Assembly (NCBI RefSeq): GCF_017983445.1
Contig: NZ_JAGOBJ010000002.1
Location: 124,001-188,000 of the forward strand
Reading direction: 5' to 3'
DNA: 64,000 nt
Source of the DNA: Halomonas sp.
GTDB taxonomy: Bacteria; Pseudomonadota; Gammaproteobacteria; Pseudomonadales; Halomonadaceae
Part shown: positions 1 to 64,000 of the stretch, piece after piece
Layout: each line of letters starts with the position of its first letter
Numbering within the stretch: position 1 is the first letter of the stretch
Program-made: the position numbers and the translations under genes
Notes under the pieces: model-generated
What the model saw: only the letters and a program-made list of their open reading frames with translations
Told to the model about the DNA's origin: nothing
Databases searched by the model: none

Positions 1-1013
1 AGACTAAATCCTATGTAGGCCATCAAAAAATAGCCTGCGCTTGCCTGAGTGGACGCCGCTTTGGCTATTTCCAGCACCCCACTTAATCCACCCAGGTAGA
101 TAAATCCGTAACACGCACTGCTAGCGGCAACGGCTCCCACCAGTACGACCGCGAGCATTCCCTGTACCGCTCCCCAGGCGATCAGCGCGTAAGCTGGCGG
201 TAAAATGACAAGCCCCAGCACCGTGGCATGAGTTGGCGCCAATGCTCTTGCCCAAGGTTGAAATAACACGCCGCAACTACAAATACCGAACGTGGCAAAG
301 CCGCTCCAGGCCGTTAAACCGTGCGAGTGTAACGCAGAAGGCAAAATAGCAATTACCAGCCCCACCGTTGCCCAGGCAAGCAAAATGGCCAACCCGTAAC
401 CAAGCGTGCCGGGCGGGTAGCTGGGCAGTCGCAGCAGCGCACTCTTGCTAGGGATGGGGGCCGTATTTTTTAAGGAACTAACGACTACTATTGCGATAAT
501 TCCAGCGCCCAGATATAGCCATAAACTGGGGGGCGTGACGCTCGGTGAATGAAAGATAAACAAGCTGGTAACCGCTGCCCCCAAGCCAAAACCAAGTGCC
601 GTGCTGGTTGTTACATACTTGGTTGCCATGCTGCTATCCCGGTTAGTGAGTAGCCTGTGCATATAGGTGGGTGCGACCGCCGATGTCAGGGCAATGCCTA
701 TTCCGAGTAAAATTCGAGCCGCTCCCAGCGCCACCAAGCCTGGGGTGATCAAGGTTAGGGTAGTAGCAACCAGACACAACAGCAGCGCGACAATAATCAG
801 CGGCTTGCACCCTACCCGATCAGCCAGACCATTAAGCCCCAGCAATACTGGCATGATACCTGCAACATAACAGGCAAATGCGAGCGTTGTTGCGCCAACG
901 CCGAAACCATCACTCGCCGCGAGTGCTTCATAAAGCGGTGCTTGTAAATTGACCGCCGTGGTAATCATGCACAGCGCAAAAGCCAGCTTGAGGGCGTTTG
1001 ATCGTCTCGTCAC
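1..1013 (-). CDS. MFS transporter, 3' part outside the window
   Basis: I read this minus-strand frame directly. It starts with GTG at 1013 (a GAGG element lies about 10 nt upstream) and stays open to the left edge, so the C-terminus is missing. About 337 residues are visible, against roughly 390-400 for a complete major facilitator. The protein is almost continuously hydrophobic. Between the second and third predicted membrane helices it carries the loop NGLADRVGCKPL, which fits the MFS G-x-L-a-D-r-x-G-r-k signature. The substrate cannot be read from sequence. The gene is divergent from a MocR-type regulator 135 bp away, a common pairing of regulator and target. An ATG at 968 is a possible alternative start but would shorten the first helix. 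Confidence 0.8.
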   Translation of the reverse strand, partial: MTRRSNALKLAFALCMITTAVNLQAPLYEALAASDGFGVGATTLAFACYVAGIMPVLLGLNGLADRVGCKPLIIVALLLCLVATTLTLITPGLVALGAARILLGIGIALTSAVAPTYMHRLLTNRDSSMATKYVTTSTALGFGLGAAVTSLFIFHSPSVTPPSLWLYLGAGIIAIVVVSSLKNTAPIPSKSALLRLPSYPPGTLGYGLAILLAWATVGLVIAILPSALHSHGLTAWSGFATFGICSCGVLFQPWARALAPTHATVLGLVILPPAYALIAWGAVQGMLAVVLVGAVAASSACYGFIYLGGLSGVLEIAKAASTQASAGYFLMAYIGFS

Positions 1014-1148
1014 TTTGTACCTGCCTCAGTTTTCATGTGAGACGTTACGTTCGCACTCTTAAGGAACCGGGATAAGGTACACTCAGCCATTATTACCCAG
1101 GCACTGTTCTGCCATTTTGAAGAACAGTTGAGGGCAACAAGAGCGCTT

Positions 1149-2525
1149 ATGAAACTACAGGTTGACCGACACGCGGCCACCCCCATGGCTCAACAGCTGG
1201 AAGAAAGCCTTCGTCAGTGGATTCAACACAACGGCGCGGGCGGCGGTCGTCGTTTACCTTCAATACGCCGCTTGGCAGCGACACATAACATCAGCCGTAA
1301 TGCGGTCATCGATGCCTATGAACGACTAGTGTCGTCAGGTTTAATTCGCTCAAAACCCGGCTCGGGCTTTTATGTTGCGGATAGCGTCGCCGTACAGATC
1401 AACCAACAGCGCGCTTCTAGCCCGTTACAGGAAGTCACCAACGGACTATGGGGGCTTTTCAGCGCCGAAGAACACACCCTCAAGCTAGGCTGTGGATGGT
1501 TGCCAAGCGATTGGCGCGAGAGCGACGACCTTACGTATGCGATTCGTCAGGTTGCCCGGCACAGCCGCTCAGGAATTTTTGAATACGGTACACCACACGG
1601 CCTTTTAACCTTACGCCGTCTGATACAAGAGCGCCTGCGCCCGCTTGCGATTACAGCAGATGCCCAACAGATCGTGACAACCAGCAGCGGTAGCCATTCT
1701 CTAGACTTGTTAGTACGTTTGCTGCTTGAGCCCGGCGACGTTGTGTTTGTGGAAACACCCGGTTATTACAATCTGTTTGGGCTACTGCATTTGCAGCGTA
1801 TTCGCGTGATTGGCGTACCCCGCTTAGCCGATGGGCCCGATATCGAACGCCTGGCAGTCTTGTTAGCCCACCATCGGCCCAAACTTTTCTACATTAATAG
1901 CGTTTTTCACAATCCCACCGGCAGCACCTTAACACCGGCCATTGCACACCGCGTTTTACAGCTTGCCGAGCAGTATGATTTTAATATCCTTGAAGACGAT
2001 ATTTATGCTGATTTTCAGCATACTCCAACCACACGATTAGCCGCACTTGATGGGCTTAAGCGTGTTATCTATTTGGCCAGCTTTTCAAAAACCCTTTCCT
2101 CATCACTTCGCGTGGGATTTATCGCTGCTCCTCCGGATCTAGTACAACGCCTGGTAGATATCAAAATGCTGACCAGCATTTCCGCATCCCTGTTTTCAGA
2201 ACAGGTACTGGTTACTTTGCTGCAAAACGGTAGTTATCGAAAACTCACTGAGCGATTAAGAACCCGGCTTTCCAACCAGATGGCACTAGCGCTAACTCAA
2301 CTCAAGCACGCCGGATGGAAGATATTCACTGAACCGGCAGGCGGTATGTTTGTATGGGCAAAGCCACCTACGGATGAGAAAGCGCTAATACAGGCGGCAC
2401 GTCGTTTTGACATCACGCTATCGCCCAGCCACTTGTTTTACCCTGATAACCAGACAACGCCTTGGCTGCGTCTTAATGTTGCTTACATGCAAGACCCCAG
2501 AGCCAAAGCATTCATTGAATGCTAA
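1149..2525 (+). CDS. MocR-family transcriptional regulator (GntR winged helix fused to aminotransferase fold)
   Basis: The first ~75 residues form a GntR-type winged helix (RRLPSIRRLAATHNISRNAV is the helix-turn-helix). A linker and a fold-type I aminotransferase-like domain follow. The PLP lysine is in SFSKTLSSSLRVGF near residue 313, and the PLP-phosphate and aspartate regions (HNPTGS, EDDIYADF) are also present. MocR proteins normally sense PLP or an amino compound and regulate a neighbouring gene; here the divergent MFS transporter is the obvious candidate. I chose ATG 1149 because the upstream in-frame TTG at 1128 overlaps the only purine-rich stretch (GAGGG at 1130-1134). Spacing to the ATG is long, so the start is uncertain. 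The gene ends 7 bp from the convergent AEC carrier gene. Confidence 0.88.
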   Translation: MKLQVDRHAATPMAQQLEESLRQWIQHNGAGGGRRLPSIRRLAATHNISRNAVIDAYERLVSSGLIRSKPGSGFYVADSVAVQINQQRASSPLQEVTNGLWGLFSAEEHTLKLGCGWLPSDWRESDDLTYAIRQVARHSRSGIFEYGTPHGLLTLRRLIQERLRPLAITADAQQIVTTSSGSHSLDLLVRLLLEPGDVVFVETPGYYNLFGLLHLQRIRVIGVPRLADGPDIERLAVLLAHHRPKLFYINSVFHNPTGSTLTPAIAHRVLQLAEQYDFNILEDDIYADFQHTPTTRLAALDGLKRVIYLASFSKTLSSSLRVGFIAAPPDLVQRLVDIKMLTSISASLFSEQVLVTLLQNGSYRKLTERLRTRLSNQMALALTQLKHAGWKIFTEPAGGMFVWAKPPTDEKALIQAARRFDITLSPSHLFYPDNQTTPWLRLNVAYMQDPRAKAFIEC

Positions 2526-2531
2526 TCGCGG

Positions 2532-3479
2532 TTAAGCCAACACGCCGAAATAGGTCATCAAACCCACAATAATGCTGATGGTGACAAAGGACATAAGCGT
2601 ACCAGCCATGAGGGCACCTGCCGCCACGTTGCCCATGCCATAACGTTGGCCAAGCAACGGGTAGATACTCGCCATGGGTGCGCTAGCAAACAGCAAGCCA
2701 CCAGCGATCAGTAACACGTCGTTGCCTGCGATCAGCCACATGCAGATCAATACGCCCAGCGGATGAATAATTAACTTACCGGTAACTATCTGATTCACTT
2801 CCCCCATTACACCGCGGATTTGCAGTCCATAGAGCGCGCCGCCAATCGCAAATAACGCGGCAGGACCCGCCGCTTTTGCCAACATATCGACCGCCTGGGT
2901 AACCGGAGTGGGCAGATGTATATCGGTAACGGCGATCAACACCCCGATAAACAGGCCAATAAGAATGGGATTCTTAACCAGTTGCTTGAGCGTTTTCTGA
3001 AGTGACTTCATAACGCCCCGCCCGGCCTGCTGACCCGCTTCGGCCAGAATAAGCGCCAGCGGTATGATCAACAGATTCTCGATGATCATATTCAAAGCTA
3101 AAAAGTTAGCCGCAGGCGGTCCGATAATCATTACTGCGACCGGGTAGCCACTAAACGCGCTATTGGACACGGACATTCCCAGCGCGCTGATACTTCCGAT
3201 GGTCAGCGGCTGTTTTTTCAGCATGACGGTGTATCCGAGCGCCAATCCGAAAACACCCAGGGACCCTAGCCCGTAGGCCAGTAGATAGTTGATATTGAAA
3301 ACTTCTTCTAAAGGGTTTTGGGTAATGGCGCGGATTAAAAGTGCAGGGAGAGCGATATAAAGTACAAACTTACCTACTCCCTGCATTTGCTCGCGGTTAA
3401 GAATGCGGATCCGCATAGAACAATAGCCGACGCCAATCAATAAAAAAATAGGGGCAATGATGGCGGCAACTTCAAGCAT
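2532..3479 (-). CDS. AEC-family permease (auxin efflux carrier type)
   Basis: This 315-residue membrane protein has about ten hydrophobic segments in two similar halves, the layout of the AEC family. Members export or take up small carboxylates (malate, malonate) in bacteria. It is the last gene of the leftward kdgD1-udh operon, about 110 bp after the Ldh2-type dehydrogenase. I therefore infer transport of a carboxylate linked to hexuronate catabolism; the substrate is not shown by sequence. ATG 3479 starts directly with the first membrane helix, as is usual for the family. Confidence 0.8.
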   Translation of the reverse strand: MLEVAAIIAPIFLLIGVGYCSMRIRILNREQMQGVGKFVLYIALPALLIRAITQNPLEEVFNINYLLAYGLGSLGVFGLALGYTVMLKKQPLTIGSISALGMSVSNSAFSGYPVAVMIIGPPAANFLALNMIIENLLIIPLALILAEAGQQAGRGVMKSLQKTLKQLVKNPILIGLFIGVLIAVTDIHLPTPVTQAVDMLAKAAGPAALFAIGGALYGLQIRGVMGEVNQIVTGKLIIHPLGVLICMWLIAGNDVLLIAGGLLFASAPMASIYPLLGQRYGMGNVAAGALMAGTLMSFVTISIIVGLMTYFGVLA

Positions 3480-3589
3480 GCGGCGTATCCATACGAGCGT
3501 TGATCCTCATGAGACATCTGTTCTCAACAATATACGGCAGACCACAAAAGCACTGCTGTATAACGGCTTCGTTATTCACTTTCGATAAA

Positions 3590-4606
3590 TCAATGGGTCA
3601 GTGCAGTGAGTTCATCATAAAGTGCCTTGGGTAGGGTGATACCATTACGCAGGCTATTTTCTCGGGCCTCGAAGCGACGCTGTGAGGGCAGACGAGCGCC
3701 CTGGCCTAAAATGTTTTCAAACAGCACTTCAGCATGCTGAAGGTGACGAGCGGCGTCTTGGCCCAGAAAAACATCCGGCGATATGGCAATAATCAGCTCG
3801 CCATGGAACGGCTTGCCGGTTTTCTGTTCGTTGGCAGGCTGGGTTTCATGGCCCAATACATCACCAATCAGCGGCCCGGCCAATAGCTCAATCATGGTCG
3901 AAAGTGCTGAGCCCTTGTATCCACCAAACGTGAGCATGGCCCCCGCCAGCGCATCTACAGGGCTTGTGGTTGCTTCACCTTGAGCATCAATCGCCCAGCC
4001 GGTGGGAATCTGCTTACCCGCGCGCTTATGCAGCTCAATCTCACCGCGTGCGACAACGCTGGTCGCAAAATCAAACGTATACGGCGTGCTACCCGGGCGT
4101 GGCCAGGAAAACGCGATAGGGTTGGTGCCAAGCAAAGGCTTTGTGCCACCCGCTGGCGCTACAAATGCGTGGCTGGGCGTCATGGCAATGCCAATGAGCC
4201 CTTCACTCGAAAGAGCCTCTACCTCAGGCCACAGCGCTGAAAAGTGGAAGGCGTTATTGATCGCCAGCGCGGCCAATCCTGTCTGCCTGGCCTTTTCGAC
4301 AAGCCGTTCTTTACCCATTTCAAACGCTAACAAGGAGTTACCCTGGCGGGCATTGACCTTAACCACGCTGGGCGCCTGATCAATCATTTCCGGTACGGCG
4401 TGCGTATCAACGCCGCCATTGAGTGCCGTTTGAACACAACCGATCAGGCGATATAAGCCATGGGAGTGGCATTCATCGCGCTGAACCGTAAGCACATTGC
4501 GTGTAATGGCTTGCGCATGGGCCTGGTTATATCCGTTATGCTGAAGCACGTTAAGGCTCAGGGATTCAGCATCCTGCAGAGAAATAGTAATTGTTTCACT
4601 CATCAT
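3590..4606 (-). CDS. Ldh2-family NAD(P)-dependent oxidoreductase (malate/L-lactate dehydrogenase type)
   Basis: The 338 residues match the malate/L-lactate/ureidoglycolate dehydrogenase family (YlbC/DpkA/ComC type), which is unrelated to classical Rossmann lactate dehydrogenases. Recognisable elements are the N-terminal DECHSHGLYRL stretch with the conserved His, the LGTNPIAFSWP segment, and the GGYKGSALSTMIELLAGPL loop in the C-terminal half. The enzyme reduces a 2-oxo or imino acid with NAD(P)H. The substrate is unknown; in this operon a keto-acid from hexuronate breakdown is plausible but inferred. Two ATGs (4606 and 4603) fit the GAGAG ribosome site. A terminator hairpin just upstream separates it from the aldehyde dehydrogenase gene. 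Confidence 0.85.
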   Translation of the reverse strand: MMSETITISLQDAESLSLNVLQHNGYNQAHAQAITRNVLTVQRDECHSHGLYRLIGCVQTALNGGVDTHAVPEMIDQAPSVVKVNARQGNSLLAFEMGKERLVEKARQTGLAALAINNAFHFSALWPEVEALSSEGLIGIAMTPSHAFVAPAGGTKPLLGTNPIAFSWPRPGSTPYTFDFATSVVARGEIELHKRAGKQIPTGWAIDAQGEATTSPVDALAGAMLTFGGYKGSALSTMIELLAGPLIGDVLGHETQPANEQKTGKPFHGELIIAISPDVFLGQDAARHLQHAEVLFENILGQGARLPSQRRFEARENSLRNGITLPKALYDELTALTH

Positions 4607-4644
4607 CGGCTCTCATGAACTTTATTTATTAGCTATACGTTCAT

Positions 4645-4674
4645 TAAAAAAGCAGGTAATCGCTTACCTGCTTT
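4645..4674 (-). terminator. Rho-independent terminator after the aldehyde dehydrogenase gene
   Basis: On the minus strand the stem AGCAGGTAA / TTACCTGCT with a 4-nt loop is followed by a run of T. It lies 50 bp after the stop of the aldehyde dehydrogenase gene and before the Ldh2-type gene, so it should reduce read-through into the last two genes of the operon. Confidence 0.8.
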
Positions 4675-4725
4675 ATGTCTTATGGGTTAGCTCGTTATTT
4701 ACGAGCCACCGTTAATAACGCTGGA

Positions 4726-6303
4726 CTACGCTTCCCGCTTGCCATCAACCAGTCGGCTAACCTTCAAAGGATTGCCTTCCCGCAAGGCTTCCGGCAGCAG
4801 TGCTTCGGTCAGTGACTGATAGCAGACCGGGCGCAGGAAGCGCTTGATGGCAGCAGTACCCACTGATGTAGTGCGGCTATCCGAGGTAGAGGGATAAGGT
4901 CCGCCATGAACCATGGCATGGCAAACCTCTACGCCCGTTGGCCAGCCGTTGGCAAGAATCCGCCCGGCTTTACGCTCAAGCGTGGGCAGCAACGTTTTCG
5001 CCGCGTCAATATCGGCATCGTTCATATGCAGCGTGGCCGTTAGCTGGCCTTCCAGCTGCTCGGCCACATGCTTCACTTCGGCCATATCCTGACATTCAAT
5101 GATCAGTGAGCTTGCGCCAAACACCTCTTCCTGGAGCACTTCAGAGGCCAGGAAGTTGCTTGCCGAAGTGGCGAATAGGCCGGTTTGGCACTGGTAGCTA
5201 CCGCTGCCGGTTTGGCCACGGGCGATTTCACTCACATTGGCCTCACCGCTCAGCGCGGAAACGCCTTTCTGATAGGCCTCATGGATGCCCGGTGTCAGCA
5301 TGGTTTGCGCGCCGCTGGCTTGTACCGCTTTTTGCGCCGACTGAATAAAGGTGTCCAGATCCGAACCTTTGACGGCAATCACCAAGCCGGGGCTGGTGCA
5401 GAACTGGCCAGCGCCCATGTTGAGTGAGCCAACAAATGCCTCGCCCAGCGTCTGGCTATTAGCTTTCAGAACTTCGGGCAGCAAAAAGACCGGGTTGATA
5501 CTGCTCATCTCAGCGTAAACCGGGATAGGCTGAGGGCGATTTTGCGCCGCCTGCATCAGCGCCGTACCGCCACTGCGCGATCCGGTGAAACCTACCGCCT
5601 GAATACGCGGGTCGGTGACCAGCGCCTGACCAATTTCATTACCCGAACCAAACAGCAGCGAGAACACACCTTCCGGCAGGTTGCAGGCTTTCACTGCTTT
5701 TTGGATCGCCCGCCCCACCAGCTCGGACGTACCGGGGTGAGCGGAATGTCCTTTCACGATTACCGGGCAGCCCGCTGCCAGCGCAGAGGCGGTATCACCA
5801 CCCGCGACAGAGAATGCCAGCGGGAAGTTGCTGGCACCGAACACAGCCACAGGCCCTAATGCAATATGACGCTGGCGTAAATCAGCACGCGGTAACGGCT
5901 GACGATCCGGCATGGCGGGATCGATACGCACATCCAACCATTCACCGGCGCGCACTACCGATGCAAATAAGCGTAGCTGACCACAGGTTCTACCCCGCTC
6001 GCCGGCAAGACGTGCTTGCGGCAAACCAGATTCCGCCATGGCACGCTCAATCAGCTCATCACCGATCGCTTCAATCTCATTAGCGATGGTTTCAAGAAAA
6101 GTGGCGCGTGCTTCCAGTGAAGTTTCACGATAGGTATCGAATGCATCCCAGGCAAGCTGCGTTGCCTGTTCAACATGGCTTCGATCGCCGCCTACGTAGA
6201 CCGGTTCAAGCAACTCGCCCGTTGACGGGTTGGTGGCTTGGATATTCTTGCGTGTGCCGGTGACAGCCTGCTGACCGATTAAGAGTTTGCCTTCCAGTGC
6301 CAT
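4726..6303 (-). CDS. 2,5-dioxovalerate (alpha-ketoglutarate semialdehyde) dehydrogenase
   Basis: This 525-residue NAD(P)-dependent aldehyde dehydrogenase belongs to the KGSADH group that is longer than the usual 480-500 residues. The catalytic cysteine is in [11 protein letters not shown] (about residue 302), the general base glutamate in YAEMSSINP (about residue 264), and the nucleotide loop in FTGSRSGG. It oxidises 2-oxoglutarate semialdehyde, the KdgD product, to 2-oxoglutarate, the last step of the oxidative uronate pathway. It sits between the GntR regulator and the Ldh2-type gene in the kdgD1-udh operon. The start at 6303 has an AGGAG element 9 nt upstream. The function assignment rests on family plus context. 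Confidence 0.9.
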
Positions 6304-6352
6304 GGTCGATCTCTCCTAGTAGATTCATGTAGGGCGCCACCATCAAACGCAC

Positions 6353-7072
6353 CTACTTATACGAATAATACGTTTTGTATGCACGGTTCAGATGTTGATA
6401 CATGGCAGCATTCGCTGCCTTTGAATCGCGTGCCAGAATCGCCTCGAGAATGTCTGCGTGCTCTTGGCTCACTTTTTCAAGGTACTGATAAGTCGTTTGC
6501 GAGCCCGACTCTACTGACATCAACTTTGCGCGGGGTATAGCACCGACATCCCACTGTTCATAAATAGTCACGAATGCCGGATTATGCGTTGCTTGAGCAA
6601 TGGCGGCATGAAAGGCCAGATCTTCATCACGCGCCTGCGTAGTGTGCTTGCAGGCTTGAAGAAACTTTTGGTGAAGATCTACCAAACGCTGCTTATCCTG
6701 CTCATCGTGTCTGCTGGCCGCTAATGCCGCTACTTCCGGCTCAATAGTGAGACGTAGCTCAAGAATATTTAAGATATCCTCGATCGTGCTTAGGCGAATC
6801 TTCTTTTCAGGATTCTTATGCTCAGGAACTGAACGTAGTACACGCGTCCCGATCCCGCGGCGGGTTTCCACAAGCCCTTGAGACTTTAGGTGAGTGATGG
6901 CTTCACGTATGACCGTACGGCTAACACCGAACATGTCGCACAACGCTCCCTCTGGAGGGAGCTTGTCACCTACCGGAATTTCCTGGCCTGCAATAATGCT
7001 TTCCAACTGCTGGGAGACCTGCCGCGACAAGCTGCCACCATGCACTAAAGGTTTTATGCCAAGACTATTCAT
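6353..7072 (-). CDS. GntR/FadR-family regulator of the hexuronate locus
   Basis: Residues ~10-80 are a GntR winged helix (LPPEGALCDMFGVSRTVIRE, followed by the GIGTRV wing). Residues ~90-225 are an FCD ligand domain with the metal-binding Asp and three His positions expected in this subfamily (for example DLAFHAAIAQATHN). Such FadR-type regulators commonly respond to sugar acids. The gene is inside the operon it probably controls, between udh and the aldehyde dehydrogenase gene. I infer that it binds the 18-bp motif found before kdgD1, kdgD2 and tctC; a weaker match lies about 95 bp before its own start. The start has only a weak GAGAG ribosome site. Confidence 0.88.
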   Translation of the reverse strand: MNSLGIKPLVHGGSLSRQVSQQLESIIAGQEIPVGDKLPPEGALCDMFGVSRTVIREAITHLKSQGLVETRRGIGTRVLRSVPEHKNPEKKIRLSTIEDILNILELRLTIEPEVAALAASRHDEQDKQRLVDLHQKFLQACKHTTQARDEDLAFHAAIAQATHNPAFVTIYEQWDVGAIPRAKLMSVESGSQTTYQYLEKVSQEHADILEAILARDSKAANAAMYQHLNRAYKTYYSYK

Positions 7073-7162
7073 GCTTAACCAACTCTCACTGATATCAAAG
7101 TTTCAGGCTTGTTTAATGCCCTCCGTAGTGCCTAGTACTATATAGCATCTACTGCTTTTTTT

Positions 7163-7176
7163 AATCATACATATGA
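7163..7176. promoter_or_regulatory. Weak match to the hexuronate operator upstream of the GntR gene
   Basis: AATCATACATATGA shares the TCATACAT core with the 18-bp motif at 36280 and 42848 but lacks the flanking TTGT/ACAA arms. It lies between the udh stop and the regulator start, so autoregulation from an internal promoter is possible. This is low-confidence pattern matching. Confidence 0.3.
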
Positions 7177-7179
7177 CTA

Positions 7180-7977
7180 TCAGTCATCCGGGTGGCCGGT
7201 AGCGGCGAACTTACCGCCCTGATAGATCACTTCCGGCGAATTGGGATCAACTAAGTTACCCCGTGATTCAATTTCTTCACGCCACTGCTCAGAACTATGG
7301 CGTGGCTTCCAGCCCAAAAACGAAACCAGCTGATTATCCCACCACTGTTCGGCATTGTCGGACACGCCATAGATAACAGTGTTACCCAGTTTGGGGGCAT
7401 GAAACGCGCGCTCGAACAGATCCATCAAGTCTTCGAGATGTAGCCAAGTTGCCAACATCCGAGCATCAGCCGGCTTGGGGAAACAGGAGCCGATCCGAAC
7501 ACTTAATGTTTCAATACCAAACTTATCGAAGTAGAGGCTCGCCAGGTCTTCGCCAAAACACTTTGAAAGACCGTAAATCGAATCAGGACGGCGCGGTACC
7601 CGGGTATCGATTTTCTGAGTGCGCTCGTAAAAACCAATGGTATGGTTTGAGCTTGCAAAAATGATGCGGGGCTTGTTCAAATGACGCGCCGCTTCATAGA
7701 GATTGTAAGTACCAATGATATTTGACTGTAAAATACCTTCCCAAGGCTTTTCAACAGAGACGCCGCCCAGGTGAATAATACCGTCACAGCCGTCTACCAG
7801 TGCTTTGACACCTTCGTAGTCGGCCAGATCGCAGACCATCACTTCTTCATGAGAAGCCGGATCTGCGATATCTGAAATATCGGAAAGGCGAACATTTTTG
7901 GCAAGTTTGGTTAAGTAAGGACGAATCGCTTTCCCCACACCACCTGCAGCACCGGTCACTAATAATCTGTTTAACAT
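7180..7977 (-). CDS. udh: Uronate dehydrogenase (D-galacturonate/D-glucuronate to aldaro-1,5-lactone)
   Basis: This short-chain/NDP-sugar-epimerase-like protein of 265 residues has the NAD-binding TGAAGGVGKA at its N-terminus and the catalytic YGLSK (Tyr ~135, Lys ~139) expected of bacterial Udh. It oxidises D-galacturonate or D-glucuronate with NAD+ to the 1,5-aldarolactone, the committed first step of the oxidative pathway. I use ATG 7977 rather than the in-frame ATG at 7983: the AGGAG element directly abuts the upstream ATG but is 6 nt from the second. It lies between the lactone-processing amidohydrolase gene and the GntR regulator, and kdgD and the semialdehyde dehydrogenase are in the same operon, so the assignment is strong. 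Confidence 0.92.
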   Translation of the reverse strand: MLNRLLVTGAAGGVGKAIRPYLTKLAKNVRLSDISDIADPASHEEVMVCDLADYEGVKALVDGCDGIIHLGGVSVEKPWEGILQSNIIGTYNLYEAARHLNKPRIIFASSNHTIGFYERTQKIDTRVPRRPDSIYGLSKCFGEDLASLYFDKFGIETLSVRIGSCFPKPADARMLATWLHLEDLMDLFERAFHAPKLGNTVIYGVSDNAEQWWDNQLVSFLGWKPRHSSEQWREEIESRGNLVDPNSPEVIYQGGKFAATGHPDD

Positions 7978-8040
7978 ACCCATCTCCTGCTCATCTTATA
8001 GTTGCTAGATATCAAATAGTTAACAACAACCTGCTTATAA

Positions 8041-8901
8041 TTAGAAGTCGTAGAGAAGCGCCGGGTTGTCTACCAATATTTTCTTCTGTGTTGCTGCGTC
8101 AGCCCAGTCCAATAGGATATCAAGCTGTTCAGCATCGCTTGGGTACTGCGCCCGATTAACGCCAACGTGGGGCCAGTTCGATCCCCAAATAATCCGGTCG
8201 GGTGCATGCTGGATAACGCGTTTGGCAATCGGCGATACGTCTGAGTAATCCGGACCGCCCGTCAAGCTGGTTTCATAAGCGCCACAGATTTTGAACCATG
8301 CATTACCCTTATCGATCAAACGCAGGATGTCATCAACACGCTGGTCATCAGCAGGTACTGGGGCAATGAACTTGCCGATATGATCGATAATGTAGCGTCC
8401 TTTAATCTTTTGCAGCTCATCATGGTAGTCAGGCAGGTCACGGCCGTTGAACTGGACCATCAGATGCCACCCCATATTCTGGATAACCTCTTCCACAGCC
8501 AGCATGCGATCAATACCTACCGCACCGCCTGGTAACTGCATGATACGAGCACCGCGTACGCCCTTCTCATGTAACCGCTCAAGCTCACTCTGTGTAGTGT
8601 CAGGCGTAATGACCGCAATGGCACGAGCAACGTTGGGGCCAAACTGCTCTAACGCTTCTACTAAGGCAGCGTTGTTGGTTTGATAGGCATTCGGCTGTGT
8701 AATAACCACACGCTCCAACCCTAGCCACTGCTGTAGCTGACGATAGTTGTCTACCGTGGCTAACTCAGCAATTTGCGGCCCGCCTTCTTGAGCCTCGAAA
8801 CCGGGTAAAAAAACGTGAACATGACAATCTGTTGCTCCCGCGGGTGCTTTAAAACGCGGGGCTGGCCCAGTTAACGGACGGGTGTTTTCCGGAATCGACA
8901 T
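8041..8901 (-). CDS. Amidohydrolase-family galactarolactone isomerase or lactonase (Gli/UxuL type)
   Basis: This protein of about 286 residues belongs to the LigI/COG3618 metal-dependent amidohydrolases. The N-terminal DCHVHVF gives the family HxH pair, IIDHIGK a strand-end His, and IIWGSNWPH the late Asp/Asn region (here SNW in place of TDW). Characterised relatives next to udh either isomerise D-galactaro-1,5-lactone to the 1,4-lactone (Gli) or hydrolyse it to galactarate (UxuL). Both fates are usable here because gci and garD are both in the window, so sequence alone does not decide. Of two adjacent ATGs, 8901 has the better spacing (5 nt) from AGGAG; 8904 has only 2 nt. It lies between kdgD1 and udh. 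Confidence 0.82.
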   Translation of the reverse strand: MSIPENTRPLTGPAPRFKAPAGATDCHVHVFLPGFEAQEGGPQIAELATVDNYRQLQQWLGLERVVITQPNAYQTNNAALVEALEQFGPNVARAIAVITPDTTQSELERLHEKGVRGARIMQLPGGAVGIDRMLAVEEVIQNMGWHLMVQFNGRDLPDYHDELQKIKGRYIIDHIGKFIAPVPADDQRVDDILRLIDKGNAWFKICGAYETSLTGGPDYSDVSPIAKRVIQHAPDRIIWGSNWPHVGVNRAQYPSDAEQLDILLDWADAATQKKILVDNPALLYDF

Positions 8902-8946
8902 CATGTCTCCTAATGGCTTGTATAAAGGTTTCTGCTGTAGCGGCTT

Positions 8947-9864
8947 TTAATATTGTTTGGCCACATTGATCAGGTCGATCAATTGCTTGCGCTCTGACTC
9001 TGAAGGCATCACCAGCGGCGCACGCACCTTACCTGCTGGCTTGCCGATAATGTCAGCGCCAAGCTTGATCAAACTAACGGCATAGCCTTTCTTCTGATCG
9101 CGTAGATCGACAAACGGAATAAAGAAATCCCGGGTAATCGCCTTTACGGTCTTATGCTCGCCTGCCCGTAACGCTTTATAAAACGTTGACGCCATATCCG
9201 GTACAAAATTAAACACTGCCGAAGAGTACGTATTAACACCGATCGACAAGTAGGCTTCAGCGAAAATCTCAGCGGTAGGTACACCTCCAATGTACGCTAG
9301 GCGGTCACCGACTGTTTTAACAATCTTGTTCAGCGCCTGAATATCACCTTTACCATCTTTAAGACCAATCAGGTTTGGACACGCATCAGCTAACTGCTGA
9401 ACCGCATCGGCATTCATAATGCCATTACCACGGTTGTAGTAGATAACGTTGATGGACGTGCTGTTACACACTTCACGTGCATAGTCGACCAAACCGTCCT
9501 GAGGACATTCCGTCAGATAAGGAGGCATCAAGAGAATGCCGTCAGCTCCGGCTTCTTCAGCAATTTTGGCCTGTGCCTTGGCCATCTCAACGCTTTGCCC
9601 TGCACTGGCGATAATGGGCAACTGACCACCAATGGTTTCAACAGCAGTTGTCACCACGTCGCGAAAATCTTCCAGCGACAGGTTGAAGAACTCACCTGTT
9701 CCACCGGCCACGAAGACAGCAGAAATCTCATGGCTCACAAACCACTTTAGACGATCCTTATAGCTCTCGCGGTCAAAGCGACCCTGACTGTCAAAATCCG
9801 TAATTGGAAAAGACAGCAAGCCGTTTGAAATAGAAGCCAAGGTATTTTCGCGTGAAAAATTCAT
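8947..9864 (-). CDS. kdgD: 5-dehydro-4-deoxyglucarate dehydratase, copy 1
   Basis: This 305-residue DHDPS/NAL-superfamily TIM barrel has the Schiff-base lysine in LIGLKDGKGD, the catalytic tyrosine in NVIYYNRGNG and the substrate loop GGTGEFFNL. It dehydrates and decarboxylates 5-keto-4-deoxy-D-glucarate to 2-oxoglutarate semialdehyde. It is the first gene of the operon that runs through the amidohydrolase, udh, gntR and the semialdehyde dehydrogenase. An AGGA element lies 8 nt before ATG 9864. A paralogue of the same length is at 35290-36207; by eye the two share roughly three quarters of their residues, nearly all in the central barrel. Confidence 0.93.
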   Translation of the reverse strand: MNFSRENTLASISNGLLSFPITDFDSQGRFDRESYKDRLKWFVSHEISAVFVAGGTGEFFNLSLEDFRDVVTTAVETIGGQLPIIASAGQSVEMAKAQAKIAEEAGADGILLMPPYLTECPQDGLVDYAREVCNSTSINVIYYNRGNGIMNADAVQQLADACPNLIGLKDGKGDIQALNKIVKTVGDRLAYIGGVPTAEIFAEAYLSIGVNTYSSAVFNFVPDMASTFYKALRAGEHKTVKAITRDFFIPFVDLRDQKKGYAVSLIKLGADIIGKPAGKVRAPLVMPSESERKQLIDLINVAKQY

Positions 9865-9889
9865 AATTTCATTCCTGTATCATGTCTTG

Positions 9890-9907
9890 TTGTAATACAT
9901 CACACAA
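9890..9907. promoter_or_regulatory. Hexuronate operator candidate, kdgD1 operon
   Basis: TTGTAATACATCACACAA lies 26 bp before the kdgD1 start. It matches TTGT-M-ATACATCA-Y-ACAA, also present before kdgD2 (36280) and nearly so before tctC (42848). The probable ligand is the GntR/FadR regulator encoded in this operon (inference). Confidence 0.65.
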
Positions 9908-10033
9908 CTATAAGGGGAAGCAGAGGCTGGTTCAATATCAATTTGATGAATCTTCAATCACTATCAATATTTAGTCCTGCAGATGCTTCAATATATGGCT
10001 ACAACTTAAATTACTACTGCTTAAGCAATCAGC

Positions 10034-10094
10034 CTCGGAGCACACATCTTCAAGCCTAACCAGTGAGAGGCCTGAAAGAATATAGTGCTCCGAG
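10034..10094. repeat. Long-loop inverted repeat, possible terminator of the pectinolytic operon
   Basis: CTCGGAGCAC (10034-10043) and its exact reverse complement GTGCTCCGAG (10085-10094) enclose 41 nt. It sits 78 bp downstream of the PL2 lyase stop. There is no clear T-run, so a terminator or RNA 3'-end stabiliser role is a guess. Confidence 0.5.
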
Positions 10095-10171
10095 ACGTCT
10101 ATTGGCTGTTATCACATGCCTATTTGCGACCCCGTAGCCACCTTGTCAAATGGCGATGGGATCAGCAAAAA

Positions 10172-11887
10172 CTATCGTTTACCGTTGGGCTTAAGCTCTT
10201 CGCCCGGCTTCAGCGAGAACAGCTCATTATCAGTGGTCGAGTAGCGAACATCGCCATTCGCCATTCGATAAGCGCCCTCGGTAAAGCCGCCACCGTTAAG
10301 AAACGGTGCTACGGCCTCCGTTTCGCCTCGCTGAGCCGCTTCCAATGCCAGTATTGCATAGGGGTCGATACTATCGATTTCAGCGTATTCCACTTCCTGG
10401 TTTCGTACGAAGTAATCGTTAATACGCTTATTTTCAAGGATGTTTTCAGCGACTTTCTCGGCAAGATCCAGATAGGCCTGCTGTTGGGTCGCCTGCCATA
10501 AATCGATCAGGGCAAAAACCGTATACGGATCGCTGTTGCTGGTATCCAGATTGACCTGCGGATTCTGTCCACCCATGTCGCCAATATCGCCAAGCTCCCG
10601 GCCTTTCGCTATCCCGCGGGCAACTCGCCACAGGTCAGCATCCTGCTCCAGCGTGTAGGCACGTGCGTAAGAGAGCATAAAGTTGCTGCCTGCCGTGTAG
10701 GGCTCCAATACCGTCCCTTGTTTACCGTAGTAGCCATCGCGCGGCAGCGTATAGTTGGAAAGGTCCGTACCGTCAGCGATCATAGGCCGGAAGGTGTTGG
10801 CCTCCTCGTCGTAGGCATATTGAGCAAAGGCTTTCAGGCCGTCTAGCGTCCATTGCTTGAGTTCCTCACCATCGTCGCCCAGTGATTCGGCTAACGCCAG
10901 CTGCATCAATGGATTCTCTGAGTAGATGGTTCCGGTGCGCCCACGCAGCAGCATGTTGCCTTCCAGAGCATCGGGGCCAAACTCAGGGCCAAACTGGCGC
11001 TGGGCACGGTCACCGTACTTGGAGAGAGTATCGCTATCGTCGTCCGTTTCATCACGTTTGAGTGGCTGAGTGAACTGATATACGCCAAGCCCTGTTTCAG
11101 GGTTACGTGGCAACACGTACTGCTCGGCAAGGCGCTTGGCCCAAGTTAATGCACCGGGTTCGTCGTTATAGTGGTAGAGCAAACCCGCCGAATAGATCAG
11201 ATCATTGCCTGTGTTTAGAAAACTCAAGCCCCGGGTTGCAAAGAACGGCGGCTGCTGGGTGAAATCGCTATCCCATAGCGCTCCCATTTCCAGCCCGTAC
11301 TCACCGTGACGGCTGGTTTCCAGGGCTTCCCAATCGTAGACATGGGCGTTCCAGAAACCGCGGATAAATGCCATCGTCGCGTCTGGGTCAACCTCAAACA
11401 TCAGCTCATAGTAGGGGTAAGCGTTTTTAAGCTCGTGAACCATCTCCTTTTCGCTGGGCCCTGCTGGCTCAAGCGTTTTCATATCGACGAAGCGGTGGCC
11501 GCCCCAGTACAGCAGCCCGCCATCATTCTGGTAGTTATCGAAGTAATAACGCACGTTGGCTTTGGCTTGATCACGGTAACGCTCATCACCGGTCAAGTTA
11601 CTTAACCCTACCAACACGCGCATTAGATTCTGCTGTGCAGAGAAGTTGGACAGTACTGCCGTACTTCCGTCGGGGAACACCCACTCCAACTGCTCGCCGT
11701 TACGCGGATTGACACCGCTCGCCAGCAGCGGAGAAGGATTGTCACCATGGTAGTGATCACTCGCCTGATCCAACACGGTGTCGGCAAAGGCCTGCACCGC
11801 CTGCAAGCGCTCACTGTCAGCGTAAACGTTATAACTGGCCGCCAGAGTCAGTACACAGCATGTTCTAAAGGCTAAACGAAGATTCAT
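10172..11887 (-). CDS. Periplasmic pectate lyase, PL2-like
   Basis: The 571-residue protein starts with a signal peptide (cleavage likely after NVYA, about residue 23). The mature part is an alpha/alpha-barrel type sequence with DGGLLYWGGHRFVD, FWNAHVYDW and TSRHGEYG, which I recognise as typical of family PL2 lyases (PelW-like). These cleave polygalacturonate or oligogalacturonides, usually in the periplasm or cytoplasm, to unsaturated digalacturonates. Length is close to PelW-type enzymes plus a leader. It is the last gene of a leftward set: porin, porin, acetylesterase, methylesterase, lyase. GGAG precedes ATG 11887 by 8 nt. The family call is from memory; the uronate-polymer lyase role is well supported by context. 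Confidence 0.8.
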   Translation of the reverse strand: MNLRLAFRTCCVLTLAASYNVYADSERLQAVQAFADTVLDQASDHYHGDNPSPLLASGVNPRNGEQLEWVFPDGSTAVLSNFSAQQNLMRVLVGLSNLTGDERYRDQAKANVRYYFDNYQNDGGLLYWGGHRFVDMKTLEPAGPSEKEMVHELKNAYPYYELMFEVDPDATMAFIRGFWNAHVYDWEALETSRHGEYGLEMGALWDSDFTQQPPFFATRGLSFLNTGNDLIYSAGLLYHYNDEPGALTWAKRLAEQYVLPRNPETGLGVYQFTQPLKRDETDDDSDTLSKYGDRAQRQFGPEFGPDALEGNMLLRGRTGTIYSENPLMQLALAESLGDDGEELKQWTLDGLKAFAQYAYDEEANTFRPMIADGTDLSNYTLPRDGYYGKQGTVLEPYTAGSNFMLSYARAYTLEQDADLWRVARGIAKGRELGDIGDMGGQNPQVNLDTSNSDPYTVFALIDLWQATQQQAYLDLAEKVAENILENKRINDYFVRNQEVEYAEIDSIDPYAILALEAAQRGETEAVAPFLNGGGFTEGAYRMANGDVRYSTTDNELFSLKPGEELKPNGKR

Positions 11888-11902
11888 TTTAGTTGCTCCG
11901 GA

Positions 11903-13000
11903 TTAATTGAGTAGCTCTGGCTCCCAGCCAGCGAAGAAAGCATCAAGGGTGTAGCGTTCGGCATCCGAAGCACTGAGCTGATAATGCTCCCCCCCCTGCC
12001 CGGCACCTGCTCCACGATTACCAAACTCATAAAAACGACTGTCTTCGGGGTAGAACCAGACCTTGTCGCCGGACCTGGCAGTGCCCGACATACGATCCCA
12101 GCCGTAAATATGGTCATCGATCTCGCTGTTGATGAAGGCAGCTAGGCCAATCGCCTCAGGATCGGCGTAACGACCATCCTCGAATTGAGTAGTCGGATGC
12201 CAGGGGCGGCCCAGAGCAAAGCTTCCGGCGGGTACGCCCTCTTCTTTGATGATCCGGCTATTGAGGAAAATCAGTCCAAACTCTTGCGCAGAATTCGTAG
12301 AAGGAGCGGTGATATACCCAAGCGGCGGAGCTATATCATCGCGATTACGCGCAATGATGTCGCAGTTATCGAAAACCGCTACACCAGACCCGAAGATAAA
12401 GTCGACATGCCCACTTATTTCACAATCGGTAAAGTAGCTGCGACTCCCTGTCTTGCTATAGAAAGTATCCTGATAACCTTCCAGCCGAACATTGCGAAAC
12501 CGGGCTTGATCGGCATCGTTGGAAAGCATCAGTGCAACGGCCTGGGTATCACGAAGTTTATTAGGATCCCCTTCGGGTAGCGCTTTGTTGGCTGGGTAAT
12601 CAAAACTGTTACGAATCGTCAGATTTTCCATGGTCACGCCCGTCGCTTTAACGTCGACCGTGCTTGTGCGTGAGGTGCCAAGCTTTGCGCCGTTGGCATC
12701 CAACGCCCCGGCAGGCGTATCCGCTTCAATGATGGTGTCCTCGCGCGACTCACCTATCAACGTCACAGGCTTGGAAATGATCAGACGCTCGTTCCAGCGG
12801 CCATCTTCGATGAAAATGCGCCACGCATTATTGCTTTCAGGGGCTGCCGCAAGCGCTTCAGTAATAGTGGCGTACTGTCCGGGCTGAGGGGTTAGAGAAA
12901 CGATGGCATTCCATTCGTCGCCATTCGCATAAACCGCCCCTGACAAAGTACCGGTAATTAATGTCGCTAGTAGAGGATAAGAAAATAGGCGTGAGTTCAT
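11903..13000 (-). CDS. Pectinesterase (pectin methylesterase, CE8)
   Basis: This is a 365-residue secreted beta-helix enzyme with a signal peptide. All classical CE8 motifs are visible in order: TQAVALML, GYQDTFYSKTGSR (oxyanion Gln and the first Asp region), SGHVDFIFGSGVAVFD (nucleophile Asp) and LGRPWHPTT (Arg and Trp). It removes methyl esters from homogalacturonan, exposing it to pectate lyases and releasing methanol. It lies 15 bp upstream of the PL2 lyase gene and downstream of the acetylesterase gene, so de-esterification and cleavage are co-expressed. GAGGG stands 6 nt before ATG 13000. Confidence 0.95.
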   Translation of the reverse strand: MNSRLFSYPLLATLITGTLSGAVYANGDEWNAIVSLTPQPGQYATITEALAAAPESNNAWRIFIEDGRWNERLIISKPVTLIGESREDTIIEADTPAGALDANGAKLGTSRTSTVDVKATGVTMENLTIRNSFDYPANKALPEGDPNKLRDTQAVALMLSNDADQARFRNVRLEGYQDTFYSKTGSRSYFTDCEISGHVDFIFGSGVAVFDNCDIIARNRDDIAPPLGYITAPSTNSAQEFGLIFLNSRIIKEEGVPAGSFALGRPWHPTTQFEDGRYADPEAIGLAAFINSEIDDHIYGWDRMSGTARSGDKVWFYPEDSRFYEFGNRGAGAGQGGEHYQLSASDAERYTLDAFFAGWEPELLN

Positions 13001-13037
13001 GATAAACCCTCATTTTTATGCTTATAGTTGTATGCTT

Positions 13038-14615
13038 TCAAGGCTTCAGTCGCGCTGCCAGCGCGCTCAACTCGGGCGTTTGCTGGATTTGCTCAGCCAC
13101 TATGCTGGCAACCGCTTCGGCTCCTCGCCGCTGGAAGTGGGTAGTATCAGGATTAGTGCGAATGCCCGCGGTCTGGGTGTGGTACCAAGGGTAGCGGGGG
13201 TCTTCGGCATCAACCGCCAGCCAATAATCCATCCAGTCATCGGCATGCGCATTGGCAAATGCAATGGTTTCATCTTCCAGGTCGATCAGCGGCACCTGAT
13301 TATCGCTGGCAGTCTGCTTGATGGTGGCGACGTAATCGCCGCTGAAAAGGTAGCCCTCACGATCACGTGTAAAGTGGCTGCTTACGACCCTATCATCTGG
13401 CCCGTTTACGAAAGCCGTCTTGCCTGCTTCATTTTTAACGCGAGTGGTAGGTGTCAACAGTACGGGCATCGCATCGTTGTCACGCGCCAGAGTGATATAG
13501 CGCTCTAGCGAGTGCTGAAACGACATTTCCGGCCGACCTTCCGGATACTGGGGGTTACCCTCTGCATCGTTGGGATAAGTACACAGATTGCGAACATCCG
13601 CAGCACCGCGAACCGGTTTTTCACTATTGCAGTTCTGGTCATTATGGCCATGCGCTATCAGCACATAATCGCCCGGCTCCAGGTACTGAGCCATTTGCTG
13701 GTACCAGCCCTCGTTGTAGAAATCTCGGCTGGAACGCCCTGCTCGCGCGCCGTTGAGTATCACGACTCCGCTCTCTGGCTGGAACTGCTCATGAAATACC
13801 TGCCCCCAGCCCATTCGGGGCAAGCGGCTAACTTCGTAGGTCGCGGCTGTTGAATCACTAACGATCAGAATGCGCGTTTGTGCTTCGGTAATTGCCTCTT
13901 TATCGCGTAGAGCGCGCTGTAGATCGAAGGGCTCCCACGGCCCGTGGTTCTGTAGACCTACTATCGGGCGAAACGCACTATCGGTCAGAATCGTACTGCC
14001 CGCTTCACCACTGTCGTTGTGATAGCCCCGGTTATGGTTAACGACCGATAACAGCTGGGTCATGCCATCCCCCGCCTGAATAGGCGTACGCACAGGGTCG
14101 ATGTCTACCGGCATGGACAATTCATTGAGTGCTTCTGCCATGCCCTGCTGGAAATTAGCCAGGGGCTCGTCCAGCAGTTGTGCATTCAGCTCACGAGGGT
14201 CCCCGCGTTCTACCCATTGCTGGGGACCTACATAGCCCAGCTCTCCTGCCACTTCGGCTACGATGCGGTCACTAAAGGGAGTAATGTTGGCGGTATTGAT
14301 GGCATCGTCCTGGACATCAACCAGCAATGAAGCCATACAGCGGGCGCGGCGGATATCGCTGTTAAGGCAGTCAGCTGATTCGCCATTGTCCATGACAGAA
14401 AGCGTCAAGGGCGGGCTTAAGCTATCAATATTAATACGATAATGGCCCGTGCTATCCGTCATCGTGTCTAACTGTTTACCCGTACTATCGATGATGGTTA
14501 CCTTTGCATCAGCAAAGGGCTTTTCAGCAATTGCGCTACCTTCCAGAACGGTAGCGGCCTGGGCAGCTACCGGCAGCGTGCATAATAAAACGGCTAATTT
14601 TACGGGGTTACGCAT
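13038..14615 (-). CDS. Rhamnogalacturonan acetylesterase-like SGNH hydrolase with N-terminal Ig-like domain
   Basis: A signal peptide (about 1-20) precedes ~80 residues resembling a carboxypeptidase-regulatory/Ig-like fold (DAKVTIIDSTGKQLDTMTD) and a long linker. The C-terminal half carries the SGNH blocks: nucleophile Ser in LIVSDSTAATYE, Gly in GARAGRSSRDF, Asn in AHGHNDQNC, and Asp/His in PDTTHFQRRGAE. This matches CE12 rhamnogalacturonan/pectin acetylesterases, which deacetylate the pectin backbone. At 525 residues it is much longer than single-domain CE12 enzymes because of the N-terminal extension. It sits between porin and methylesterase genes in the same direction. The exact acetylated substrate is inferred. 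Confidence 0.85.
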   Translation of the reverse strand: MRNPVKLAVLLCTLPVAAQAATVLEGSAIAEKPFADAKVTIIDSTGKQLDTMTDSTGHYRINIDSLSPPLTLSVMDNGESADCLNSDIRRARCMASLLVDVQDDAINTANITPFSDRIVAEVAGELGYVGPQQWVERGDPRELNAQLLDEPLANFQQGMAEALNELSMPVDIDPVRTPIQAGDGMTQLLSVVNHNRGYHNDSGEAGSTILTDSAFRPIVGLQNHGPWEPFDLQRALRDKEAITEAQTRILIVSDSTAATYEVSRLPRMGWGQVFHEQFQPESGVVILNGARAGRSSRDFYNEGWYQQMAQYLEPGDYVLIAHGHNDQNCNSEKPVRGAADVRNLCTYPNDAEGNPQYPEGRPEMSFQHSLERYITLARDNDAMPVLLTPTTRVKNEAGKTAFVNGPDDRVVSSHFTRDREGYLFSGDYVATIKQTASDNQVPLIDLEDETIAFANAHADDWMDYWLAVDAEDPRYPWYHTQTAGIRTNPDTTHFQRRGAEAVASIVAEQIQQTPELSALAARLKP

Positions 14616-14684
14616 TATTATTCTCCCGAGCTTCTAAACCCTGAACATGCCCAACCCTGGCAACCAGCGTTGAGGGAACAGTCA

Positions 14685-15440
14685 TTAAAAAAGGTAAGTG
14701 AAGCCTGCTTTTATACGCGCTTCTCGACCACTCTCGATGGCACTGCGTGCTACGTCTTCTGCGCCCAGATTGAGCTGCCATTGAGGAGTAACATCCAAAG
14801 CAATATCGAAATCCTGGCGGTAGTCATGCTCTTTACTGTCGGCCAGCCAATAATTGCCGTCGTAGTAGTAGGCGGTATAAGAAAGCGTAAGGTTATCCAG
14901 CACTGCGTAATCAGCCCCCACTTCGATGCGGTGGCGGCGGTGATTCTGCTCGCCTTCATCGGCAATAGAGCGCGTTACCTTGCGGTAATCGAAACGGTAT
15001 TGGGTATAAAGGTTGAGTGGTTCGGCGGCTTGCCAGCTCAACTTCAAGCCTGGGGTGTAGCGGGCGCCTGCCTTTTGAGAATCACCCGGATCCTCACCAA
15101 ACCTCTGATCTGTACTACCACCGCTGTAAAACCGTGTTTCTAGATTAGGAGTAAGCGTCAGTTCAGGGCTAAGCGCATAGTCGTAACCGGTTTTCAGCGA
15201 ATAGGAGTTGGAAACCACATCTTCCAATACAGCATCGCTCTCTTGGTTATAAAGACGAATGGCGACACCGACCCACGCCCCTATATCCGTTTGGTGAAAT
15301 ATCCCAAATTCGTCGCCATGGTAGCGATTCTCGGTCGCGTAACTATGCTCGTAGTGAAAATAGGTATCCGAGGCTGAAACTGTATTGCCAACCAGAATCG
15401 CGCCCAGCGTTATACCTGTTAAAGAAAGAAACTTTTTCAT
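14685..15440 (-). CDS. KdgM-family outer-membrane porin (oligogalacturonide porin)
   Basis: This 251-residue protein has a signal peptide (cut near VSAS) and repeated amphipathic beta-strands, ending in the aromatic residue typical of outer-membrane barrels (FTYLF). The early FHYEHSYATENRYHGDEFGI and the many Arg/Lys-rich strands are typical of KdgM, a 12-stranded monomeric porin that lets acidic oligogalacturonides cross the outer membrane. AGGAG lies 7 nt before ATG 15440. It is immediately downstream of a second KdgM-like porin gene and upstream of the acetylesterase gene. Confidence 0.88.
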   Translation of the reverse strand: MKKFLSLTGITLGAILVGNTVSASDTYFHYEHSYATENRYHGDEFGIFHQTDIGAWVGVAIRLYNQESDAVLEDVVSNSYSLKTGYDYALSPELTLTPNLETRFYSGGSTDQRFGEDPGDSQKAGARYTPGLKLSWQAAEPLNLYTQYRFDYRKVTRSIADEGEQNHRRHRIEVGADYAVLDNLTLSYTAYYYDGNYWLADSKEHDYRQDFDIALDVTPQWQLNLGAEDVARSAIESGREARIKAGFTYLF

Positions 15441-15469
15441 GCTTTAACTCCTTATTTGTAATTATTAAA

Positions 15470-16285
15470 TCAATCGAACTGATACTTAATACCGAACTTA
15501 ACCTGCGCTTGGCGCGAACTTGAGTCTCCAGAAACAGAAACATCATGCACTTCAAAATAGGGGCTTAATTGGCCCATTCGATACTGCAATTTAAATTCGT
15601 TGGCGTAATCCCAGCGGTTACCGTTAAAAGCGGCATACCCTCTAGGCACAAATTCGTTATCGGTGTAATTCCAGGAACTATTCAGGTTTTCGCCAAGGTA
15701 AACGTTAAGGGTATAGCCTAACTGCAAATTGGAGGTTGCCCGCCAGCTAAAGCCAGTATCAAATCGGTGACGCCCAGTATCAGACTGAGAGCGATAAACG
15801 GTATCAATATCGCTATCGTTATGCCTCACTGAACGATAGCTATCGTTATTTGAACGGCTGCGATACTCGTAGCGGTAGCGCCCATAGACGGACCAATCAC
15901 TGTTAACCCGATGAGACAACCTGGCCCCGCCCTGATAAGTAACTGACGAATTACCAAACGACACTTCGGCTTGCGGTGTAAGCGTATTGACGTCATCAAG
16001 CTTGAAGTTACGCTGAACAACCAACCCTCCTGAACCACCTTGCATATCGTCAAAGGCCACATCATAGTTACGTCCACCGCCACCTGACGCGCCAAACTTA
16101 ACCTCGAACTGCCACTGGCTTGGCATTCGATGAATAAGTTTGACAGAGTCATTATGTCGACGGTCTGTGGTCTTGAAATTGTGCTCAAGCTGAAGCGTTG
16201 TCCTTCCTTCAGAGGCAAGTAGTGCTGGCGACGCAGTTACCAGCAAGAGCCCAACCATTATTTTTTTGTTTAAGGCACGAAACAT
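15470..16285 (-). CDS. Second KdgM-family porin
   Basis: This beta-barrel of about 271 residues has a leader cut near LLAS and a C-terminal VKFGIKYQFD strand. LQLEHNFKTTDRRHNDSVKLI resembles the KdgM N-terminus. It differs clearly from the neighbouring porin, so this is an old duplication or two acquired specificities rather than a recent copy. I use ATG 16285 because GGGGA is 7 nt upstream. ATG 16288 is next best, and the upstream ATG at 16315 has no ribosome site. It is the first gene of the leftward porin-esterase-lyase set. Size selectivity may differ from the first porin (inference). Confidence 0.85.
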   Translation of the reverse strand: MFRALNKKIMVGLLLVTASPALLASEGRTTLQLEHNFKTTDRRHNDSVKLIHRMPSQWQFEVKFGASGGGGRNYDVAFDDMQGGSGGLVVQRNFKLDDVNTLTPQAEVSFGNSSVTYQGGARLSHRVNSDWSVYGRYRYEYRSRSNNDSYRSVRHNDSDIDTVYRSQSDTGRHRFDTGFSWRATSNLQLGYTLNVYLGENLNSSWNYTDNEFVPRGYAAFNGNRWDYANEFKLQYRMGQLSPYFEVHDVSVSGDSSSRQAQVKFGIKYQFD

Positions 16286-16363
16286 CATGACTTCCCCATT
16301 ATTGTTAGAAAGCAAATATCACTCCCAAGGATTGAGATAAGATATCTATTTAACTCGTTTGAT

Positions 16364-16379
16364 ATGCACAAAAGTGCAT
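16364..16379. promoter_or_regulatory. ATGCAC-N4-GTGCAT inverted repeat
   Basis: Perfect 6-bp arms separated by AAAA lie 79 bp before the porin start, a good position for an operator. No other copy was noticed in the window, so the cognate regulator is unknown. Confidence 0.45.
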
Positions 16380-16585
16380 CCTGATAGCGGGACATGGCAC
16401 ATCAACACTGCCAATTACCCAATAATGCCATATTCACTTATTAATCTTCGGACAGCCCTTTACTGTTATCGAGCGTGATGCGATAAAAGACATTCTTTTC
16501 AAGCTGCACTCATTCAGGCTATTAACTTAATATTGATGAGCAGATAGTAATAAACATCACAGTAGTAACAAGCATTACGTGCAAT

Positions 16586-16596
16586 ACATATTATCT
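16586..16596. promoter_or_regulatory. Pectin-locus motif, copy 1 (imperfect)
   Basis: ACATATTATCT within GCAATACATATTATCTTC resembles the TAATACATA-N-TATGTTT sequence found before the enolase, PL9 and ABC importer genes, with one mismatch in the core. It is about 300 bp before the porin start. Confidence 0.45.
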
Positions 16597-16655
16597 TCAG
16601 TGAATCGTGATATTACTTAAACCTGCCCACCATCTATTAATTTTTCTTGAGCCTA

Positions 16656-18449
16656 TTATTTATATGCAGGCTGCTCTGTTAACTGCTGATGCCTGTCTAT
16701 GGCTCGCTTGCTGGAGCGTGCAGAAAGAAGCATTAGAACTGCGGGAATCATTATCAAAGCGCCGCAAAGCAGCATAATGAGGCGACCACTCGTCGGGTTA
16801 GGGAGTAATGACAACCCCATTACCATAACGCTGCCAATCAGAATCAGACGCCCTAGAATAATCTTCTGGCCATAGTCCATCGCATCTGCAGCGGGATCTT
16901 CTTCAGTGCTTTCTACCGGCGTTTCCCAACGCTGCCACATTTCCTGACGCTCAGCCTCACGCTCAGTAGATTGCGATTCGGGCTTATAGAAAAGGGTACT
17001 GATCAAGAAGAAACCGCCTGTTATTACCACATGTGCGCCGATGGCAAGTGAGACACGGAAATCGGACCACTCACGAGCCGTAATATCCATTCCCATTACA
17101 TTATTGACAAACTCTGGGCTCAGCCCGGCGCCAACCGTATAGGAAACCATGCAGCCTACAACGAGCGTTCCCCAACCTGACCAGTCTGGCGTCTTGCGGA
17201 TAATCATACCCAGCATGGCAGGAATGGTAATCGGGAAGGTGATCAACGCACTTGCAGTTAACAGAATCTCAAACAGGCTCATGCTTTTCAGCGAGTTGAT
17301 GAACAGGCTGATCCCAATAATGATGACGCCGAAGCTGAGAGTGACAAACCGCGAAACACGCAGCATCTCCCGCTCGGTAGCATGAGGCTTAATGATCGGC
17401 AGATAGAAGTTGCGTACAAAGAAGCCTGCATTGCGGTTCAGGCCTGAGTCCATTGAAGACATACTGGCAGCAAACATCGCAGCCATCAGAAGCCCCAGCA
17501 TGCCCGCAGGCATGTATTCACTAACGAAGGCAACAAATACCGCTTCGTTAGCCTTGGCACCTAGTGAAGCGAAGTTTTCCATGAAGCCCGGGCTGTAAGC
17601 GTGCATGAACCATGCTGGGAAGAACCATACAATGGGGCCAATCAAGGCAAGACACAGTGTAAAAAGCGCACCATAGCGAGCATTTTTACTGTTTTTAGCG
17701 CACATGTATCGGTAACCATTAAGCGTATTATTCATCATGAATATTTGCTTAATGATCAGCATGAATACCCAAAAACCAAATAGCCATGCATAACCATAGC
17801 CACTGCCGGTTAAAAACTCGCCGTCATAGCTTGATACAATATGGCTGACGCTTTCTGTGTTTCCCCAGGCAACAATAAAGCACACGAAGGTGACCGACAT
17901 TATTATCAGCATCTGCACATAGTCAGAGGCAATAACAGCCCAAGCTCCACCTGTTACAGACATTGCCACCACAGCTATACCGGTAAGCAAAATGACCATT
18001 TCAAGAGGAACGTTGAATACCGCGGAGGTAATAATCGCCAGGGCACTTAGCCATGTAGCGGCGGAAACCAGGCCGTCGAACATGCTAAACCAGATAAACG
18101 TTTGCTCACTAGGCTTGCCAAAGCGCATCTTCAAGGCTTCTGCTGCAGTAACCACGCGCAGCTGGCGAAACCGGGGAGCAAAGTAAACATAGTTCAGAAA
18201 ATAGCCAGCGGCATTGGCCATAAAAAGAAAAATGATCGCAAAACCGCTGACATAGGCCTGTGATGCTGCTCCGGTAAAGGTCCAGGCCGAGAACTGGGTC
18301 ATGAAAGCGGTGGATCCTACTAACCACCACAACATATTACCGCCCCCCCGGAAGTAATCGCTGGTATTGGCATTAAAGCTCTTGAAGACCCAGCCGATCA
18401 CTACTAGAAAAACCAGGTAAATCAATATTACCCAAACATCAATACTCAT
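16656..18449 (-). CDS. SSS-family sodium:solute symporter, probable uronate transporter
   Basis: This 597-residue membrane protein has about 13-14 hydrophobic helices and a longer charged C-terminal tail. GGGNMLWWLVGSTAFMTQFSAW near the N-terminus, and the region around residue 330 with LLMAAMFAASMSSMDSGLN, match the sodium-site signature of the SSS/SLC5 family. It imports a solute with Na+, which suits a halophile. Its position between the porin and the sugar-acid enolase gene suggests a uronate or aldonate substrate (inference). The next gene upstream (18553-19707) probably shares its transcript, with 103 bp between them. Confidence 0.88.
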   Translation of the reverse strand: MSIDVWVILIYLVFLVVIGWVFKSFNANTSDYFRGGGNMLWWLVGSTAFMTQFSAWTFTGAASQAYVSGFAIIFLFMANAAGYFLNYVYFAPRFRQLRVVTAAEALKMRFGKPSEQTFIWFSMFDGLVSAATWLSALAIITSAVFNVPLEMVILLTGIAVVAMSVTGGAWAVIASDYVQMLIIMSVTFVCFIVAWGNTESVSHIVSSYDGEFLTGSGYGYAWLFGFWVFMLIIKQIFMMNNTLNGYRYMCAKNSKNARYGALFTLCLALIGPIVWFFPAWFMHAYSPGFMENFASLGAKANEAVFVAFVSEYMPAGMLGLLMAAMFAASMSSMDSGLNRNAGFFVRNFYLPIIKPHATEREMLRVSRFVTLSFGVIIIGISLFINSLKSMSLFEILLTASALITFPITIPAMLGMIIRKTPDWSGWGTLVVGCMVSYTVGAGLSPEFVNNVMGMDITAREWSDFRVSLAIGAHVVITGGFFLISTLFYKPESQSTEREAERQEMWQRWETPVESTEEDPAADAMDYGQKIILGRLILIGSVMVMGLSLLPNPTSGRLIMLLCGALIMIPAVLMLLSARSSKRAIDRHQQLTEQPAYK

Positions 18450-18552
18450 AAGAATCCCGTTTTACTTTATTATTGGAACATCGGCGTTGCCGAATAGTTA
18501 TAAAAGCTGGCGCTTCAGCACATGCTTTAAAGTAAAGTTTCTATACGCGTAG

Positions 18553-19707
18553 TTAATAGCTCTCTAGCGTATTGTTTTTGATGTATTCAAAATTGATGCT
18601 TTCGCCCAAACCTGGTCGATTGGGCAGATGAACGAAGCCTTGGGCATCCATTTCATCGACAATAACGTTCAAATAAGCAGGCGCCTCGTCATAATCCATA
18701 TGCGGGTGTAACAGGCCGCGTTCGTACCACTGGCAATTGGTAATAGCACCCACGACCGCCAGGTTCGGTGCGCCGTTTCCATGAATTTCGCAGTCCATGC
18801 CGAACGCTTCGGCCAGGTGTGCCGCCTTAATACAAGGAGTGATGCCTCCACCGTTGGCGACGCCTGCTCGTAGAATGTCGCAGGCATTATGCTGAACCCA
18901 ACTGGCACGACTCTGATGCTTGCCACCGACGGTTTCCGGCCCGATGACGGGCACGTCCACCTGCTGGGTCAGCCAGCGGTAAGACTCCATGGAATCCTCG
19001 GGCATTGGCTCTTCAAACCAGGCGAAGTCAAGACGCGAAAGCGCTCGGCCGATTTTCAAGGCATCCAGTCGGTTATACCAGTGGTAACCATCCAGCATGA
19101 GCGCCACATTGGGGCCTACCGCTTCCCGAACGGCTTCACAGGCGCGGATATCCATCTCAACGCTGGGCGCAAAGCTAACCGGCGGCATCCAGGTATGCAG
19201 TTTGATGCCTTGATAACCGCGCGCGACCAAGGTTTCTGCAAACTGGGCGTACTCTTCAGGAGTGGAGAGCCCACCTTGTGTTTCGTCGCCACACATAGTG
19301 CTGGCATAGGCTTTCACCTTATTCCGCGCGCCGCCCAGCAACTGATAAACAGGCACGTTCAACTGTCGACCTGCCAGATCCCAAAGCGCCTGATCAAGAA
19401 TAGCCATGGCACGGTCTGTGAGCTGTGCCCCACTACCTCGCTGGCGTAACCAGAGATCCTGCCAGATAAGCTCCCGCGCATGCACAGGCTTACCGATGGC
19501 TGCCTTTTTGAAGTAGTTTTCTACGATATAAGGACGGATCAATTCCTGAGGTGCGAAAGCGTAGCCCTTGGCGCCGTCTTCGGCGGTGACAGAAAGCATG
19601 GCAATGTATGCATCGCTGGGTTTACCGGCATGGGCATGGCCTGCGCTGTCTCGTCCTATCTTGGTCTCATAGCGGATCACGTCTACAGATATGGATTCGA
19701 TTTTCAT
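18553..19707 (-). CDS. Enolase-superfamily sugar-acid dehydratase or isomerase (mandelate racemase group)
   Basis: About 384 residues when started at ATG 19707 (MKIESISVDVIRYETKIG). The upstream extension to 19860 is hydrophobic and cysteine-rich, without family likeness. The capping domain is followed by the barrel with GIKLHTW (K-x-H base), metal ligands Asp in LMLDGYHW, Glu in FEEPMPED and Glu in IGPETVGG, and the late His in CEIHGNGAPN. Such enzymes abstract the alpha-proton of an acid sugar, usually to dehydrate it. The K-x-H and D-G-Y-H combinations differ from gudD and gci in this window, so the substrate is another acid, perhaps an aldonate released from pectin side chains. It is divergent from the lactonase gene. 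Confidence 0.8.
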   Translation of the reverse strand: MKIESISVDVIRYETKIGRDSAGHAHAGKPSDAYIAMLSVTAEDGAKGYAFAPQELIRPYIVENYFKKAAIGKPVHARELIWQDLWLRQRGSGAQLTDRAMAILDQALWDLAGRQLNVPVYQLLGGARNKVKAYASTMCGDETQGGLSTPEEYAQFAETLVARGYQGIKLHTWMPPVSFAPSVEMDIRACEAVREAVGPNVALMLDGYHWYNRLDALKIGRALSRLDFAWFEEPMPEDSMESYRWLTQQVDVPVIGPETVGGKHQSRASWVQHNACDILRAGVANGGGITPCIKAAHLAEAFGMDCEIHGNGAPNLAVVGAITNCQWYERGLLHPHMDYDEAPAYLNVIVDEMDAQGFVHLPNRPGLGESINFEYIKNNTLESY

Positions 19708-19764
19708 GGTGCTTTGGGCCCTCGCAAATAGCATGCGTGTACATTTGTAATGAATACTTAAGGT

Positions 19765-19781
19765 AATACATAATATGTTTG
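19765..19781. promoter_or_regulatory. Pectin-locus motif, copy 2
   Basis: AATACATAATATGTTTG contains the perfect palindrome ACATA-A-TATGT (19768-19778). It lies in the divergent promoter region, 61 bp before the enolase-family start and about 147 bp before the lactonase start. Confidence 0.6.
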
Positions 19782-19924
19782 ATACTAGAGATATCATAAG
19801 CTGACAACAATATAGACAATGGTATGAATATACTAAGACAAACACTAGCAATACCGGCATAAGCCATATAAATATGGATTTAAGCTATATACCGATTACC
19901 AATCCCATGATATGAGGAACACAA

Positions 19925-20944
19925 ATGGACGAGAATATGCAAGCGTTATATGTGGGGTGTGCATTAAGCGGTGAGCTTTACACCATCCAATTATCAATAT
20001 CGACGGGTGAACTCACATATTATGCCCACGAGCAACTACCAGACTTGCAGAAACCTGGTGGCGCAATGCCGCTGACTATATCCCGCGACAGAAAAAGACT
20101 GTATGCCGTTTCCAGAGGAAATCCTTTTTTCATTGCCACTTATAATATCGATGCGCAAGGCCGCTTACAGCATATAGGCAATACGCCTATTGAAACCAAT
20201 CTGGCCTATATTCAGACAAACATCGATGATAACTACCTATTAGCTGCCTCTTTTATTGACCACCATGTTTCTATTTATCCAGTGCAGGAAGATCACTGCA
20301 TAGGTAAGACAGCCCAACATATCCATGCTATTGCCAATGCCCATATGCTTTCCATGGGCCCTGACAACTCGACCGTACTGGCCACAGGGCTTGGTAAAGA
20401 CGTTATATATCAATGGAAATGGACGCTTTCTCAAACCAATGGAAAAAGCTCTCTTCCCCTGCAGAGAATTGATCAGCTACCGCTCTCCAAGGGAACTGGG
20501 CCCAGGCACATTGCTTACCATCCAACTTATCCTCTTGCTTATATTATCGGCGAAAGAAACGGCACCATCAACGTTATACGCTATAACGCTTCAGGATTAA
20601 CCCATATTCAAACAGCTCGTTTACCTGATCAGCAAGAAGCATTTCAGGCAGCTGATATCCATACCACACCTGATGGTCGCTTCCTTTATGCATCAGAAAA
20701 AGCGACCTCGACCCTGCACTTATTCAAGATTGAGCTGGATGGAACCATTCAGTTTGAGAAACAGTTTTCGACAGAAAATCGCCCCCGAGGATTTGCTATT
20801 ACGCCCGATGGTAATTACCTCGTAGCAGCAGGCCAATTTTCACATCATATTGCAAGTTATCGGATTAATACTGACACCGGCTACTTAAAGTTAATCAACC
20901 GTCTGCCGGTCGGCCAGAGCCCCGATTGGATTGAAATGCTATAA
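19925..20944 (+). CDS. Beta-propeller lactonase (Pgl/YbhE family)
   Basis: The 339 residues have a repeated blade pattern with conserved SRDRKRLYAVSRG, TPDGRFLYASEKATSTLHLF and TPDGNYLVAAG, typical of the seven-bladed lactonase family that includes cytosolic 6-phosphogluconolactonase. No signal peptide is seen, so it should be cytoplasmic. In this locus I infer hydrolysis of an aldono- or aldarolactone, possibly the galactarolactone made by Udh or the lactone product of the adjacent enzyme. GAGGA lies 7 nt before ATG 19925. It is divergent from the enolase-superfamily gene, and an imperfect hairpin follows the stop. Confidence 0.82.
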   Translation: MDENMQALYVGCALSGELYTIQLSISTGELTYYAHEQLPDLQKPGGAMPLTISRDRKRLYAVSRGNPFFIATYNIDAQGRLQHIGNTPIETNLAYIQTNIDDNYLLAASFIDHHVSIYPVQEDHCIGKTAQHIHAIANAHMLSMGPDNSTVLATGLGKDVIYQWKWTLSQTNGKSSLPLQRIDQLPLSKGTGPRHIAYHPTYPLAYIIGERNGTINVIRYNASGLTHIQTARLPDQQEAFQAADIHTTPDGRFLYASEKATSTLHLFKIELDGTIQFEKQFSTENRPRGFAITPDGNYLVAAGQFSHHIASYRINTDTGYLKLINRLPVGQSPDWIEML

Positions 20945-20956
20945 GACGGTTTCCTA

Positions 20957-20982
20957 AATTGGCCCTGTATTGTTTAAACAGG
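20957..20982 (+). terminator. Possible terminator after the lactonase gene
   Basis: TGGCCCTGT and ACAGGCCA can pair with one bulged base, followed by an AT-rich stretch with a short T-run after a few bases. The hairpin is imperfect and the coordinates are approximate. Confidence 0.45.
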
Positions 20983-21014
20983 CCATAATACTTTTAGCCA
21001 ATTTTTGATAGTAA

Positions 21015-21025
21015 ACATACTATGT
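21015..21025. promoter_or_regulatory. Pectin-locus motif, copy 3
   Basis: ACATACTATGT is a perfect palindrome. Read on the minus strand its context is TAATACATAGTATGTTTAC, matching the copies at 19768 and 31011. It lies 100 bp before the PL9 lyase start. Confidence 0.6.
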
Positions 21026-21125
21026 ATTATCTTTAAAGCCATTATACCTCTACCTGATTTTTTCTGCTCCGCCTTATCAGCTGGCAGACTCGCTTGAATA
21101 ATCATAATGAAAATAAGGTTTATCC

Positions 21126-23357
21126 ATGAAAAAAATAGCGACGCTTGCATTATCGGTCATCGCACCTGCCTTCGGTACTTCGCTGGTGCTTGCCGATGAG
21201 GCGCACGATCTTACCTGGCAGAGTATTACTTTTGGACAGTCAACGGATCTGAATTTTGGCTCCACTATTCTTCCTGAGAAAGTCGGTACCAATGCGGTGA
21301 CGCACAATGGCGAACCAGTCTCCTCAGGCGCCCTGCTCGATCATGTGACGATCGAGAGTCGAGGCGGGAAGCTCGCCAACTCTCATGAAGGCGGCACCTT
21401 CTATTACACGACGCTGCCCACCGATAAGAACTTCGTGCTCACGGCAACGCTTACCTTAGAGCAGTTAGGCCCGGAAACAGGGGCAACGCCCAACCGTCAG
21501 GAGGGTGCTGGCATCATCGTTCGCGATATTGTGGGAGCGCCGCGCGCCAATCCTCAGCCTTTTGGCCATGAAGAATTCCCAGCCGCCTCTAATATGGTCA
21601 TGAATCTGTTGCGTTCGCATACGCGGGAGAATGATGGGCTGGCAAATGCAACGGCGGTATATCGCGAGGGCATTCAGGAACCGTGGGGAAACCCGGGCAA
21701 TCTGTTGAGCAAGGAGGACTATGCCGAAGGTATACCTCACGGCAGCGAACATACTTACCGCATGAGCCTTGCGCGCAGCGACGAGCACTTCAGCGTTACC
21801 CTGGAGGATGGCGATGAGATTTACCGCCATGAGCTGAGCGAGGCGCCCGCCAATTTGGTCGAGATACAAGACCCAGAACACCAGTACGTAGGTTTTTTTG
21901 CCTCGCGCAATGCTCGTCTTAACGTTTCCGATATCACCATTGAATTGTCTGATGCCGACACCCAGCAAGCTGCTGAGTATCAGGCGTCAGAAACGCCGCT
22001 CGTATGGTCAATCGCCTCACCCAGCGTTGTGACAACATCGGATTATACGTTGCAGGCACTGGCCAACTATGCAGGTGCTTTCAGCATCAACCGGGATGGC
22101 GAGACGCTAGGCGAAGCACAAAAGATAGATGCCGGCCAACTGCTTCGTTTACCGCTAGAAATTAACGAACCCACCGAGCTAAACGTTACCTTCGTGCCTT
22201 CCGAAGGGCCGGATACCCAAGCCCAGAACACTACCCTGACGCTTGAACCGGTAAGCGTTGCAGACCCTTATAACCTTCACGTATCGCCGAACGGGCGTGC
22301 GGGGCAGCCAGGCGATCAGGACAATCCGCTGGATCTGGAATCGGCTATCTCGCTGGTCGCCCCAGGGGGCACCATTCATCTAGCTGACGGAGAGTATGGT
22401 GCGATTGAAATTCCGCTGACTGCCAGCGGTACGCCAGACGCGTTAAAGCGGCTTTCTGGCGAAGATGCCGAGGTACGCTTTACCGGCATGGTGTCGCATA
22501 ACGCTCATTACTGGCAGCTCGATCACCTGGAAGTCGCCGGCGAGCGCTTGATCATTCATGGCAGCCATAACGTGTTCGAGCATATCGTGACCCACAGCGC
22601 CCCGGACACAGGCTTTCAGATCACCTCGCCCGCTGATATTGGACGTGCCCTGTGGGCCAGTCATAACACGGTGCGCTATAGCGAAAGCTATAACAACGAG
22701 GATGCATCCGGTATCAACGCCGACGGCTTTGCCGCCAAGATGCGTATCGGCGAGGGCAACTCGTTCGATCACTGCATCTCGCACCACAATATCGACGATG
22801 GCTGGGATTTGTTCAACAAGGTAGAGGATGGCCCCAACGGCGCCGTAACCATTACCAACTCCATTGCTTTCAACAATGGCCAGACCTTTAACACCCAGCA
22901 GACAGGTGGCAATCTGGGTAATGGCTTCAAACTGGGCGGCGAAGGCCTGCCTGTCGCCCACACCGTGAAGGGCAATCTTTCGTTCAATAACGGTATGGAT
23001 GGTTTCACCGATAACTTCAACTCGGGCGCTTTATCCATCATCGATAATGTGGCCATCGACAACAAGCGTTTCAACTTTATTGTTCGTCAAAGCCCTTACG
23101 GTGATCAGCTGGAATCCGCCAGCCTAGCGGGCAACATATCACTGCGCCTGGAGAGCGAAAGCGATTACCTGGATAGTGTTCATGGCAATATCAGCGATGA
23201 CAACTGGTTTATCCAGGATGAAACCTCCCAGGCTGGCTCATCGCCCTACGACGAAGAAAAAAATAACGAAATCAGAACCCTTCTTCAACAACAAGCCAAT
23301 ACGGAAAGCGAGCGCCGGGAACGGGCATTGACCCTTCAAAAGCTAGTATTCGATTGA
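21126..23357 (+). CDS. PL9-family pectate lyase (exopolygalacturonate lyase, PelX-like)
   Basis: The 743 residues begin with a signal peptide (cut near VLAD). About 380 residues of beta-sandwich-like sequence follow, then a right-handed beta-helix starting at LHVSPNGRAGQPGDQDNP. The PL9 active region is clear: GINADGFAAKMRIGEGN holds the calcium aspartate and the catalytic lysine, and IDDGWDLFNK the second calcium site. Length is very near PelX of soft-rot bacteria, a periplasmic exo-lyase releasing unsaturated digalacturonate. The two-part architecture and leader support the same placement. AAGG lies 7 nt before the ATG. It is followed by a strong terminator, so it is probably monocistronic and controlled by the ACATA-N-TATGT element. 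Confidence 0.9.
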   Translation: MKKIATLALSVIAPAFGTSLVLADEAHDLTWQSITFGQSTDLNFGSTILPEKVGTNAVTHNGEPVSSGALLDHVTIESRGGKLANSHEGGTFYYTTLPTDKNFVLTATLTLEQLGPETGATPNRQEGAGIIVRDIVGAPRANPQPFGHEEFPAASNMVMNLLRSHTRENDGLANATAVYREGIQEPWGNPGNLLSKEDYAEGIPHGSEHTYRMSLARSDEHFSVTLEDGDEIYRHELSEAPANLVEIQDPEHQYVGFFASRNARLNVSDITIELSDADTQQAAEYQASETPLVWSIASPSVVTTSDYTLQALANYAGAFSINRDGETLGEAQKIDAGQLLRLPLEINEPTELNVTFVPSEGPDTQAQNTTLTLEPVSVADPYNLHVSPNGRAGQPGDQDNPLDLESAISLVAPGGTIHLADGEYGAIEIPLTASGTPDALKRLSGEDAEVRFTGMVSHNAHYWQLDHLEVAGERLIIHGSHNVFEHIVTHSAPDTGFQITSPADIGRALWASHNTVRYSESYNNEDASGINADGFAAKMRIGEGNSFDHCISHHNIDDGWDLFNKVEDGPNGAVTITNSIAFNNGQTFNTQQTGGNLGNGFKLGGEGLPVAHTVKGNLSFNNGMDGFTDNFNSGALSIIDNVAIDNKRFNFIVRQSPYGDQLESASLAGNISLRLESESDYLDSVHGNISDDNWFIQDETSQAGSSPYDEEKNNEIRTLLQQQANTESERRERALTLQKLVFD

Positions 23358-23371
23358 GCATGGGTGGGGTT

Positions 23372-23411
23372 GAGTGCTTGAGGTGATCGTTGGCCTCAAG
23401 CACTCTTTTTT
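23372..23411 (+). terminator. Strong Rho-independent terminator after the PL9 gene
   Basis: The perfect 12-bp stem GAGTGCTTGAGG / CCTCAAGCACTC with a 10-nt loop is followed by TTTTTT. Confidence 0.93.
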
Positions 23412-23480
23412 ATGCGCCAGATGCTTAAGGGCTGCGTGCTTAAGCAACTTTCACACAGCTGACGATGCCAGCCGTTAACA

Positions 23481-24461
23481 ATGCACAAGCGAACAATAAT
23501 GACATCCGTCGGGCTAGCGTTGGCCCTGTACGGCTTGATGAATACAGGATTCGCCATGGCCAAGACACTACAGCATGAAGCGGTGCTGCCTCTGTGGGGC
23601 GAGCGCCCTGAAGGCACACCAACCAATCTGGCAGCCGTGGTGGAAGAGCGCTCGAGCAACCTGTTCCGCGCGGATCGTGCCCTTACCGGTATTGCCGACC
23701 CCAGTATCACCGCCTGGATCCCAGAACATCCCAATGGTACATCCATCATTATCGCCCCAGGTGGCTCTTATCGGCGGGTAGTGCTGGACAAGGAAGGTAT
23801 TGAAATTGCCAAGGCGCTGGCACCGTTAGGCGTTACCAGCTTTCTTCTGACCTATCGCCTACCCGGCGAAGGACACGACAATCGCGCTGAGGCACCGCTG
23901 GCCGATGCACAACGTGCGATGCGTCTGGTACGCGGGCACGCTGATGATTGGGGCCTGGATCCTGCGCGGATCGGCTTTCTAGGCTTTTCAGCCGCGGGAC
24001 ATTTAGGAGCCTCGCTTGCCACGGGATACGCAAGAGACGTGTATCCGGTCAATAACGCTGAGAAGGATATCTCGGCGCGGCCAGATTTCGTCGCGCTGGT
24101 TTACCCGGTGGTCACCATGCAGGATGAAGGCGTCCACGCAGGCTCACGCGCCGCCCTTCTAGGCGATAGCCCTACGCCGCAACAAAAGCGCGACTATTCT
24201 CCTGAAGAGTACGTAGACGCTGATGTGCCTGAAACGTTTTTGGTACTGGCCGACGACGACCCTTCCGTGCCGCCTGCAAACGCCGTGGCGTTTTACAGCG
24301 CGCTTCACGCAGCGGGAGTGAAGGCCGAGCTGCACATCTTCCGTGACGGTGGGCACGGCTTTGGCATAGTGGGTGCCCAGAACAAGCCGGTGGCTGGCTG
24401 GCCGCGCCTGTTAACCCAGTGGATGACGCAGATAGGCGTCATGCCAGAGGAAGAGCAATGA
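23481..24461 (+). CDS. Secreted alpha/beta-hydrolase esterase (acetylesterase-like)
   Basis: This 326-residue protein has an N-terminal leader (cut near AMAK). The mature part shows APGGSYRRVV (oxyanion HGG-like loop), nucleophile elbow GFSAAGHLG, acid in ADDDPSVPP and His in GGHGFGI. It resembles BD-FAE/acetyl-xylan-esterase-like hydrolases often found in polysaccharide loci, so removal of acetyl groups from pectin or oligogalacturonides is likely but not proven. No strong ribosome site precedes ATG 23481; ATG 23499 is an alternative that keeps the leader. The stop overlaps the next gene by 4 nt (ATGA), indicating translational coupling to the broken hydrolase. Confidence 0.8.
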   Translation: MHKRTIMTSVGLALALYGLMNTGFAMAKTLQHEAVLPLWGERPEGTPTNLAAVVEERSSNLFRADRALTGIADPSITAWIPEHPNGTSIIIAPGGSYRRVVLDKEGIEIAKALAPLGVTSFLLTYRLPGEGHDNRAEAPLADAQRAMRLVRGHADDWGLDPARIGFLGFSAAGHLGASLATGYARDVYPVNNAEKDISARPDFVALVYPVVTMQDEGVHAGSRAALLGDSPTPQQKRDYSPEEYVDADVPETFLVLADDDPSVPPANAVAFYSALHAAGVKAELHIFRDGGHGFGIVGAQNKPVAGWPRLLTQWMTQIGVMPEEEQ

Positions 24462-25582
24462 AAAGAGTACTGTTAGCGGCACTACTGCTTGCCGCAGGCC
24501 AAGCTGGCGCGGTAGAGAATAGAGGCGTAACGGAAGATAATCTGCCAAATTTCTTTGAAGCATTAAAAGATCGAATGACGTTTCCGCTGGCTTATGACGG
24601 CGGCGATCCAGCCCCGTGGCGCGAGCGGGTGCTTCCACAGGTGAGTTCGCTAATACTCCCCTATGACGCCATGCGCCCCTACCAGGCGGAGGTCATTGAC
24701 GCAGTCGACCGTGGCACTTATACCGCTCAACGCATTGCTTTCAACATCACCGATGAAAGCCGCATAACAGCGTTGCTATTGACCCCAAAAGGAGAAGGCC
24801 CTTTTCCCTCGGCGCTGATGCTGCATGACCATGGCTCACGCTTCGATATTGGCAAAGAGAAATGGATCAGCCCCTGGTACGATGCAGACCGGCTGGCCTC
24901 GGCCACCGAATGGTCAGATAAGTACTTCTCCGGCCGGTTTCCAGGTAATGAGCTGGCCGAACGCGGCTATGTCGTACTGGCTACCGATGCACTTGGCTGG
25001 GGAGATAGGCAAGGCAACGGTTATGAAGCGCAGCAGGCGCTGGCTGCCAACCTCTTTAATCTGGGGTCGTCCATGGCTGGGCTGATGGCACTCGAGGACG
25101 TACGGGCATCGGAGTTTCTCGCCAGCCTGCCGGAAACCGACCCGGAGAAAGTGACGGCAGTTGGCTTTTCCATGGGCGCGTTCAGAGCCTGGCAAGTGGC
25201 AGCGCTTTCGCCGGTTATCAGCGCTACCGTAGCCAACGGGTGGATGGCGGAAAGCAAGAGTCTGATGGCGCCGGGCAATAATCAATTGCGTGGCCAGTAG
25301 TCGGCATTTACCATGCTTCACCCAGGGCTGCTCAGCTTACTTGATTTTCCTGATGTAGCGGCCCTGGCAGCACCCAACCCCATGCTGGTTTACGTTGGTG
25401 AAGAGGATCCGCTTTTCCCGGCAAGCGGCGTACAGGCGGCGATGACCAAAATGCAGGCGGTTTGGGATGCCTATGGATCAGATACCCCGCTGACTACCCG
25501 GCTCTGGGAAGGCAAGGCGCATACCTTTACGGCCGATATGCAGGACGCTGCTTTTGATTGGCTGGACGAGCAGATTAGATAA
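24458..25582 (+). pseudogene. Secreted alpha/beta hydrolase interrupted by an in-frame amber codon
   Basis: Translation starts at ATG 24458 with a leader (MKRVLLAALLLAAGQAGA) and runs to TAG at 25298-25300. The very same frame continues without interruption to 25582 with family-like sequence (SAFTMLHPGLL onward). The nucleophile elbow GFSMGAFRAW is before the stop, while the acid (GEEDPLFPAS) and the His (GKAHTFT) are after it, so the truncated product would lack two catalytic residues. The whole would be about 375 codons, fitting dienelactone-hydrolase-like esterases. The codon before TAG is CAG, so a C-to-T change from a second CAG is one explanation; an inserted codon, sequencing error or read-through are others. 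It is coupled to the upstream esterase by a 4-nt overlap. Confidence 0.8.
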
Positions 25583-25644
25583 CGCGCCCTCTTATCTGTA
25601 TCTCAACGCCTGACTGTTTAAAACTCAAGAAATAATACGCTACC

Positions 25645-25678
25645 AGTGAAGGCGGAATCTCCGCCTTCACTCTTTATT
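25645..25678. terminator. Strong terminator between the convergent hydrolase and ABC importer genes
   Basis: The perfect stem AGTGAAGGCGGA / TCCGCCTTCACT with a 3-nt loop is followed on the plus strand by CTTTATT. It lies between convergent transcription units and may serve both. Confidence 0.88.
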
Positions 25679-25689
25679 GAACCGGTTTT

Positions 25690-26433
25690 TTATTCCCGAC
25701 CCAAAGCATGCTGCAACAGACTTTGCGTATAGGGATGGGCTATATTCCCTTCCGTGAGCTCTTCTCTGGAAATCACCTCGACTACCTCTCCTGCCTTCAT
25801 TACCGCAACCCGATCACAAAGGTGAGCGATAACCCCAAGGTCATGTGACACCATGAGATAAGTCAAATTGTGACGGGCACGCAACTTTACTAAAAGATTA
25901 AGTATCTCGGCCTGAACAGAAACGTCCAGCGCTGAGGTAGGCTCATCCAAAAGAATAATATCAGGGTCTAGTATGATGGCCCTGGCTATCGCCACGCGCT
26001 GCCGCTGGCCGCCAGATATCTGATGGGGGTAGCGGGATAGAAACGTTTCATCAAGCCCCACCTGCTCCAATGCCTCAACGATCCTTTTCTCTTTATTGGG
26101 CAGGCCCTTGATTACCAGCGGCTCATTTAGAATCTTTCTAATAGTATGTCGTGGATGCAAAGCACCATAGGGGTCCTGAAACACCATTTGCATGGTATTG
26201 CTTCGTTCTTTCAAGGATGCCTTGGCAATCGATTTACCCTGAACATGAATGGTCCCTTCCCACCCTTGAAACTGACCCGCCAGACATTTAAGAATACTGG
26301 TTTTACCCGACCCCGACTCCCCAACCAAACCAAACGCTTCGCCGCGCTCAATATTGAGATTGATATTACTCAAAATACGCTTTGATTTTGTCAAACTCGA
26401 AATTTTGAATGATAGCGAATCAATAGAAATCAT
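25690..26433 (-). CDS. Opp/Dpp-type ABC importer, second ATP-binding subunit (DppF/OppF-like)
   Basis: About 247 residues. Walker A is GESGSGKTSIL, signature ISGGQRQRVAIARA, Walker B IILLDEPTSALD, and the switch His is in MVSHDLG. Only a short C-terminal extension follows (IAHPYTQSLLQHAL), the oligopeptide-binding type tail. I use ATG 26433 (AGGAG 7 nt upstream) because the longer frame up to 26490 overlaps the preceding gene and lacks family likeness. It is the last gene of a five-gene importer operon. A heterodimeric ATPase with the upstream gene product is expected at the inner membrane. Confidence 0.92.
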   Translation of the reverse strand: MISIDSLSFKISSLTKSKRILSNINLNIERGEAFGLVGESGSGKTSILKCLAGQFQGWEGTIHVQGKSIAKASLKERSNTMQMVFQDPYGALHPRHTIRKILNEPLVIKGLPNKEKRIVEALEQVGLDETFLSRYPHQISGGQRQRVAIARAIILDPDIILLDEPTSALDVSVQAEILNLLVKLRARHNLTYLMVSHDLGVIAHLCDRVAVMKAGEVVEVISREELTEGNIAHPYTQSLLQHALGRE

Positions 26434-26443
26434 AGCGTTTCTC

Positions 26444-27274
26444 CTAAGCAAGCCATTGTTGGTCTCGAGACAGCACCGGCAGCACGTCACGCCTGTGCTT
26501 GAGGCTGGGAAGTGATTCCATCAGCCCACGGGTATACGGGTGGGTTGCATTAGAAAGAGCATTGGCTTTTATGGATTCAACCACTTTTCCTCCATACATC
26601 ACCAAAACGCGGTCACAAAACTTTTTCACCAGATTCAGGTCATGGCTGACAAATATGAGGCTGATATTTTTTCTTTCCACGAGCTCATTTAATATATTCA
26701 GCACATCCTGTTGCACTGAGACATCCAACGCTGACGTCGGCTCATCGGCGATAATGATGTCAGGCTCGGGTATTACCATCATGGCAATCATTACCCGCTG
26801 CCCCATGCCTCCAGATATTTCATGAGGATACTGACCATATACGTGCTCAGGGTCTGAAATACTCACTTCATGAAGCATTTTTATGGCAGCTTTCTTAGCT
26901 TCGTGCCGGGTTATCTTCTGATGAACTCTGAGCGCTTCGGAGATCTGATCACCTACCGTCATGACCGGATTCAACGAGAATTTAGGATCCTGCATGATCA
27001 TCGAGATATGCTGACCACGTATTGAACGTATCTGCTTATCATTGCAGGTTAAAATATTGCAGTCTTTAAACTGCAGCTTGTCAGCCGTGACGATCGAAGA
27101 CGACGGGTTCAGCTTCAGGATGGCTTTTCCGACTGTCGATTTTCCTGAGCCCGACTCTCCAACAATTGCCAACTTTTCGTTTTTCAGCTTGAAAGAGACA
27201 TCGCGAACCGCATGTTTTAAACCTTCATCGGTACGGAAAGAGACATTCAGTTTTTCAACCGTTAATACATCCAT
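26444..27274 (-). CDS. Opp/Dpp-type ABC importer, first ATP-binding subunit (DppD/OppD-like)
   Basis: 276 residues with Walker A GESGSGKSTVG, signature ISGGMGQRVMIAMM, Walker B IIIADEPTSALD and switch His in FVSHDLN. The signature GGMGQR instead of GGQRQR is the usual form in DppD-type partners. The C-terminus has the NATHPYTRGLMESLP motif of the peptide-importer class. It starts 8 bp after the permease gene and ends 10 bp before the second ATPase gene. It couples ATP hydrolysis to uptake, here probably of pectin fragments rather than peptides. Confidence 0.92.
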   Translation of the reverse strand: MDVLTVEKLNVSFRTDEGLKHAVRDVSFKLKNEKLAIVGESGSGKSTVGKAILKLNPSSSIVTADKLQFKDCNILTCNDKQIRSIRGQHISMIMQDPKFSLNPVMTVGDQISEALRVHQKITRHEAKKAAIKMLHEVSISDPEHVYGQYPHEISGGMGQRVMIAMMVIPEPDIIIADEPTSALDVSVQQDVLNILNELVERKNISLIFVSHDLNLVKKFCDRVLVMYGGKVVESIKANALSNATHPYTRGLMESLPSLKHRRDVLPVLSRDQQWLA

Positions 27275-27282
27275 AACTTATC

Positions 27283-28191
27283 TCACTCTGTCCGAGGGTC
27301 TAGAAGGTCACGCAGGCCGTCACCTAACAAATTAAAAGCCAGACTGACAAGCATGATGGCGGCCCCTGGGAAAGCAACTAACCACCAGCTCTCAAGCATG
27401 TAACTACGCCCTGTTGATATCATCGACCCCCACTCCGGAAGCGGCGGCTGAGCACCTAACCCTAAAAAGCCAAGTGCTGCGGCGGTTAGAATTACCGTTG
27501 CCATGTTCATGGTTAAGCGAACGATCAGGGAAGGCAGGCACATCAATGAGATGTAATGGAAGAGTATGCGAAACGAGGAAGCCCCCTGTAACTGGGCCGC
27601 CACAACATAGTCTGAATTTCTCAACGTAAGCGTTTCTGCACGGGCAAGGCGTGCTACCGGTGGCCACGCGGTAAGTGCTATAGCAATAACCGCATGCTCA
27701 AGCCCTGGCCCAAGGGCCGCGACGAATGCCAGCGCCAATACCAGGCTTGGGAAAGAGATAAAAATATCCGTTACGCGCATAAAAGCACTATCAATCCAGC
27801 CACCAAAATAGCCGGACATGGTGCCTATCAGTAAGCCGATAGGCCCAACAATGATGGTCACCAGAAATATGATGTACAGCGTTACTCGAGAGCCATACAC
27901 AATCCGGCTAAAAATATCTCTTCCATACTCATCCGTACCAAACCAATGTGCGATGGAAGGTGCTGATAGCGTGCGGGCCAGATCCTGCTGCAGAGGATCA
28001 TGGGTGGCAATCAGCGGTGCTGCCATGGCCAGAATAAGCAGCAAGGCGACAATGACAACCCCAGAAGCGCTCAGGGGGTTTTTACAAAGCTTTTTGAACG
28101 ACTTAACGAACAGCGCTTTTCGAGTAGGTTCAACGTTGACCCGAAGCCCCATCGCATAATCAGGATTTTTTATTGTTTCGACATTTCTCAT
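27283..28191 (-). CDS. Opp/Dpp-type ABC importer permease (DppC/OppC-like)
   Basis: A 302-residue inner-membrane protein with an N-terminal cytoplasmic segment, about six helices, the DppC-type HWFGTDEYGRDIFSRIVYGS motif after the first helix, and the coupling EAA-like loop AETLTLRNSDYVVAAQLQGA. It pairs with the DppB-like subunit; the two genes share one base (28191), indicating coupled translation. Confidence 0.92.
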   Translation of the reverse strand: MRNVETIKNPDYAMGLRVNVEPTRKALFVKSFKKLCKNPLSASGVVIVALLLILAMAAPLIATHDPLQQDLARTLSAPSIAHWFGTDEYGRDIFSRIVYGSRVTLYIIFLVTIIVGPIGLLIGTMSGYFGGWIDSAFMRVTDIFISFPSLVLALAFVAALGPGLEHAVIAIALTAWPPVARLARAETLTLRNSDYVVAAQLQGASSFRILFHYISLMCLPSLIVRLTMNMATVILTAAALGFLGLGAQPPLPEWGSMISTGRSYMLESWWLVAFPGAAIMLVSLAFNLLGDGLRDLLDPRTE

Positions 28192-29207
28192 TATTTAGTC
28201 CTCGGATCAAACAGCTTGTATAGGACGTCTGATAATAGATTCAGGAAAACAAACACAAGGCCAATGAAAAGAACGGAGGCCATGACGGCATTCATATCTC
28301 CCATCAAGAGGCTATCAGTTAGATATTGCCCAAAGCCGGGCCAGGCAAATACAGTTTCAATAAGCACAGCCCCTTCCAGCAGACCGCCATAAGCAAGCGC
28401 CACGATAGTCAGCAACTGCACTAGAATGTTTTTAAACGCGTGCTTCCAGATAACGCTGCGCTCGGAAAGGCCTTTCACGCGCGCCGTTTTCACATACTCC
28501 TGAGAAAGCTGCTCAAGCATGAAGCTGCGCGTCATTCGTCCAAGGAAAGAGACTGAGTTCAAGCCCAGAATTAGGGCGGGCAAGGCAATATGGCGCAGGG
28601 CGCTAACAAAGGCGTCGATATTTCCGGAAAGCAGCGTGTCTATCAGATAGAAACCGGTATAGCTTACGAACATTCCATCATAGGCAAACCCGATTCTTCC
28701 TGCGGCTCCAGCCCAGTTAAGCCAGGCATAAAAGATTATCAACCCGACCATCCCCACCCAGAACACAGGGGTTGAATACCCGAATAGCGTAATAATGCGA
28801 GTCAGGTGATCGCCTAATCGGCCTCGATGAGTTGCCGCATATACACCTAAAGGAACCCCTAACCCCACGCCAAATATGATGGCAACGGAGGCCAGCTCTA
28901 TAGTGGCGGGCAGCACACGAATAATATCGTTAACGACAGGGCTTCCGGTTAAAATGGCATACCCGAAGTCACCTGAAAGCATATCCTGAAGATAATAGAA
29001 GTATTGAATCCAGATAGGACGATCAAGTCCCATTTGTAAAAAGACCTGCTCATATGTCGATGAGTCGGCATCGGGGCCAACGACGGCCAGGACAGGGTCA
29101 ATTGGCATTAACCGGCCAATAACAAACGTCATCGTTAAAAGGCCAAACAGGGTTATAAAGATAACGCCTAGCTTTTTAGCCGCGCCTAACCAGCGTGATC
29201 TTATCAT
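28191..29207 (-). CDS. Opp/Dpp-type ABC importer permease (DppB/OppB-like)
   Basis: A 338-residue inner-membrane protein with about six helices, the large periplasmic loop after helix 1, the LPATIELASVAI segment and the coupling loop YVKTARVKGLSERSVIWKHAF near residue 235. It follows the substrate-binding protein gene by 37 bp. Together with the DppC-like partner it forms the translocation pore. Confidence 0.92.
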   Translation of the reverse strand: MIRSRWLGAAKKLGVIFITLFGLLTMTFVIGRLMPIDPVLAVVGPDADSSTYEQVFLQMGLDRPIWIQYFYYLQDMLSGDFGYAILTGSPVVNDIIRVLPATIELASVAIIFGVGLGVPLGVYAATHRGRLGDHLTRIITLFGYSTPVFWVGMVGLIIFYAWLNWAGAAGRIGFAYDGMFVSYTGFYLIDTLLSGNIDAFVSALRHIALPALILGLNSVSFLGRMTRSFMLEQLSQEYVKTARVKGLSERSVIWKHAFKNILVQLLTIVALAYGGLLEGAVLIETVFAWPGFGQYLTDSLLMGDMNAVMASVLFIGLVFVFLNLLSDVLYKLFDPRTK

Positions 29208-29244
29208 TATTATATGCTCCGTTTTTTAGTAGAAATAAAATTGG

Positions 29245-30846
29245 TTACTCACCTCTTTTAGTAACTGATCTCAAGCGAGTCATGGCGGCGGGATCATCCA
29301 GATATCCCTCAACTTCACTTCTAACGGCTACCGTATTTACCATTTGAGAAAAAGGAAACAGAGCACCAACATCTTGGTCATAAATAGTTTGGACTTCTTC
29401 ATAAAGGCTATTTTGTATAGCACTATCAGATTCAGAAACTGCGCTTGTAATGAGCTCATTGATACGATCATTCTGATAGCCGGTGCGCCAGCCCTGAAAG
29501 TTTGTAAGCTTTGCAGCATCTGAATTATCTGGATTAAGTAACAGTGGGGTAAGATTAGAGTCGGGATGTGGTGCAAAGCCGCCACCTCCCCGCCCTACGA
29601 TAATATCAAAGCGCCGATCACGCATGGCTCCATATACCTGATTACCGGTTCCACTAATGATCTCTGCATTAATACCTATACGTTCAAGATTGTTTTGTAG
29701 ATTGATAGCAACATTAATGAAAGGAGACTCATTAAGCGCTCTTATAGTAGTGGTAAACCCATTTTCGTAACCGGCATTTCGCAACAGCTCACGCGCTTGC
29801 TCTGTTGATAACGAATACATGGGTTCAGGCAGGGTAGCCGGCAAGCCAAGCTTTATTGGCCGCTGATGAAAAACGCCATAGTAAGGCATGATACTGTTGT
29901 TGATACCTTCATAATTGATGGTACCCCTAATAGCTTTTCTGATCTCTTTATTGGCTAAAATATAATTGTGCATACTGACCGCTACATAATAGAGCGTGCC
30001 ACGCGGGGTTGTTTGAATATCTACATTCTCGGCACCTTCCAGTGAGCGGATATCAGGAACCGACATGCCGATGGCCACGTCGATGTCGCCACGCTCAATC
30101 ATCAGACGCATCGTTTGGGACTCTTTTAAATTACGCATGACCACGCGCTCCAGACTGGGTGGCTCGCCCCAGTACTGGTTATTTCTGGTCATGATGATTC
30201 GGTCATGGGGAATCCACTGTTCCAGAGTGAAAGCACCACTTCCTGCAGAGTTGGTGGTTAGCCAGCGGTGGCCGAGGTCACCATATTGCTCATGCTCTAG
30301 AACGCGTTGCTTATCAAGGATAAAGGCGCTGGGACTGGTTGCCAGAGTATATATCACCAGCTTCGGATCAAGCTCACGCGGAAACTTGATCTCCACTGCG
30401 GATTCTCCAACCGGGCTAACCAGATCAGAAATATTTTCGTGGGTATAGCCCAAGGCCTTCCATGTTGTCGCAAGCGCTAGATTGAGTTTTAGAACACGCT
30501 CCAGTGTCCAAACTACGTCATCTGAAGTGAGCGGATTACCTGAATGGAAATTGATATTGTCATTAAGAATAAACGTTATAGACATGCCATCATCAGCTAC
30601 TTCCCAATCGCTTGCGATTGCGGGCAGGATGATGGTTGGGTCTTTCGGATCCAGTTCGATAAGCGTGTCATAAAGATTGGCATTAACGAAGGCAATATCA
30701 TTACCTGTAGCCGCGGCAGGATCCAGTGACAATATATTATTCATCTTTAATGCAATAATAAGCTGATCACTGGGCGTATTGGAGTATGCCACGGTGGTCA
30801 TCAATAGCATCATTATGCTGACCAGACATTTAATATAAGTACACAT
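29245..30846 (-). CDS. Periplasmic substrate-binding protein of the Opp/Dpp-type importer (SBP_bac_5)
   Basis: This 533-residue family-5 extracytoplasmic binding protein has a leader (MMLLMTTVAYS). The mature start LIIALKMNNILSLDPAAATG and the NINFHSGNPLTSDDVVWTL block are diagnostic. GGAG lies 6 nt before ATG 30846. The family is known mainly for peptides, but members bind oligosaccharides in plant-associated bacteria. Its location among pectinases and under the ACATA-N-TATGT element points to oligogalacturonides or unsaturated digalacturonate released by the two lyases (inference). The operon appears more AT-rich than neighbouring genes. Confidence 0.88.
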   Translation of the reverse strand: MCTYIKCLVSIMMLLMTTVAYSNTPSDQLIIALKMNNILSLDPAAATGNDIAFVNANLYDTLIELDPKDPTIILPAIASDWEVADDGMSITFILNDNINFHSGNPLTSDDVVWTLERVLKLNLALATTWKALGYTHENISDLVSPVGESAVEIKFPRELDPKLVIYTLATSPSAFILDKQRVLEHEQYGDLGHRWLTTNSAGSGAFTLEQWIPHDRIIMTRNNQYWGEPPSLERVVMRNLKESQTMRLMIERGDIDVAIGMSVPDIRSLEGAENVDIQTTPRGTLYYVAVSMHNYILANKEIRKAIRGTINYEGINNSIMPYYGVFHQRPIKLGLPATLPEPMYSLSTEQARELLRNAGYENGFTTTIRALNESPFINVAINLQNNLERIGINAEIISGTGNQVYGAMRDRRFDIIVGRGGGGFAPHPDSNLTPLLLNPDNSDAAKLTNFQGWRTGYQNDRINELITSAVSESDSAIQNSLYEEVQTIYDQDVGALFPFSQMVNTVAVRSEVEGYLDDPAAMTRLRSVTKRGE

Positions 30847-30958
30847 ACTACACTCCAGTACGCTTGCTAAAGTTCAGAAAAACCTTTACAGGCACGCTGG
30901 CATCGCTATTTTTAGTTATCCTGAAACCTCCGATATCATTGCAAGATCTTTTTATATT

Positions 30959-30974
30959 AATTAATGCATTAATT
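30959..30974. promoter_or_regulatory. Perfect 16-bp palindrome upstream of the ABC importer operon
   Basis: AATTAATGCATTAATT equals its own reverse complement. It lies 113 bp before the binding-protein start. It could be an operator, but AT-rich palindromes also occur by chance. Confidence 0.4.
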
Positions 30975-31010
30975 GCGGCAATATTCATAAGCAGCCTTAT
31001 TATTAGTAAT

Positions 31011-31021
31011 ACATATTATGT
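31011..31021. promoter_or_regulatory. Pectin-locus motif, copy 4
   Basis: ACATATTATGT is a perfect palindrome within GTAATACATATTATGTTTA, nearly identical over 17 bp to the copy at 19765. It is 165 bp upstream of the binding-protein start. Confidence 0.6.
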
Positions 31022-31118
31022 TTAAAATAGCTTATTACTAATAAAAAGCGCTTGCACCTCTCCATTAGTCTAAATTATGGTTAACAACCATCATTCAAGC
31101 CGCCTTGATATATAACAA

Positions 31119-31148
31119 AGCGCTATTAATCTTTCGACTAATAGCGCT
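31119..31148 (-). terminator. Probable terminator after gci
   Basis: AGCGCTATTA and TAATAGCGCT form a perfect 10-bp stem with a 10-nt loop. On the minus strand it is followed by TTTGTT. A second hairpin AAAGCCAG-AA-CTGGCTTT (31166-31183) lies closer to the gci stop. Confidence 0.65.
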
Positions 31149-31215
31149 CGTGATTAGCTAGAGACAAAGCCAGAACTGGCTTTACTGTTAATGGCTTGTT
31201 GGCTGAAAAAGCACG

Positions 31216-32352
31216 CTATATTTCCTTTAGCGCATAGGCCACAAGCGCTTCTCGGTTAATCTCGATGCCTAGCCCTGGGCCGTCGGGAATAGTCATTACA
31301 CCGTTTTGATGCTCAATGGGCGTTTGTACTACCGCTTGCCGAAATGGGTTTTCCGTTCGATCAAATTCCATAATCGGCTCAAGCGGTTTCCGGCGCGGCG
31401 GGTTAGGCGCGAGTGCGGCCATGAACTGAAGACTGGCCGCCAAGCACACCGCTGTACCCCAGACGTGGGGCACTAGCCTTACGCCGTGCATGGCAGCCAT
31501 GTCTGCTACTCGGCGAATTTCGCTAAAGCCACCCACGCCGCAGATATCCGGCTGCACAATGTCGACGACTCTACGCGCCAACGGCTCATGCATGGCGTAG
31601 CGCCCGTGCCAGTTCTCGCCGCTGGCCACGGGGATAGGCTGCCCTGCCCTGACGGCTGCATAGGTATCGATCTGTTCCGGGAGTACCGGCTCCTCAAACC
31701 AGTCGATACTAAACGCTGCCGCACGCTTACCTACTTCGATGGCTTCCAGATAGTCGTAGCCGTGGTTGGCATCAATCATCAGCCGCACATCCGGTCCGAT
31801 TGACTCACGAACGGCCTCAATCACTTTCAGGTCTTCTTCAACATCAAAACCGATCTTGATCTTGACGGCGTGAAAGCCTTCGTGGCGATAGCGAGCCACT
31901 TCCGCCGCCACGTCGCTGACACGTTCAACGCCCGTCCGGCAAAACGAACCGGTGGCGTATGCGCGAACCGTTTCGCGAAACCGTCCGCCAAGCAGCGTGG
32001 AAGCAGGTACGCCAAAGTGCTTGCCCTTGATATCCCACAGCGCGATATCAATGCCGCTCAGGGCAGTCATGGTCAAGCCACGCTGGCCCTGATCACGCAG
32101 CCGGTTATACAAGTGAAGCCACACTTTCTCGGTTTGTAGCGGGTCTTCGCCGATCAGCGCTTGGGCGTATACCTGAACGATGGCAGCGTTGGGCTTGGCG
32201 GGCCCTAAGCACTCGCCCCACCCTACGGTTCCGTCTTCACAAATAATTTCGACCAAGCAGTGCTGGCGCCGCGTGAATGACATCGAAGCACTTTCAAACG
32301 CTGTTTCAAGCTTATGATCCAGAATATGAGTCTTGACCGCTTCTATTCTCAT
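31216..32352 (-). CDS. gci: D-galactarolactone cycloisomerase
   Basis: 378 residues from ATG 32352. The upstream ATG at 32370 overlaps the ribosome site region and adds residues absent from relatives. The sequence closely follows my recollection of Agrobacterium Gci along its length: GTVGWGECLGPAKPNAAIVQ, QGQRGLTMTALSGIDIALWD, base K-x-K in AVKIKIGFDVEED, metal ligands in LMIDANHGYD, WFEEPVLPE and VASGENWHG, His in LVPHVWGTAV, and the C-terminal EFDRTENPFRQAV. The enzyme opens galactarolactone by intramolecular elimination to 5-keto-4-deoxy-glucarate, feeding KdgD. It is the last gene of the kdgD2-TRAP operon, 22 bp after dctM. Confidence 0.92.
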   Translation of the reverse strand: MRIEAVKTHILDHKLETAFESASMSFTRRQHCLVEIICEDGTVGWGECLGPAKPNAAIVQVYAQALIGEDPLQTEKVWLHLYNRLRDQGQRGLTMTALSGIDIALWDIKGKHFGVPASTLLGGRFRETVRAYATGSFCRTGVERVSDVAAEVARYRHEGFHAVKIKIGFDVEEDLKVIEAVRESIGPDVRLMIDANHGYDYLEAIEVGKRAAAFSIDWFEEPVLPEQIDTYAAVRAGQPIPVASGENWHGRYAMHEPLARRVVDIVQPDICGVGGFSEIRRVADMAAMHGVRLVPHVWGTAVCLAASLQFMAALAPNPPRRKPLEPIMEFDRTENPFRQAVVQTPIEHQNGVMTIPDGPGLGIEINREALVAYALKEI

Positions 32353-32374
32353 GGCTGATCTTCCTGTCATGGCG

Positions 32375-33655
32375 TTATTTAAAAAAGCCAGGTAGCGTTA
32401 ATGAAACTGCCGGGATGTAAGTCACCAGCATTAGCGCGACAAACAGCGCCAGGAAGAACGGCCAGATAGTACGGACTGCATGCTCAATTTTGATTTTCCC
32501 GATCACGCAGCCTACAAACAGGCATGCACCTACCGGCGGGGTACATAATCCCAGCCCCAGGTTCATCATCATGATGATGCCGAACTGGATGGGGTCCATG
32601 CCAAACTGCATGGCAACTGGCAGGAAGATGGGCGTGCAGATCAGAATTAACGCCGCCATATCCATGATCATACCCAATACCAGTAGAATCAGGTTAAGCA
32701 TCAAAAAGATAACCACAGGCTTATCTGAAATCGTCATCAGCCCGGTGGTCAGCATTTCAGGCACGTTATAGAGCGCCAGCATATAAGAGAAAGCCGACGC
32801 ACAGCCCACCAGAATCATGACCAGCGATGTGGTTTTAACCGACTGAATAACGGCGGCCTTGAAGGACGACCATTTAAGCTCACGGTAGACAAGCCCGGTC
32901 ACGATAATGGCGTAGATGGCGCCAAAAGCCCCTGACTCCGTTACTGTCAAGATGCCTGAAAGCACGCCACCGACAATAATGACGGCGGTCATCAAGCCAG
33001 GCAGCGAGGCGATCAGGCTAAGAAACAGGGCTTGCCAGCCAGGAAATGCCTCACCTTTATAGCCACGTTTGACGGCCACGATATAAGCGGCCACAGCCAG
33101 GCTTAAGCACATCAGGATGCCGGGCACGATACCGGCAATAAACAGCTGAGTAACGGAAATACCGCCGCCCGCCGCTACTGCATAGAGAATCATGTTATGG
33201 CTAGGCGGAATGACTACACCGGCGACCGACGAGGTCACCGTAACGTTGACGGCATAGTCAGCGTCATAGCCCTTCTCTTTCATCACCGGGATGAGAATCG
33301 ACCCCAGGGCAGACGTATCGGCAACCGCTGAGCCTGAGATGCCTCCAAACAGCATTGAAGAGCTTATATTGACCATCCCCAGACCGCCGCGCATTCTCCC
33401 CACCATGGCAGAGGCCAAGCGAACAAGACGGGTTGAAATGCCGCCATGAAGCATCAGCTCGCCAGCAAAAATGAAAAAGGGAATCGCCAGTAGCGAAAAA
33501 ACCGAAATGCCGGACAAGATACGTTGAAAGGCGACAAACAGCGGTAGTCCTTCATACATAAATCCAGCGACAGCGGCCAGCCCAACGGCAAAAGCGACCG
33601 GCGCACCTGCGACAAGGCCGAGAAAGAAAATTCCAAACAGTATCATCAGCCCCAT
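32375..33655 (-). CDS. dctM: TRAP transporter large permease
   Basis: This 426-residue protein is very hydrophobic with about twelve helices. PVAFAVGLAAVAGF, SAVADTSALGSILIPVMKEKGYD and PPSHNMILYA are typical of DctM. This subunit carries out Na+-driven transport of an organic acid handed over by DctP. It starts 3 bp after the dctQ stop and is followed by gci. With kdgD2 and gci in the same operon, the substrate is probably a hexuronate or hexarate such as D-galacturonate (inference). Confidence 0.93.
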   Translation of the reverse strand: MGLMILFGIFFLGLVAGAPVAFAVGLAAVAGFMYEGLPLFVAFQRILSGISVFSLLAIPFFIFAGELMLHGGISTRLVRLASAMVGRMRGGLGMVNISSSMLFGGISGSAVADTSALGSILIPVMKEKGYDADYAVNVTVTSSVAGVVIPPSHNMILYAVAAGGGISVTQLFIAGIVPGILMCLSLAVAAYIVAVKRGYKGEAFPGWQALFLSLIASLPGLMTAVIIVGGVLSGILTVTESGAFGAIYAIIVTGLVYRELKWSSFKAAVIQSVKTTSLVMILVGCASAFSYMLALYNVPEMLTTGLMTISDKPVVIFLMLNLILLVLGMIMDMAALILICTPIFLPVAMQFGMDPIQFGIIMMMNLGLGLCTPPVGACLFVGCVIGKIKIEHAVRTIWPFFLALFVALMLVTYIPAVSLTLPGFFK

Positions 33656-33658
33656 GAC

Positions 33659-34195
33659 TTATGCCCTCTCAGCGTTTCGAGACAGTAATCGTTGCACTAT
33701 ATCCGCCCCTGCAAACAGCATGATCAGCACGCCACATATCACCAGTGGGGCTGCACGCCAGCTTTCAGAGAGACCAATCATCGGAATGGCCCTTTCCAGG
33801 TTTGTCATGACCAGTTTCCAGCCTTGTGCCACCATAAAACCACCAAACACAAGGATGAAAAGATCCGAGATGTGGTGCATTAATCCGCGCAAAAAAGGAG
33901 GAAAGCTTTCACGAACAAAATCGATATTCAGATGGCTGTGATATCTGACGCCAGCAGCAGCGCCCAAACAGGTGATATATACCACTAATATCAGGGAGGT
34001 TTGCTCTACCCAGGTTGGCGTGTTGTTAAGCACATAACGCCCAAATACCAACCAACCGAAAGTAGCAATAAGAACGACCAGCATGATGCCAGCCACAAGC
34101 ACGCATAGCTCAGCCATGCCATCCAAAACGCGGTCTACAGTGCCTTCTCTTGTCGTGCTTTTTCTACTGCTGGGTGTTTCAAGTTCTATACTCAC
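33659..34195 (-). CDS. dctQ: TRAP transporter small permease
   Basis: A 178-residue protein with four hydrophobic helices after a ~30-residue charged N-terminus. The central ARG-like helix pair, with FGWLVFGRYVLNNTPTWVEQ and the YHSHLNIDFV loop, is the DctQ hallmark. It forms a complex with DctM. A long hairpin (34214-34240) separates it from dctP, so it is probably expressed at lower level than the binding protein. Confidence 0.92.
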   Translation of the reverse strand: MSIELETPSSRKSTTREGTVDRVLDGMAELCVLVAGIMLVVLIATFGWLVFGRYVLNNTPTWVEQTSLILVVYITCLGAAAGVRYHSHLNIDFVRESFPPFLRGLMHHISDLFILVFGGFMVAQGWKLVMTNLERAIPMIGLSESWRAAPLVICGVLIMLFAGADIVQRLLSRNAERA

Positions 34196-34213
34196 GACAC
34201 ATTTCCTTTTAAT

Positions 34214-34240
34214 CTTTCGGCGGCTTCAAGCCGCCGAAAG
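34214..34240 (-). promoter_or_regulatory. Intercistronic hairpin between dctP and dctQ
   Basis: CTTTCGGCGGCTT and AAGCCGCCGAAAG are perfect 13-bp arms around one base (a few bases will form the actual loop). It lies just after the dctP stop. Such structures protect the upstream mRNA or partly terminate, giving an excess of binding protein over permease. Confidence 0.8.
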
Positions 34241-34255
34241 GAACACATAAGAAAA

Positions 34256-35248
34256 TTATTGAGCAGCTCTGATTTCCTCGATCAGCTCACCCGTGCCCGG
34301 GTTATTGGAGATGAAGTTTTCATACATCGGCTCCATCAATGCCTGGAAAGCCGCTTTATCTTCTACTTCATTAATTTCAACGCCATGATCCAGGATAATC
34401 TGGCGGCTCTCTTCAGAACTCTCGACCCACAGCTCACGCTGCATGGCAGAAGCATTCATGGCTTCTTCACGCACGATTTCCTGGTCTTCTTCGGATAACT
34501 TCTCCCAGCTGGCTTTGGCAACACACAGGCACTCGGGAATGATCAAATGCTCGGTCAACGAGTAGTATTCCGCCGCTTCGTAGTGATTGCTGGATTCAAA
34601 GGAGGGGTAGTTGTTTTCAGCGCCGTCCAGAACACCGGTCGTTAAACTCTGATAAACCTCACCATACGACATTGGCGTCGCATTGCCGCCCAACGCTTCC
34701 ATCATCTCGACGTAAAGATCGTTGTTCATGACACGAATCTTCAAGCCTTGAACATCTTCAGGGGTATTGATCGGATGCTTGGTGTTGTAAATGCTTCTGG
34801 CACCTGAATCGAACCAGGAAAGCACTACCAAACCTTTCTCTTCCAATGCATCAGCAAAGCGCTGGCCAATCTCGCCATCCATCACCGTGTGCATATGGTC
34901 TACATCGGTAAACAGGAAAGGCAGCGAGAAAACGTTTGTTTCCTTAACGATGGGCCCCATGGGTCCCATATTAAAGTTGGCAAAATCGAGCGCCCCATTG
35001 CGGGTTTGCTCAATCGCGTCAGACTGATCACCCAGCACGGCATTGTTATAAACGCGCGGGTTAACGCGCCCTTCCGTTTGCTCTTTGACTGCCTCAGCAA
35101 AGGCTTCAAGCGCTACCGTATTGGGGTAACCATCGGGATGGATATTCCAGCCCCGCCAGTTATCGGCCTGAGCAGAGACGGCAGCGGCTAACAGCGATAC
35201 ACCCGTTAGGGCAAACAGTGCTTGGCGGCGGATAGTTTTTGTTTTCAT
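34256..35248 (-). CDS. dctP: TRAP transporter periplasmic substrate-binding protein
   Basis: About 330 residues with a leader (FALTGVSLLAAAVSAQA). The core shows the DctP features: ALEAFAEAVKEQTEGRVNPR, GALDFANFNMGPMG, the substrate-carboxylate arginine in GLKIRVMNNDLYVEMMEALG, and TPMSYGEVYQSLTTGVLDGA. ATG 35248 is preferred over the adjacent GTG 35251 by spacing from AGAGG. It follows kdgD2 by about 40 bp. Family members of this type bind uronates or related acids; substrate here is inferred from the operon. Confidence 0.92.
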   Translation of the reverse strand: MKTKTIRRQALFALTGVSLLAAAVSAQADNWRGWNIHPDGYPNTVALEAFAEAVKEQTEGRVNPRVYNNAVLGDQSDAIEQTRNGALDFANFNMGPMGPIVKETNVFSLPFLFTDVDHMHTVMDGEIGQRFADALEEKGLVVLSWFDSGARSIYNTKHPINTPEDVQGLKIRVMNNDLYVEMMEALGGNATPMSYGEVYQSLTTGVLDGAENNYPSFESSNHYEAAEYYSLTEHLIIPECLCVAKASWEKLSEEDQEIVREEAMNASAMQRELWVESSEESRQIILDHGVEINEVEDKAAFQALMEPMYENFISNNPGTGELIEEIRAAQ

Positions 35249-35289
35249 CACTTAAAACCTCTTATTATTACGTGTGGTTTTTTCAGCTT

Positions 35290-36207
35290 TTAGAAAGAAC
35301 GCGCTACACCCACCAGGCGCTCTAACTGCTGGCGTTGCTCTTGGGTTGGCATGGTTAACGGTGCACGAACGCTTCCAGCCGAACGGCCGATAATATCCGC
35401 GCCTTCTTTAATCAAACTAACCGCGTAACCGGCTTTCTGATCACGCAGATCAATAAAGGGAATAAAGAAATCGTTGGTGATTTTTTTAACGACGTCTTTA
35501 TCGCCTTTGCGAAGCGCTTTATAAAACGTAACCGCCATATCGGGTACAAAATTGAATACTGCAGACGAATAGGTGTTAACGCCAATTGACAGGTACGCTT
35601 CTGCGAAAATCTCTGCGGTAGGCACACCACCCACATACACTAAGCGATCACCGACCGTTTTAATAATTGTGTTGAGCGCCTGAATATCACCTTTACCATC
35701 TTTCAGACCGATAAGGTTCGGGCAGGCATCAGCAAGGGTTTGCACCGATTCGGCATTCAGAATCCCGTTACCACGGTTGTAGTAAATGACGTTGATATCA
35801 GTGGCATCACAAATTTGTCGTGCATACTCGACCAATCCATCCTGCGGGCACTCCGTCAGGTAAGGAGGCATCAACAAAATGCCATCGGCACCGGCTTCAG
35901 CGGCAGCATTGGCAAAGGCTTTACCAGCTTCAATACTTAGCCCTGCGCTTGCGATTACCGGCAGCTTACCATCGACTACTTCCACCGCTACACGAACAAT
36001 CTGGCGATACTCATCAAGCGTCAAATTGAAAAATTCACCCGTACCACCTGCGACAAACACGGCAGAAATATCGTGGCTGATAAACCACGCTAAGCGCTCG
36101 CGGTAGCTTTTTTCGTCAAATTTTCCGTTCTCATCAAAATCGGTAATAGGAAATGACAGCAGTCCATCTCCAACTGCTTGTATTACTTCTTGTTTGGAAA
36201 ATTTCAC
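35290..36207 (-). CDS. kdgD: 5-dehydro-4-deoxyglucarate dehydratase, copy 2
   Basis: 305 residues, same length and same catalytic elements as copy 1 (NVIYYNRGNG tyrosine, LIGLKDGKGD Schiff-base lysine, GGTGEFFNL loop). The two differ mainly in the first ~110 residues and near the C-terminus. The start codon is GTG at 36207 with GAGGG 7 nt upstream. It leads the kdgD2-dctPQM-gci operon, so uptake, lactone opening and dehydration are made together. An 18-bp operator candidate lies 73 bp upstream. Why two active-looking copies are kept is not obvious; different inducers or pathway branches are possible. Confidence 0.93.
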   Translation of the reverse strand: MKFSKQEVIQAVGDGLLSFPITDFDENGKFDEKSYRERLAWFISHDISAVFVAGGTGEFFNLTLDEYRQIVRVAVEVVDGKLPVIASAGLSIEAGKAFANAAAEAGADGILLMPPYLTECPQDGLVEYARQICDATDINVIYYNRGNGILNAESVQTLADACPNLIGLKDGKGDIQALNTIIKTVGDRLVYVGGVPTAEIFAEAYLSIGVNTYSSAVFNFVPDMAVTFYKALRKGDKDVVKKITNDFFIPFIDLRDQKAGYAVSLIKEGADIIGRSAGSVRAPLTMPTQEQRQQLERLVGVARSF

Positions 36208-36279
36208 AGAAACACCCTCATGCTTTCTCAGCCATGTTCGGTTACATGGTCATAGGTACAATCGTAATAAACCAATAAT

Positions 36280-36297
36280 TTGTCATACATCATACAA
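36280..36297. promoter_or_regulatory. Hexuronate operator candidate, kdgD2 operon
   Basis: TTGTCATACATCATACAA differs from the kdgD1 copy at two positions only (C for A, T for C). The 14-bp core CATACATCATACAA is identical to the copy before tctC. Confidence 0.65.
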
Positions 36298-36368
36298 ATT
36301 AGAAAATAATCAACACGCGCAATGCCTGCAAGTAAAAAGCTTTATGCTTCGACCAAAGTGCTAGCCCC

Positions 36369-36383
36369 TGAAACATCATTTCA
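36369..36383. promoter_or_regulatory. KdgR-like box
   Basis: TGAAACATCATTTCA fits the enterobacterial KdgR pattern TGAAAYRNYRTTTCA at every position. It is 162 bp before kdgD2. No KdgR (IclR-family) gene is in the window, so this may be coincidence. Confidence 0.4.
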
Positions 36384-36590
36384 AAAAACCAGCAATTTTT
36401 TAAGCATTAAAAACAATATCTTGCCCTATAAAGTGCATTTTCATTAAAGAAAAAAGCTTCTAAGCAATAGGGCTGCTCCTAGAGGTTTGCAATACACCTC
36501 AGTGAAAACTCAGATATTGCGTTCCGCTCCCTCAATAAGAAGTACGTAAAAAACCCTCAAACTACTAACAAACAAGACGTTACAGTTTTA

Positions 36591-37916
36591 TCAACGAGCC
36601 AATGCCGGGCGTTTAGGATCAAACTCCCAACCAGAAATCAGAAACTGCATCGCCATGGCATCATTTCGCTGCGTTACATCTAAGGTTTTATAAAGGCAAT
36701 GTGCTTCCATTAACTTATCTTCATCCAGCTCAACGCCTAAACCAGGTATGGTCGGAACCTTAATTTTCCCCTCTCGAATTAGGAATGGCTCTTTGGTAAT
36801 ACGCTGGCCATCCTGCCAAATCCAGTGGGTATCAATCGCCGTAATCTCTCCTGGGCAGGCAGCTGCCACATGCGTCATCATCGCAAGTGAAATATCAAAG
36901 TGGTTATTACTGTGCGAGCCCCAGGTCATCCCCCACTCGTTACAAAGTTCGCCAACCATGACCGCGCCTTGCATGGTCCAGAAGTGGCAGTCAGCCAACG
37001 GAATATCCACCGCATTGAGCTGAACGGCGTACTGCAATTGCTTGAAGTCGGTGGCAATCATGTTCGTGGCGGTGGGAAGACCCGTGCGTTTCTTGAACTC
37101 GGCCATTGTTTCGCGGCCCGAGTAGCTTTCTTCTTGACCGCAGGGATCTTCTGCATAGCTAAGCAGGTGCTTGATTGGTTCCAGAACACGCACCGCTTCG
37201 TCAAGTTTCCATGCGCCGTTGGGATCCAACGTCAAGCGCGCCTCAGGAAAGGCCTCGTGAAGTGCCCGAATACAGTCAGCCTCTTCTTCGCCCCGCAGTA
37301 CGCCGCCTTTCAACTTGAAGTCCTTGAATCCGTAACGCTCACAGGCCGCCTTGGCCAGATTCGCGACGGCATCAGGCGTTAGCGCCTCTTGATAGCGCAC
37401 CTCATCCCACGCATCTTCAGGGTCAGATGCTCGCGGATAAGGAAGATCGGTTTTGCCAGGATCGCCGAGTAAAAACAAATAGCCTAACGCCTCTACTTCA
37501 TCGCGCTGACGACCATATTGTCCTAATAAATCGGCTACAGGCAGCTGCAGCGCTTGGCCATAGAGATCTAGCAGTGCAGACTCGATACCCGTAATAACGT
37601 GAACGGCAACACGTAGATCAAACGTCTGGCGGCCGCGCTCTTCGCGGCCATTTTTGGCCAATGCCATGCGCGCGTTATTGAGGGTTTGCTTGATATCATT
37701 GATGGGGGATCCTTCAACGATATCCCGACACTGTTCCAAACCTTTAAGAATACCGGCACTAGAAGGAATTTCACCGACTCCCTGATTACCGTCATTATCT
37801 TCAAGGATGACAATACAACGGATAAACCAGGGCGCATGGCCGCCGCTCAGGTTGAGCAAAAAGCCATCATAACCAGCTACAGGAACGACTTTCATGGACT
37901 TAATTTTCGGGAACAT
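36591..37916 (-). CDS. gudD: D-glucarate dehydratase
   Basis: 441 residues, the usual GudD length, starting [25 protein letters not shown] in the family manner (read here in shorter pieces). The K-x-K base is in [11 protein letters not shown], metal ligands in [18 protein letters not shown] and ATNMIATDF, and the His base in [15 protein letters not shown]. It dehydrates D-glucarate (and L-idarate) to 5-keto-4-deoxy-glucarate, the KdgD substrate. It is the last gene of the tctCBA-garD-gudD operon, 51 bp after garD. Confidence 0.94.
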
Positions 37917-37967
37917 AGGTCACTAACCTCTCGCGCTATCAGTTCAGCCAGGGGGTATTTTCCAAAC

Positions 37968-39536
37968 TCAGGTCACAGGTGCAGGGTTAAATAACACCAG
38001 ATCATTGTGGATACCCAATCGATCCGCAGCAGCTCGCTTGCGGCCACTCGCCACATCGAGAATCAGGTGGAAAAGCTCCCAGCCGACATCCTCGATGCTG
38101 ACCTCGCCGGTGGCGATGCGTCCGGCATCCAGGTCGATGATGTCGTGCCAGCGCCGCGCCAGGTGCGAATTGGTCGCCACTTTGAGCACGGGCACCATGG
38201 CAAGACCGTAGGGGGTACCCCGCCCGGTGGTGAACACCTGAAGGTTCATGCCCGCGGCCAGTTGAAGCGTGCCGCAGATGAAATCGCTGGCGGGCGTTGC
38301 CGCGAAGGTCAGCCCTTTTCGCCGCAGCCGCTCGCCCGGGCCAATCACGTCGACAATTGGCGAGTTACCGGACTTGATCACCGAGCCCAGTGCCTTTTCG
38401 ACCACATTGCTCAAGCCACCTTTTTTATTACCGGGCGACGGATTGGCGCTGCGGTCGGCCTGTCCCTGAGACAAATAGTTGTCGTACCAGGCCATCTGGT
38501 CGATCAGCGCCTGTCCTACCGTTTTATCGATTGCTCGTGGCGTTAAAAGGTGGATGGCATCGCGCACCTCGGTAACTTCAGAAAACATCACGCTGCCACC
38601 GGCACGCACGATCAGATCCGTGGCAAAGCCAACGGCCGGGTTGGCCGTCACACCGGAGAAGGCGTCGCTGCCGCCACACTGCATGCCCACCACCAGATCT
38701 GAGGCCGGGCAGGTTTCGCGGCGGCGCTTGTTCAAGCGCTCGAGGTGGTGCTTGGCCATGGCGAGAATGCCATCGACCATCTCGCCAAACCCCTCAAAGC
38801 TTTCATCCTGAAGGCTCAAGACGTTGGCCTCGGGATCGGCGGCCTCAGTATTTTCGTAAATCCGAACCGGCCGATCTTCAAGCAGCGTCGAGGGCTGAAG
38901 CTTTTCGCAGCCCAGGCCGATCACCATGATCTCGTTGCCAAAGTTGGGGTTCAGCGCGATATTCTTAAGCGTACGGATTGGCACGATCGCCGCCGGCGCG
39001 TTGATCGCCACTCCGCAGCCGTAGCTGTGATTGAGCCCGACCACGTCGTCGACGTTGGAAAAGCGCGGTAAAAGCTCGCGTTTGATACGCTCGACCACGT
39101 ACTCCACGGTGCCCGCTACACACTGAACGCTGGTGGTGATGCCCAGCACGTTCTTGGTGCCCACGCTGCCATCCGGATTACGAAACCCTTCGAAGGTATA
39201 GCCTTCGAGCGGTTCGGACGCCGGCGCCTGTCGCGTGGCTAAAGAGAGCTCATCCAGGCCCGGGGCCGTTGGCAGGCGCACGTTGGTTTCATTGACGTGG
39301 CCGCCGCGCTCGATAGCGACCACCGCCGTGCCAATCACCTCGTTGTAGCGAATCACCGGGCTATCCTGGGCAATCGCTTTCAGCGCTACCTTGTGGCCCT
39401 GAGGGATAGGCATCATCGTCGTACACTCGTCGTTAATGATGACCCCTTCGGCAAGCCCGCCATGCTCGATCACGATAGCGACATTGTCGTTCGGGTGTAC
39501 CTGAATAACGGGCGAATTAGTCGTTGTTTGGGTCAT
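37968..39536 (-). CDS. garD: D-galactarate dehydratase
   Basis: 522 residues with the N-terminal SAF-like domain (about 1-100) joined to the UxaA/GarD catalytic part: [51 protein letters not shown] and the C-terminal [19 protein letters not shown]. This iron-dependent enzyme converts galactarate to 5-keto-4-deoxy-glucarate. It overlaps tctA by 20 bp, showing tight coupling of uptake and catabolism, and gudD follows. AGGA lies 7 nt before the ATG. Its third-position GC looks higher than in the nearby TRAP and kdgD genes. Confidence 0.94.
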
Positions 39537-41079
39537 GGGACTTTCCTGGGGCGATGTGCGAACGATCGTGCATTTGACTCAGCTCCATTTTCTGCCGGGC
39601 GCGCGACTTGAACCCCATGGCGATGGCGAATACCACGGATGCGGCAATCAGCGCCCAAAGCACCATTGCAATCGGGCTTTTGGTGAAAAAGATGCTGTAG
39701 GTACCGAAAGATTCGAGGCTTTTGACGAAATAGACTTCCGCCTGGCTGCCCAGAATGAACCCGATGATCAACGGCGCCACTTCGAGGCCAATTTTCTGAA
39801 TCAGATAGCCTAAAACGCCAAAGATGAGCAGTGTCCAGACATCGAACATGATGCCGTAGTTGATGGCATAAGCCCCGACCACGCACATCATCACGATGAG
39901 CGGATAAAGAACATGCTTGGGTACCATGACCACTTTGGCGATGTGCTTGATGGCAAAGAACATCAGGAAAAACATCACGAAGTTGGCCAGCACCAGGGCG
40001 ACCATCATGACATACCAGGTGTCGTGGTTTTCCGGAATGAAAAGCGGCCCTACCTGTATTCCCTGTAGCGTAAAAGCACCGATCAAAACGGCAGTGGTCG
40101 AGTCGCCCGGAATACCCAACGATAGGAGCGGGATGAGCGCACCGCCGGTTAACGCATTGTTCGCCGATTCCGACGAGATCAATCCCTGAGGTGCTCCTTT
40201 ACCCATTTGCGAGGAATCACGCGCAAGGTTTTTTTCCTGGGTATAGGCCAGTACCGAAGCCGCACTGCCGCCAACGCCTGGCAGCATGCCCACGAAAGTG
40301 CCGATAAACGAAGAACGTGTGAGGTTTGTCAGGCTACCCTTGAACACCGACAGCGAAAAAGCGCTCTCCTTGCCAATCTTGACGCGTTCCCCGGCGACAT
40401 CGCGTTTAACGCCTTTTTCAGCTTCGAGCAGAATGGTTGATATCCCGAAGATGCCGATGAGCACCGGCAGTAGTGAAAAGCCCTCGAACAGGTACGGCTC
40501 CATAAAATCGAACATCAAACGAGTATGACCGTTGCCGCCATCAGAGATGCTGTAATCGCCGACCAGACTCAGCCAGACGCCGATCACGCCGCTGAAAATG
40601 CCGATCAACATGCTGTTGGAAAGCGAGGCAATTACGGAGAGCGCCAGCAGGATGATCAAGAATTTCTCCACATAGGAGAACTTGATCGAGAAATCTGCAA
40701 GCAAAGGCGCAAACAAAAAGAGCACCGCGGCACTGACCAGCCCGCCAATCAGCGAGGCAATCACGCAGATACGCAGTGCTTTTTCGCCTTCGCCTTTTTG
40801 GGCCATGGGGTAGCCGTCAAAGGTGGTGGTAATCGAGGAAGGTGTACCGGGTATATTCAAAAGCACGGCAGGAACCATACCGCCGGAGATACCGCCCACG
40901 TATAGTCCAAGCAGCAGCGCTAGGCCATGGTTCAAGCCCAACGCGTAGGTCAGCGGCAAACAAACGGCCACCGCCATGGTCGCCGTCATGCCAGGAATGG
41001 CGCCAAAAATGATACCTATCAGGGTACCAAATCCAACCAGCAGGAAAAAAGACAGATCGAGGAATGAGAGAAATTCCAT
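39517..41079 (-). CDS. tctA: Tripartite tricarboxylate transporter, large permease
   Basis: 520 residues with about twelve hydrophobic helices. The signature [20 protein letters not shown] near the N-terminus and the repeat version [20 protein letters not shown] in the second half are the TctA repeats. GAGGG lies 7 nt before ATG 41079. The stop codon is inside garD. It is the main transport subunit of a TctABC system, here most likely for galactarate or glucarate (inference from garD/gudD). Confidence 0.93.
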
Positions 41080-41094
41080 TGCGCTACCCTCGGG

Positions 41095-41529
41095 TCACGG
41101 CAAGGTGATAGTAAACAGCTTGGCGAGCACGAACCAAACTAGCGTAGGCGCGACAACGGCATTGACAGCGACAATGATGAGGGTTTTTTTCGTCCATTCA
41201 TGTAGATAAAGCAGCGACATGAACAGCACAAAAGCCATTGAGACAAACAGGAAGCCGTAGCCCGTATAGGGAAATAGGTTGCCAACCACGTCCATCAGAT
41301 AGAAATAGGCGATGATCAACGCGAAGGTACCCAAAAAGCGCCTGCTATCCCGCGACTCACCGATGATCGGCAGCGTGCGCTCTCCCCGTTTGACGGCCGC
41401 CATAAAGGGCACCATCCTGGTGACTAGAATTACGGCAAACAGGATTCCCAGAATCCAGTGAACAAGGTTGGGAAAGTATAGGTGCGATGTTTCGAAATCG
41501 ATCGAAACACTCAACAGATCTGACGCCAT
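41095..41529 (-). CDS. tctB: Tripartite tricarboxylate transporter, small permease
   Basis: 144 residues with four hydrophobic helices and the low conservation usual for TctB. The family-like GFLFVSMAFVLFMSLLYLHE pair of helices lies in the second half. GGAG is 5 nt before the start. The gap to tctA is 15 bp. It is recognised mostly by size, topology and position. Confidence 0.88.
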   Translation of the reverse strand: MASDLLSVSIDFETSHLYFPNLVHWILGILFAVILVTRMVPFMAAVKRGERTLPIIGESRDSRRFLGTFALIIAYFYLMDVVGNLFPYTGYGFLFVSMAFVLFMSLLYLHEWTKKTLIIVAVNAVVAPTLVWFVLAKLFTITLP

Positions 41530-41644
41530 ATCTGCTCCAGACGCATGAACTCGGCATACTCATCGTTGCCGCCGATAGGCGCGTCAATGTGATTGCCCCG
41601 AAAAAGAAGAAGCTGATGGCAGCGTGCCACCAGCGCCTGACCGC

Positions 41645-42700
41645 TTAGTTGATGTTGTTGATGATCTCTTCGTAGCGGCCCATTTTTTCTTGCAGGTATT
41701 CCGACGCCTCTGCGGAGGGCTTGAAGTCAGGAATAAAGAACGCGTCGAGCTGCGCCTGCTGAATGCTGCCTTCGTCATAGATCTCGGCAAGCGCTTCGTC
41801 GATCTGATCGATAATGCCCTGATCCATGCCCTTGTTGTAAAGGAAGAAGAATTCCTTATCGAAGGTGAAGTTCTCATCGTCGCCCATGGTGACATTCACA
41901 TTGGGTTCGACGTACTCGAGCAGTTGTTCACGGGTAGTTTGACCAAGGCCCTCTTCCGGCGCCTGCTCGATCGTATCCTGACGTGCCGTCAGCCAGATAA
42001 AGCGCATGGCTTTCTGGTCACTCTCGGGCAGTCGTGTGTACTGCTCGTTGGCCTGAACGCTGCCGTTGATAACATCGGCCTGACCATCGAACAGCTGCTG
42101 ATTCTTATCGGACTGAGAGCCGGTATTGATGGCGACCAGGTTTTCTTCCTGGCCTGGATGTTCGATGGCAATCGCGTTTTTAAGCGCGCTGAAGCCAATT
42201 TCGGATACGCCGCCGGGCTGAATGGAGACCCGAACGGTTTCACCACTGCCCACGGCTTCGATGATGTCATCAAGGGTCTGGTACGGCGAATCCATGGGTA
42301 CCAGGTAGGCGTTACCCGGGTTGATGGCGATGGTCGGCCCGATGGTATATTTCTCGAAAATATCGTCGTACCCCTGTACGCCATACAGGTAGCCAAGATA
42401 GGACTGGTCGTGGAAGATCATCAGGGTGTTACCCCGAGAATCCCTGTCCAGAGTCCGAAACGCAGAGCTTGCACCGACGGCGTCGACTTTCATGTTCACG
42501 CCAAGATGCTCGGCCAAGCGGTCCACCACAATGCTGGCGTTCTGGTACGTATCCCCGCCGGTCGACGTAGAGCCGATAACGACGCGGACATTGCCACGCA
42601 GTTGGGCATCTTGTGCCATGGCAATGCCGGAATGTATGGCCAATGCCGCGATCAGCACAGCCGAACCAGCGCTTGTCATCGTTTTCTTTGATAGCAACAT
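41645..42700 (-). CDS. tctC: Tripartite tricarboxylate transporter, periplasmic binding protein
   Basis: 351 residues with a leader (cut near AMAQ). The VRVVIGSTSTGGDTYQNA start of the mature domain and the DDIIEAVGSGETVRVSIQPG segment are the Bug/TctC-type layout. It binds a carboxylate for TctAB. AGGA is 7 nt before ATG 42700. It is the first gene of the operon, about 115 bp before tctB; the gap shows no clear hairpin. An operator candidate lies about 150 bp upstream. Confidence 0.9.
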   Translation of the reverse strand: MLLSKKTMTSAGSAVLIAALAIHSGIAMAQDAQLRGNVRVVIGSTSTGGDTYQNASIVVDRLAEHLGVNMKVDAVGASSAFRTLDRDSRGNTLMIFHDQSYLGYLYGVQGYDDIFEKYTIGPTIAINPGNAYLVPMDSPYQTLDDIIEAVGSGETVRVSIQPGGVSEIGFSALKNAIAIEHPGQEENLVAINTGSQSDKNQQLFDGQADVINGSVQANEQYTRLPESDQKAMRFIWLTARQDTIEQAPEEGLGQTTREQLLEYVEPNVNVTMGDDENFTFDKEFFFLYNKGMDQGIIDQIDEALAEIYDEGSIQQAQLDAFFIPDFKPSAEASEYLQEKMGRYEEIINNIN

Positions 42701-42847
42701 ACGTTTTCCTCGTGCGCGTGCATTATTGAATTGTTATCGCCTTGGAGATGCTTACTCATTAGCTCTGCTAAAGAGCTATCAACTATTGGCGCTGCGCGTG
42801 AATCCATATAACCAAGGCGTATGACCAAAACATAATTACCGTTGATA

Positions 42848-42865
42848 TAGTCATACATCATACAA
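42848..42865. promoter_or_regulatory. Hexuronate operator candidate, tctCBA-garD-gudD operon
   Basis: TAGTCATACATCATACAA matches the kdgD2 copy at 17 of 18 positions. This is the third copy, each before a different hexuronate/hexarate operon. Confidence 0.62.
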
Positions 42866-42918
42866 ATAGACGTTATGGTGAAGCGATACGTGTCGCAAGT
42901 TTTAACATTACAATTAAG

Positions 42919-42954
42919 ACCAAAGTTTATAAAAATTTGTTTTTATACTTTGGT
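42919..42954. repeat. Inverted repeat in the tctC upstream region
   Basis: ACCAAAGT (42919-42926) and ACTTTGGT (42947-42954) are perfect 8-bp arms; the intervening sequence pairs further through T/A runs. It could be an operator or a weak terminator for the leftward metallophosphoesterase transcript. Confidence 0.45.
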
Positions 42955-43220
42955 ATTAAATAAAAGGGAAAAATATTTTAAAACAGTCTATTAAACGCGC
43001 TATACAGTGCAGCAATAAATCAAGCTATAAAACATATCGCTAACTGCTTTGCTTAGTTTAAAAAGATAAAATGCTGCTTAATGAAAACACAGCTTGTGAG
43101 CTCAGAACTGCAGATTGTTACTTACTCTGGCCCAGACAGCTTTCTATGGCAGGCTTATAAAACGAGAACTTAATGCTTAGCAGCGATTGTTTTCAACCGC
43201 AAATGTCAATATGCATAAAT

Positions 43221-43982
43221 CTATACATCCACCGTCAAACCGGGCCGAAATTGTGATAGCGCAAACTCATCCGGATATCCGCCAGGGTTAGCCAACACCC
43301 GCGTACCGGCATAGATAAAATCCACCGGCTCATGCACGTGGCCGTGTATCCATAAATCCATTTTGCCCATCAGCTGCGGCAGATGGGAGGCAAAGGCTGG
43401 CGATAGCGCATCACCTAGATACTGGGCAGGAATGCAGTGGTGAAGAGGCGCATGATGGCTAATCACTACCCTGGGGCCATCGAACGGCTTGGACATTTCG
43501 CTTTCAAGCCAAGCAAGGGCTTCAGCGTGTAGTTGCTGGCTCGTCTGGGGTGTCAACGCCATGCCCGGTGTGGTTTGGATGATTTTAAAATCAGGCATGT
43601 AACGCAGTGCTTTGGCCTCGGTATGGGCAGGATTTTTCGTTGGATCACTCGCGTAAAGCGCAAAATCGGTCCATAAGGTCGTGCCATAAAAGCGTACACC
43701 GTTAAGCGTAACGGCACGGTTATCCAGAAGCTCAATACCGAGCCGCTTGGCCTCTTGCTTAAGCTCTTCGCGCATCAGCGGCATGAGGGTGCCATAAAAC
43801 TCATGGTTCCCCGGGACAAATAAAATAGGCTGCATGGGGAACTGCGCCCGCGCCCAGGCCAAGCCTTCAACTTTACGATGAATATCCCCGGCTAGGACTA
43901 CAGCGTCGGCCTTTACGTCCGGTAAAAGGCGGCTGTCGTCAAAGTGCTCCAGGTGCAAGTCGGATAAAATATGCAGACGCAT
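43221..43982 (-). CDS. Calcineurin-like metallophosphoesterase
   Basis: 253 residues carrying every block of the dimetal phosphoesterase fold in order: SDLHLEHF, LAGDIHRK, VPGNHEFYG, ISHHAPLHH and IHGHVHEP. The substrate could be a nucleotide, phosphoester or protein and is not predictable. It lies 9 bp after the alpha/beta hydrolase gene in the same direction, suggesting one transcript. It is unrelated to the sugar-acid locus by content. Confidence 0.9.
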   Translation of the reverse strand: MRLHILSDLHLEHFDDSRLLPDVKADAVVLAGDIHRKVEGLAWARAQFPMQPILFVPGNHEFYGTLMPLMREELKQEAKRLGIELLDNRAVTLNGVRFYGTTLWTDFALYASDPTKNPAHTEAKALRYMPDFKIIQTTPGMALTPQTSQQLHAEALAWLESEMSKPFDGPRVVISHHAPLHHCIPAQYLGDALSPAFASHLPQLMGKMDLWIHGHVHEPVDFIYAGTRVLANPGGYPDEFALSQFRPGLTVDV

Positions 43983-43991
43983 CCAATCTCC

Positions 43992-44789
43992 TTAACGGGA
44001 AAGCTCTTCGATAAACGCGCCGATAAGCCTGATTACCTGCGCCTCATCTTCGCGGTGAGGGGTATGGTGAAGGTTCGCGAGTATTTCGCAATGCGTCGGG
44101 CCCTGGATATGGCGGCCAATGCGTTCTGGCTGACGGAGCGAGCCATATTCATCTTTCTCACCGTGCAATACCAATGTGGGGCAATGCACTCGTTCAAGCG
44201 CAGGTGTCAGTGACCAGGCGGCAAAGTCGGGATGCAGCCACGTATTTACCCAGGCATCCAATACCCAGCGTGCTTTGTGGCCGTGGTATTTTTCCAGTTT
44301 TGAAAACTGTTCTGGGACTTCAAAAGCGGTTCTAGCCTGTTCGATGCCAGAACGGGTACGCGACTCGTTAGCCGATTGCGCAGCAATCGTAATCAGCCCC
44401 AGACACCGTGATGCATAAGCGCCAGCACAGTGAATTGCCATGCAGCCGCCCACGCTATGGCCCAATACAATAAAGCGGTTTATAGCGAGCGCTGTGCATA
44501 ACGCGGCAAAACCAGCGTCGGGTTCATCGTCAATAAAGCTTAATGGCAGAGGCTCAAGACAGGCATTTGATTGACCAAACCCCAGCCGATCATAGGCAAT
44601 AACCCGGTGCAGGGTCTTTTCACATAGCGCTTCGGGGAAGCTGCGCCATAAAGCGGTACAGCCAAGCGAGTCGTGCAATAAAATAATCGGCGTATCAGAG
44701 ACCCGCTCTGGGGGTTCCCAACTACGTGCAAACAGGCGACCACCGGACACTGCTACCCAGTGGTCGTAGGAAGTGATTAGTGAAGTCAT
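43992..44789 (-). CDS. Alpha/beta-fold hydrolase
   Basis: 265 residues. The sequence has ILLHDSLGCTALW (oxyanion region), nucleophile elbow VLGHSVGGCMA, acid in HGEKDEYGS and a C-terminal His in NLHHTPHRED. The family covers esterases, lactonases, dehalogenases and C-C hydrolases, and no specific function can be assigned. Probably co-transcribed with the metallophosphoesterase gene. Confidence 0.88.
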   Translation of the reverse strand: MTSLITSYDHWVAVSGGRLFARSWEPPERVSDTPIILLHDSLGCTALWRSFPEALCEKTLHRVIAYDRLGFGQSNACLEPLPLSFIDDEPDAGFAALCTALAINRFIVLGHSVGGCMAIHCAGAYASRCLGLITIAAQSANESRTRSGIEQARTAFEVPEQFSKLEKYHGHKARWVLDAWVNTWLHPDFAAWSLTPALERVHCPTLVLHGEKDEYGSLRQPERIGRHIQGPTHCEILANLHHTPHREDEAQVIRLIGAFIEELSR

Positions 44790-44947
44790 GGCGTAGCTCT
44801 ATTGTTATTGGTTATCAGGACATGCTTTCAGAAATGTTTTAAGGCATAACTTATGATCCTAAAACAACATAGTACGTCAAAATCTCCCATCAAAAGCATC
44901 CGCCATAACGGTTATTAAAACTCCTCCTTGAAACAGTGCGTAAGCCC

Positions 44948-46660
44948 TTAGCGTTTCAAAAAATTGCTCTTCACCAAGTGAACGACTTCATCCATACGTC
45001 CACTCAATACGGCCTTGGCTGAATAAAGCGCGGTAGACGCTACCTGACCGGCCTCCACTTTGGGCGGCATCACCAGCTCCATGGGGTTGACGGCAACATC
45101 TAAGAGCGCGGGGCCGGGCTGTGCCAGCCACTGACCGATAGCGGTTTCCAACTGGTCTTCACGCTCGACACGCTGCCCCCAGAGTCCCATGGCCGATGCG
45201 ACTTCACCAAAGTTCGGGTTTTCAAGCTCAGTATAGGTATCCAGCAATCCCTCCACTTTCTGCTCCAGCTCGACAAAACTAAGCGAACGATTGTTATACA
45301 CCACAATTTTGAGCGGAATACGCCGCTGTACTAACGTTAGCAGATCTCCCATCAGCATACTCAACCCACCATCACCGCACATGGCGATGACCTGGCGTTC
45401 CGGATAAGCCAGCTGCATGCCTAGTGCTTGAGGATAAGCATTGGCCATGGTGCCATGCTGTAAACTTGCCAGTGTACGACGCTGCCCTGAGGCCTGAATA
45501 TGGCGCAACATCCACACGGTCACGCTTCCCGTATCGGCCGTAAACAGCGCGTTATCAGCAGCCAAGCGATCAATTGCCAGGGTCAGCTCTTGCGGATGAA
45601 TAAGCGCATCATCGTGGCTTTCATGTGCCGACTTTTCTAAAGATTTTGTGTAGTGCTTGCGACATTTTTCTAGCCAGCGAGAGCTGTCGTTTCTTTTGAC
45701 CACTTGCGAGAGCGCTTCACAGGTGTCACGTGCGCTGCCCACAATCCCGATATCCACCGGGTAACGTTTGCCAATCTGAGTGGGGTCGCTATCCACCTGA
45801 ATAATCGTGGCGCTGTCGGGGTAGAACTGCTTGAAAGCAAAGCTACAGCCCAGCATCAGCAAAGTATCGCACTCGGAAACCGCCCGATAACCTCCTTCAA
45901 GGCCATAAACGCCGGTCATGCCTACTTGGTAGGGGTTATCGTGCTCAATAAAATCTTTAGCACGGGAGGTCCAGGCAACCGGTGCCTGCAGCTTTTCAGC
46001 CAACGCGATTACCTGGTCACGGGCATCACTACACCCGGCACCCGCGAAAATCGTAATCTTGCCGCCCTTGTTGAGCGCTTTGACGGCGGGCACAAACGCA
46101 TCGGCGCTCGGGCGCAGCGAGTACTCAAACCGATGCGTACGGTAAGCAAGCTCGCTTTCGGGTGTTTTCGTCATAATATCGCCAGGCACAATAATCACGG
46201 CGACACCGCCTTTAGCGAGCGCCGCTTGTGCCGCCAGCGCAGTCATGCGCCGAGCCTGCTCAGGAGAAGCGAGGGTTTCACAAAAAACGCTGTACTGCTT
46301 AAAAATCTGCGTTTGATCCACTTCCTGGGGAAAGCTGCCTCCGGTTTCCTCCTGAGGCACTTGCGTGGCAATTAAGACAACAGGGGCTCCATTGCGATGG
46401 GCATCAAACAGCCCATTTACAAAATGAAGGCTGCCAGGACCGCAGGAACCAGCACACAGAGCTAGCTCCTGCGTTAAATAGGCCTCGCCGCCTGCGGCAA
46501 AACCACCAACCTCTTCATGACGTACACCGATCCATTCGATCTCGCTTTGGCGTAGCGCATCGGTGAAGTGGTTAAGCGTATCTCCTACTATCCCGTAGCA
46601 ACGTTTCGCTCCAGCGTTTTGCAACGTATCGACCATTATTTCGGCAACATTGGCACTCAT
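44948..46660 (-). CDS. poxB: Thiamine-diphosphate enzyme, pyruvate dehydrogenase (quinone) type
   Basis: 570 residues from ATG 46660 (GGAG 7 nt upstream; the longer frame to 46762 has no family likeness). The catalytic Glu is in GVRHEEVGGFAAGGEAYL, the FAD/central domain follows, and the ThDP motif runs from MCGDGGLSMLMGDL to VVYNNRSL. The overall pattern and length fit PoxB, a peripheral membrane flavoenzyme oxidising pyruvate to acetate and CO2. Other ThDP enzymes (acetolactate synthase, oxalyl-CoA decarboxylase) fit less well. It is divergent from a small conserved gene. Confidence 0.87.
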   Translation of the reverse strand: MSANVAEIMVDTLQNAGAKRCYGIVGDTLNHFTDALRQSEIEWIGVRHEEVGGFAAGGEAYLTQELALCAGSCGPGSLHFVNGLFDAHRNGAPVVLIATQVPQEETGGSFPQEVDQTQIFKQYSVFCETLASPEQARRMTALAAQAALAKGGVAVIIVPGDIMTKTPESELAYRTHRFEYSLRPSADAFVPAVKALNKGGKITIFAGAGCSDARDQVIALAEKLQAPVAWTSRAKDFIEHDNPYQVGMTGVYGLEGGYRAVSECDTLLMLGCSFAFKQFYPDSATIIQVDSDPTQIGKRYPVDIGIVGSARDTCEALSQVVKRNDSSRWLEKCRKHYTKSLEKSAHESHDDALIHPQELTLAIDRLAADNALFTADTGSVTVWMLRHIQASGQRRTLASLQHGTMANAYPQALGMQLAYPERQVIAMCGDGGLSMLMGDLLTLVQRRIPLKIVVYNNRSLSFVELEQKVEGLLDTYTELENPNFGEVASAMGLWGQRVEREDQLETAIGQWLAQPGPALLDVAVNPMELVMPPKVEAGQVASTALYSAKAVLSGRMDEVVHLVKSNFLKR

Positions 46661-46783
46661 GTCGCGACTCCATTTGCAGAGGGAAAAAGTTTCTCGCTTA
46701 TAAAGCCTAGCGGGTGAAGTGCCTTTTTGCCGCCTATAGCCATGACTCTGGCGCACAGCCACTTAAATCGAGCCTTCAAATCC

Positions 46784-46800
46784 TTGCTGCATCGCAGCAA
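46784..46800. promoter_or_regulatory. TTGCTGC-N3-GCAGCAA inverted repeat before small protein A
   Basis: Perfect 7-bp arms around ATC. A TATACT at 46809-46814 could be the -10 element of the promoter of small protein A, so the repeat would cover the -35 area and suit an operator. Confidence 0.5.
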
Positions 46801-46845
46801 ATACCCGCTATACTTTATCGGATGTCCTACCAGGAGGATCGCACA

Positions 46846-46959
46846 ATGGCTTTCCCGCTATTTCCTACTCCCTACGATGGCGATGTACTGCATTTCTGGA
46901 AGCTCCAAGCGTTATGTCAGCGAGCCGCTATGAAGGCTCTGGAAGAGCATCTAGGTTAA
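46846..46959 (+). CDS. Small protein A, 37 residues, unknown function
   Basis: ATG 46846 is preceded by a consensus AGGAGG (46832-46837) at 8-nt spacing, so I choose it over the longer frame from 46714. The protein has a Pro/aromatic-rich N-terminus and a helix-like C-terminus with FWKLQALCQRAAMKALEEH. Small protein B (47256-47378) aligns without gaps from the Asp before the Trp: shared W, AL, QRAA and A. A strong hairpin terminator follows within 25 bp of the stop. Short helical proteins of this kind may bind a membrane, a granule or a partner protein, but I do not recognise a named family. Confidence 0.75.
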   Translation: MAFPLFPTPYDGDVLHFWKLQALCQRAAMKALEEHLG

Positions 46960-46983
46960 ACCCTTGGTTTTAGACATGATGCG

Positions 46984-47030
46984 AAAAAAAATCAGACACG
47001 CTAAAGCTTTTTCTGGCGTGTTTGATTTTT
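46984..47030 (+). terminator. Terminator after small protein A
   Basis: AAATCAGACACGC pairs with GCGTGTTTGATTT (one mismatch) across a 17-nt loop and is followed by T. The A-rich left arm makes it bidirectional. Confidence 0.82.
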
Positions 47031-47056
47031 ATAAAAAGCTTTCTTCATTCAAGGAT

Positions 47057-47097
47057 GTAAGCAATTGCCGATTAATTTTGTAAGCAATTGCTTACAA
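47057..47097. promoter_or_regulatory. Double operator: half site plus perfect 20-bp palindrome
   Basis: TTGTAAGCAATTGCTTACAA (47078-47097) is fully self-complementary. The 12-bp sequence GTAAGCAATTGC also occurs at 47057-47068, exactly 23 bp earlier, about two helical turns. Perfect palindromes of this length are typical of TetR- or LacI-type dimers. The regulator is not encoded nearby. Confidence 0.7.
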
Positions 47098-47174
47098 TCA
47101 ATCGTCATTTACCTACGTCTTTTGGCTAGCTATGCGCAAAAAAAGCGCCTACCATCTAGTTTCGCAAGCCAATG

Positions 47175-47219
47175 TTGCGATGCACAACAGAATGTTGTTA
47201 TAAAATGTCGTTATAACAA
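47175..47219 (+). promoter_or_regulatory. Promoter and overlapping operator of small protein B
   Basis: Candidate -35 TTGCGA (47175-47180) and -10 TATAAA (47199-47204) are 18 bp apart. The -10 is embedded in a perfect inverted repeat TTGTTATAA-N7-TTATAACAA (47195-47219). A protein bound there would block transcription initiation. Confidence 0.65.
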
Positions 47220-47255
47220 AAATATTGAATAAATCACTCAAAAGGAGTGCATGCC

Positions 47256-47378
47256 ATGCAACACTCAGTAACTCAATATCCGGCAATCAGCGCCGACATC
47301 ATGGAAGTATGGGCGCAACGTGCTCTGAAGCAGCGCGCAGCGTTTGAGGCCATTGCAGCCTATATGTGCAAGCGTTGA
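47256..47378 (+). CDS. Small protein B, 40 residues, unknown function, paralogue of small protein A
   Basis: I translated this directly: MQHSVTQYPAISADIMEV, then WAQRALKQRAAFEAIAAY and the end MCKR. AAGGAG (47242-47247) lies 8 nt before ATG 47256. Against small protein A, the last ~24 residues align without gaps with D, W, A-L, QRAA and A identical and several conservative changes. A perfect hairpin terminator follows. The complete cassette (operator, promoter, ribosome site, short frame, terminator) argues for a real gene although it is very short. Confidence 0.72.
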   Translation: MQHSVTQYPAISADIMEVWAQRALKQRAAFEAIAAYMCKR

Positions 47379-47413
47379 GCGTTTACCGTTATTTGTACTC
47401 GTTTGCCTAAAGC

Positions 47414-47445
47414 TAACGCCTCATATGTCGAGGCGTTATTATTTT
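47414..47445 (+). terminator. Terminator after small protein B
   Basis: TAACGCCTC / GAGGCGTTA is a perfect 9-bp stem with a 7-nt loop, followed by TTATTTT. It lies between small protein B and the convergent speG. Confidence 0.85.
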
Positions 47446-47479
47446 AATACTCTGAAAGCACGCTCATGTCCTGCAACCT

Positions 47480-48028
47480 TTACGCACTATTTTTTAAGCT
47501 TGAATTGCTTTCAAGCTCATTCAGGTAGGTCTCTTGCAAAATATACATGCGTTTTACATCGCGATATTTGCCATTGATAAAGAACTCCTGCACTAGGTGC
47601 CCTTCCTCAATAAACCCGCTCTCTTCATAAAGGTGGATCGCCTTGATGTTTTCCACTGCCACGATCAAATACACCTTATGTACATTCAAAATGGTAAACG
47701 AGTAGTGCAGCGCCTGGCGTATCAATGAGCGTGCAAATCCTTTGCCCTGATGATCAGGAGTAATAATAATTTGAAATTCAGCGCTGCGATGGATGTAGTC
47801 AATTTCGATTAACTCAACCAAACCAATGGCGATGCCTGAACTGTCCTCGGCCACAAAGCGCCGCTCGGCATTATCGTGGATATGCTTGTTGTAAAGTTCT
47901 TCCAGCTCATCAAAGGATTCGTACGGCTCTTCAAACCAGTACGACATGATGCTTTGATTATTATTTAATTCATGCACAAAGCGCAGATCGCTACGCTCCA
48001 GCGCACGCAAGTAAAGCCTATGACTCAT
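47480..48028 (-). CDS. speG: Spermidine N1-acetyltransferase
   Basis: 182 residues from ATG 48028. It follows E. coli SpeG closely as I recall it: LRALERSDLRFVHELNNN, MSYWFEEPYESFDELEELY, KHIHDNAERRFV, EFQIIITPDHQGKGFARSL (acetyl-CoA loop Q/G-x-G-x-G/A) and HEFF-like QEFFINGKYRDVKRM. It transfers acetyl from acetyl-CoA to spermidine or spermine, relieving polyamine stress. The upstream ATG at 48046 is less likely because GAGAG is better placed for 48028. It lies 69 bp after an amine-oxidase-like FAD enzyme gene read in the same direction. Confidence 0.92.
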   Translation of the reverse strand: MSHRLYLRALERSDLRFVHELNNNQSIMSYWFEEPYESFDELEELYNKHIHDNAERRFVAEDSSGIAIGLVELIEIDYIHRSAEFQIIITPDHQGKGFARSLIRQALHYSFTILNVHKVYLIVAVENIKAIHLYEESGFIEEGHLVQEFFINGKYRDVKRMYILQETYLNELESNSSLKNSA

Positions 48029-48097
48029 TATTACTACTCTCGTCATGTAATGGCGCGTGTATGGGGCTACCAGATATAGAGTAGCCCAATGGGTATT

Positions 48098-49309
48098 TTA
48101 AACGTGACGTTTAAAAGAAAATAGCTCGGTCAGTGGATGCTCCTTCCCCTCGATTAACGCACGCAATAGCTTTGCACCGATCATGCTGTAGCTAATGCCG
48201 TTGCCACCGTAAGCCATCGCAAAGTGCACGTTGGGCCCATGAGCGTCGTGAGGGCCAAAATAAGGCAGTCCATCGCTTGTTTCTGCAAACGTTCCCGCCC
48301 AGCTAAAAGTAGGATTAATGGTTAATGACGGCCAAAGGGCCTTTACCTTATCAGCCAACCCCTGGGCTTTCTCCAGTACCCGGTCCTCGCGGCGTTTGGG
48401 GATATCCTGCTCATCGTCATCCCCACCCACCAACAAGCGACCATTCTGAGTGGTGCGTAGATAAAGATACGGGCGCGACGATTCCCAGACTAGCGTATGT
48501 TTTAGCTCGCCCAGCATTTCAGGCGTCATCGGGTCGGTAATAAACGCATAGCTGCTGCGGTTTTTAGCCACGGGCTCAGGCAGCCACGCCTGGGACTCAT
48601 AGCCTGCAGCAATCACGACCTGCTGACAGGTGAGCGTTGCACCATTGGTCAGCGTAAGCGCTATATGCTGGTCGTGCTGGGTCATATGAGCAACTTGGGT
48701 ACGGTCGTATACCTCACTGCCCCGTGTGGTGATTTTGCTAAAGAGCTGATAGGCCATTTGATAAGGATCCATGCTGGCCGCCAGCTCCGTTAAAATAGCC
48801 CCAGGCGCTTCAAAGCCATAGCGCTCTAATATGGCTTCCCGCTCAAGCCAGCTGGCCTCAAATCCGTTTTTCTTGCGTAGCAGAAGCTCTTCTTTCAAGG
48901 ATGTGACGTCTTCTTCACTGCTTGCAAAATAGAGGCTCTTCTGGCGTTCAAACTCCACGTTCTCCAGCTCAAGCGCCAGGGCTTCAAGCTCCAGAATCGA
49001 ATCGGCACAGGCGCGATAAGCGAGTACCGCATTTGTCTCACCGTAATGCTTGGCAAGCTCAGTCATGTGAGTATCAATTTCATACTGCAACAGCGCAGTA
49101 CTTGCCGCCGTACTCCCCCAGCCGATGTCCCGGCGCTCAAGCACCACCACATGATGGCCATGCTGGCTTAGTTCATTGGCAATCAGTGCGCCGGTAATTC
49201 CGCCACCGATCACTGCTACATCGCATTGATGGTCACGGGTGAGCTGTGGGAAAGTAGTCAATAGACCATTCTTTACTGCCCAAAACGGATAGCCGCTTTT
49301 AAGATCCAT
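48098..49309 (-). CDS. FAD-dependent amino-acid/amine oxidoreductase (DAO family, PuuB-like)
   Basis: 403 residues. The N-terminal dinucleotide site is VAVIGGGITGALIANELSQHG, followed by the acidic strand end VLER and GWGSTAASTALLQYE. The C-terminal FAD signature appears in GLPYFGPHD and YGGNGISYS. The family includes gamma-glutamylputrescine oxidase and glycine/D-amino-acid oxidases. Its partner speG suggests a polyamine-derived substrate (inference). AGGGA lies 6 nt before ATG 49309. Confidence 0.85.
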   Translation of the reverse strand: MDLKSGYPFWAVKNGLLTTFPQLTRDHQCDVAVIGGGITGALIANELSQHGHHVVVLERRDIGWGSTAASTALLQYEIDTHMTELAKHYGETNAVLAYRACADSILELEALALELENVEFERQKSLYFASSEEDVTSLKEELLLRKKNGFEASWLEREAILERYGFEAPGAILTELAASMDPYQMAYQLFSKITTRGSEVYDRTQVAHMTQHDQHIALTLTNGATLTCQQVVIAAGYESQAWLPEPVAKNRSSYAFITDPMTPEMLGELKHTLVWESSRPYLYLRTTQNGRLLVGGDDDEQDIPKRREDRVLEKAQGLADKVKALWPSLTINPTFSWAGTFAETSDGLPYFGPHDAHGPNVHFAMAYGGNGISYSMIGAKLLRALIEGKEHPLTELFSFKRHV

Positions 49310-49394
49310 CTTATTCCCTTTACTGAGTTCGTATCGATAGCTTTAACAATAGTTGCTTGTCGCAGAAATAACTTATTTATAAGAGGAAATTTTC

Positions 49395-50402
49395 ATGATC
49401 GATTTACGTAGCGATACGGTGACTCGCCCGTCTCCGGCCATGCTGGAAGCCATGATGACAGCCCCAGTGGGTGATGATGTCTGGGGTGACGACCCCACGG
49501 TAAATGTGTTTCAGGAAAACCTGGCAGCGATCACCGGCAAACAGGCGGCGCTGCTGTTCCCCAGCGGTACACAGAGCAATCTGGTAGGCCTGATGGCCCA
49601 CTGCGAGCGTGGTGATGAGTATATTGTTGGTCAATCAGCGCATACGTATCGTTACGAAGGAGGCGGCGCGGCCGTGCTTGGCAGCATTCAACCGCAGCCG
49701 ATTGAAAATGCCAGCGACGGTAGCTTGCCACTGGAGAAAATAAGCGCAGCGATTAAAGCCGATGATTTTCATTTTGCCCGTACACGTTTATTGACGCTGG
49801 AAAATACGATAGGAGGCAAGGTATTGCCTGAAGAATACGTGCGTCAGGCAACCGAGTTTGCCCGCTCGCGCGGCTTATCAACGCATCTGGATGGGGCACG
49901 CCTGTTTAACGCAGCCGTGGCGTCTCAAGTATCGCTGGAACAGCTTTGCACACCGTTTGACAGCGTCTCGCTATGCTTTTCCAAAGGTATGGGAACGCCG
50001 ATCGGGTCTGCCCTGGTAGGCTCCCAGGCGTTTATCGCACGCGCCCGGCGCTGGCGCAAAGTCGTGGGTGGCGGTATGCGTCAGGCAGGAATTATTGCGG
50101 CGGCCTGTCAATACGCGCTTGATCATCATATGGATGACTTGGCAAAAGATCATCAGCGCGCCACACGCTTAGCACAGGGTCTGGCAACGCTACCCGGTCT
50201 CGAGATTACCTCCCAGTCCACCAATATGGTGTTTATAAGCATTCCGGAAGAGCACGTATCGCCTCTTTCAGCCTGGCTTAAAGAGCACGATATTTTAATC
50301 GAGCTTTTATATGCCACGCGCCTAGTCGTTCACCGGGATATTGACGATGCCGATATCGATAAAGTGCTTGAGGTGATGAAGGCGTACTTTAGCCAGCATT
50401 AA
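49395..50402 (+). CDS. ltaE: Low-specificity L-threonine aldolase
   Basis: 335 residues, the normal length. The start MIDLRSDTVTRPSPAML is the family hallmark, GDDVWGDDPTVN follows, and the PLP lysine is in LCFSKGMGTPIGS near residue 199. The enzyme splits L-threonine or L-allo-threonine to glycine and acetaldehyde. It is divergent from the FAD oxidoreductase gene and followed by a strong terminator. Confidence 0.94.
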   Translation: MIDLRSDTVTRPSPAMLEAMMTAPVGDDVWGDDPTVNVFQENLAAITGKQAALLFPSGTQSNLVGLMAHCERGDEYIVGQSAHTYRYEGGGAAVLGSIQPQPIENASDGSLPLEKISAAIKADDFHFARTRLLTLENTIGGKVLPEEYVRQATEFARSRGLSTHLDGARLFNAAVASQVSLEQLCTPFDSVSLCFSKGMGTPIGSALVGSQAFIARARRWRKVVGGGMRQAGIIAAACQYALDHHMDDLAKDHQRATRLAQGLATLPGLEITSQSTNMVFISIPEEHVSPLSAWLKEHDILIELLYATRLVVHRDIDDADIDKVLEVMKAYFSQH

Positions 50403-50448
50403 GCGGTGTACGAGCTTTTTTATCCTGAGCAGGGATACGTAGACCAAG

Positions 50449-50488
50449 CGGTAGGCGCTTAGGGTTTAAGCGCCTACCGTACATTTTA
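50449..50488. terminator. Bidirectional terminator between ltaE and fhuB
   Basis: CGGTAGGCGCTTA / TAAGCGCCTACCG is a perfect 13-bp stem with a 5-nt loop and an AT-rich tail. It lies between convergent ltaE and fhuB and can serve both. Confidence 0.85.
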
Positions 50489-50504
50489 GGCTCGTTTGAA
50501 CGAC

Positions 50505-52505
50505 TTATAACCGCCGCAGGCCCCACATAAAGTAAGCGCCGCCAATCAAGGAAGCGACAAGGCCTGCCGGTATCTCATACGGGAACATAATCTGACGACC
50601 GACCCAATCGGCCATCACCATCAGCAGCATGCCGATCAGCGCCGCGCCCAACAGATGTTGGCGCGCACGCGAGAAACCTACTAAGCGCGCCATATGAGGC
50701 GCCAGCAAGCCAATAAATGAAAGCGGCCCAACGATCAACGTAGCGCAGGCGGTTAGCAGAGCGACCAGCAACAATAGCGCAAGCCGCGCACGATTCAGAT
50801 TAATGCCCAGCGAACGTGCGGTGGGTGCGCCTAGCGGCAAAATATCCAGCCACCGGTTGAACGGCAGTGTCACCAGTGCTAGCCCGACGGCAATACTGCC
50901 GACCACCACGGCACTTGTCACGTCGACGTAGTATGTCGAACCCGCCAGCCACGCAATGACCTGCTGCCCACGTGGGTCGCCGCCCGCCAATAACACGCTG
51001 CGCACCGCATCGAACAAGGCGCTTATCGCAACGCCGCTCAGCAAAAGTCGTTCAGGTACAAAACCGCTTTTACGGTTCAAGGCGACCAACACCAATAGCG
51101 TAGCCATCGCACCTAATGTACCGATACCGATCAGGGCAATATTGCTGGGAGTGGGTAAAAAATAAATACCCAGAATCAGCGCAATGGCACAGCCACCGCT
51201 AATGCCCAAGACTTCGGGGCTTGCCATGGGGTTGGCAGAAAGCCGCTGCAGTACGGTTCCCGCGACCGCAAGCATCAAGCCACTGGCCACCGCTGCCATG
51301 ACGCGGGGCAACCGCCACTCCAGCACATTCCAATCAGCAGGCGATATCCAATACCAGCCCTCTGCTCCCTGACCTAATAGCAGGCCAAAAATGCTAAACA
51401 CCAATAGCGCCAGCATAATACCCATTGCCAGGCGATGCGGTGCGGGGTGTCGGTTCATAAATACCCCCGCCGCACGTGGAGGCCGGTCGCCTTGCAGTTT
51501 CAACCGCGGTATTAGCCACATCAGTAACGGCGCACCTAGCGCGCCAGTAATGGCACCGGTAGGAATCAGCGTGGCCACCATGCCCGAGAAATGCTGAAGC
51601 AGAAGGTCGGTGGTGGCAAGCAACACAGCCCCAAGCAGAGTGGACCACACAATACGGGTACGTAATCGACGGGCGCCAGCCATACGCACGATGTTAGGCG
51701 CCGCAAGGCCAATAAAACCGATGATTCCGACCACACTCACCACGCTGCCGGTGATAAAAACGGCTAATCCAAGGCCTGCAAAGCGCAGGTATTTAAGCGA
51801 TATACCTAAACTCTTGGCACTGGCATCATCCAGCTCCAACACGCCTAAAGGACGCAGCAACAGCCCGGCAGCTACAACGCTTATCGCCAGATGAGGCCAT
51901 AAAGAGGCCACGCCATCCCAGCCGTTTTGGGCAAGTGACCCCGCCCCCCAAATCAGTAGGCCCGCCAGAGTTTCATGATTGAAAAGCAGCAGTGCGGTGG
52001 AAAGCGCACCCAGGTACAAATTGACCACCAGGCCTGCCAGCACCACCACAACGGGGGCAAGGCCGCGTCGCCAGGTAATCGCAAACACCAGGCCAACGGC
52101 CAATCCCCCACCGATTAACGCCACCCACTCACGCCCGATGACCAGCAGGCCTGGTGCCATCAGCGTTGCCACCATAAGCGCCAGGTTAGCGCCTGACGCC
52201 ACGCCCAACGTAGTTGGCGATGCCAAAGGGTTACGCAACACCTGCTGCATTAATACCCCGGCCAGCGCCAACCCGCCGCCCGCTAGCAGCGCCACACAGA
52301 GCCGTGGCCACCAGGCATAGTAAAGTAATACTTCATTGGTATTTTCAAACGAAGGCGCAAGGAGCGCATGAAGCCCGGTGAGAATGCCGCCCTGACCGTG
52401 GAGGCTCATCGCAAACAGTATCAGCAACGGCAGGCTAAGCAACAAGCAAACGTTGGCAGGAGACATACCGCGCGTTTTTTGCCCAAGGGCGTCGGTACTT
52501 ATCAT
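50505..52505 (-). CDS. fhuB: Iron-hydroxamate ABC importer permease, fused double FecCD type
   Basis: 666 residues with about 20 hydrophobic helices, made of two homologous FecCD halves as in FhuB. Each half has the SFIGLLAPH / GFIGLAAPN loop near its end and the [15 protein letters not shown] / [15 protein letters not shown] entry motif. It passes ferric hydroxamate siderophores across the inner membrane with FhuC and FhuD, which are encoded about 1.8 kb away on the plus strand. It is divergent from the siderophore-interacting protein gene, with a Fur-like box between. Confidence 0.93.
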
Positions 52506-52629
52506 AACGCGTGATCTCGGGTAGTTACCCAGCCATGGATAAGGGGCAACGCGATAGGCAGCACGATCATTTCAGAGCCTTAGCTTTGTTTGGGCGGTAA
52601 CAGCAGGAAAATAAAGCTGTGATTTTAAA

Positions 52630-52644
52630 TGATAACGATTAGCA
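52630..52644. promoter_or_regulatory. Fur-like box between fhuB and the siderophore reductase gene
   Basis: TGATAACGATTAGCA matches the 7-1-7 Fur pattern TGATAAT-N-ATTATCA at 12 of 14 positions. It can serve both divergent genes. Confidence 0.75.
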
Positions 52645-52679
52645 CTACAATTGATACCCTCGTTATCGGAGTCCCCTTA

Positions 52680-53656
52680 ATGGCCGCAAAACCCAGTTAC
52701 CTGCTGTTTGATGTCACCTTATTACGGCGTACTCAAATCAGCCCTTCACTTGTCAGGTTCACATTCACCGGCCCGCAAGTAGAACAAATGGCAACCTATG
52801 CGCCGGATCAGCGTATCAAGCTGTTCTTTCCCAGCAATAAAGACAGCCTGGATGCACTGTTTAACGTAGTGCAACAACAAGCCCATGACTGGTATGAGGC
52901 GTATCGCGCGTTACCCGAGACTCAGCGCCCCGCAATGCGTACGTACACTATTCGTGCGTTACGCGCTGAATGTGCCGAAGTGGATGTCGAATTCGTGCTC
53001 CACGGCGATAATGGCCCGGCTTCCCGCTGGGCAATGAATGCTCGCCCAGGCGACCGCTTGGGAATGACGGCGCCCGTAATTGACGCCCCTGGCCCGCCTC
53101 TGGGTTTTGAGTGGAAGCCGCCTAAGGGCGTTCGGCGCATTCTGCTCATCGCCGATGAAACGGCGGTGCCTGCGGCAGTGGGCATTCTTGAAGCATTGAA
53201 TGAGCTACCCCACCACCCGCAAGTTGAGGCGCTGTTTGAGGTGCCGCACAGCGATGACGCACAGACACTTCCAAGCGCTGCCAAAATGCACTGGCTTGCC
53301 AGAGACACCGACTCAGCCAGCCAGCACGGCGAGCTTTTATTGAGAGCGGTACGCGACATCGATTTAGCACAGGAAATCAAAGCACTCGGCGGCAAGCCCT
53401 GCAAAGTGGCTGGCGGTGACATTGAAGACAGTAGTGGAGATAGTATTGGAAATAGTAGTGGAGACAGCATTGAAGATAGTGAAGAGCCGCTTTGGGAACC
53501 GGCTGCGGTTAACGACAGCGCGCCTTTTTACGCCTGGATTGCGGCCGAAACCAAGGTCGCCCGGCAGCTGCGCCGCTATTTAGTCAACGAATGCGGTTTG
53601 CCCAAACAGTATGTGACGAGTATGGGTTACTGGCGCCTAGGTAAAGAAAATAGCTA
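52680..53656 (+). CDS. Siderophore-interacting protein (ferric-siderophore reductase, ViuB type)
   Basis: About 325 residues from ATG 52680 (GGAG 8 nt upstream; the longer frame from 52629 would cover the Fur box). The FAD domain has FTGPQ...RIKLFFPS and MRTYTIRALR, then GPASRWAMNARPGDRLGMTAP. The NAD-binding part has LLIADETAVPAAVGILEAL, and the C-terminal block is FYAWIAAETKVARQLRRYLV. It reduces iron from the siderophore in the cytoplasm. An acidic Ser/Asp insertion with eight-residue periodicity (codons 53418-53486) interrupts the NAD domain and is unusual. It is followed by the cytochrome b561 gene. Confidence 0.9.
53418..53486 (+). repeat. In-frame tandem repeat, 24-bp period, inside the siderophore reductase gene
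   Basis: Three units encode DIEDSSG, DSIGNSSG and DSIEDSEE. The units differ by single substitutions and are multiples of three, so copy changes would alter protein length without frameshift. Confidence 0.82.
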
Positions 53657-53676
53657 AGCCATCGAGACATCCAATA

Positions 53677-54273
53677 ATGACTAATATCACCACCCCTGCC
53701 CCTCTGGCGAGCCCTCGCTCCTACTTACTCGATAGCACTACCCGCTATGGATTCATCAGCCGTGCTCTGCACTGGTTGACAGCGGCCATTGTGCTGCTTC
53801 AGTTCAGCGTGGTACTGGCATGGCGCGGGTATGGCGAAACCCCGTTTACTTTAACCCTCTCAAGTATCGGCCCTCATGGCTCGCTGGGCGTTCTGCTTTT
53901 AGTAACTACCCTGCTTCGCGCAGGTTGGGCATATGTCAACCGGCGCCAACGCCCTTTGCCTGCTGTAGGGCTTGGCGGTACGTTAGCGCATACGGTGCAT
54001 TTAACGTTTTACGCGCTGTTGATCGCTCTGCCGAGCCTTGCCATCTTGCGTGAGTACGGCAGCGGCCGCGCTCTGGGTGTTTACGGCCTACCGCTCTTCA
54101 GTGCGGCCGAGCGTGAAATCCCTTGGATGATCGCCACCGCCAACCTACTGCACAGCCCGCTCGCCTGGCTGCTTTTGACGCTGGTGGTTGGGCACGTGGC
54201 AATGGCGCTTATGCATCGCGTTGTATTCAAGGATAAGGTGCTATCCCGCATGGCAGGCCCCATCAATCGCTAA
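53677..54273 (+). CDS. Cytochrome b561 family protein
   Basis: 198 residues with four membrane helices. Likely haem-ligand histidines occur in SRALHWLTAAIV, IGPHGSLGVLL, LAHTVHLTFYALL and VVGHVAMALMHRV. It probably passes electrons between quinol and a periplasmic or siderophore-related acceptor. It lies 20 bp after the siderophore reductase gene, so reduction of ferric siderophore or protection against superoxide are possible roles (inference). Confidence 0.88.
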   Translation: MTNITTPAPLASPRSYLLDSTTRYGFISRALHWLTAAIVLLQFSVVLAWRGYGETPFTLTLSSIGPHGSLGVLLLVTTLLRAGWAYVNRRQRPLPAVGLGGTLAHTVHLTFYALLIALPSLAILREYGSGRALGVYGLPLFSAAEREIPWMIATANLLHSPLAWLLLTLVVGHVAMALMHRVVFKDKVLSRMAGPINR

Positions 54274-54328
54274 GCGGCTAGCCCATTTGTCGTGCGCTTT
54301 TTCGAAGTACCTGACCATCGCTATTAAA

Positions 54329-54343
54329 TGATAACCATTAACG
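54329..54343. promoter_or_regulatory. Fur-like box before fhuC
   Basis: TGATAACCATTAACG resembles the 7-1-7 Fur pattern and lies 51 bp before the fhuC start. Confidence 0.72.
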
Positions 54344-54393
54344 ATACAATCAGCGCTTTATGTTCACCTTCTTCTGACGGCCAGGAGTCATTC

Positions 54394-55161
54394 ATGTTCG
54401 AGGTCAAAGGCGCTACTTTCGCGATCAATGACAAGCCCCTTTTGCAGCCCATTGAACATACTTTTCAGCAAGGTAAGGTCTACGGCCTGATCGGCCATAA
54501 CGGTTCAGGCAAGTCGACCTTGATAAAGCTCATGGCTCAGCAACAGCCTGCCAGCCAGGGCGACATTTATTTTGATCAGCGCCCGTTGAGCGACTGGGGC
54601 AATCGCGAGTTTGCCCGCCAGGTAGCCTACCTTCCCCAGCACCTGCCCAACTCAGAAAATTTGACCGGACGTGAGCTGGTCGCCTTTGGCCGCTACCCCT
54701 GGCATGGCCTGTTAGGCCGCCATACGCAAAAAGACAAAGACGCTGTCGCGCGCGCTATCGCCCTCACCCATACCGAAGCCTTTGCCGACCGTCTGGTCGA
54801 TACGCTTTCCGGCGGTGAACGCCAGCGGGTCTGGCTTGCCATGCTATTGGCTCAAGGCAGCCGCTTTCTGCTGCTTGACGAGCCACTCGCCGCGCTGGAT
54901 ATAGCTCACCAGATGGAAGTTCTCGCGCTCATCCGCAAGCTCTGCGACGAGCTGGAACTTGGGGTTATTATCGTACTGCACGATATCAATATGGCTTCAC
55001 GTTACTGTGATGAATTGATGGCCCTGCATAGCGGTCGTTTACTCGCCCACGGCACACCAGACGACATGATGCGCGATAGCACGCTGGAAGCTATTTATGG
55101 GCTACCCATGCAGGTCATGAAGCATCCTAACGGAGAGCACAACATCGCCGTTGCCCAATGA
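54394..55161 (+). CDS. fhuC: Ferric siderophore ABC importer, ATP-binding subunit
   Basis: 255 residues from ATG 54394 (AGGAG 7 nt upstream). Walker A is GHNGSGKSTLI, signature LSGGERQRVWLAM, Walker B FLLLDEPLAALD, switch His in VLHDINMASRY. The FhuC-like VAYLPQHLP and RYPWHGLLGR segments are present. It overlaps the binding-protein gene by 4 nt. It energises the FhuB permease. Confidence 0.92.
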   Translation: MFEVKGATFAINDKPLLQPIEHTFQQGKVYGLIGHNGSGKSTLIKLMAQQQPASQGDIYFDQRPLSDWGNREFARQVAYLPQHLPNSENLTGRELVAFGRYPWHGLLGRHTQKDKDAVARAIALTHTEAFADRLVDTLSGGERQRVWLAMLLAQGSRFLLLDEPLAALDIAHQMEVLALIRKLCDELELGVIIVLHDINMASRYCDELMALHSGRLLAHGTPDDMMRDSTLEAIYGLPMQVMKHPNGEHNIAVAQ

Positions 55162-56015
55162 TGCGCTGCCTGCGTTACGGCCAGTTAGCACTGGCCTGCG
55201 TTAGCGCGCTCACCTCCCTTCAAGTGGCGGCCTCAGCCAATATCGTGACGCTGGATTGGACGATTGCCGAAACGCTGATAGCGCTTGGCAACCCGCCTGT
55301 TGGGCTTGCAGAGATTCCCCAATACAAGCGTTGGGTGGGCGCCGACCAGCTACCCGCCAACGTTCTGGATGTTGGCCTGCGCGCCCAGCCCAATCGAGAG
55401 CTGATGGCACAACAGGCACCCGACCATGTGCTGCTTTCGCCGCTATATATGCGCTTAAGTGACCAGCTGAGTACCATTGCCCCGGTAACCGGGCTTGCCA
55501 CCTACCAGCCAGGCGATCCCCTATGGCAACGCCTGACGCGTACCACCCACACATTAGCCGCATTAAACGGCGATGATTCAGCAGCGGTGACCCTGATCGA
55601 CGCCGTCGAAACCTACCTGGACTACCAAAAAGATCAACTAAAAGGGCAGCCACCGCTACTCGTCGTACAGTTTATCGATGCGCGACATCTACGCGTATTT
55701 GGCGAAAACAGCCTGTTTCAAGCGGTGCTGGAGCGTTTGGGGCTGGCCGGTGTCTGGCAGCATCCAACTAATCAATGGGGCTTTTCGACCGTGGCGCTTG
55801 AGGAACTGCTGAGCTATCCCGACGCGACGCTCGTCGTCGTCGAGCCGCTTCCTACCGGCATGAATAATGATTTTTCTGGCAATGCACTTTGGCAGCATTT
55901 GCCCGCAGTGCAGGAAAACCGTGTCATTCGACTACCCGCCGTCTGGAGTTTTGGTGGGTTTCCCTCCGCAAAACGCTTCGCCGAGTTACTCAGCGAAGCG
56001 CTGTTAGCCGATTAA
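55158..56015 (+). CDS. fhuD: Periplasmic ferric-hydroxamate binding protein
   Basis: 285 residues with a leader (cut near AAS) and the class III binding-protein layout: ETLIALGNPPVGLAEIPQYKRW near the start (seen in shorter blocks), PDHVLLSPLYMRL, and WGFSTVALEELLSYPDATLVVV in the second lobe. It delivers siderophore to FhuBC. The start overlaps the fhuC stop (ATGA), and the gene ends 7 bp from the convergent receptor gene. Confidence 0.9.
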   Translation: MMRCLRYGQLALACVSALTSLQVAASANIVTLDWTIAETLIALGNPPVGLAEIPQYKRWVGADQLPANVLDVGLRAQPNRELMAQQAPDHVLLSPLYMRLSDQLSTIAPVTGLATYQPGDPLWQRLTRTTHTLAALNGDDSAAVTLIDAVETYLDYQKDQLKGQPPLLVVQFIDARHLRVFGENSLFQAVLERLGLAGVWQHPTNQWGFSTVALEELLSYPDATLVVVEPLPTGMNNDFSGNALWQHLPAVQENRVIRLPAVWSFGGFPSAKRFAELLSEALLAD

Positions 56016-56022
56016 TCCTGGC

Positions 56023-58188
56023 CTAGAAGTCCAGTGCGGCGGAAAGTTTGACCGTACGTGGCTCGCCCTGGGTCAGGTAACCACCGGTCGCCGAGACCCA
56101 ATAGTTTTCATCGGTGAGGTTTTCGATGTTGGCCCGCAGGGTTAGCGTGTTCGTATTGAGCGGCATGACGTAGCGAACGCCGAGATCCCAGCGAGTCCAG
56201 GCATCGACTTCCAACTGATTTGCCGCGTCCAGATACTGGCTGCCGTTACGCACCGCACGGCCACTGAGCGTCCAGCCTGACGCCTGTGGAATGTCCCACT
56301 CGCTGCCCAGCACTAACCGGTAGTTGGGCACGCCCACCGCGTCGTTGCCCTGGTTTGTACCATCAGTAGTGTGGGTCAGTTCAGGATTAATCCACACCGC
56401 GCTGCTCAACAGGCGCCACCCCTCCATCGGCTCGCCGTACACACTTAGCTCCACGCCGCGGTTACGCTGCTCGCCATAGTAGGCGTAAATACCAGTTTCA
56501 GCGTCAACAAAGGCATTGGGCTGCTCGATCTGAAACAGGCTCAAACTGCCGCCCAGGTTGCCCACATCGAGCTTGGCGCCGACTTCGTTCTGCTCCGCTT
56601 CAATCAAACCAATGTTCTGCCCAGCATTCAGCGCAGTGGTGGGAGCCGTATCGCCCGGCTGTAACGCTTCAATATGGTTGGCATAGAGCGACAGGGAGTC
56701 CGTCGGCTTCACAACGATGCCATACACCGGCGAAAGACGGGTATCGCTGAACCGGTTATCGAACTCGCCTTGATAGCTATAGTTGGTAACCTCGACATCC
56801 TGATAGCGCGCGCCCAGGGTCAACAGCAGGCGATCATTCAGAAACCCCAGGGTATCAGAAAGCGACACGCCACTGTTGCGCGTGCGGCTACGCAAATTCG
56901 GTTCTTCCAAGTCACCCCCTATCAACCCAGGCTCCCGAAAAGCTACGTTAGCTGGCCGGTAGATATTGGTGGGCAAGGCGGGGGTAGCCATTGCATAGGC
57001 CGACCGAGTGGTGCGATAGACGCTTGAATAGCCCAGATCCAGTTGATGGCTAACGGCTCCCGTATCGAAGGCTCCGCGCAAGCCGGCCTGCCCGCCGACA
57101 CCCTCCGCACGATACGGCACGCTCATCTGGCCGACAGTGGATGCACCACCCTCGCCCCTGACGGTGGGAGACCCATAAGTACCGTTTTCTCGGGTATTAT
57201 TGCCACCCAATGCCGCATAGGCTGTCCAGCTGTCGGTCACATCGTACTCACCACGCAGCATGGCAAAGTTGGTCTTAAGGTCTGTATTGGCCCATTTGGG
57301 TGCATAGTTGGTACTTGCCGAAGGTGCATTGGGAACACTGCCCACGCCAGCCCCCAAATGAACCACCGAACGGCCATTCTGGACGGCATGGGCCTGATGA
57401 CCAATATCCAACGAAGCACGGCCACGCTCACCACGATAATCCAGTCCTATGACCGCCGAAGTTGCGCGCTGCTCTTCATTATCAATCGCGCTGTCGCCCC
57501 GGCCTCGCTCGATACTGGTACGCACGCCAAACTGGTTCTCGGCCCCAAAACGCCGCCCAAGTTCGACACCACTTTCCACATAGCCACTGTCGGTCACCGC
57601 AGTCGTCAGCTGCGTGAGCGGTTCATCTGCGGCGCGTTTGGGCTCGATATTGATCGCCCCGCCAACTCCAGAGCCTCCCGGAGAAACGCCATTGGCAAAG
57701 GCATTGGCGCCTTTAAATAGCTCCACACGCTCGGCAAGATTAGTGGCAACAACCTGGCGCGGCAATACACCGTAAAGGCCGCCATAAGCAATATCGTCAC
57801 CATCAAGTTCAAAACCACGAATCTGAAACTTTTCAGCGAAGTTGCCATAACCAAAGCCGCTTTGTACCGAGGCATCGTTGATCAGCACATCCGCCAGCGT
57901 TTTGGCCTGCTGATTGTCGATTAACTCTGCGGTAAAGCCGATCACATTGAAGGGTATATCAGCGGCCGCGCGCTGCCCCCAGGTTCCAATGCGCGCGCCA
58001 GCCGCCACCTGCCCACCGGCAAATGCAGGGGCTGGTGTGTCGCCACGTGCCGTTGCTTCGCCAATCACGGTCACGGTTTCAAGCGCGGCGTGGTTACTGG
58101 GCGCTTGCGCCCATACAGCGCCAGGCAATGACAACGCGCCCAATAGCACAAAGGTAAGCGAGCGCCAGGAGGAAGAAGGCAGCGACAT
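56023..58188 (-). CDS. TonB-dependent siderophore receptor (ferrichrome/hydroxamate type)
   Basis: 721 residues with a leader (cut near VWAQ). The plug domain has the VTVIGEATARGD TonB-box region, PFNVIGFTAELIDNQQAKTL, and VELFKGANAFANGVSPGGSG. The barrel ends in VKLSAALDF with terminal Phe. Plug style and length fit the FhuA/FhuE/FoxA group for ferric hydroxamates. The convergent FhuCD and divergent FhuF genes and an upstream Fur-like box agree. Confidence 0.92.
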   Translation of the reverse strand: MSLPSSSWRSLTFVLLGALSLPGAVWAQAPSNHAALETVTVIGEATARGDTPAPAFAGGQVAAGARIGTWGQRAAADIPFNVIGFTAELIDNQQAKTLADVLINDASVQSGFGYGNFAEKFQIRGFELDGDDIAYGGLYGVLPRQVVATNLAERVELFKGANAFANGVSPGGSGVGGAINIEPKRAADEPLTQLTTAVTDSGYVESGVELGRRFGAENQFGVRTSIERGRGDSAIDNEEQRATSAVIGLDYRGERGRASLDIGHQAHAVQNGRSVVHLGAGVGSVPNAPSASTNYAPKWANTDLKTNFAMLRGEYDVTDSWTAYAALGGNNTRENGTYGSPTVRGEGGASTVGQMSVPYRAEGVGGQAGLRGAFDTGAVSHQLDLGYSSVYRTTRSAYAMATPALPTNIYRPANVAFREPGLIGGDLEEPNLRSRTRNSGVSLSDTLGFLNDRLLLTLGARYQDVEVTNYSYQGEFDNRFSDTRLSPVYGIVVKPTDSLSLYANHIEALQPGDTAPTTALNAGQNIGLIEAEQNEVGAKLDVGNLGGSLSLFQIEQPNAFVDAETGIYAYYGEQRNRGVELSVYGEPMEGWRLLSSAVWINPELTHTTDGTNQGNDAVGVPNYRLVLGSEWDIPQASGWTLSGRAVRNGSQYLDAANQLEVDAWTRWDLGVRYVMPLNTNTLTLRANIENLTDENYWVSATGGYLTQGEPRTVKLSAALDF

Positions 58189-58257
58189 GAGGGTTCCTTA
58201 TTTTTTTAAAGGCACGAGGGGTCAACAACAGAGCAGGAGCGCAAAGACTACAACAAA

Positions 58258-58272
58258 ACAAAATCATTTTCA
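58258..58272. promoter_or_regulatory. Fur-like box before the TonB receptor gene
   Basis: On the minus strand TGAAAATGATTTTGT, a moderate match to TGATAAT-N-ATTATCA, 70 bp before the receptor start. Confidence 0.65.
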
Positions 58273-58313
58273 TTTGATATATAGACGCATTCAATAACGC
58301 CTTGATGTTTTAC

Positions 58314-58328
58314 TGATATGCATTATCG
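58314..58328. promoter_or_regulatory. Fur-like box before fhuF
   Basis: TGATATGCATTATCG is close to the Fur 7-1-7 pattern and lies 52 bp before the fhuF start. Confidence 0.65.
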
Positions 58329-58379
58329 TTTAAACTGCCCGCACTCATGCATTCCCAGCGCCCCTGTTGGAGTCCGGTT

Positions 58380-59153
58380 ATGTCTCTTGCGTTACGTCAG
58401 ACTGCTGCTGCCCTGCCCTCATTGGCCGACTGTTACCAGGGCCCCTTGGCGCCCTTTACACCTCCGCTGATTGGCACCGAAATACCCGCTGGCGCGATTA
58501 AAGCAGCTCGCTGGCGTAACCCTGCGCTGTTGGAACAAGACATTTCGCTCTATGCCTCACGCTACCCAGGCGGAGATAAGCGCGCGATCACGTCGCTGTG
58601 GTCGAAATGGCATTTTGTTGCGTTAACCGTGCCCACTCTAGCGTCGCAACTTCTCCTCAACCGCGATTTACCGGTCGGGCTCGATGAGGTTTATGTGATC
58701 GTTAATGAGCAGGGCTGTACCAAGCAGCTTTGGCTCCCTGATGAAGGCGTACCGCTGGACACGCAAGACCCGGAGCAGCGCTTTAGCAAACTGATTGATC
58801 AACACTGGGCACCACTCATTGAACGCCTGGCCGCTATATCCGGCGCCGCCCCACGGGTGTTTTGGAGCAATGCCGGAGGCTATCTGGATTTCTACGTCAA
58901 TGCACTGGCAGAGCATCCGGAGGTGAACCCCAAGGCGCTGGCTGCCGCACGGGCCCTGCTGGAATCACGCCACCTTAACGGGCAGCGCAACCCTCTGTTT
59001 CAGCCGGTGCGTACGTTTACGCCCAAAGGCAGTAATGAAGTGAAGAAAGTACGCAAGCTTTGCTGCCTGCGTTACTTGCTGGATGAGTTCAGCGTCTGCA
59101 GTAACTGTCCGCTGGAAGGCTGTGACCGCGTGGCTCGCACGCGGTCAACATAA
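58380..59153 (+). CDS. fhuF: Siderophore-iron reductase FhuF
   Basis: 257 residues from ATG 58380 (GGAG 7 nt upstream; ATG 58347 lacks one). The diagnostic C-terminal [2Fe-2S] motif C-C-x10-C-x2-C is present (CCLRYLLDEFSVCSNC). It reduces iron in hydroxamate siderophores to release Fe2+ in the cytoplasm. It gives the cell a second reductase besides the ViuB-type protein. Confidence 0.93.
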   Translation: MSLALRQTAAALPSLADCYQGPLAPFTPPLIGTEIPAGAIKAARWRNPALLEQDISLYASRYPGGDKRAITSLWSKWHFVALTVPTLASQLLLNRDLPVGLDEVYVIVNEQGCTKQLWLPDEGVPLDTQDPEQRFSKLIDQHWAPLIERLAAISGAAPRVFWSNAGGYLDFYVNALAEHPEVNPKALAAARALLESRHLNGQRNPLFQPVRTFTPKGSNEVKKVRKLCCLRYLLDEFSVCSNCPLEGCDRVARTRST

Positions 59154-59183
59154 ACTCATACGCTTTAATTAAACTGATACGCG

Positions 59184-60839
59184 TTAATGATTGATCTGGG
59201 CGACGGCATCTTGGCTTGCCACATCGCGCTGCTCGCCGGTTAGCTCGCGTAGTTGCCCCTGAGACATTTCCAGCAAACGATCCGCGTGAACGAAGTAGCT
59301 GTCATCGTGGCTAATCGCAAACACCGTTTTGCCCATATCACGCAGATGGGGCAGCAGTTCGCGATAAAATAGCCGCCTAAACTGCGGGTCTTGATCCGCG
59401 GCCCACTCATCCAGCAATAAAATGTCCCGCTCTTCAGCAATAGCTAATAGAAGCGCCAGGCGCTTGCGCTGGCCCTGGGAAAGCTGGGTATTAACGACTC
59501 GGTCGCCCTCCCACTGTAACTTTTGCTGCATCTGCAAGCGCTTTAACCAGGTATCGATAAGGGCAGGATCGGCTTTTTCACCACCGGCTTTCATGGCCAG
59601 ATCAAACTGATGGAAATCGGTAAACACACTGGCAAATCGCGCCCGAAAGGCATGCCACTGCGCAGGCGTAAGCACCTGCCCATCAACCTTGATCTGCCCG
59701 GTTTGCGGCCGGTATAGCCCGGTTAACAGCCGCGCAAAGGTAGATTTACCGCTGCCATTGCCGCCAATCAGAAAGACCTGCTCACCACGCATCAAGGTCA
59801 AATTGACCGGCCCAATGTGAAACCCTTCGCCCTGCTCGCCCGCGGGATAGTGGTAGGTCACATCGACAAGCTCCAGACGCTGCCACGACGCAAAGGCGTC
59901 ATCGACCTCAAAACCCGGCTGATAGTCGGCAAGCTTCAGACTTGCCAGCTTATCAAACGCCACCTGAGCGCTAATCAAGGTCGGCCAGGCACCTACCGCC
60001 TGAATAAGCGGCGTGCGTAAAAACAGCAGGGTTAATGCAAACGTGGCCGCCACGGCCGGTGTTGCCCACCCAAGCCCGTTCGCCATGAAGAAGACTACGC
60101 CAATGGCCCCCAGCATCATGATGTTGGACCAGTTACCGGCGCTTAGATGGTACGTATCGGCACGAATAATATGGTAGCGATAATCCCGCGCATTAGCGGT
60201 GTAGCTATCCTCAAAAAACCGCCTCGCTCGGTCCCGGTTTAACGCAAGCTCTTTGCGCCCCTCAATCGCCGATTGATAGTCCTTGTAAAGACGATCCTCG
60301 GTTGCCCGCACGAGATTAAAATGCCGATATACCTTGGATACCAGCACCCAGCCCACACCCATGGTGAAGGCAATCCACACAATGGTAATCACCACCATTT
60401 GCGGCGAGAGCCATGCCAAGTACGCAACCGAAGCAAGGGTTAGCACCACCCCCTGGACGAGTTCGGGCAGGCGTACAAAGCCGATGGTGATATTTCGCAC
60501 ATCGCTCGAAAGACTTGCCAGGAGCGTAGCATTACCCAGTCGCTCAAGACGCTCGATATCGGTATCCAGAATGCGTTTCACAAGCCTTGAGCGCAGGTCA
60601 TATACAAAATAGTGGCCCAACAAGGTAAGGGCTAACTGGGTCGCCAGGGTCACCACCAGCAGCACCACCAACAACCCCAAAAACTGGGGTAGCGCCGACA
60701 TGGGGCTGCCTACTTCAATCAAGCGCTGATTAATAAAGGCGATAACACCGACCCCCAGGCCCGCGCTCAAAAGACTTAAACCAATGGCCCCTAAAAACGG
60801 CCAGCGGTAGTGACGAAAGACAACCTGCAGCAACTCCAT
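59184..60839 (-). CDS. Cyclic-peptide/siderophore exporter, fused ABC protein (SyrD/PvdE type)
   Basis: 551 residues: six membrane helices (about 1-300) then an ATPase with Walker [12 protein letters not shown], signature [12 protein letters not shown], Walker [15 protein letters not shown] and switch His in AISHDDSYF. The LSQGQ signature and EWAADQDP are typical of the SyrD/PvdE subgroup, which moves non-ribosomal peptides or siderophore precursors to the periplasm. No NRPS or siderophore synthase is in the window. A Fur-like box precedes it. Confidence 0.9.
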
Positions 60840-60907
60840 TAGCGCTTCCCGACTGAAATATAGGCAGCGAATTGTGACGGACTACCCCGCCAAGTCAATG
60901 CGTAAAG

Positions 60908-60922
60908 TGATTTTCATTTACA
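60908..60922. promoter_or_regulatory. Fur-like box before the exporter gene
   Basis: TGATTTTCATTTACA is a moderate Fur-pattern match 69 bp before the exporter start. Confidence 0.55.
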
Positions 60923-60975
60923 TTTTCCACTACCCTTGCGGATCACTAAAAAATAACGTCATTTACATATGGCAA

Positions 60976-60990
60976 TGATAAACATTACCA
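60976..60990. promoter_or_regulatory. Fur-like box before the second TonB receptor gene
   Basis: TGATAAACATTACCA matches TGATAAT-N-ATTATCA at 12 of 14 positions and lies 71 bp before the receptor start. Confidence 0.75.
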
Positions 60991-61060
60991 TTGGCTTGAA
61001 AGACAAATATTTGCTCTTTATTAAAACGAAAAAAAGCTACTCAGTAAGGGCCCGATTGCC

Positions 61061-63199
61061 ATGCTTATTCGCTCCACGTTTACTCCCGTCCGTCTGCTAC
61101 CGCTGCTTTTATGGCCTGCGTTAGCCAATGCCCAACAGCCCCAAACAGCACACTCATCCGCTCAAGAGCCGCCTACCCATGAGCTATCCGAGTTAGTGGT
61201 ATCAGCGACGCGTAACCAGAGCATCGCAGGTGAAACAGCGCAAAAAGTCACTATTATTACTCGTGAACAGATCGAGCAGCAGCTGGCAATCACCCAGGAT
61301 CCGGGGCAAGTGCTGAGTAACTTAATTCCGTCCTACTCGCCCAGTCGCCAAAAGCTTTCCAATGCCGGAGAAACCTTCCGAGGCCGTTCACCGCTGTTTC
61401 TAATCGACGGTGTACCGCAATCCAATCCGCTGCGCGACAGCGCCCGAGACAGCTATACCATCGACCTGAGCATGGTCGAGCGTATCGAGGTTATCCATGG
61501 CGCCAGTGCCGAGCATGGTTTGGGGGCAACAGGCGGCATTATTAACTACGTGACACGCCGGGCAGAGAACGGCTCTTTCAATCAGCATGCCGGCATTCGT
61601 TTAACCACGGATGATCGTTTCGAGTCGGAGGGGTTTGGTCATCAAATTGATTATCGGCTTAGCGGCCAACAGGGCAACTGGGATTACCTGGCGGCAGTGA
61701 CGCGCCAGGAGCGCGGCGTATTCTTCGACGGTAACAACGAGATTATTGGCGTTGCCTACCCAGGCGAACTGCAAAATTCACGCAGTTACGATGTGCTGGC
61801 GAAAGTCGGTTACTGGCTGGGCGATGACCAGAATATCGAGCTCTCGATCAACCGTTTTGAGCTTGAAGGCCATAACGATTATGTGCCGGTTGCGGGTGAC
61901 CGCAGCGCAGGCATTCCCACTACCGCCAGGCGTGGCACGCCCCTGGGCGAGCCGGGCTATAACGAAGTTACTACGGTCAGCGCGGCTTATTCGCATAGCG
62001 ACTGGTACGGCAATACCCTTGATGCCCAGCTCTATAGCCAGCAGTTTCGGGCGCAGTTCGACACCATCACCACGTTTCCTTACCCAGGGGAGGCTGGCGA
62101 AACCCTGTACGACCAAACCCGTAACGAGTCCGACAAGCTGGGCGCCAAGTTCACGATTAGCCGAAGCGGGCTGTGGGATGACCGCTTGGCGCTCACGACC
62201 GGGGTGGATTTACTTCAGGATCAAACGCGCCAGATGCTGACGCATACCGGCCGTACCTACGTTCCCGACAGTGAATTCAATAACATTGCCGCCTTTATAC
62301 AAACCGACCTGGATCTGACGGATCGGCTGCTGGTGCAAACCGGCGTTCGTCATGAGCATGCACAACTGGATGTGGATAGTTTTGCAACGCTTGACCGCAG
62401 CGATGTGACCCAGGACCTGGTAAGCGTTGAAGGCGGGAAACCCTCCTTCGATGAAACACTGTTTAATGCGGGCCTGGTTTTCCAGGTCAACGACTGGGCA
62501 CAGCTATACGCCAATTACTCGGAAGGCTTTGGCATGCCTGACGTTGGCCGCGTACTGCGCAGTATTTCAACCCCCAACCAGTCTGTGGATGGCCTTTTAC
62601 AGCTGGAGCCTATCGTTACCGACAATCGTGAAATTGGTGCCCGGTTTGATTGGGAGCGTTATGGGCTTGAGCTTAGTTATTACGAATCCAACTCTGATTA
62701 CGGCGAGCGGTTAACCCAGGATAACGGTGTGTGGGTAGGCAGCAGGGAGAAAACCGAAATCAGCGGCGTTGAGATCAGCGGCGATATGCAGGTTACCGAT
62801 GCCCATACGCTGAACGCCAGCTACACCTACGCCGAGGGCAAATCGGATACTACCGGCGATGGACAGGTCGACACCGAATTGACGGGTATCAATATCGCAC
62901 CCAGCACGCTCAAGCTTTCCTGGTCAGCGGCCTGGAACAAGCAGCTATCAAGCCATTTGCAAGGCACGCATTACTTTAATCGCAGCGTTGACGACCCTGA
63001 GCTTGAGTTCGATGGCTACAGCCTGGTGGATGCCGCTCTCACTTACCAACTGCCCTTGGGCCGAGCGAGCTTCGGTATCGAAAACATGTTTGACCGGCAG
63101 TACCTGACCTATTACTCCCAGGCGGCGCGCGTCAGTGACGACTACTATTTCACTGGCCGCGGACGTACTTTCACGCTGGGCTATAGCGTCGACTTTTAA
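61061..63199 (+). CDS. TonB-dependent receptor, second siderophore type
   Basis: 712 residues with a leader (cut near ANAQ). TonB box ELVVSATR, plug motifs IITREQIEQQL, FRGRSPLFLIDGVPQSN and VERIEVIHGASAEHGLGATGG, barrel ending in FTLGYSVDF. The plug is of the FepA/IutA/VctA-like sort and clearly different from the FhuA-like receptor at 56023-58188, so it should recognise another siderophore. The ribosome site (AAGGG) is 10 nt before the ATG. A Fur-like box precedes it and a terminator follows. Confidence 0.9.
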   Translation: MLIRSTFTPVRLLPLLLWPALANAQQPQTAHSSAQEPPTHELSELVVSATRNQSIAGETAQKVTIITREQIEQQLAITQDPGQVLSNLIPSYSPSRQKLSNAGETFRGRSPLFLIDGVPQSNPLRDSARDSYTIDLSMVERIEVIHGASAEHGLGATGGIINYVTRRAENGSFNQHAGIRLTTDDRFESEGFGHQIDYRLSGQQGNWDYLAAVTRQERGVFFDGNNEIIGVAYPGELQNSRSYDVLAKVGYWLGDDQNIELSINRFELEGHNDYVPVAGDRSAGIPTTARRGTPLGEPGYNEVTTVSAAYSHSDWYGNTLDAQLYSQQFRAQFDTITTFPYPGEAGETLYDQTRNESDKLGAKFTISRSGLWDDRLALTTGVDLLQDQTRQMLTHTGRTYVPDSEFNNIAAFIQTDLDLTDRLLVQTGVRHEHAQLDVDSFATLDRSDVTQDLVSVEGGKPSFDETLFNAGLVFQVNDWAQLYANYSEGFGMPDVGRVLRSISTPNQSVDGLLQLEPIVTDNREIGARFDWERYGLELSYYESNSDYGERLTQDNGVWVGSREKTEISGVEISGDMQVTDAHTLNASYTYAEGKSDTTGDGQVDTELTGINIAPSTLKLSWSAAWNKQLSSHLQGTHYFNRSVDDPELEFDGYSLVDAALTYQLPLGRASFGIENMFDRQYLTYYSQAARVSDDYYFTGRGRTFTLGYSVDF

Positions 63200-63251
63200 C
63201 CACTATTTTCTAACACCTTAGCTTTTCAAGTATTCCTTCTAGCGATCGATT

Positions 63252-63276
63252 GGCGGCCTTTTGGGTCGCCTTTTTT
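63252..63276 (+). terminator. Terminator after the second TonB receptor gene
   Basis: GGCGGCC and GGGTCGCC pair imperfectly around TTTT and are followed by TTTTTT. Confidence 0.85.
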
Positions 63277-63303
63277 ATGCGCGGTACAGGCACATGGCTG
63301 GAA

Positions 63304-63999
63304 TTAATGGCGCTGCCAGCGATAAAGCAGATAAATTAAAAACGGCGCTCCGATACCGGCCACAAAGATGCCTGCCGGTAGGTCGCGAGGTAAAAATGCA
63401 AGTCGGCCGATCAAGTCCGCGTACAGCAGCAACAAAGCGCCGACAAGCGCGGTGACCGGCAGCAATGCGGCTGTGCGATTAGCCACCAGACGCCGTGCGA
63501 TGTGCGGCGCTATCAGGCCAATAAAGCTTAGCCCTCCCGCATAGGCAATGGCCGCCCCGGTTAGCATCACACTTAAGCCCAACAGCTTTAAACGGCTCAT
63601 TGTGACCTGTGAGCCCAGGCCAATCGCCAGTTCATCTCCCAGCGATAATACATCCAGCTGGCGCGCCATCACGAAGGCCAGCGGCAAGCCCAAAGCGACC
63701 CAAGGCAGCATGCCGATTACCGATGACCACTGCGTCGCATACAGGCTGCCGGTCATCCAGATATACGCATGCATGGCCGAGGTATCGGTACTTAAGACCA
63801 GCAACAGCGTGGTAAAGGCGCCCAAGGCCGCCGCAATTCCGATACCCATCAGCACCAAGCGTGTCGGCGTTACCCCGCGCGACCAGGCAAGCGTGACGAT
63901 ACCCAACGCAACGAGTGCCGCCCCGGCCATGGCGGCAAGCGGCAGCCAACGCTCACTGATCGCGCCAGCCCCCAACGTCAACACCAGCACCGCCGCCAC
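63304..63999 (-). CDS. FecCD-family iron-siderophore permease, 5' part outside the window
   Basis: 231 residues run off the right edge on the minus strand. The visible C-terminal part has the GGLSFIGLIAPHIARRLV loop, the YADLIGRLAFLPRDLPAGIFVAGIGAPFLIY end and about seven helices, the normal end of a FecCD permease. Whether it is a single unit or the end of a fused FhuB type cannot be seen. It probably serves the siderophore of the second receptor. Confidence 0.9.
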   Translation of the reverse strand: MAAVLVLTLGAGAISERWLPLAAMAGAALVALGIVTLAWSRGVTPTRLVLMGIGIAAALGAFTTLLLVLSTDTSAMHAYIWMTGSLYATQWSSVIGMLPWVALGLPLAFVMARQLDVLSLGDELAIGLGSQVTMSRLKLLGLSVMLTGAAIAYAGGLSFIGLIAPHIARRLVANRTAALLPVTALVGALLLLYADLIGRLAFLPRDLPAGIFVAGIGAPFLIYLLYRWQRH

Positions 64000-64000
64000 C

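Follow-up and report, generated by a model that had tools for sequence, protein, structure and literature searches.

Two very short genes, P1 and P2, lie in tandem within the window, the 64,000-nt stretch of Halomonas sp. DNA analysed here (Table 1). Both reading frames, each preceded by a near-consensus ribosome-binding site, are found exactly where an earlier note on this DNA had placed them, and the hairpin terminators that it described after the two genes each fold better than all of 200 shuffled sequences (z = −4.96 for P1 and −4.00 for P2). The pattern scan for terminators detected only that of P2, since the hairpin of P1 has a loop of 10 nt; the latter hairpin may act bidirectionally. 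Terminator-like hairpins are common in the family, being found 3' of 49 of the 57 family genes of Vreelandella (formerly Halomonas), compared with 22 of 285 shuffled sequences. The −10-like hexamer after the P1 operator is kept, as TATACT, TATAAT, TACAAT or TACACT, in most of the P1-type genes displayed; a generic sigma-70 scan did not report the TATACT hexamer of P1.

Table 1. Genes and signals of the P1–P2 locus, in window coordinates.
Feature	Position	Strand	Description
PhaR-type operator of P1	46784..46800	.	TTGCTGCATCGCAGCAA; fits the PhaR palindrome of R. eutropha, YTKNTGCRNYGCANMAR, exactly
P1 −10-like hexamer	46809..46814	+	TATACT; 8 nt 3' of the operator, which overlies the −35 region
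P1 ribosome-binding site	46832..46837	+	AGGAGG; 8 nt 5' of ATG; GGAGG-like in orthologues
P1 gene	46846..46959	+	37 aa, MAFPLFPTPYDGDVLHFWKLQALCQRAAMKALEEHLG
P1 terminator hairpin	46987..47030	.	17 pairs, 10-nt loop, followed by a T-rich run
Palindrome	47080..47095		GTAAGCAATTGCTTAC; between P1 and P2; perfect palindrome, with a further half-site 23 nt 5' of it
Weaker PhaR-type operator of P2	47172..47188	.	ATGTTGCGATGCACAAC; 2 mismatches to consensus
P2 ribosome-binding site	47242..47247	+	AAGGAG; 8 nt 5' of ATG
P2 gene	47256..47378	+	40 aa, MQHSVTQYPAISADIMEVWAQRALKQRAAFEAIAAYMCKR
P2 terminator hairpin	47414..47438	+	pattern scan, and folding compared with shuffled sequences
GNAT acetyltransferase gene	47480-48046	-	adjoins P2; conserved as a neighbour of the pair in most loci of Vreelandella

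P1 and P2 are genuine tandem paralogues. As the earlier note had described, they align without gaps, with 9 of 26 aligned residues identical (E = 3e-6 for that single comparison), and their profiles align with a probability of 97.9%. A search of 58 related genomes at E ≤ 1, one of the checks proposed in the note, gave matches to P1 in 37 and to P2 in 31 of them, nearly all from the same genus. The best orthologues outside the source genome had E-values of 1.2e-11 (P1) and 6.6e-19 (P2), and in the near relative G022 P2 is 88% identical. No stop codons were seen in the orthologous P1 matches of the same genus, among those listed down to E of about 0.4. The tandem arrangement, with 258–368 nt between the genes, is found in 24 of 36 loci (stretches from 34 other genomes and from the source genome itself). 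The synonymous/non-synonymous comparison, likewise proposed earlier, gave a median pS of 0.56 and a median pN of 0.14 over 150 pairs, with pN < pS in 149 of them; the members of each pair are orthologues or paralogues of the same length with 60 to <100% identity, and the pairs are non-independent. Judged by these substitution patterns, both frames are under purifying selection, with mostly synonymous codon changes. That the pair is more than chance, as the note had held, is supported by the E-values of the orthologues, the recurrent tandem and the consistent excess of pS over pN, and conservation in relatives extends across Vreelandella and, more distantly, to other Halomonadaceae. We regard it as practically certain that P1 and P2 are real protein genes.

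A 28-member alignment used as the query matched 151 of 275 Halomonadaceae genomes at E ≤ 0.01, among them 74 of 82 genomes of Vreelandella. Among 293 genomes of the order, there was no convincing match outside Halomonadaceae: 23 genomes outside the family gave E-values between 0.0044 and 0.1, and the ten hits inspected were frames of other genes or chance-like. Among 369 genomes of the class, the only match outside Halomonadaceae (G811, E = 5.7e-4) was inside a 447-codon frame in which the motif was not recognisable on reading, and it was rejected. In a genome from another family of the order, a 35-aa frame (G047:C201:2158-2226) resembles the first half of P1; it is a partial match, with E = 0.0097 in the search of the 58 relatives and 9.5e-6 to the profile in a small set, and was missed by the family-alignment search of the 293 genomes. 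For the comparison of upstream regions, start codons of the family genes were picked by the score of the ribosome-binding site, and one frame of 98 (L059) was left out because no start was found 5' of its motif; the 40 genes taken from other genera are the best-scoring matches rather than a random sample. Two of these 40 distant loci, L193 and L222, have two family motifs within a single reading frame, a natural duplication that results in a protein of 86–92 residues, with a PhaR-type operator in front.

The earlier note knew of no named family with this motif, and searches of P1, P2 and the 28 family members against Pfam and NCBIfam agree with it: no family fits P1 or P2, and the phasin models of both collections gave no hits up to E = 1 among the 28 members. 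The Pfam candidates AAA_lid_3 (PF17862; 17.4 bits against a curated cut-off of 27.2, in one of 28 members) and Nup85 (score below cut-off) were rejected. There were no matches in Rfam (searched with the window), PHROGs or the PDB sequences, nor in plasmids and phages searched with P2, and no paper on such a microprotein family was found in the open-access literature as judged by titles and the openings of abstracts. AlphaFold2 predicts a single helix in each protein, spanning residues 9–36 of P1 (mean pLDDT 84.7) and 7–39 of P2 (mean pLDDT 84.2), with a loose N-terminus. The helix carries the motif E/D-V-L/M-x-x-W-x-x-x-A-x-x-Q-R-A-A-x-D/E-A-x-A-A-Y-L. Among 89 distinct 24-residue cores, the W and the V or I at position 2 are present in all 89 and the A at position 10 in 88, and the QRAA block is highly conserved. 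The note had raised an amphipathic protein as a possibility, which the hydrophobic moments do not bear out: they are not significant for P1 (p = 0.17) or P2 (p = 0.64), reach p < 0.05 in just 12.5% of 96 members, and are not significant when averaged by column (p = 0.13); the same is true of the conservation moment (p = 0.30). An amphipathic helix was accordingly dropped as a line of proof.

The earlier note recognised a palindrome upstream of P1 but missed its identity. It is an exact fit to the PhaR consensus deduced for the phasin genes of R. eutropha, as given in the excerpt of PMC12849132; PhaR is a repressor that granules of polyhydroxyalkanoate (PHA) sequester. It also shares a core, TG[N]TGC[N]3GCA, with the PhbF site that was footprinted in H. 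seropedicae, TG[N]TGC[N]3GCAA (PMC3206438, excerpt); the final A of that site is a G in the window and an A in many orthologues. The counts given here rest on the published consensus. In the source genome, searched in its entirety (3.9 Mb), the exact consensus occurs at three places and the reversed pattern, used as a control, at none. One of the three is before P1, another before phaP–phaC and the third inside a 636-codon open frame; the phaP in question matches TIGR02809 and PF09361 and adjoins a class I PHA synthase gene. Sites with ≤ 2 mismatches within 140 bp upstream were found in all 32 P1-type genes, invariably 59–63 nt from the start, in 20 of 25 P2-type genes (24 of 25 at ≤ 3 mismatches) and in 27 of the 40 genes from other genera, compared with 17 of 847 control regions. 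The controls stand before long frames of these loci that were picked mechanically, so that some of the frames are not genes. The phaP genes of 17 of 19 Vreelandella genomes also have the consensus, with ≤ 2 mismatches, within 180 bp upstream, an independent sign that the PhaR of Vreelandella uses such a site. The phaP genes of L240 (G024) and L248 (G030) are without such a site, though PhaR and PhaC are both present.

With a consensus palindrome at the promoter and a phaR gene in the genome (a single TIGR01848 match, E = 4.1e-34), P1 and P2 can be assigned on sequence grounds to the PhaR regulon; PhaR would bind at their operators and repress them, and control by PhaR appears highly probable to us. 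Each gene does have a regulatory cassette of its own, as the note had stated, but the operators are not private, since P1 and P2 have variants of a single operator, which also stands before phaP–phaC. The palindromic operators that it had mentioned hold up in the case of P1, whose palindrome is real and conserved, and of P2, which has a weaker copy. The palindrome GTAAGCAATTGCTTAC, which is more conspicuous, is present, whole or as a half, in 3 of 20 loci, the window's own included; it is therefore not a general part of the pair and was rejected as the key operator, and it may be an operator for a further factor, or chance.

At ≤ 2 mismatches, a site is lacking in five of the 25 P2 genes and in 13 of the 40 taken from other genera, and the latter figure indicates that PhaR control is not universal in the family. 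Nine of these 13 distant genes have a common upstream element containing GCATGATGTT, which probably points to a promoter of another type or to another regulator; some members of the family may thus be under different control. The nine loci without the PhaR-type site (L201, L202, L205, L208, L209, L210, L212, L214 and L216) have this element as a common block of the form AAAGTTTCG...TGATGAAATGTCGA...GCATGATGTT.

The phyletic distribution of the family follows that of the PHA storage genes. Among the 275 Halomonadaceae genomes, 236 encode PhaC (TIGR01838) and 234 encode PhaR (TIGR01848). All 151 family-positive genomes encode class I PhaC and 150 of them encode PhaR, the exception being G146, which is 72% complete; the family is absent from all 39 PhaC-less genomes, and 85 of the 236 PhaC-positive genomes are without it. 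In Vreelandella, the family is found in 74 of 77 PhaC-positive and none of the five PhaC-negative genomes. The p-values for co-occurrence across whole genomes are uncorrected for relatedness: in an rpoB tree built from 27 rows, the five form a single clade (100/100) nested within the genus. In this clade PhaC, PhaR and the family have all been lost, the genomes are small and the neighbouring acetyltransferase gene is also missing (at E ≤ 1e-40). The co-loss therefore counts only once and may have been part of a reduction of the genome. Two of the three PhaC-positive Vreelandella genomes without the family are incomplete (66% and 88%), and the third, G256, which is very near G022, has PhaC but lacks both the pair and the neighbouring acetyltransferase gene. 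Neither the window nor the compared loci have pha genes next to the pair.

We propose that P1 and P2 may represent a new Halomonadaceae family of microproteins, 35–45 residues long and consisting of one helix, that belongs to the PhaR regulon of PHA storage. According to the published model, in the excerpt of PMC12849132, phasin genes stay repressed by PhaR until nascent PHA attracts the repressor, and the same logic would free P1 and P2 during PHA synthesis. When PHA is absent, PhaR would occupy the palindrome that covers the −35 region, blocking P1 and, less tightly, P2; once PHA is forming, PhaR would be drawn to the granule and off the DNA, and the microproteins would be made along with the phasin PhaP. 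The conserved helix would then most likely attach to the granule surface or to PhaP, PhaC or PhaR, as a mini-granule protein. The best reading, namely PhaR-controlled PHA-storage microproteins whose conserved helix sits on the granule surface or its proteins, seems to us probable; it builds on what can be read from the sequences, that is, the genes and the purifying selection on them, the conserved operator and the co-occurrence with PhaC and PhaR. Binding to granules or granule proteins is putative and appears the most economical option because of the regulon, the co-occurrence and the fact that a helix of this length can suffice for granule binding in an engineered phasin fragment (PMC7267194); we consider the chances of such physical association to be about even. 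The earlier suggestion of a small amphipathic protein that binds a membrane, storage granule or regulator was in the right area, as operator, regulon and co-occurrence point to PHA storage, save for the amphipathic character. A more specific version of the preferred reading is offered tentatively, at somewhat below even chances: P1 and P2 would be natural one-helix 'mini-phasins' of 35–45 residues, released by PhaR and encoded in tandem in Vreelandella, with two-motif versions in some Halomonas, that form a so far unseen layer of the granule coat or directly modulate PHA synthase.

Given the weak amphipathicity and the strict conservation of W and QRAA, the helix may instead have a protein partner, and for this reason we claim that P1 and P2 work like phasin-regulon microproteins, not that they are phasins. 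They could accordingly be small regulators whose helix docks on PhaC, PhaP or PhaR and tunes PHA synthesis, for example as an anti-repressor or an activity modulator, which we consider unlikely but worth weighing. The very small size and the one-helix prediction are consistent with such a role, the invariant W (89 of 89 cores) and the conserved QRAA exceed the needs of a lipid-like surface, and the weak hydrophobic moment suits a specific protein partner. The partner is, however, purely putative, the pair has no pha neighbours in the window or the compared loci, and the double-motif proteins of L193 and L222 fit multivalent binding to a surface equally well.

The operator alone is no proof of a granule role either, as the PhaR of S. 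meliloti controls much beyond PHA, including exopolysaccharide genes (PMC12542648, excerpt). A looser pattern, TGCTGCNNNGCANNA, occurs at 24 places in the source genome, many of them within frames; the intergenic-looking sites are by the gene for a second phasin and at C7:500289 (gltA/sdhC, for citrate synthase/succinate dehydrogenase), C14:322665 (malic enzyme), C12:137674 (phosphate-binding-type protein), C16:132615 (DUF3141 protein) and C9:25069 (PhaP6-like protein, below cut-off). A wider PhaR regulon in Halomonadaceae is possible. P1 and P2 might then belong to a broader carbon-overflow response under PhaR and act away from the granule, on the membrane, a transporter or central metabolism, an explanation that we hold to be improbable. 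It would accord with the sites by gltA/sdhC, malic enzyme and the phosphate-binding-type protein, with the non-PHA targets in S. meliloti (PMC12542648, excerpt) and with the other upstream block common to nine of the 13 operator-less distant genes, but sits poorly with the restriction of the family to PhaC genomes (151 of 151) and with the exactness of the P1 site, which is matched at only two other places in the genome, one of them before phaP–phaC. That the transcripts work mainly as small RNAs with incidental frames is very improbable: the transcript units are about 170–250 nt long, with their own promoter-like region and terminator, and the PhaR of S. meliloti does control the sRNA MmgR (PMC12542648, excerpt), but pN is far below pS, the start, ribosome-binding site and motif are conserved, and the window has no Rfam match.

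P1 and P2 are thus probably overlooked small parts of the plastic-storage machinery. If the PhaR regulon is confirmed to include a family of conserved microproteins, this would provide a new handle on granule number, granule size and PHA yield, could supply very short tags for granules and would suggest that inventories of granule-associated proteins miss small proteins. The 'mini-phasin' version, if true, would concern the main halophilic producers of bioplastic. The operator itself offers a testable PhaR site for Halomonadaceae.

The closest parallels are with three known systems. The PhaR regulon of alpha- and betaproteobacteria (PhaR/PhbF/AniA) resembles the present one in the operator consensus, its overlap with the promoter and the presence of a PhaR gene, while the published targets, as far as a partial survey covered them, include no microprotein of the P1/P2 kind. 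MinP is a tag derived from part of the phasin PhaF; it has been shortened by 67% relative to BioF, its parent, and still attaches to PHA granules (PMC7267194, excerpt). Like P1 and P2 it is short and helical, and it illustrates that a short segment suffices for holding on to the granule, but it is engineered and has a WLAGLGI motif that P1 and P2 are without. Finally, the phasins proper (PhaP; PF09361 Phasin_2, TIGR02809 phasin_3, NF045536 PhaP6) differ from P1 and P2 in length (105–124 aa in the three phasin-like proteins of this genome versus 37–40 aa), and P1 and P2 are unlike them in matching no phasin model and in having no significant amphipathicity; the two groups are nevertheless alike in being small and predicted to be helical, in co-occurring with PhaC and in standing behind a PhaR-type operator.
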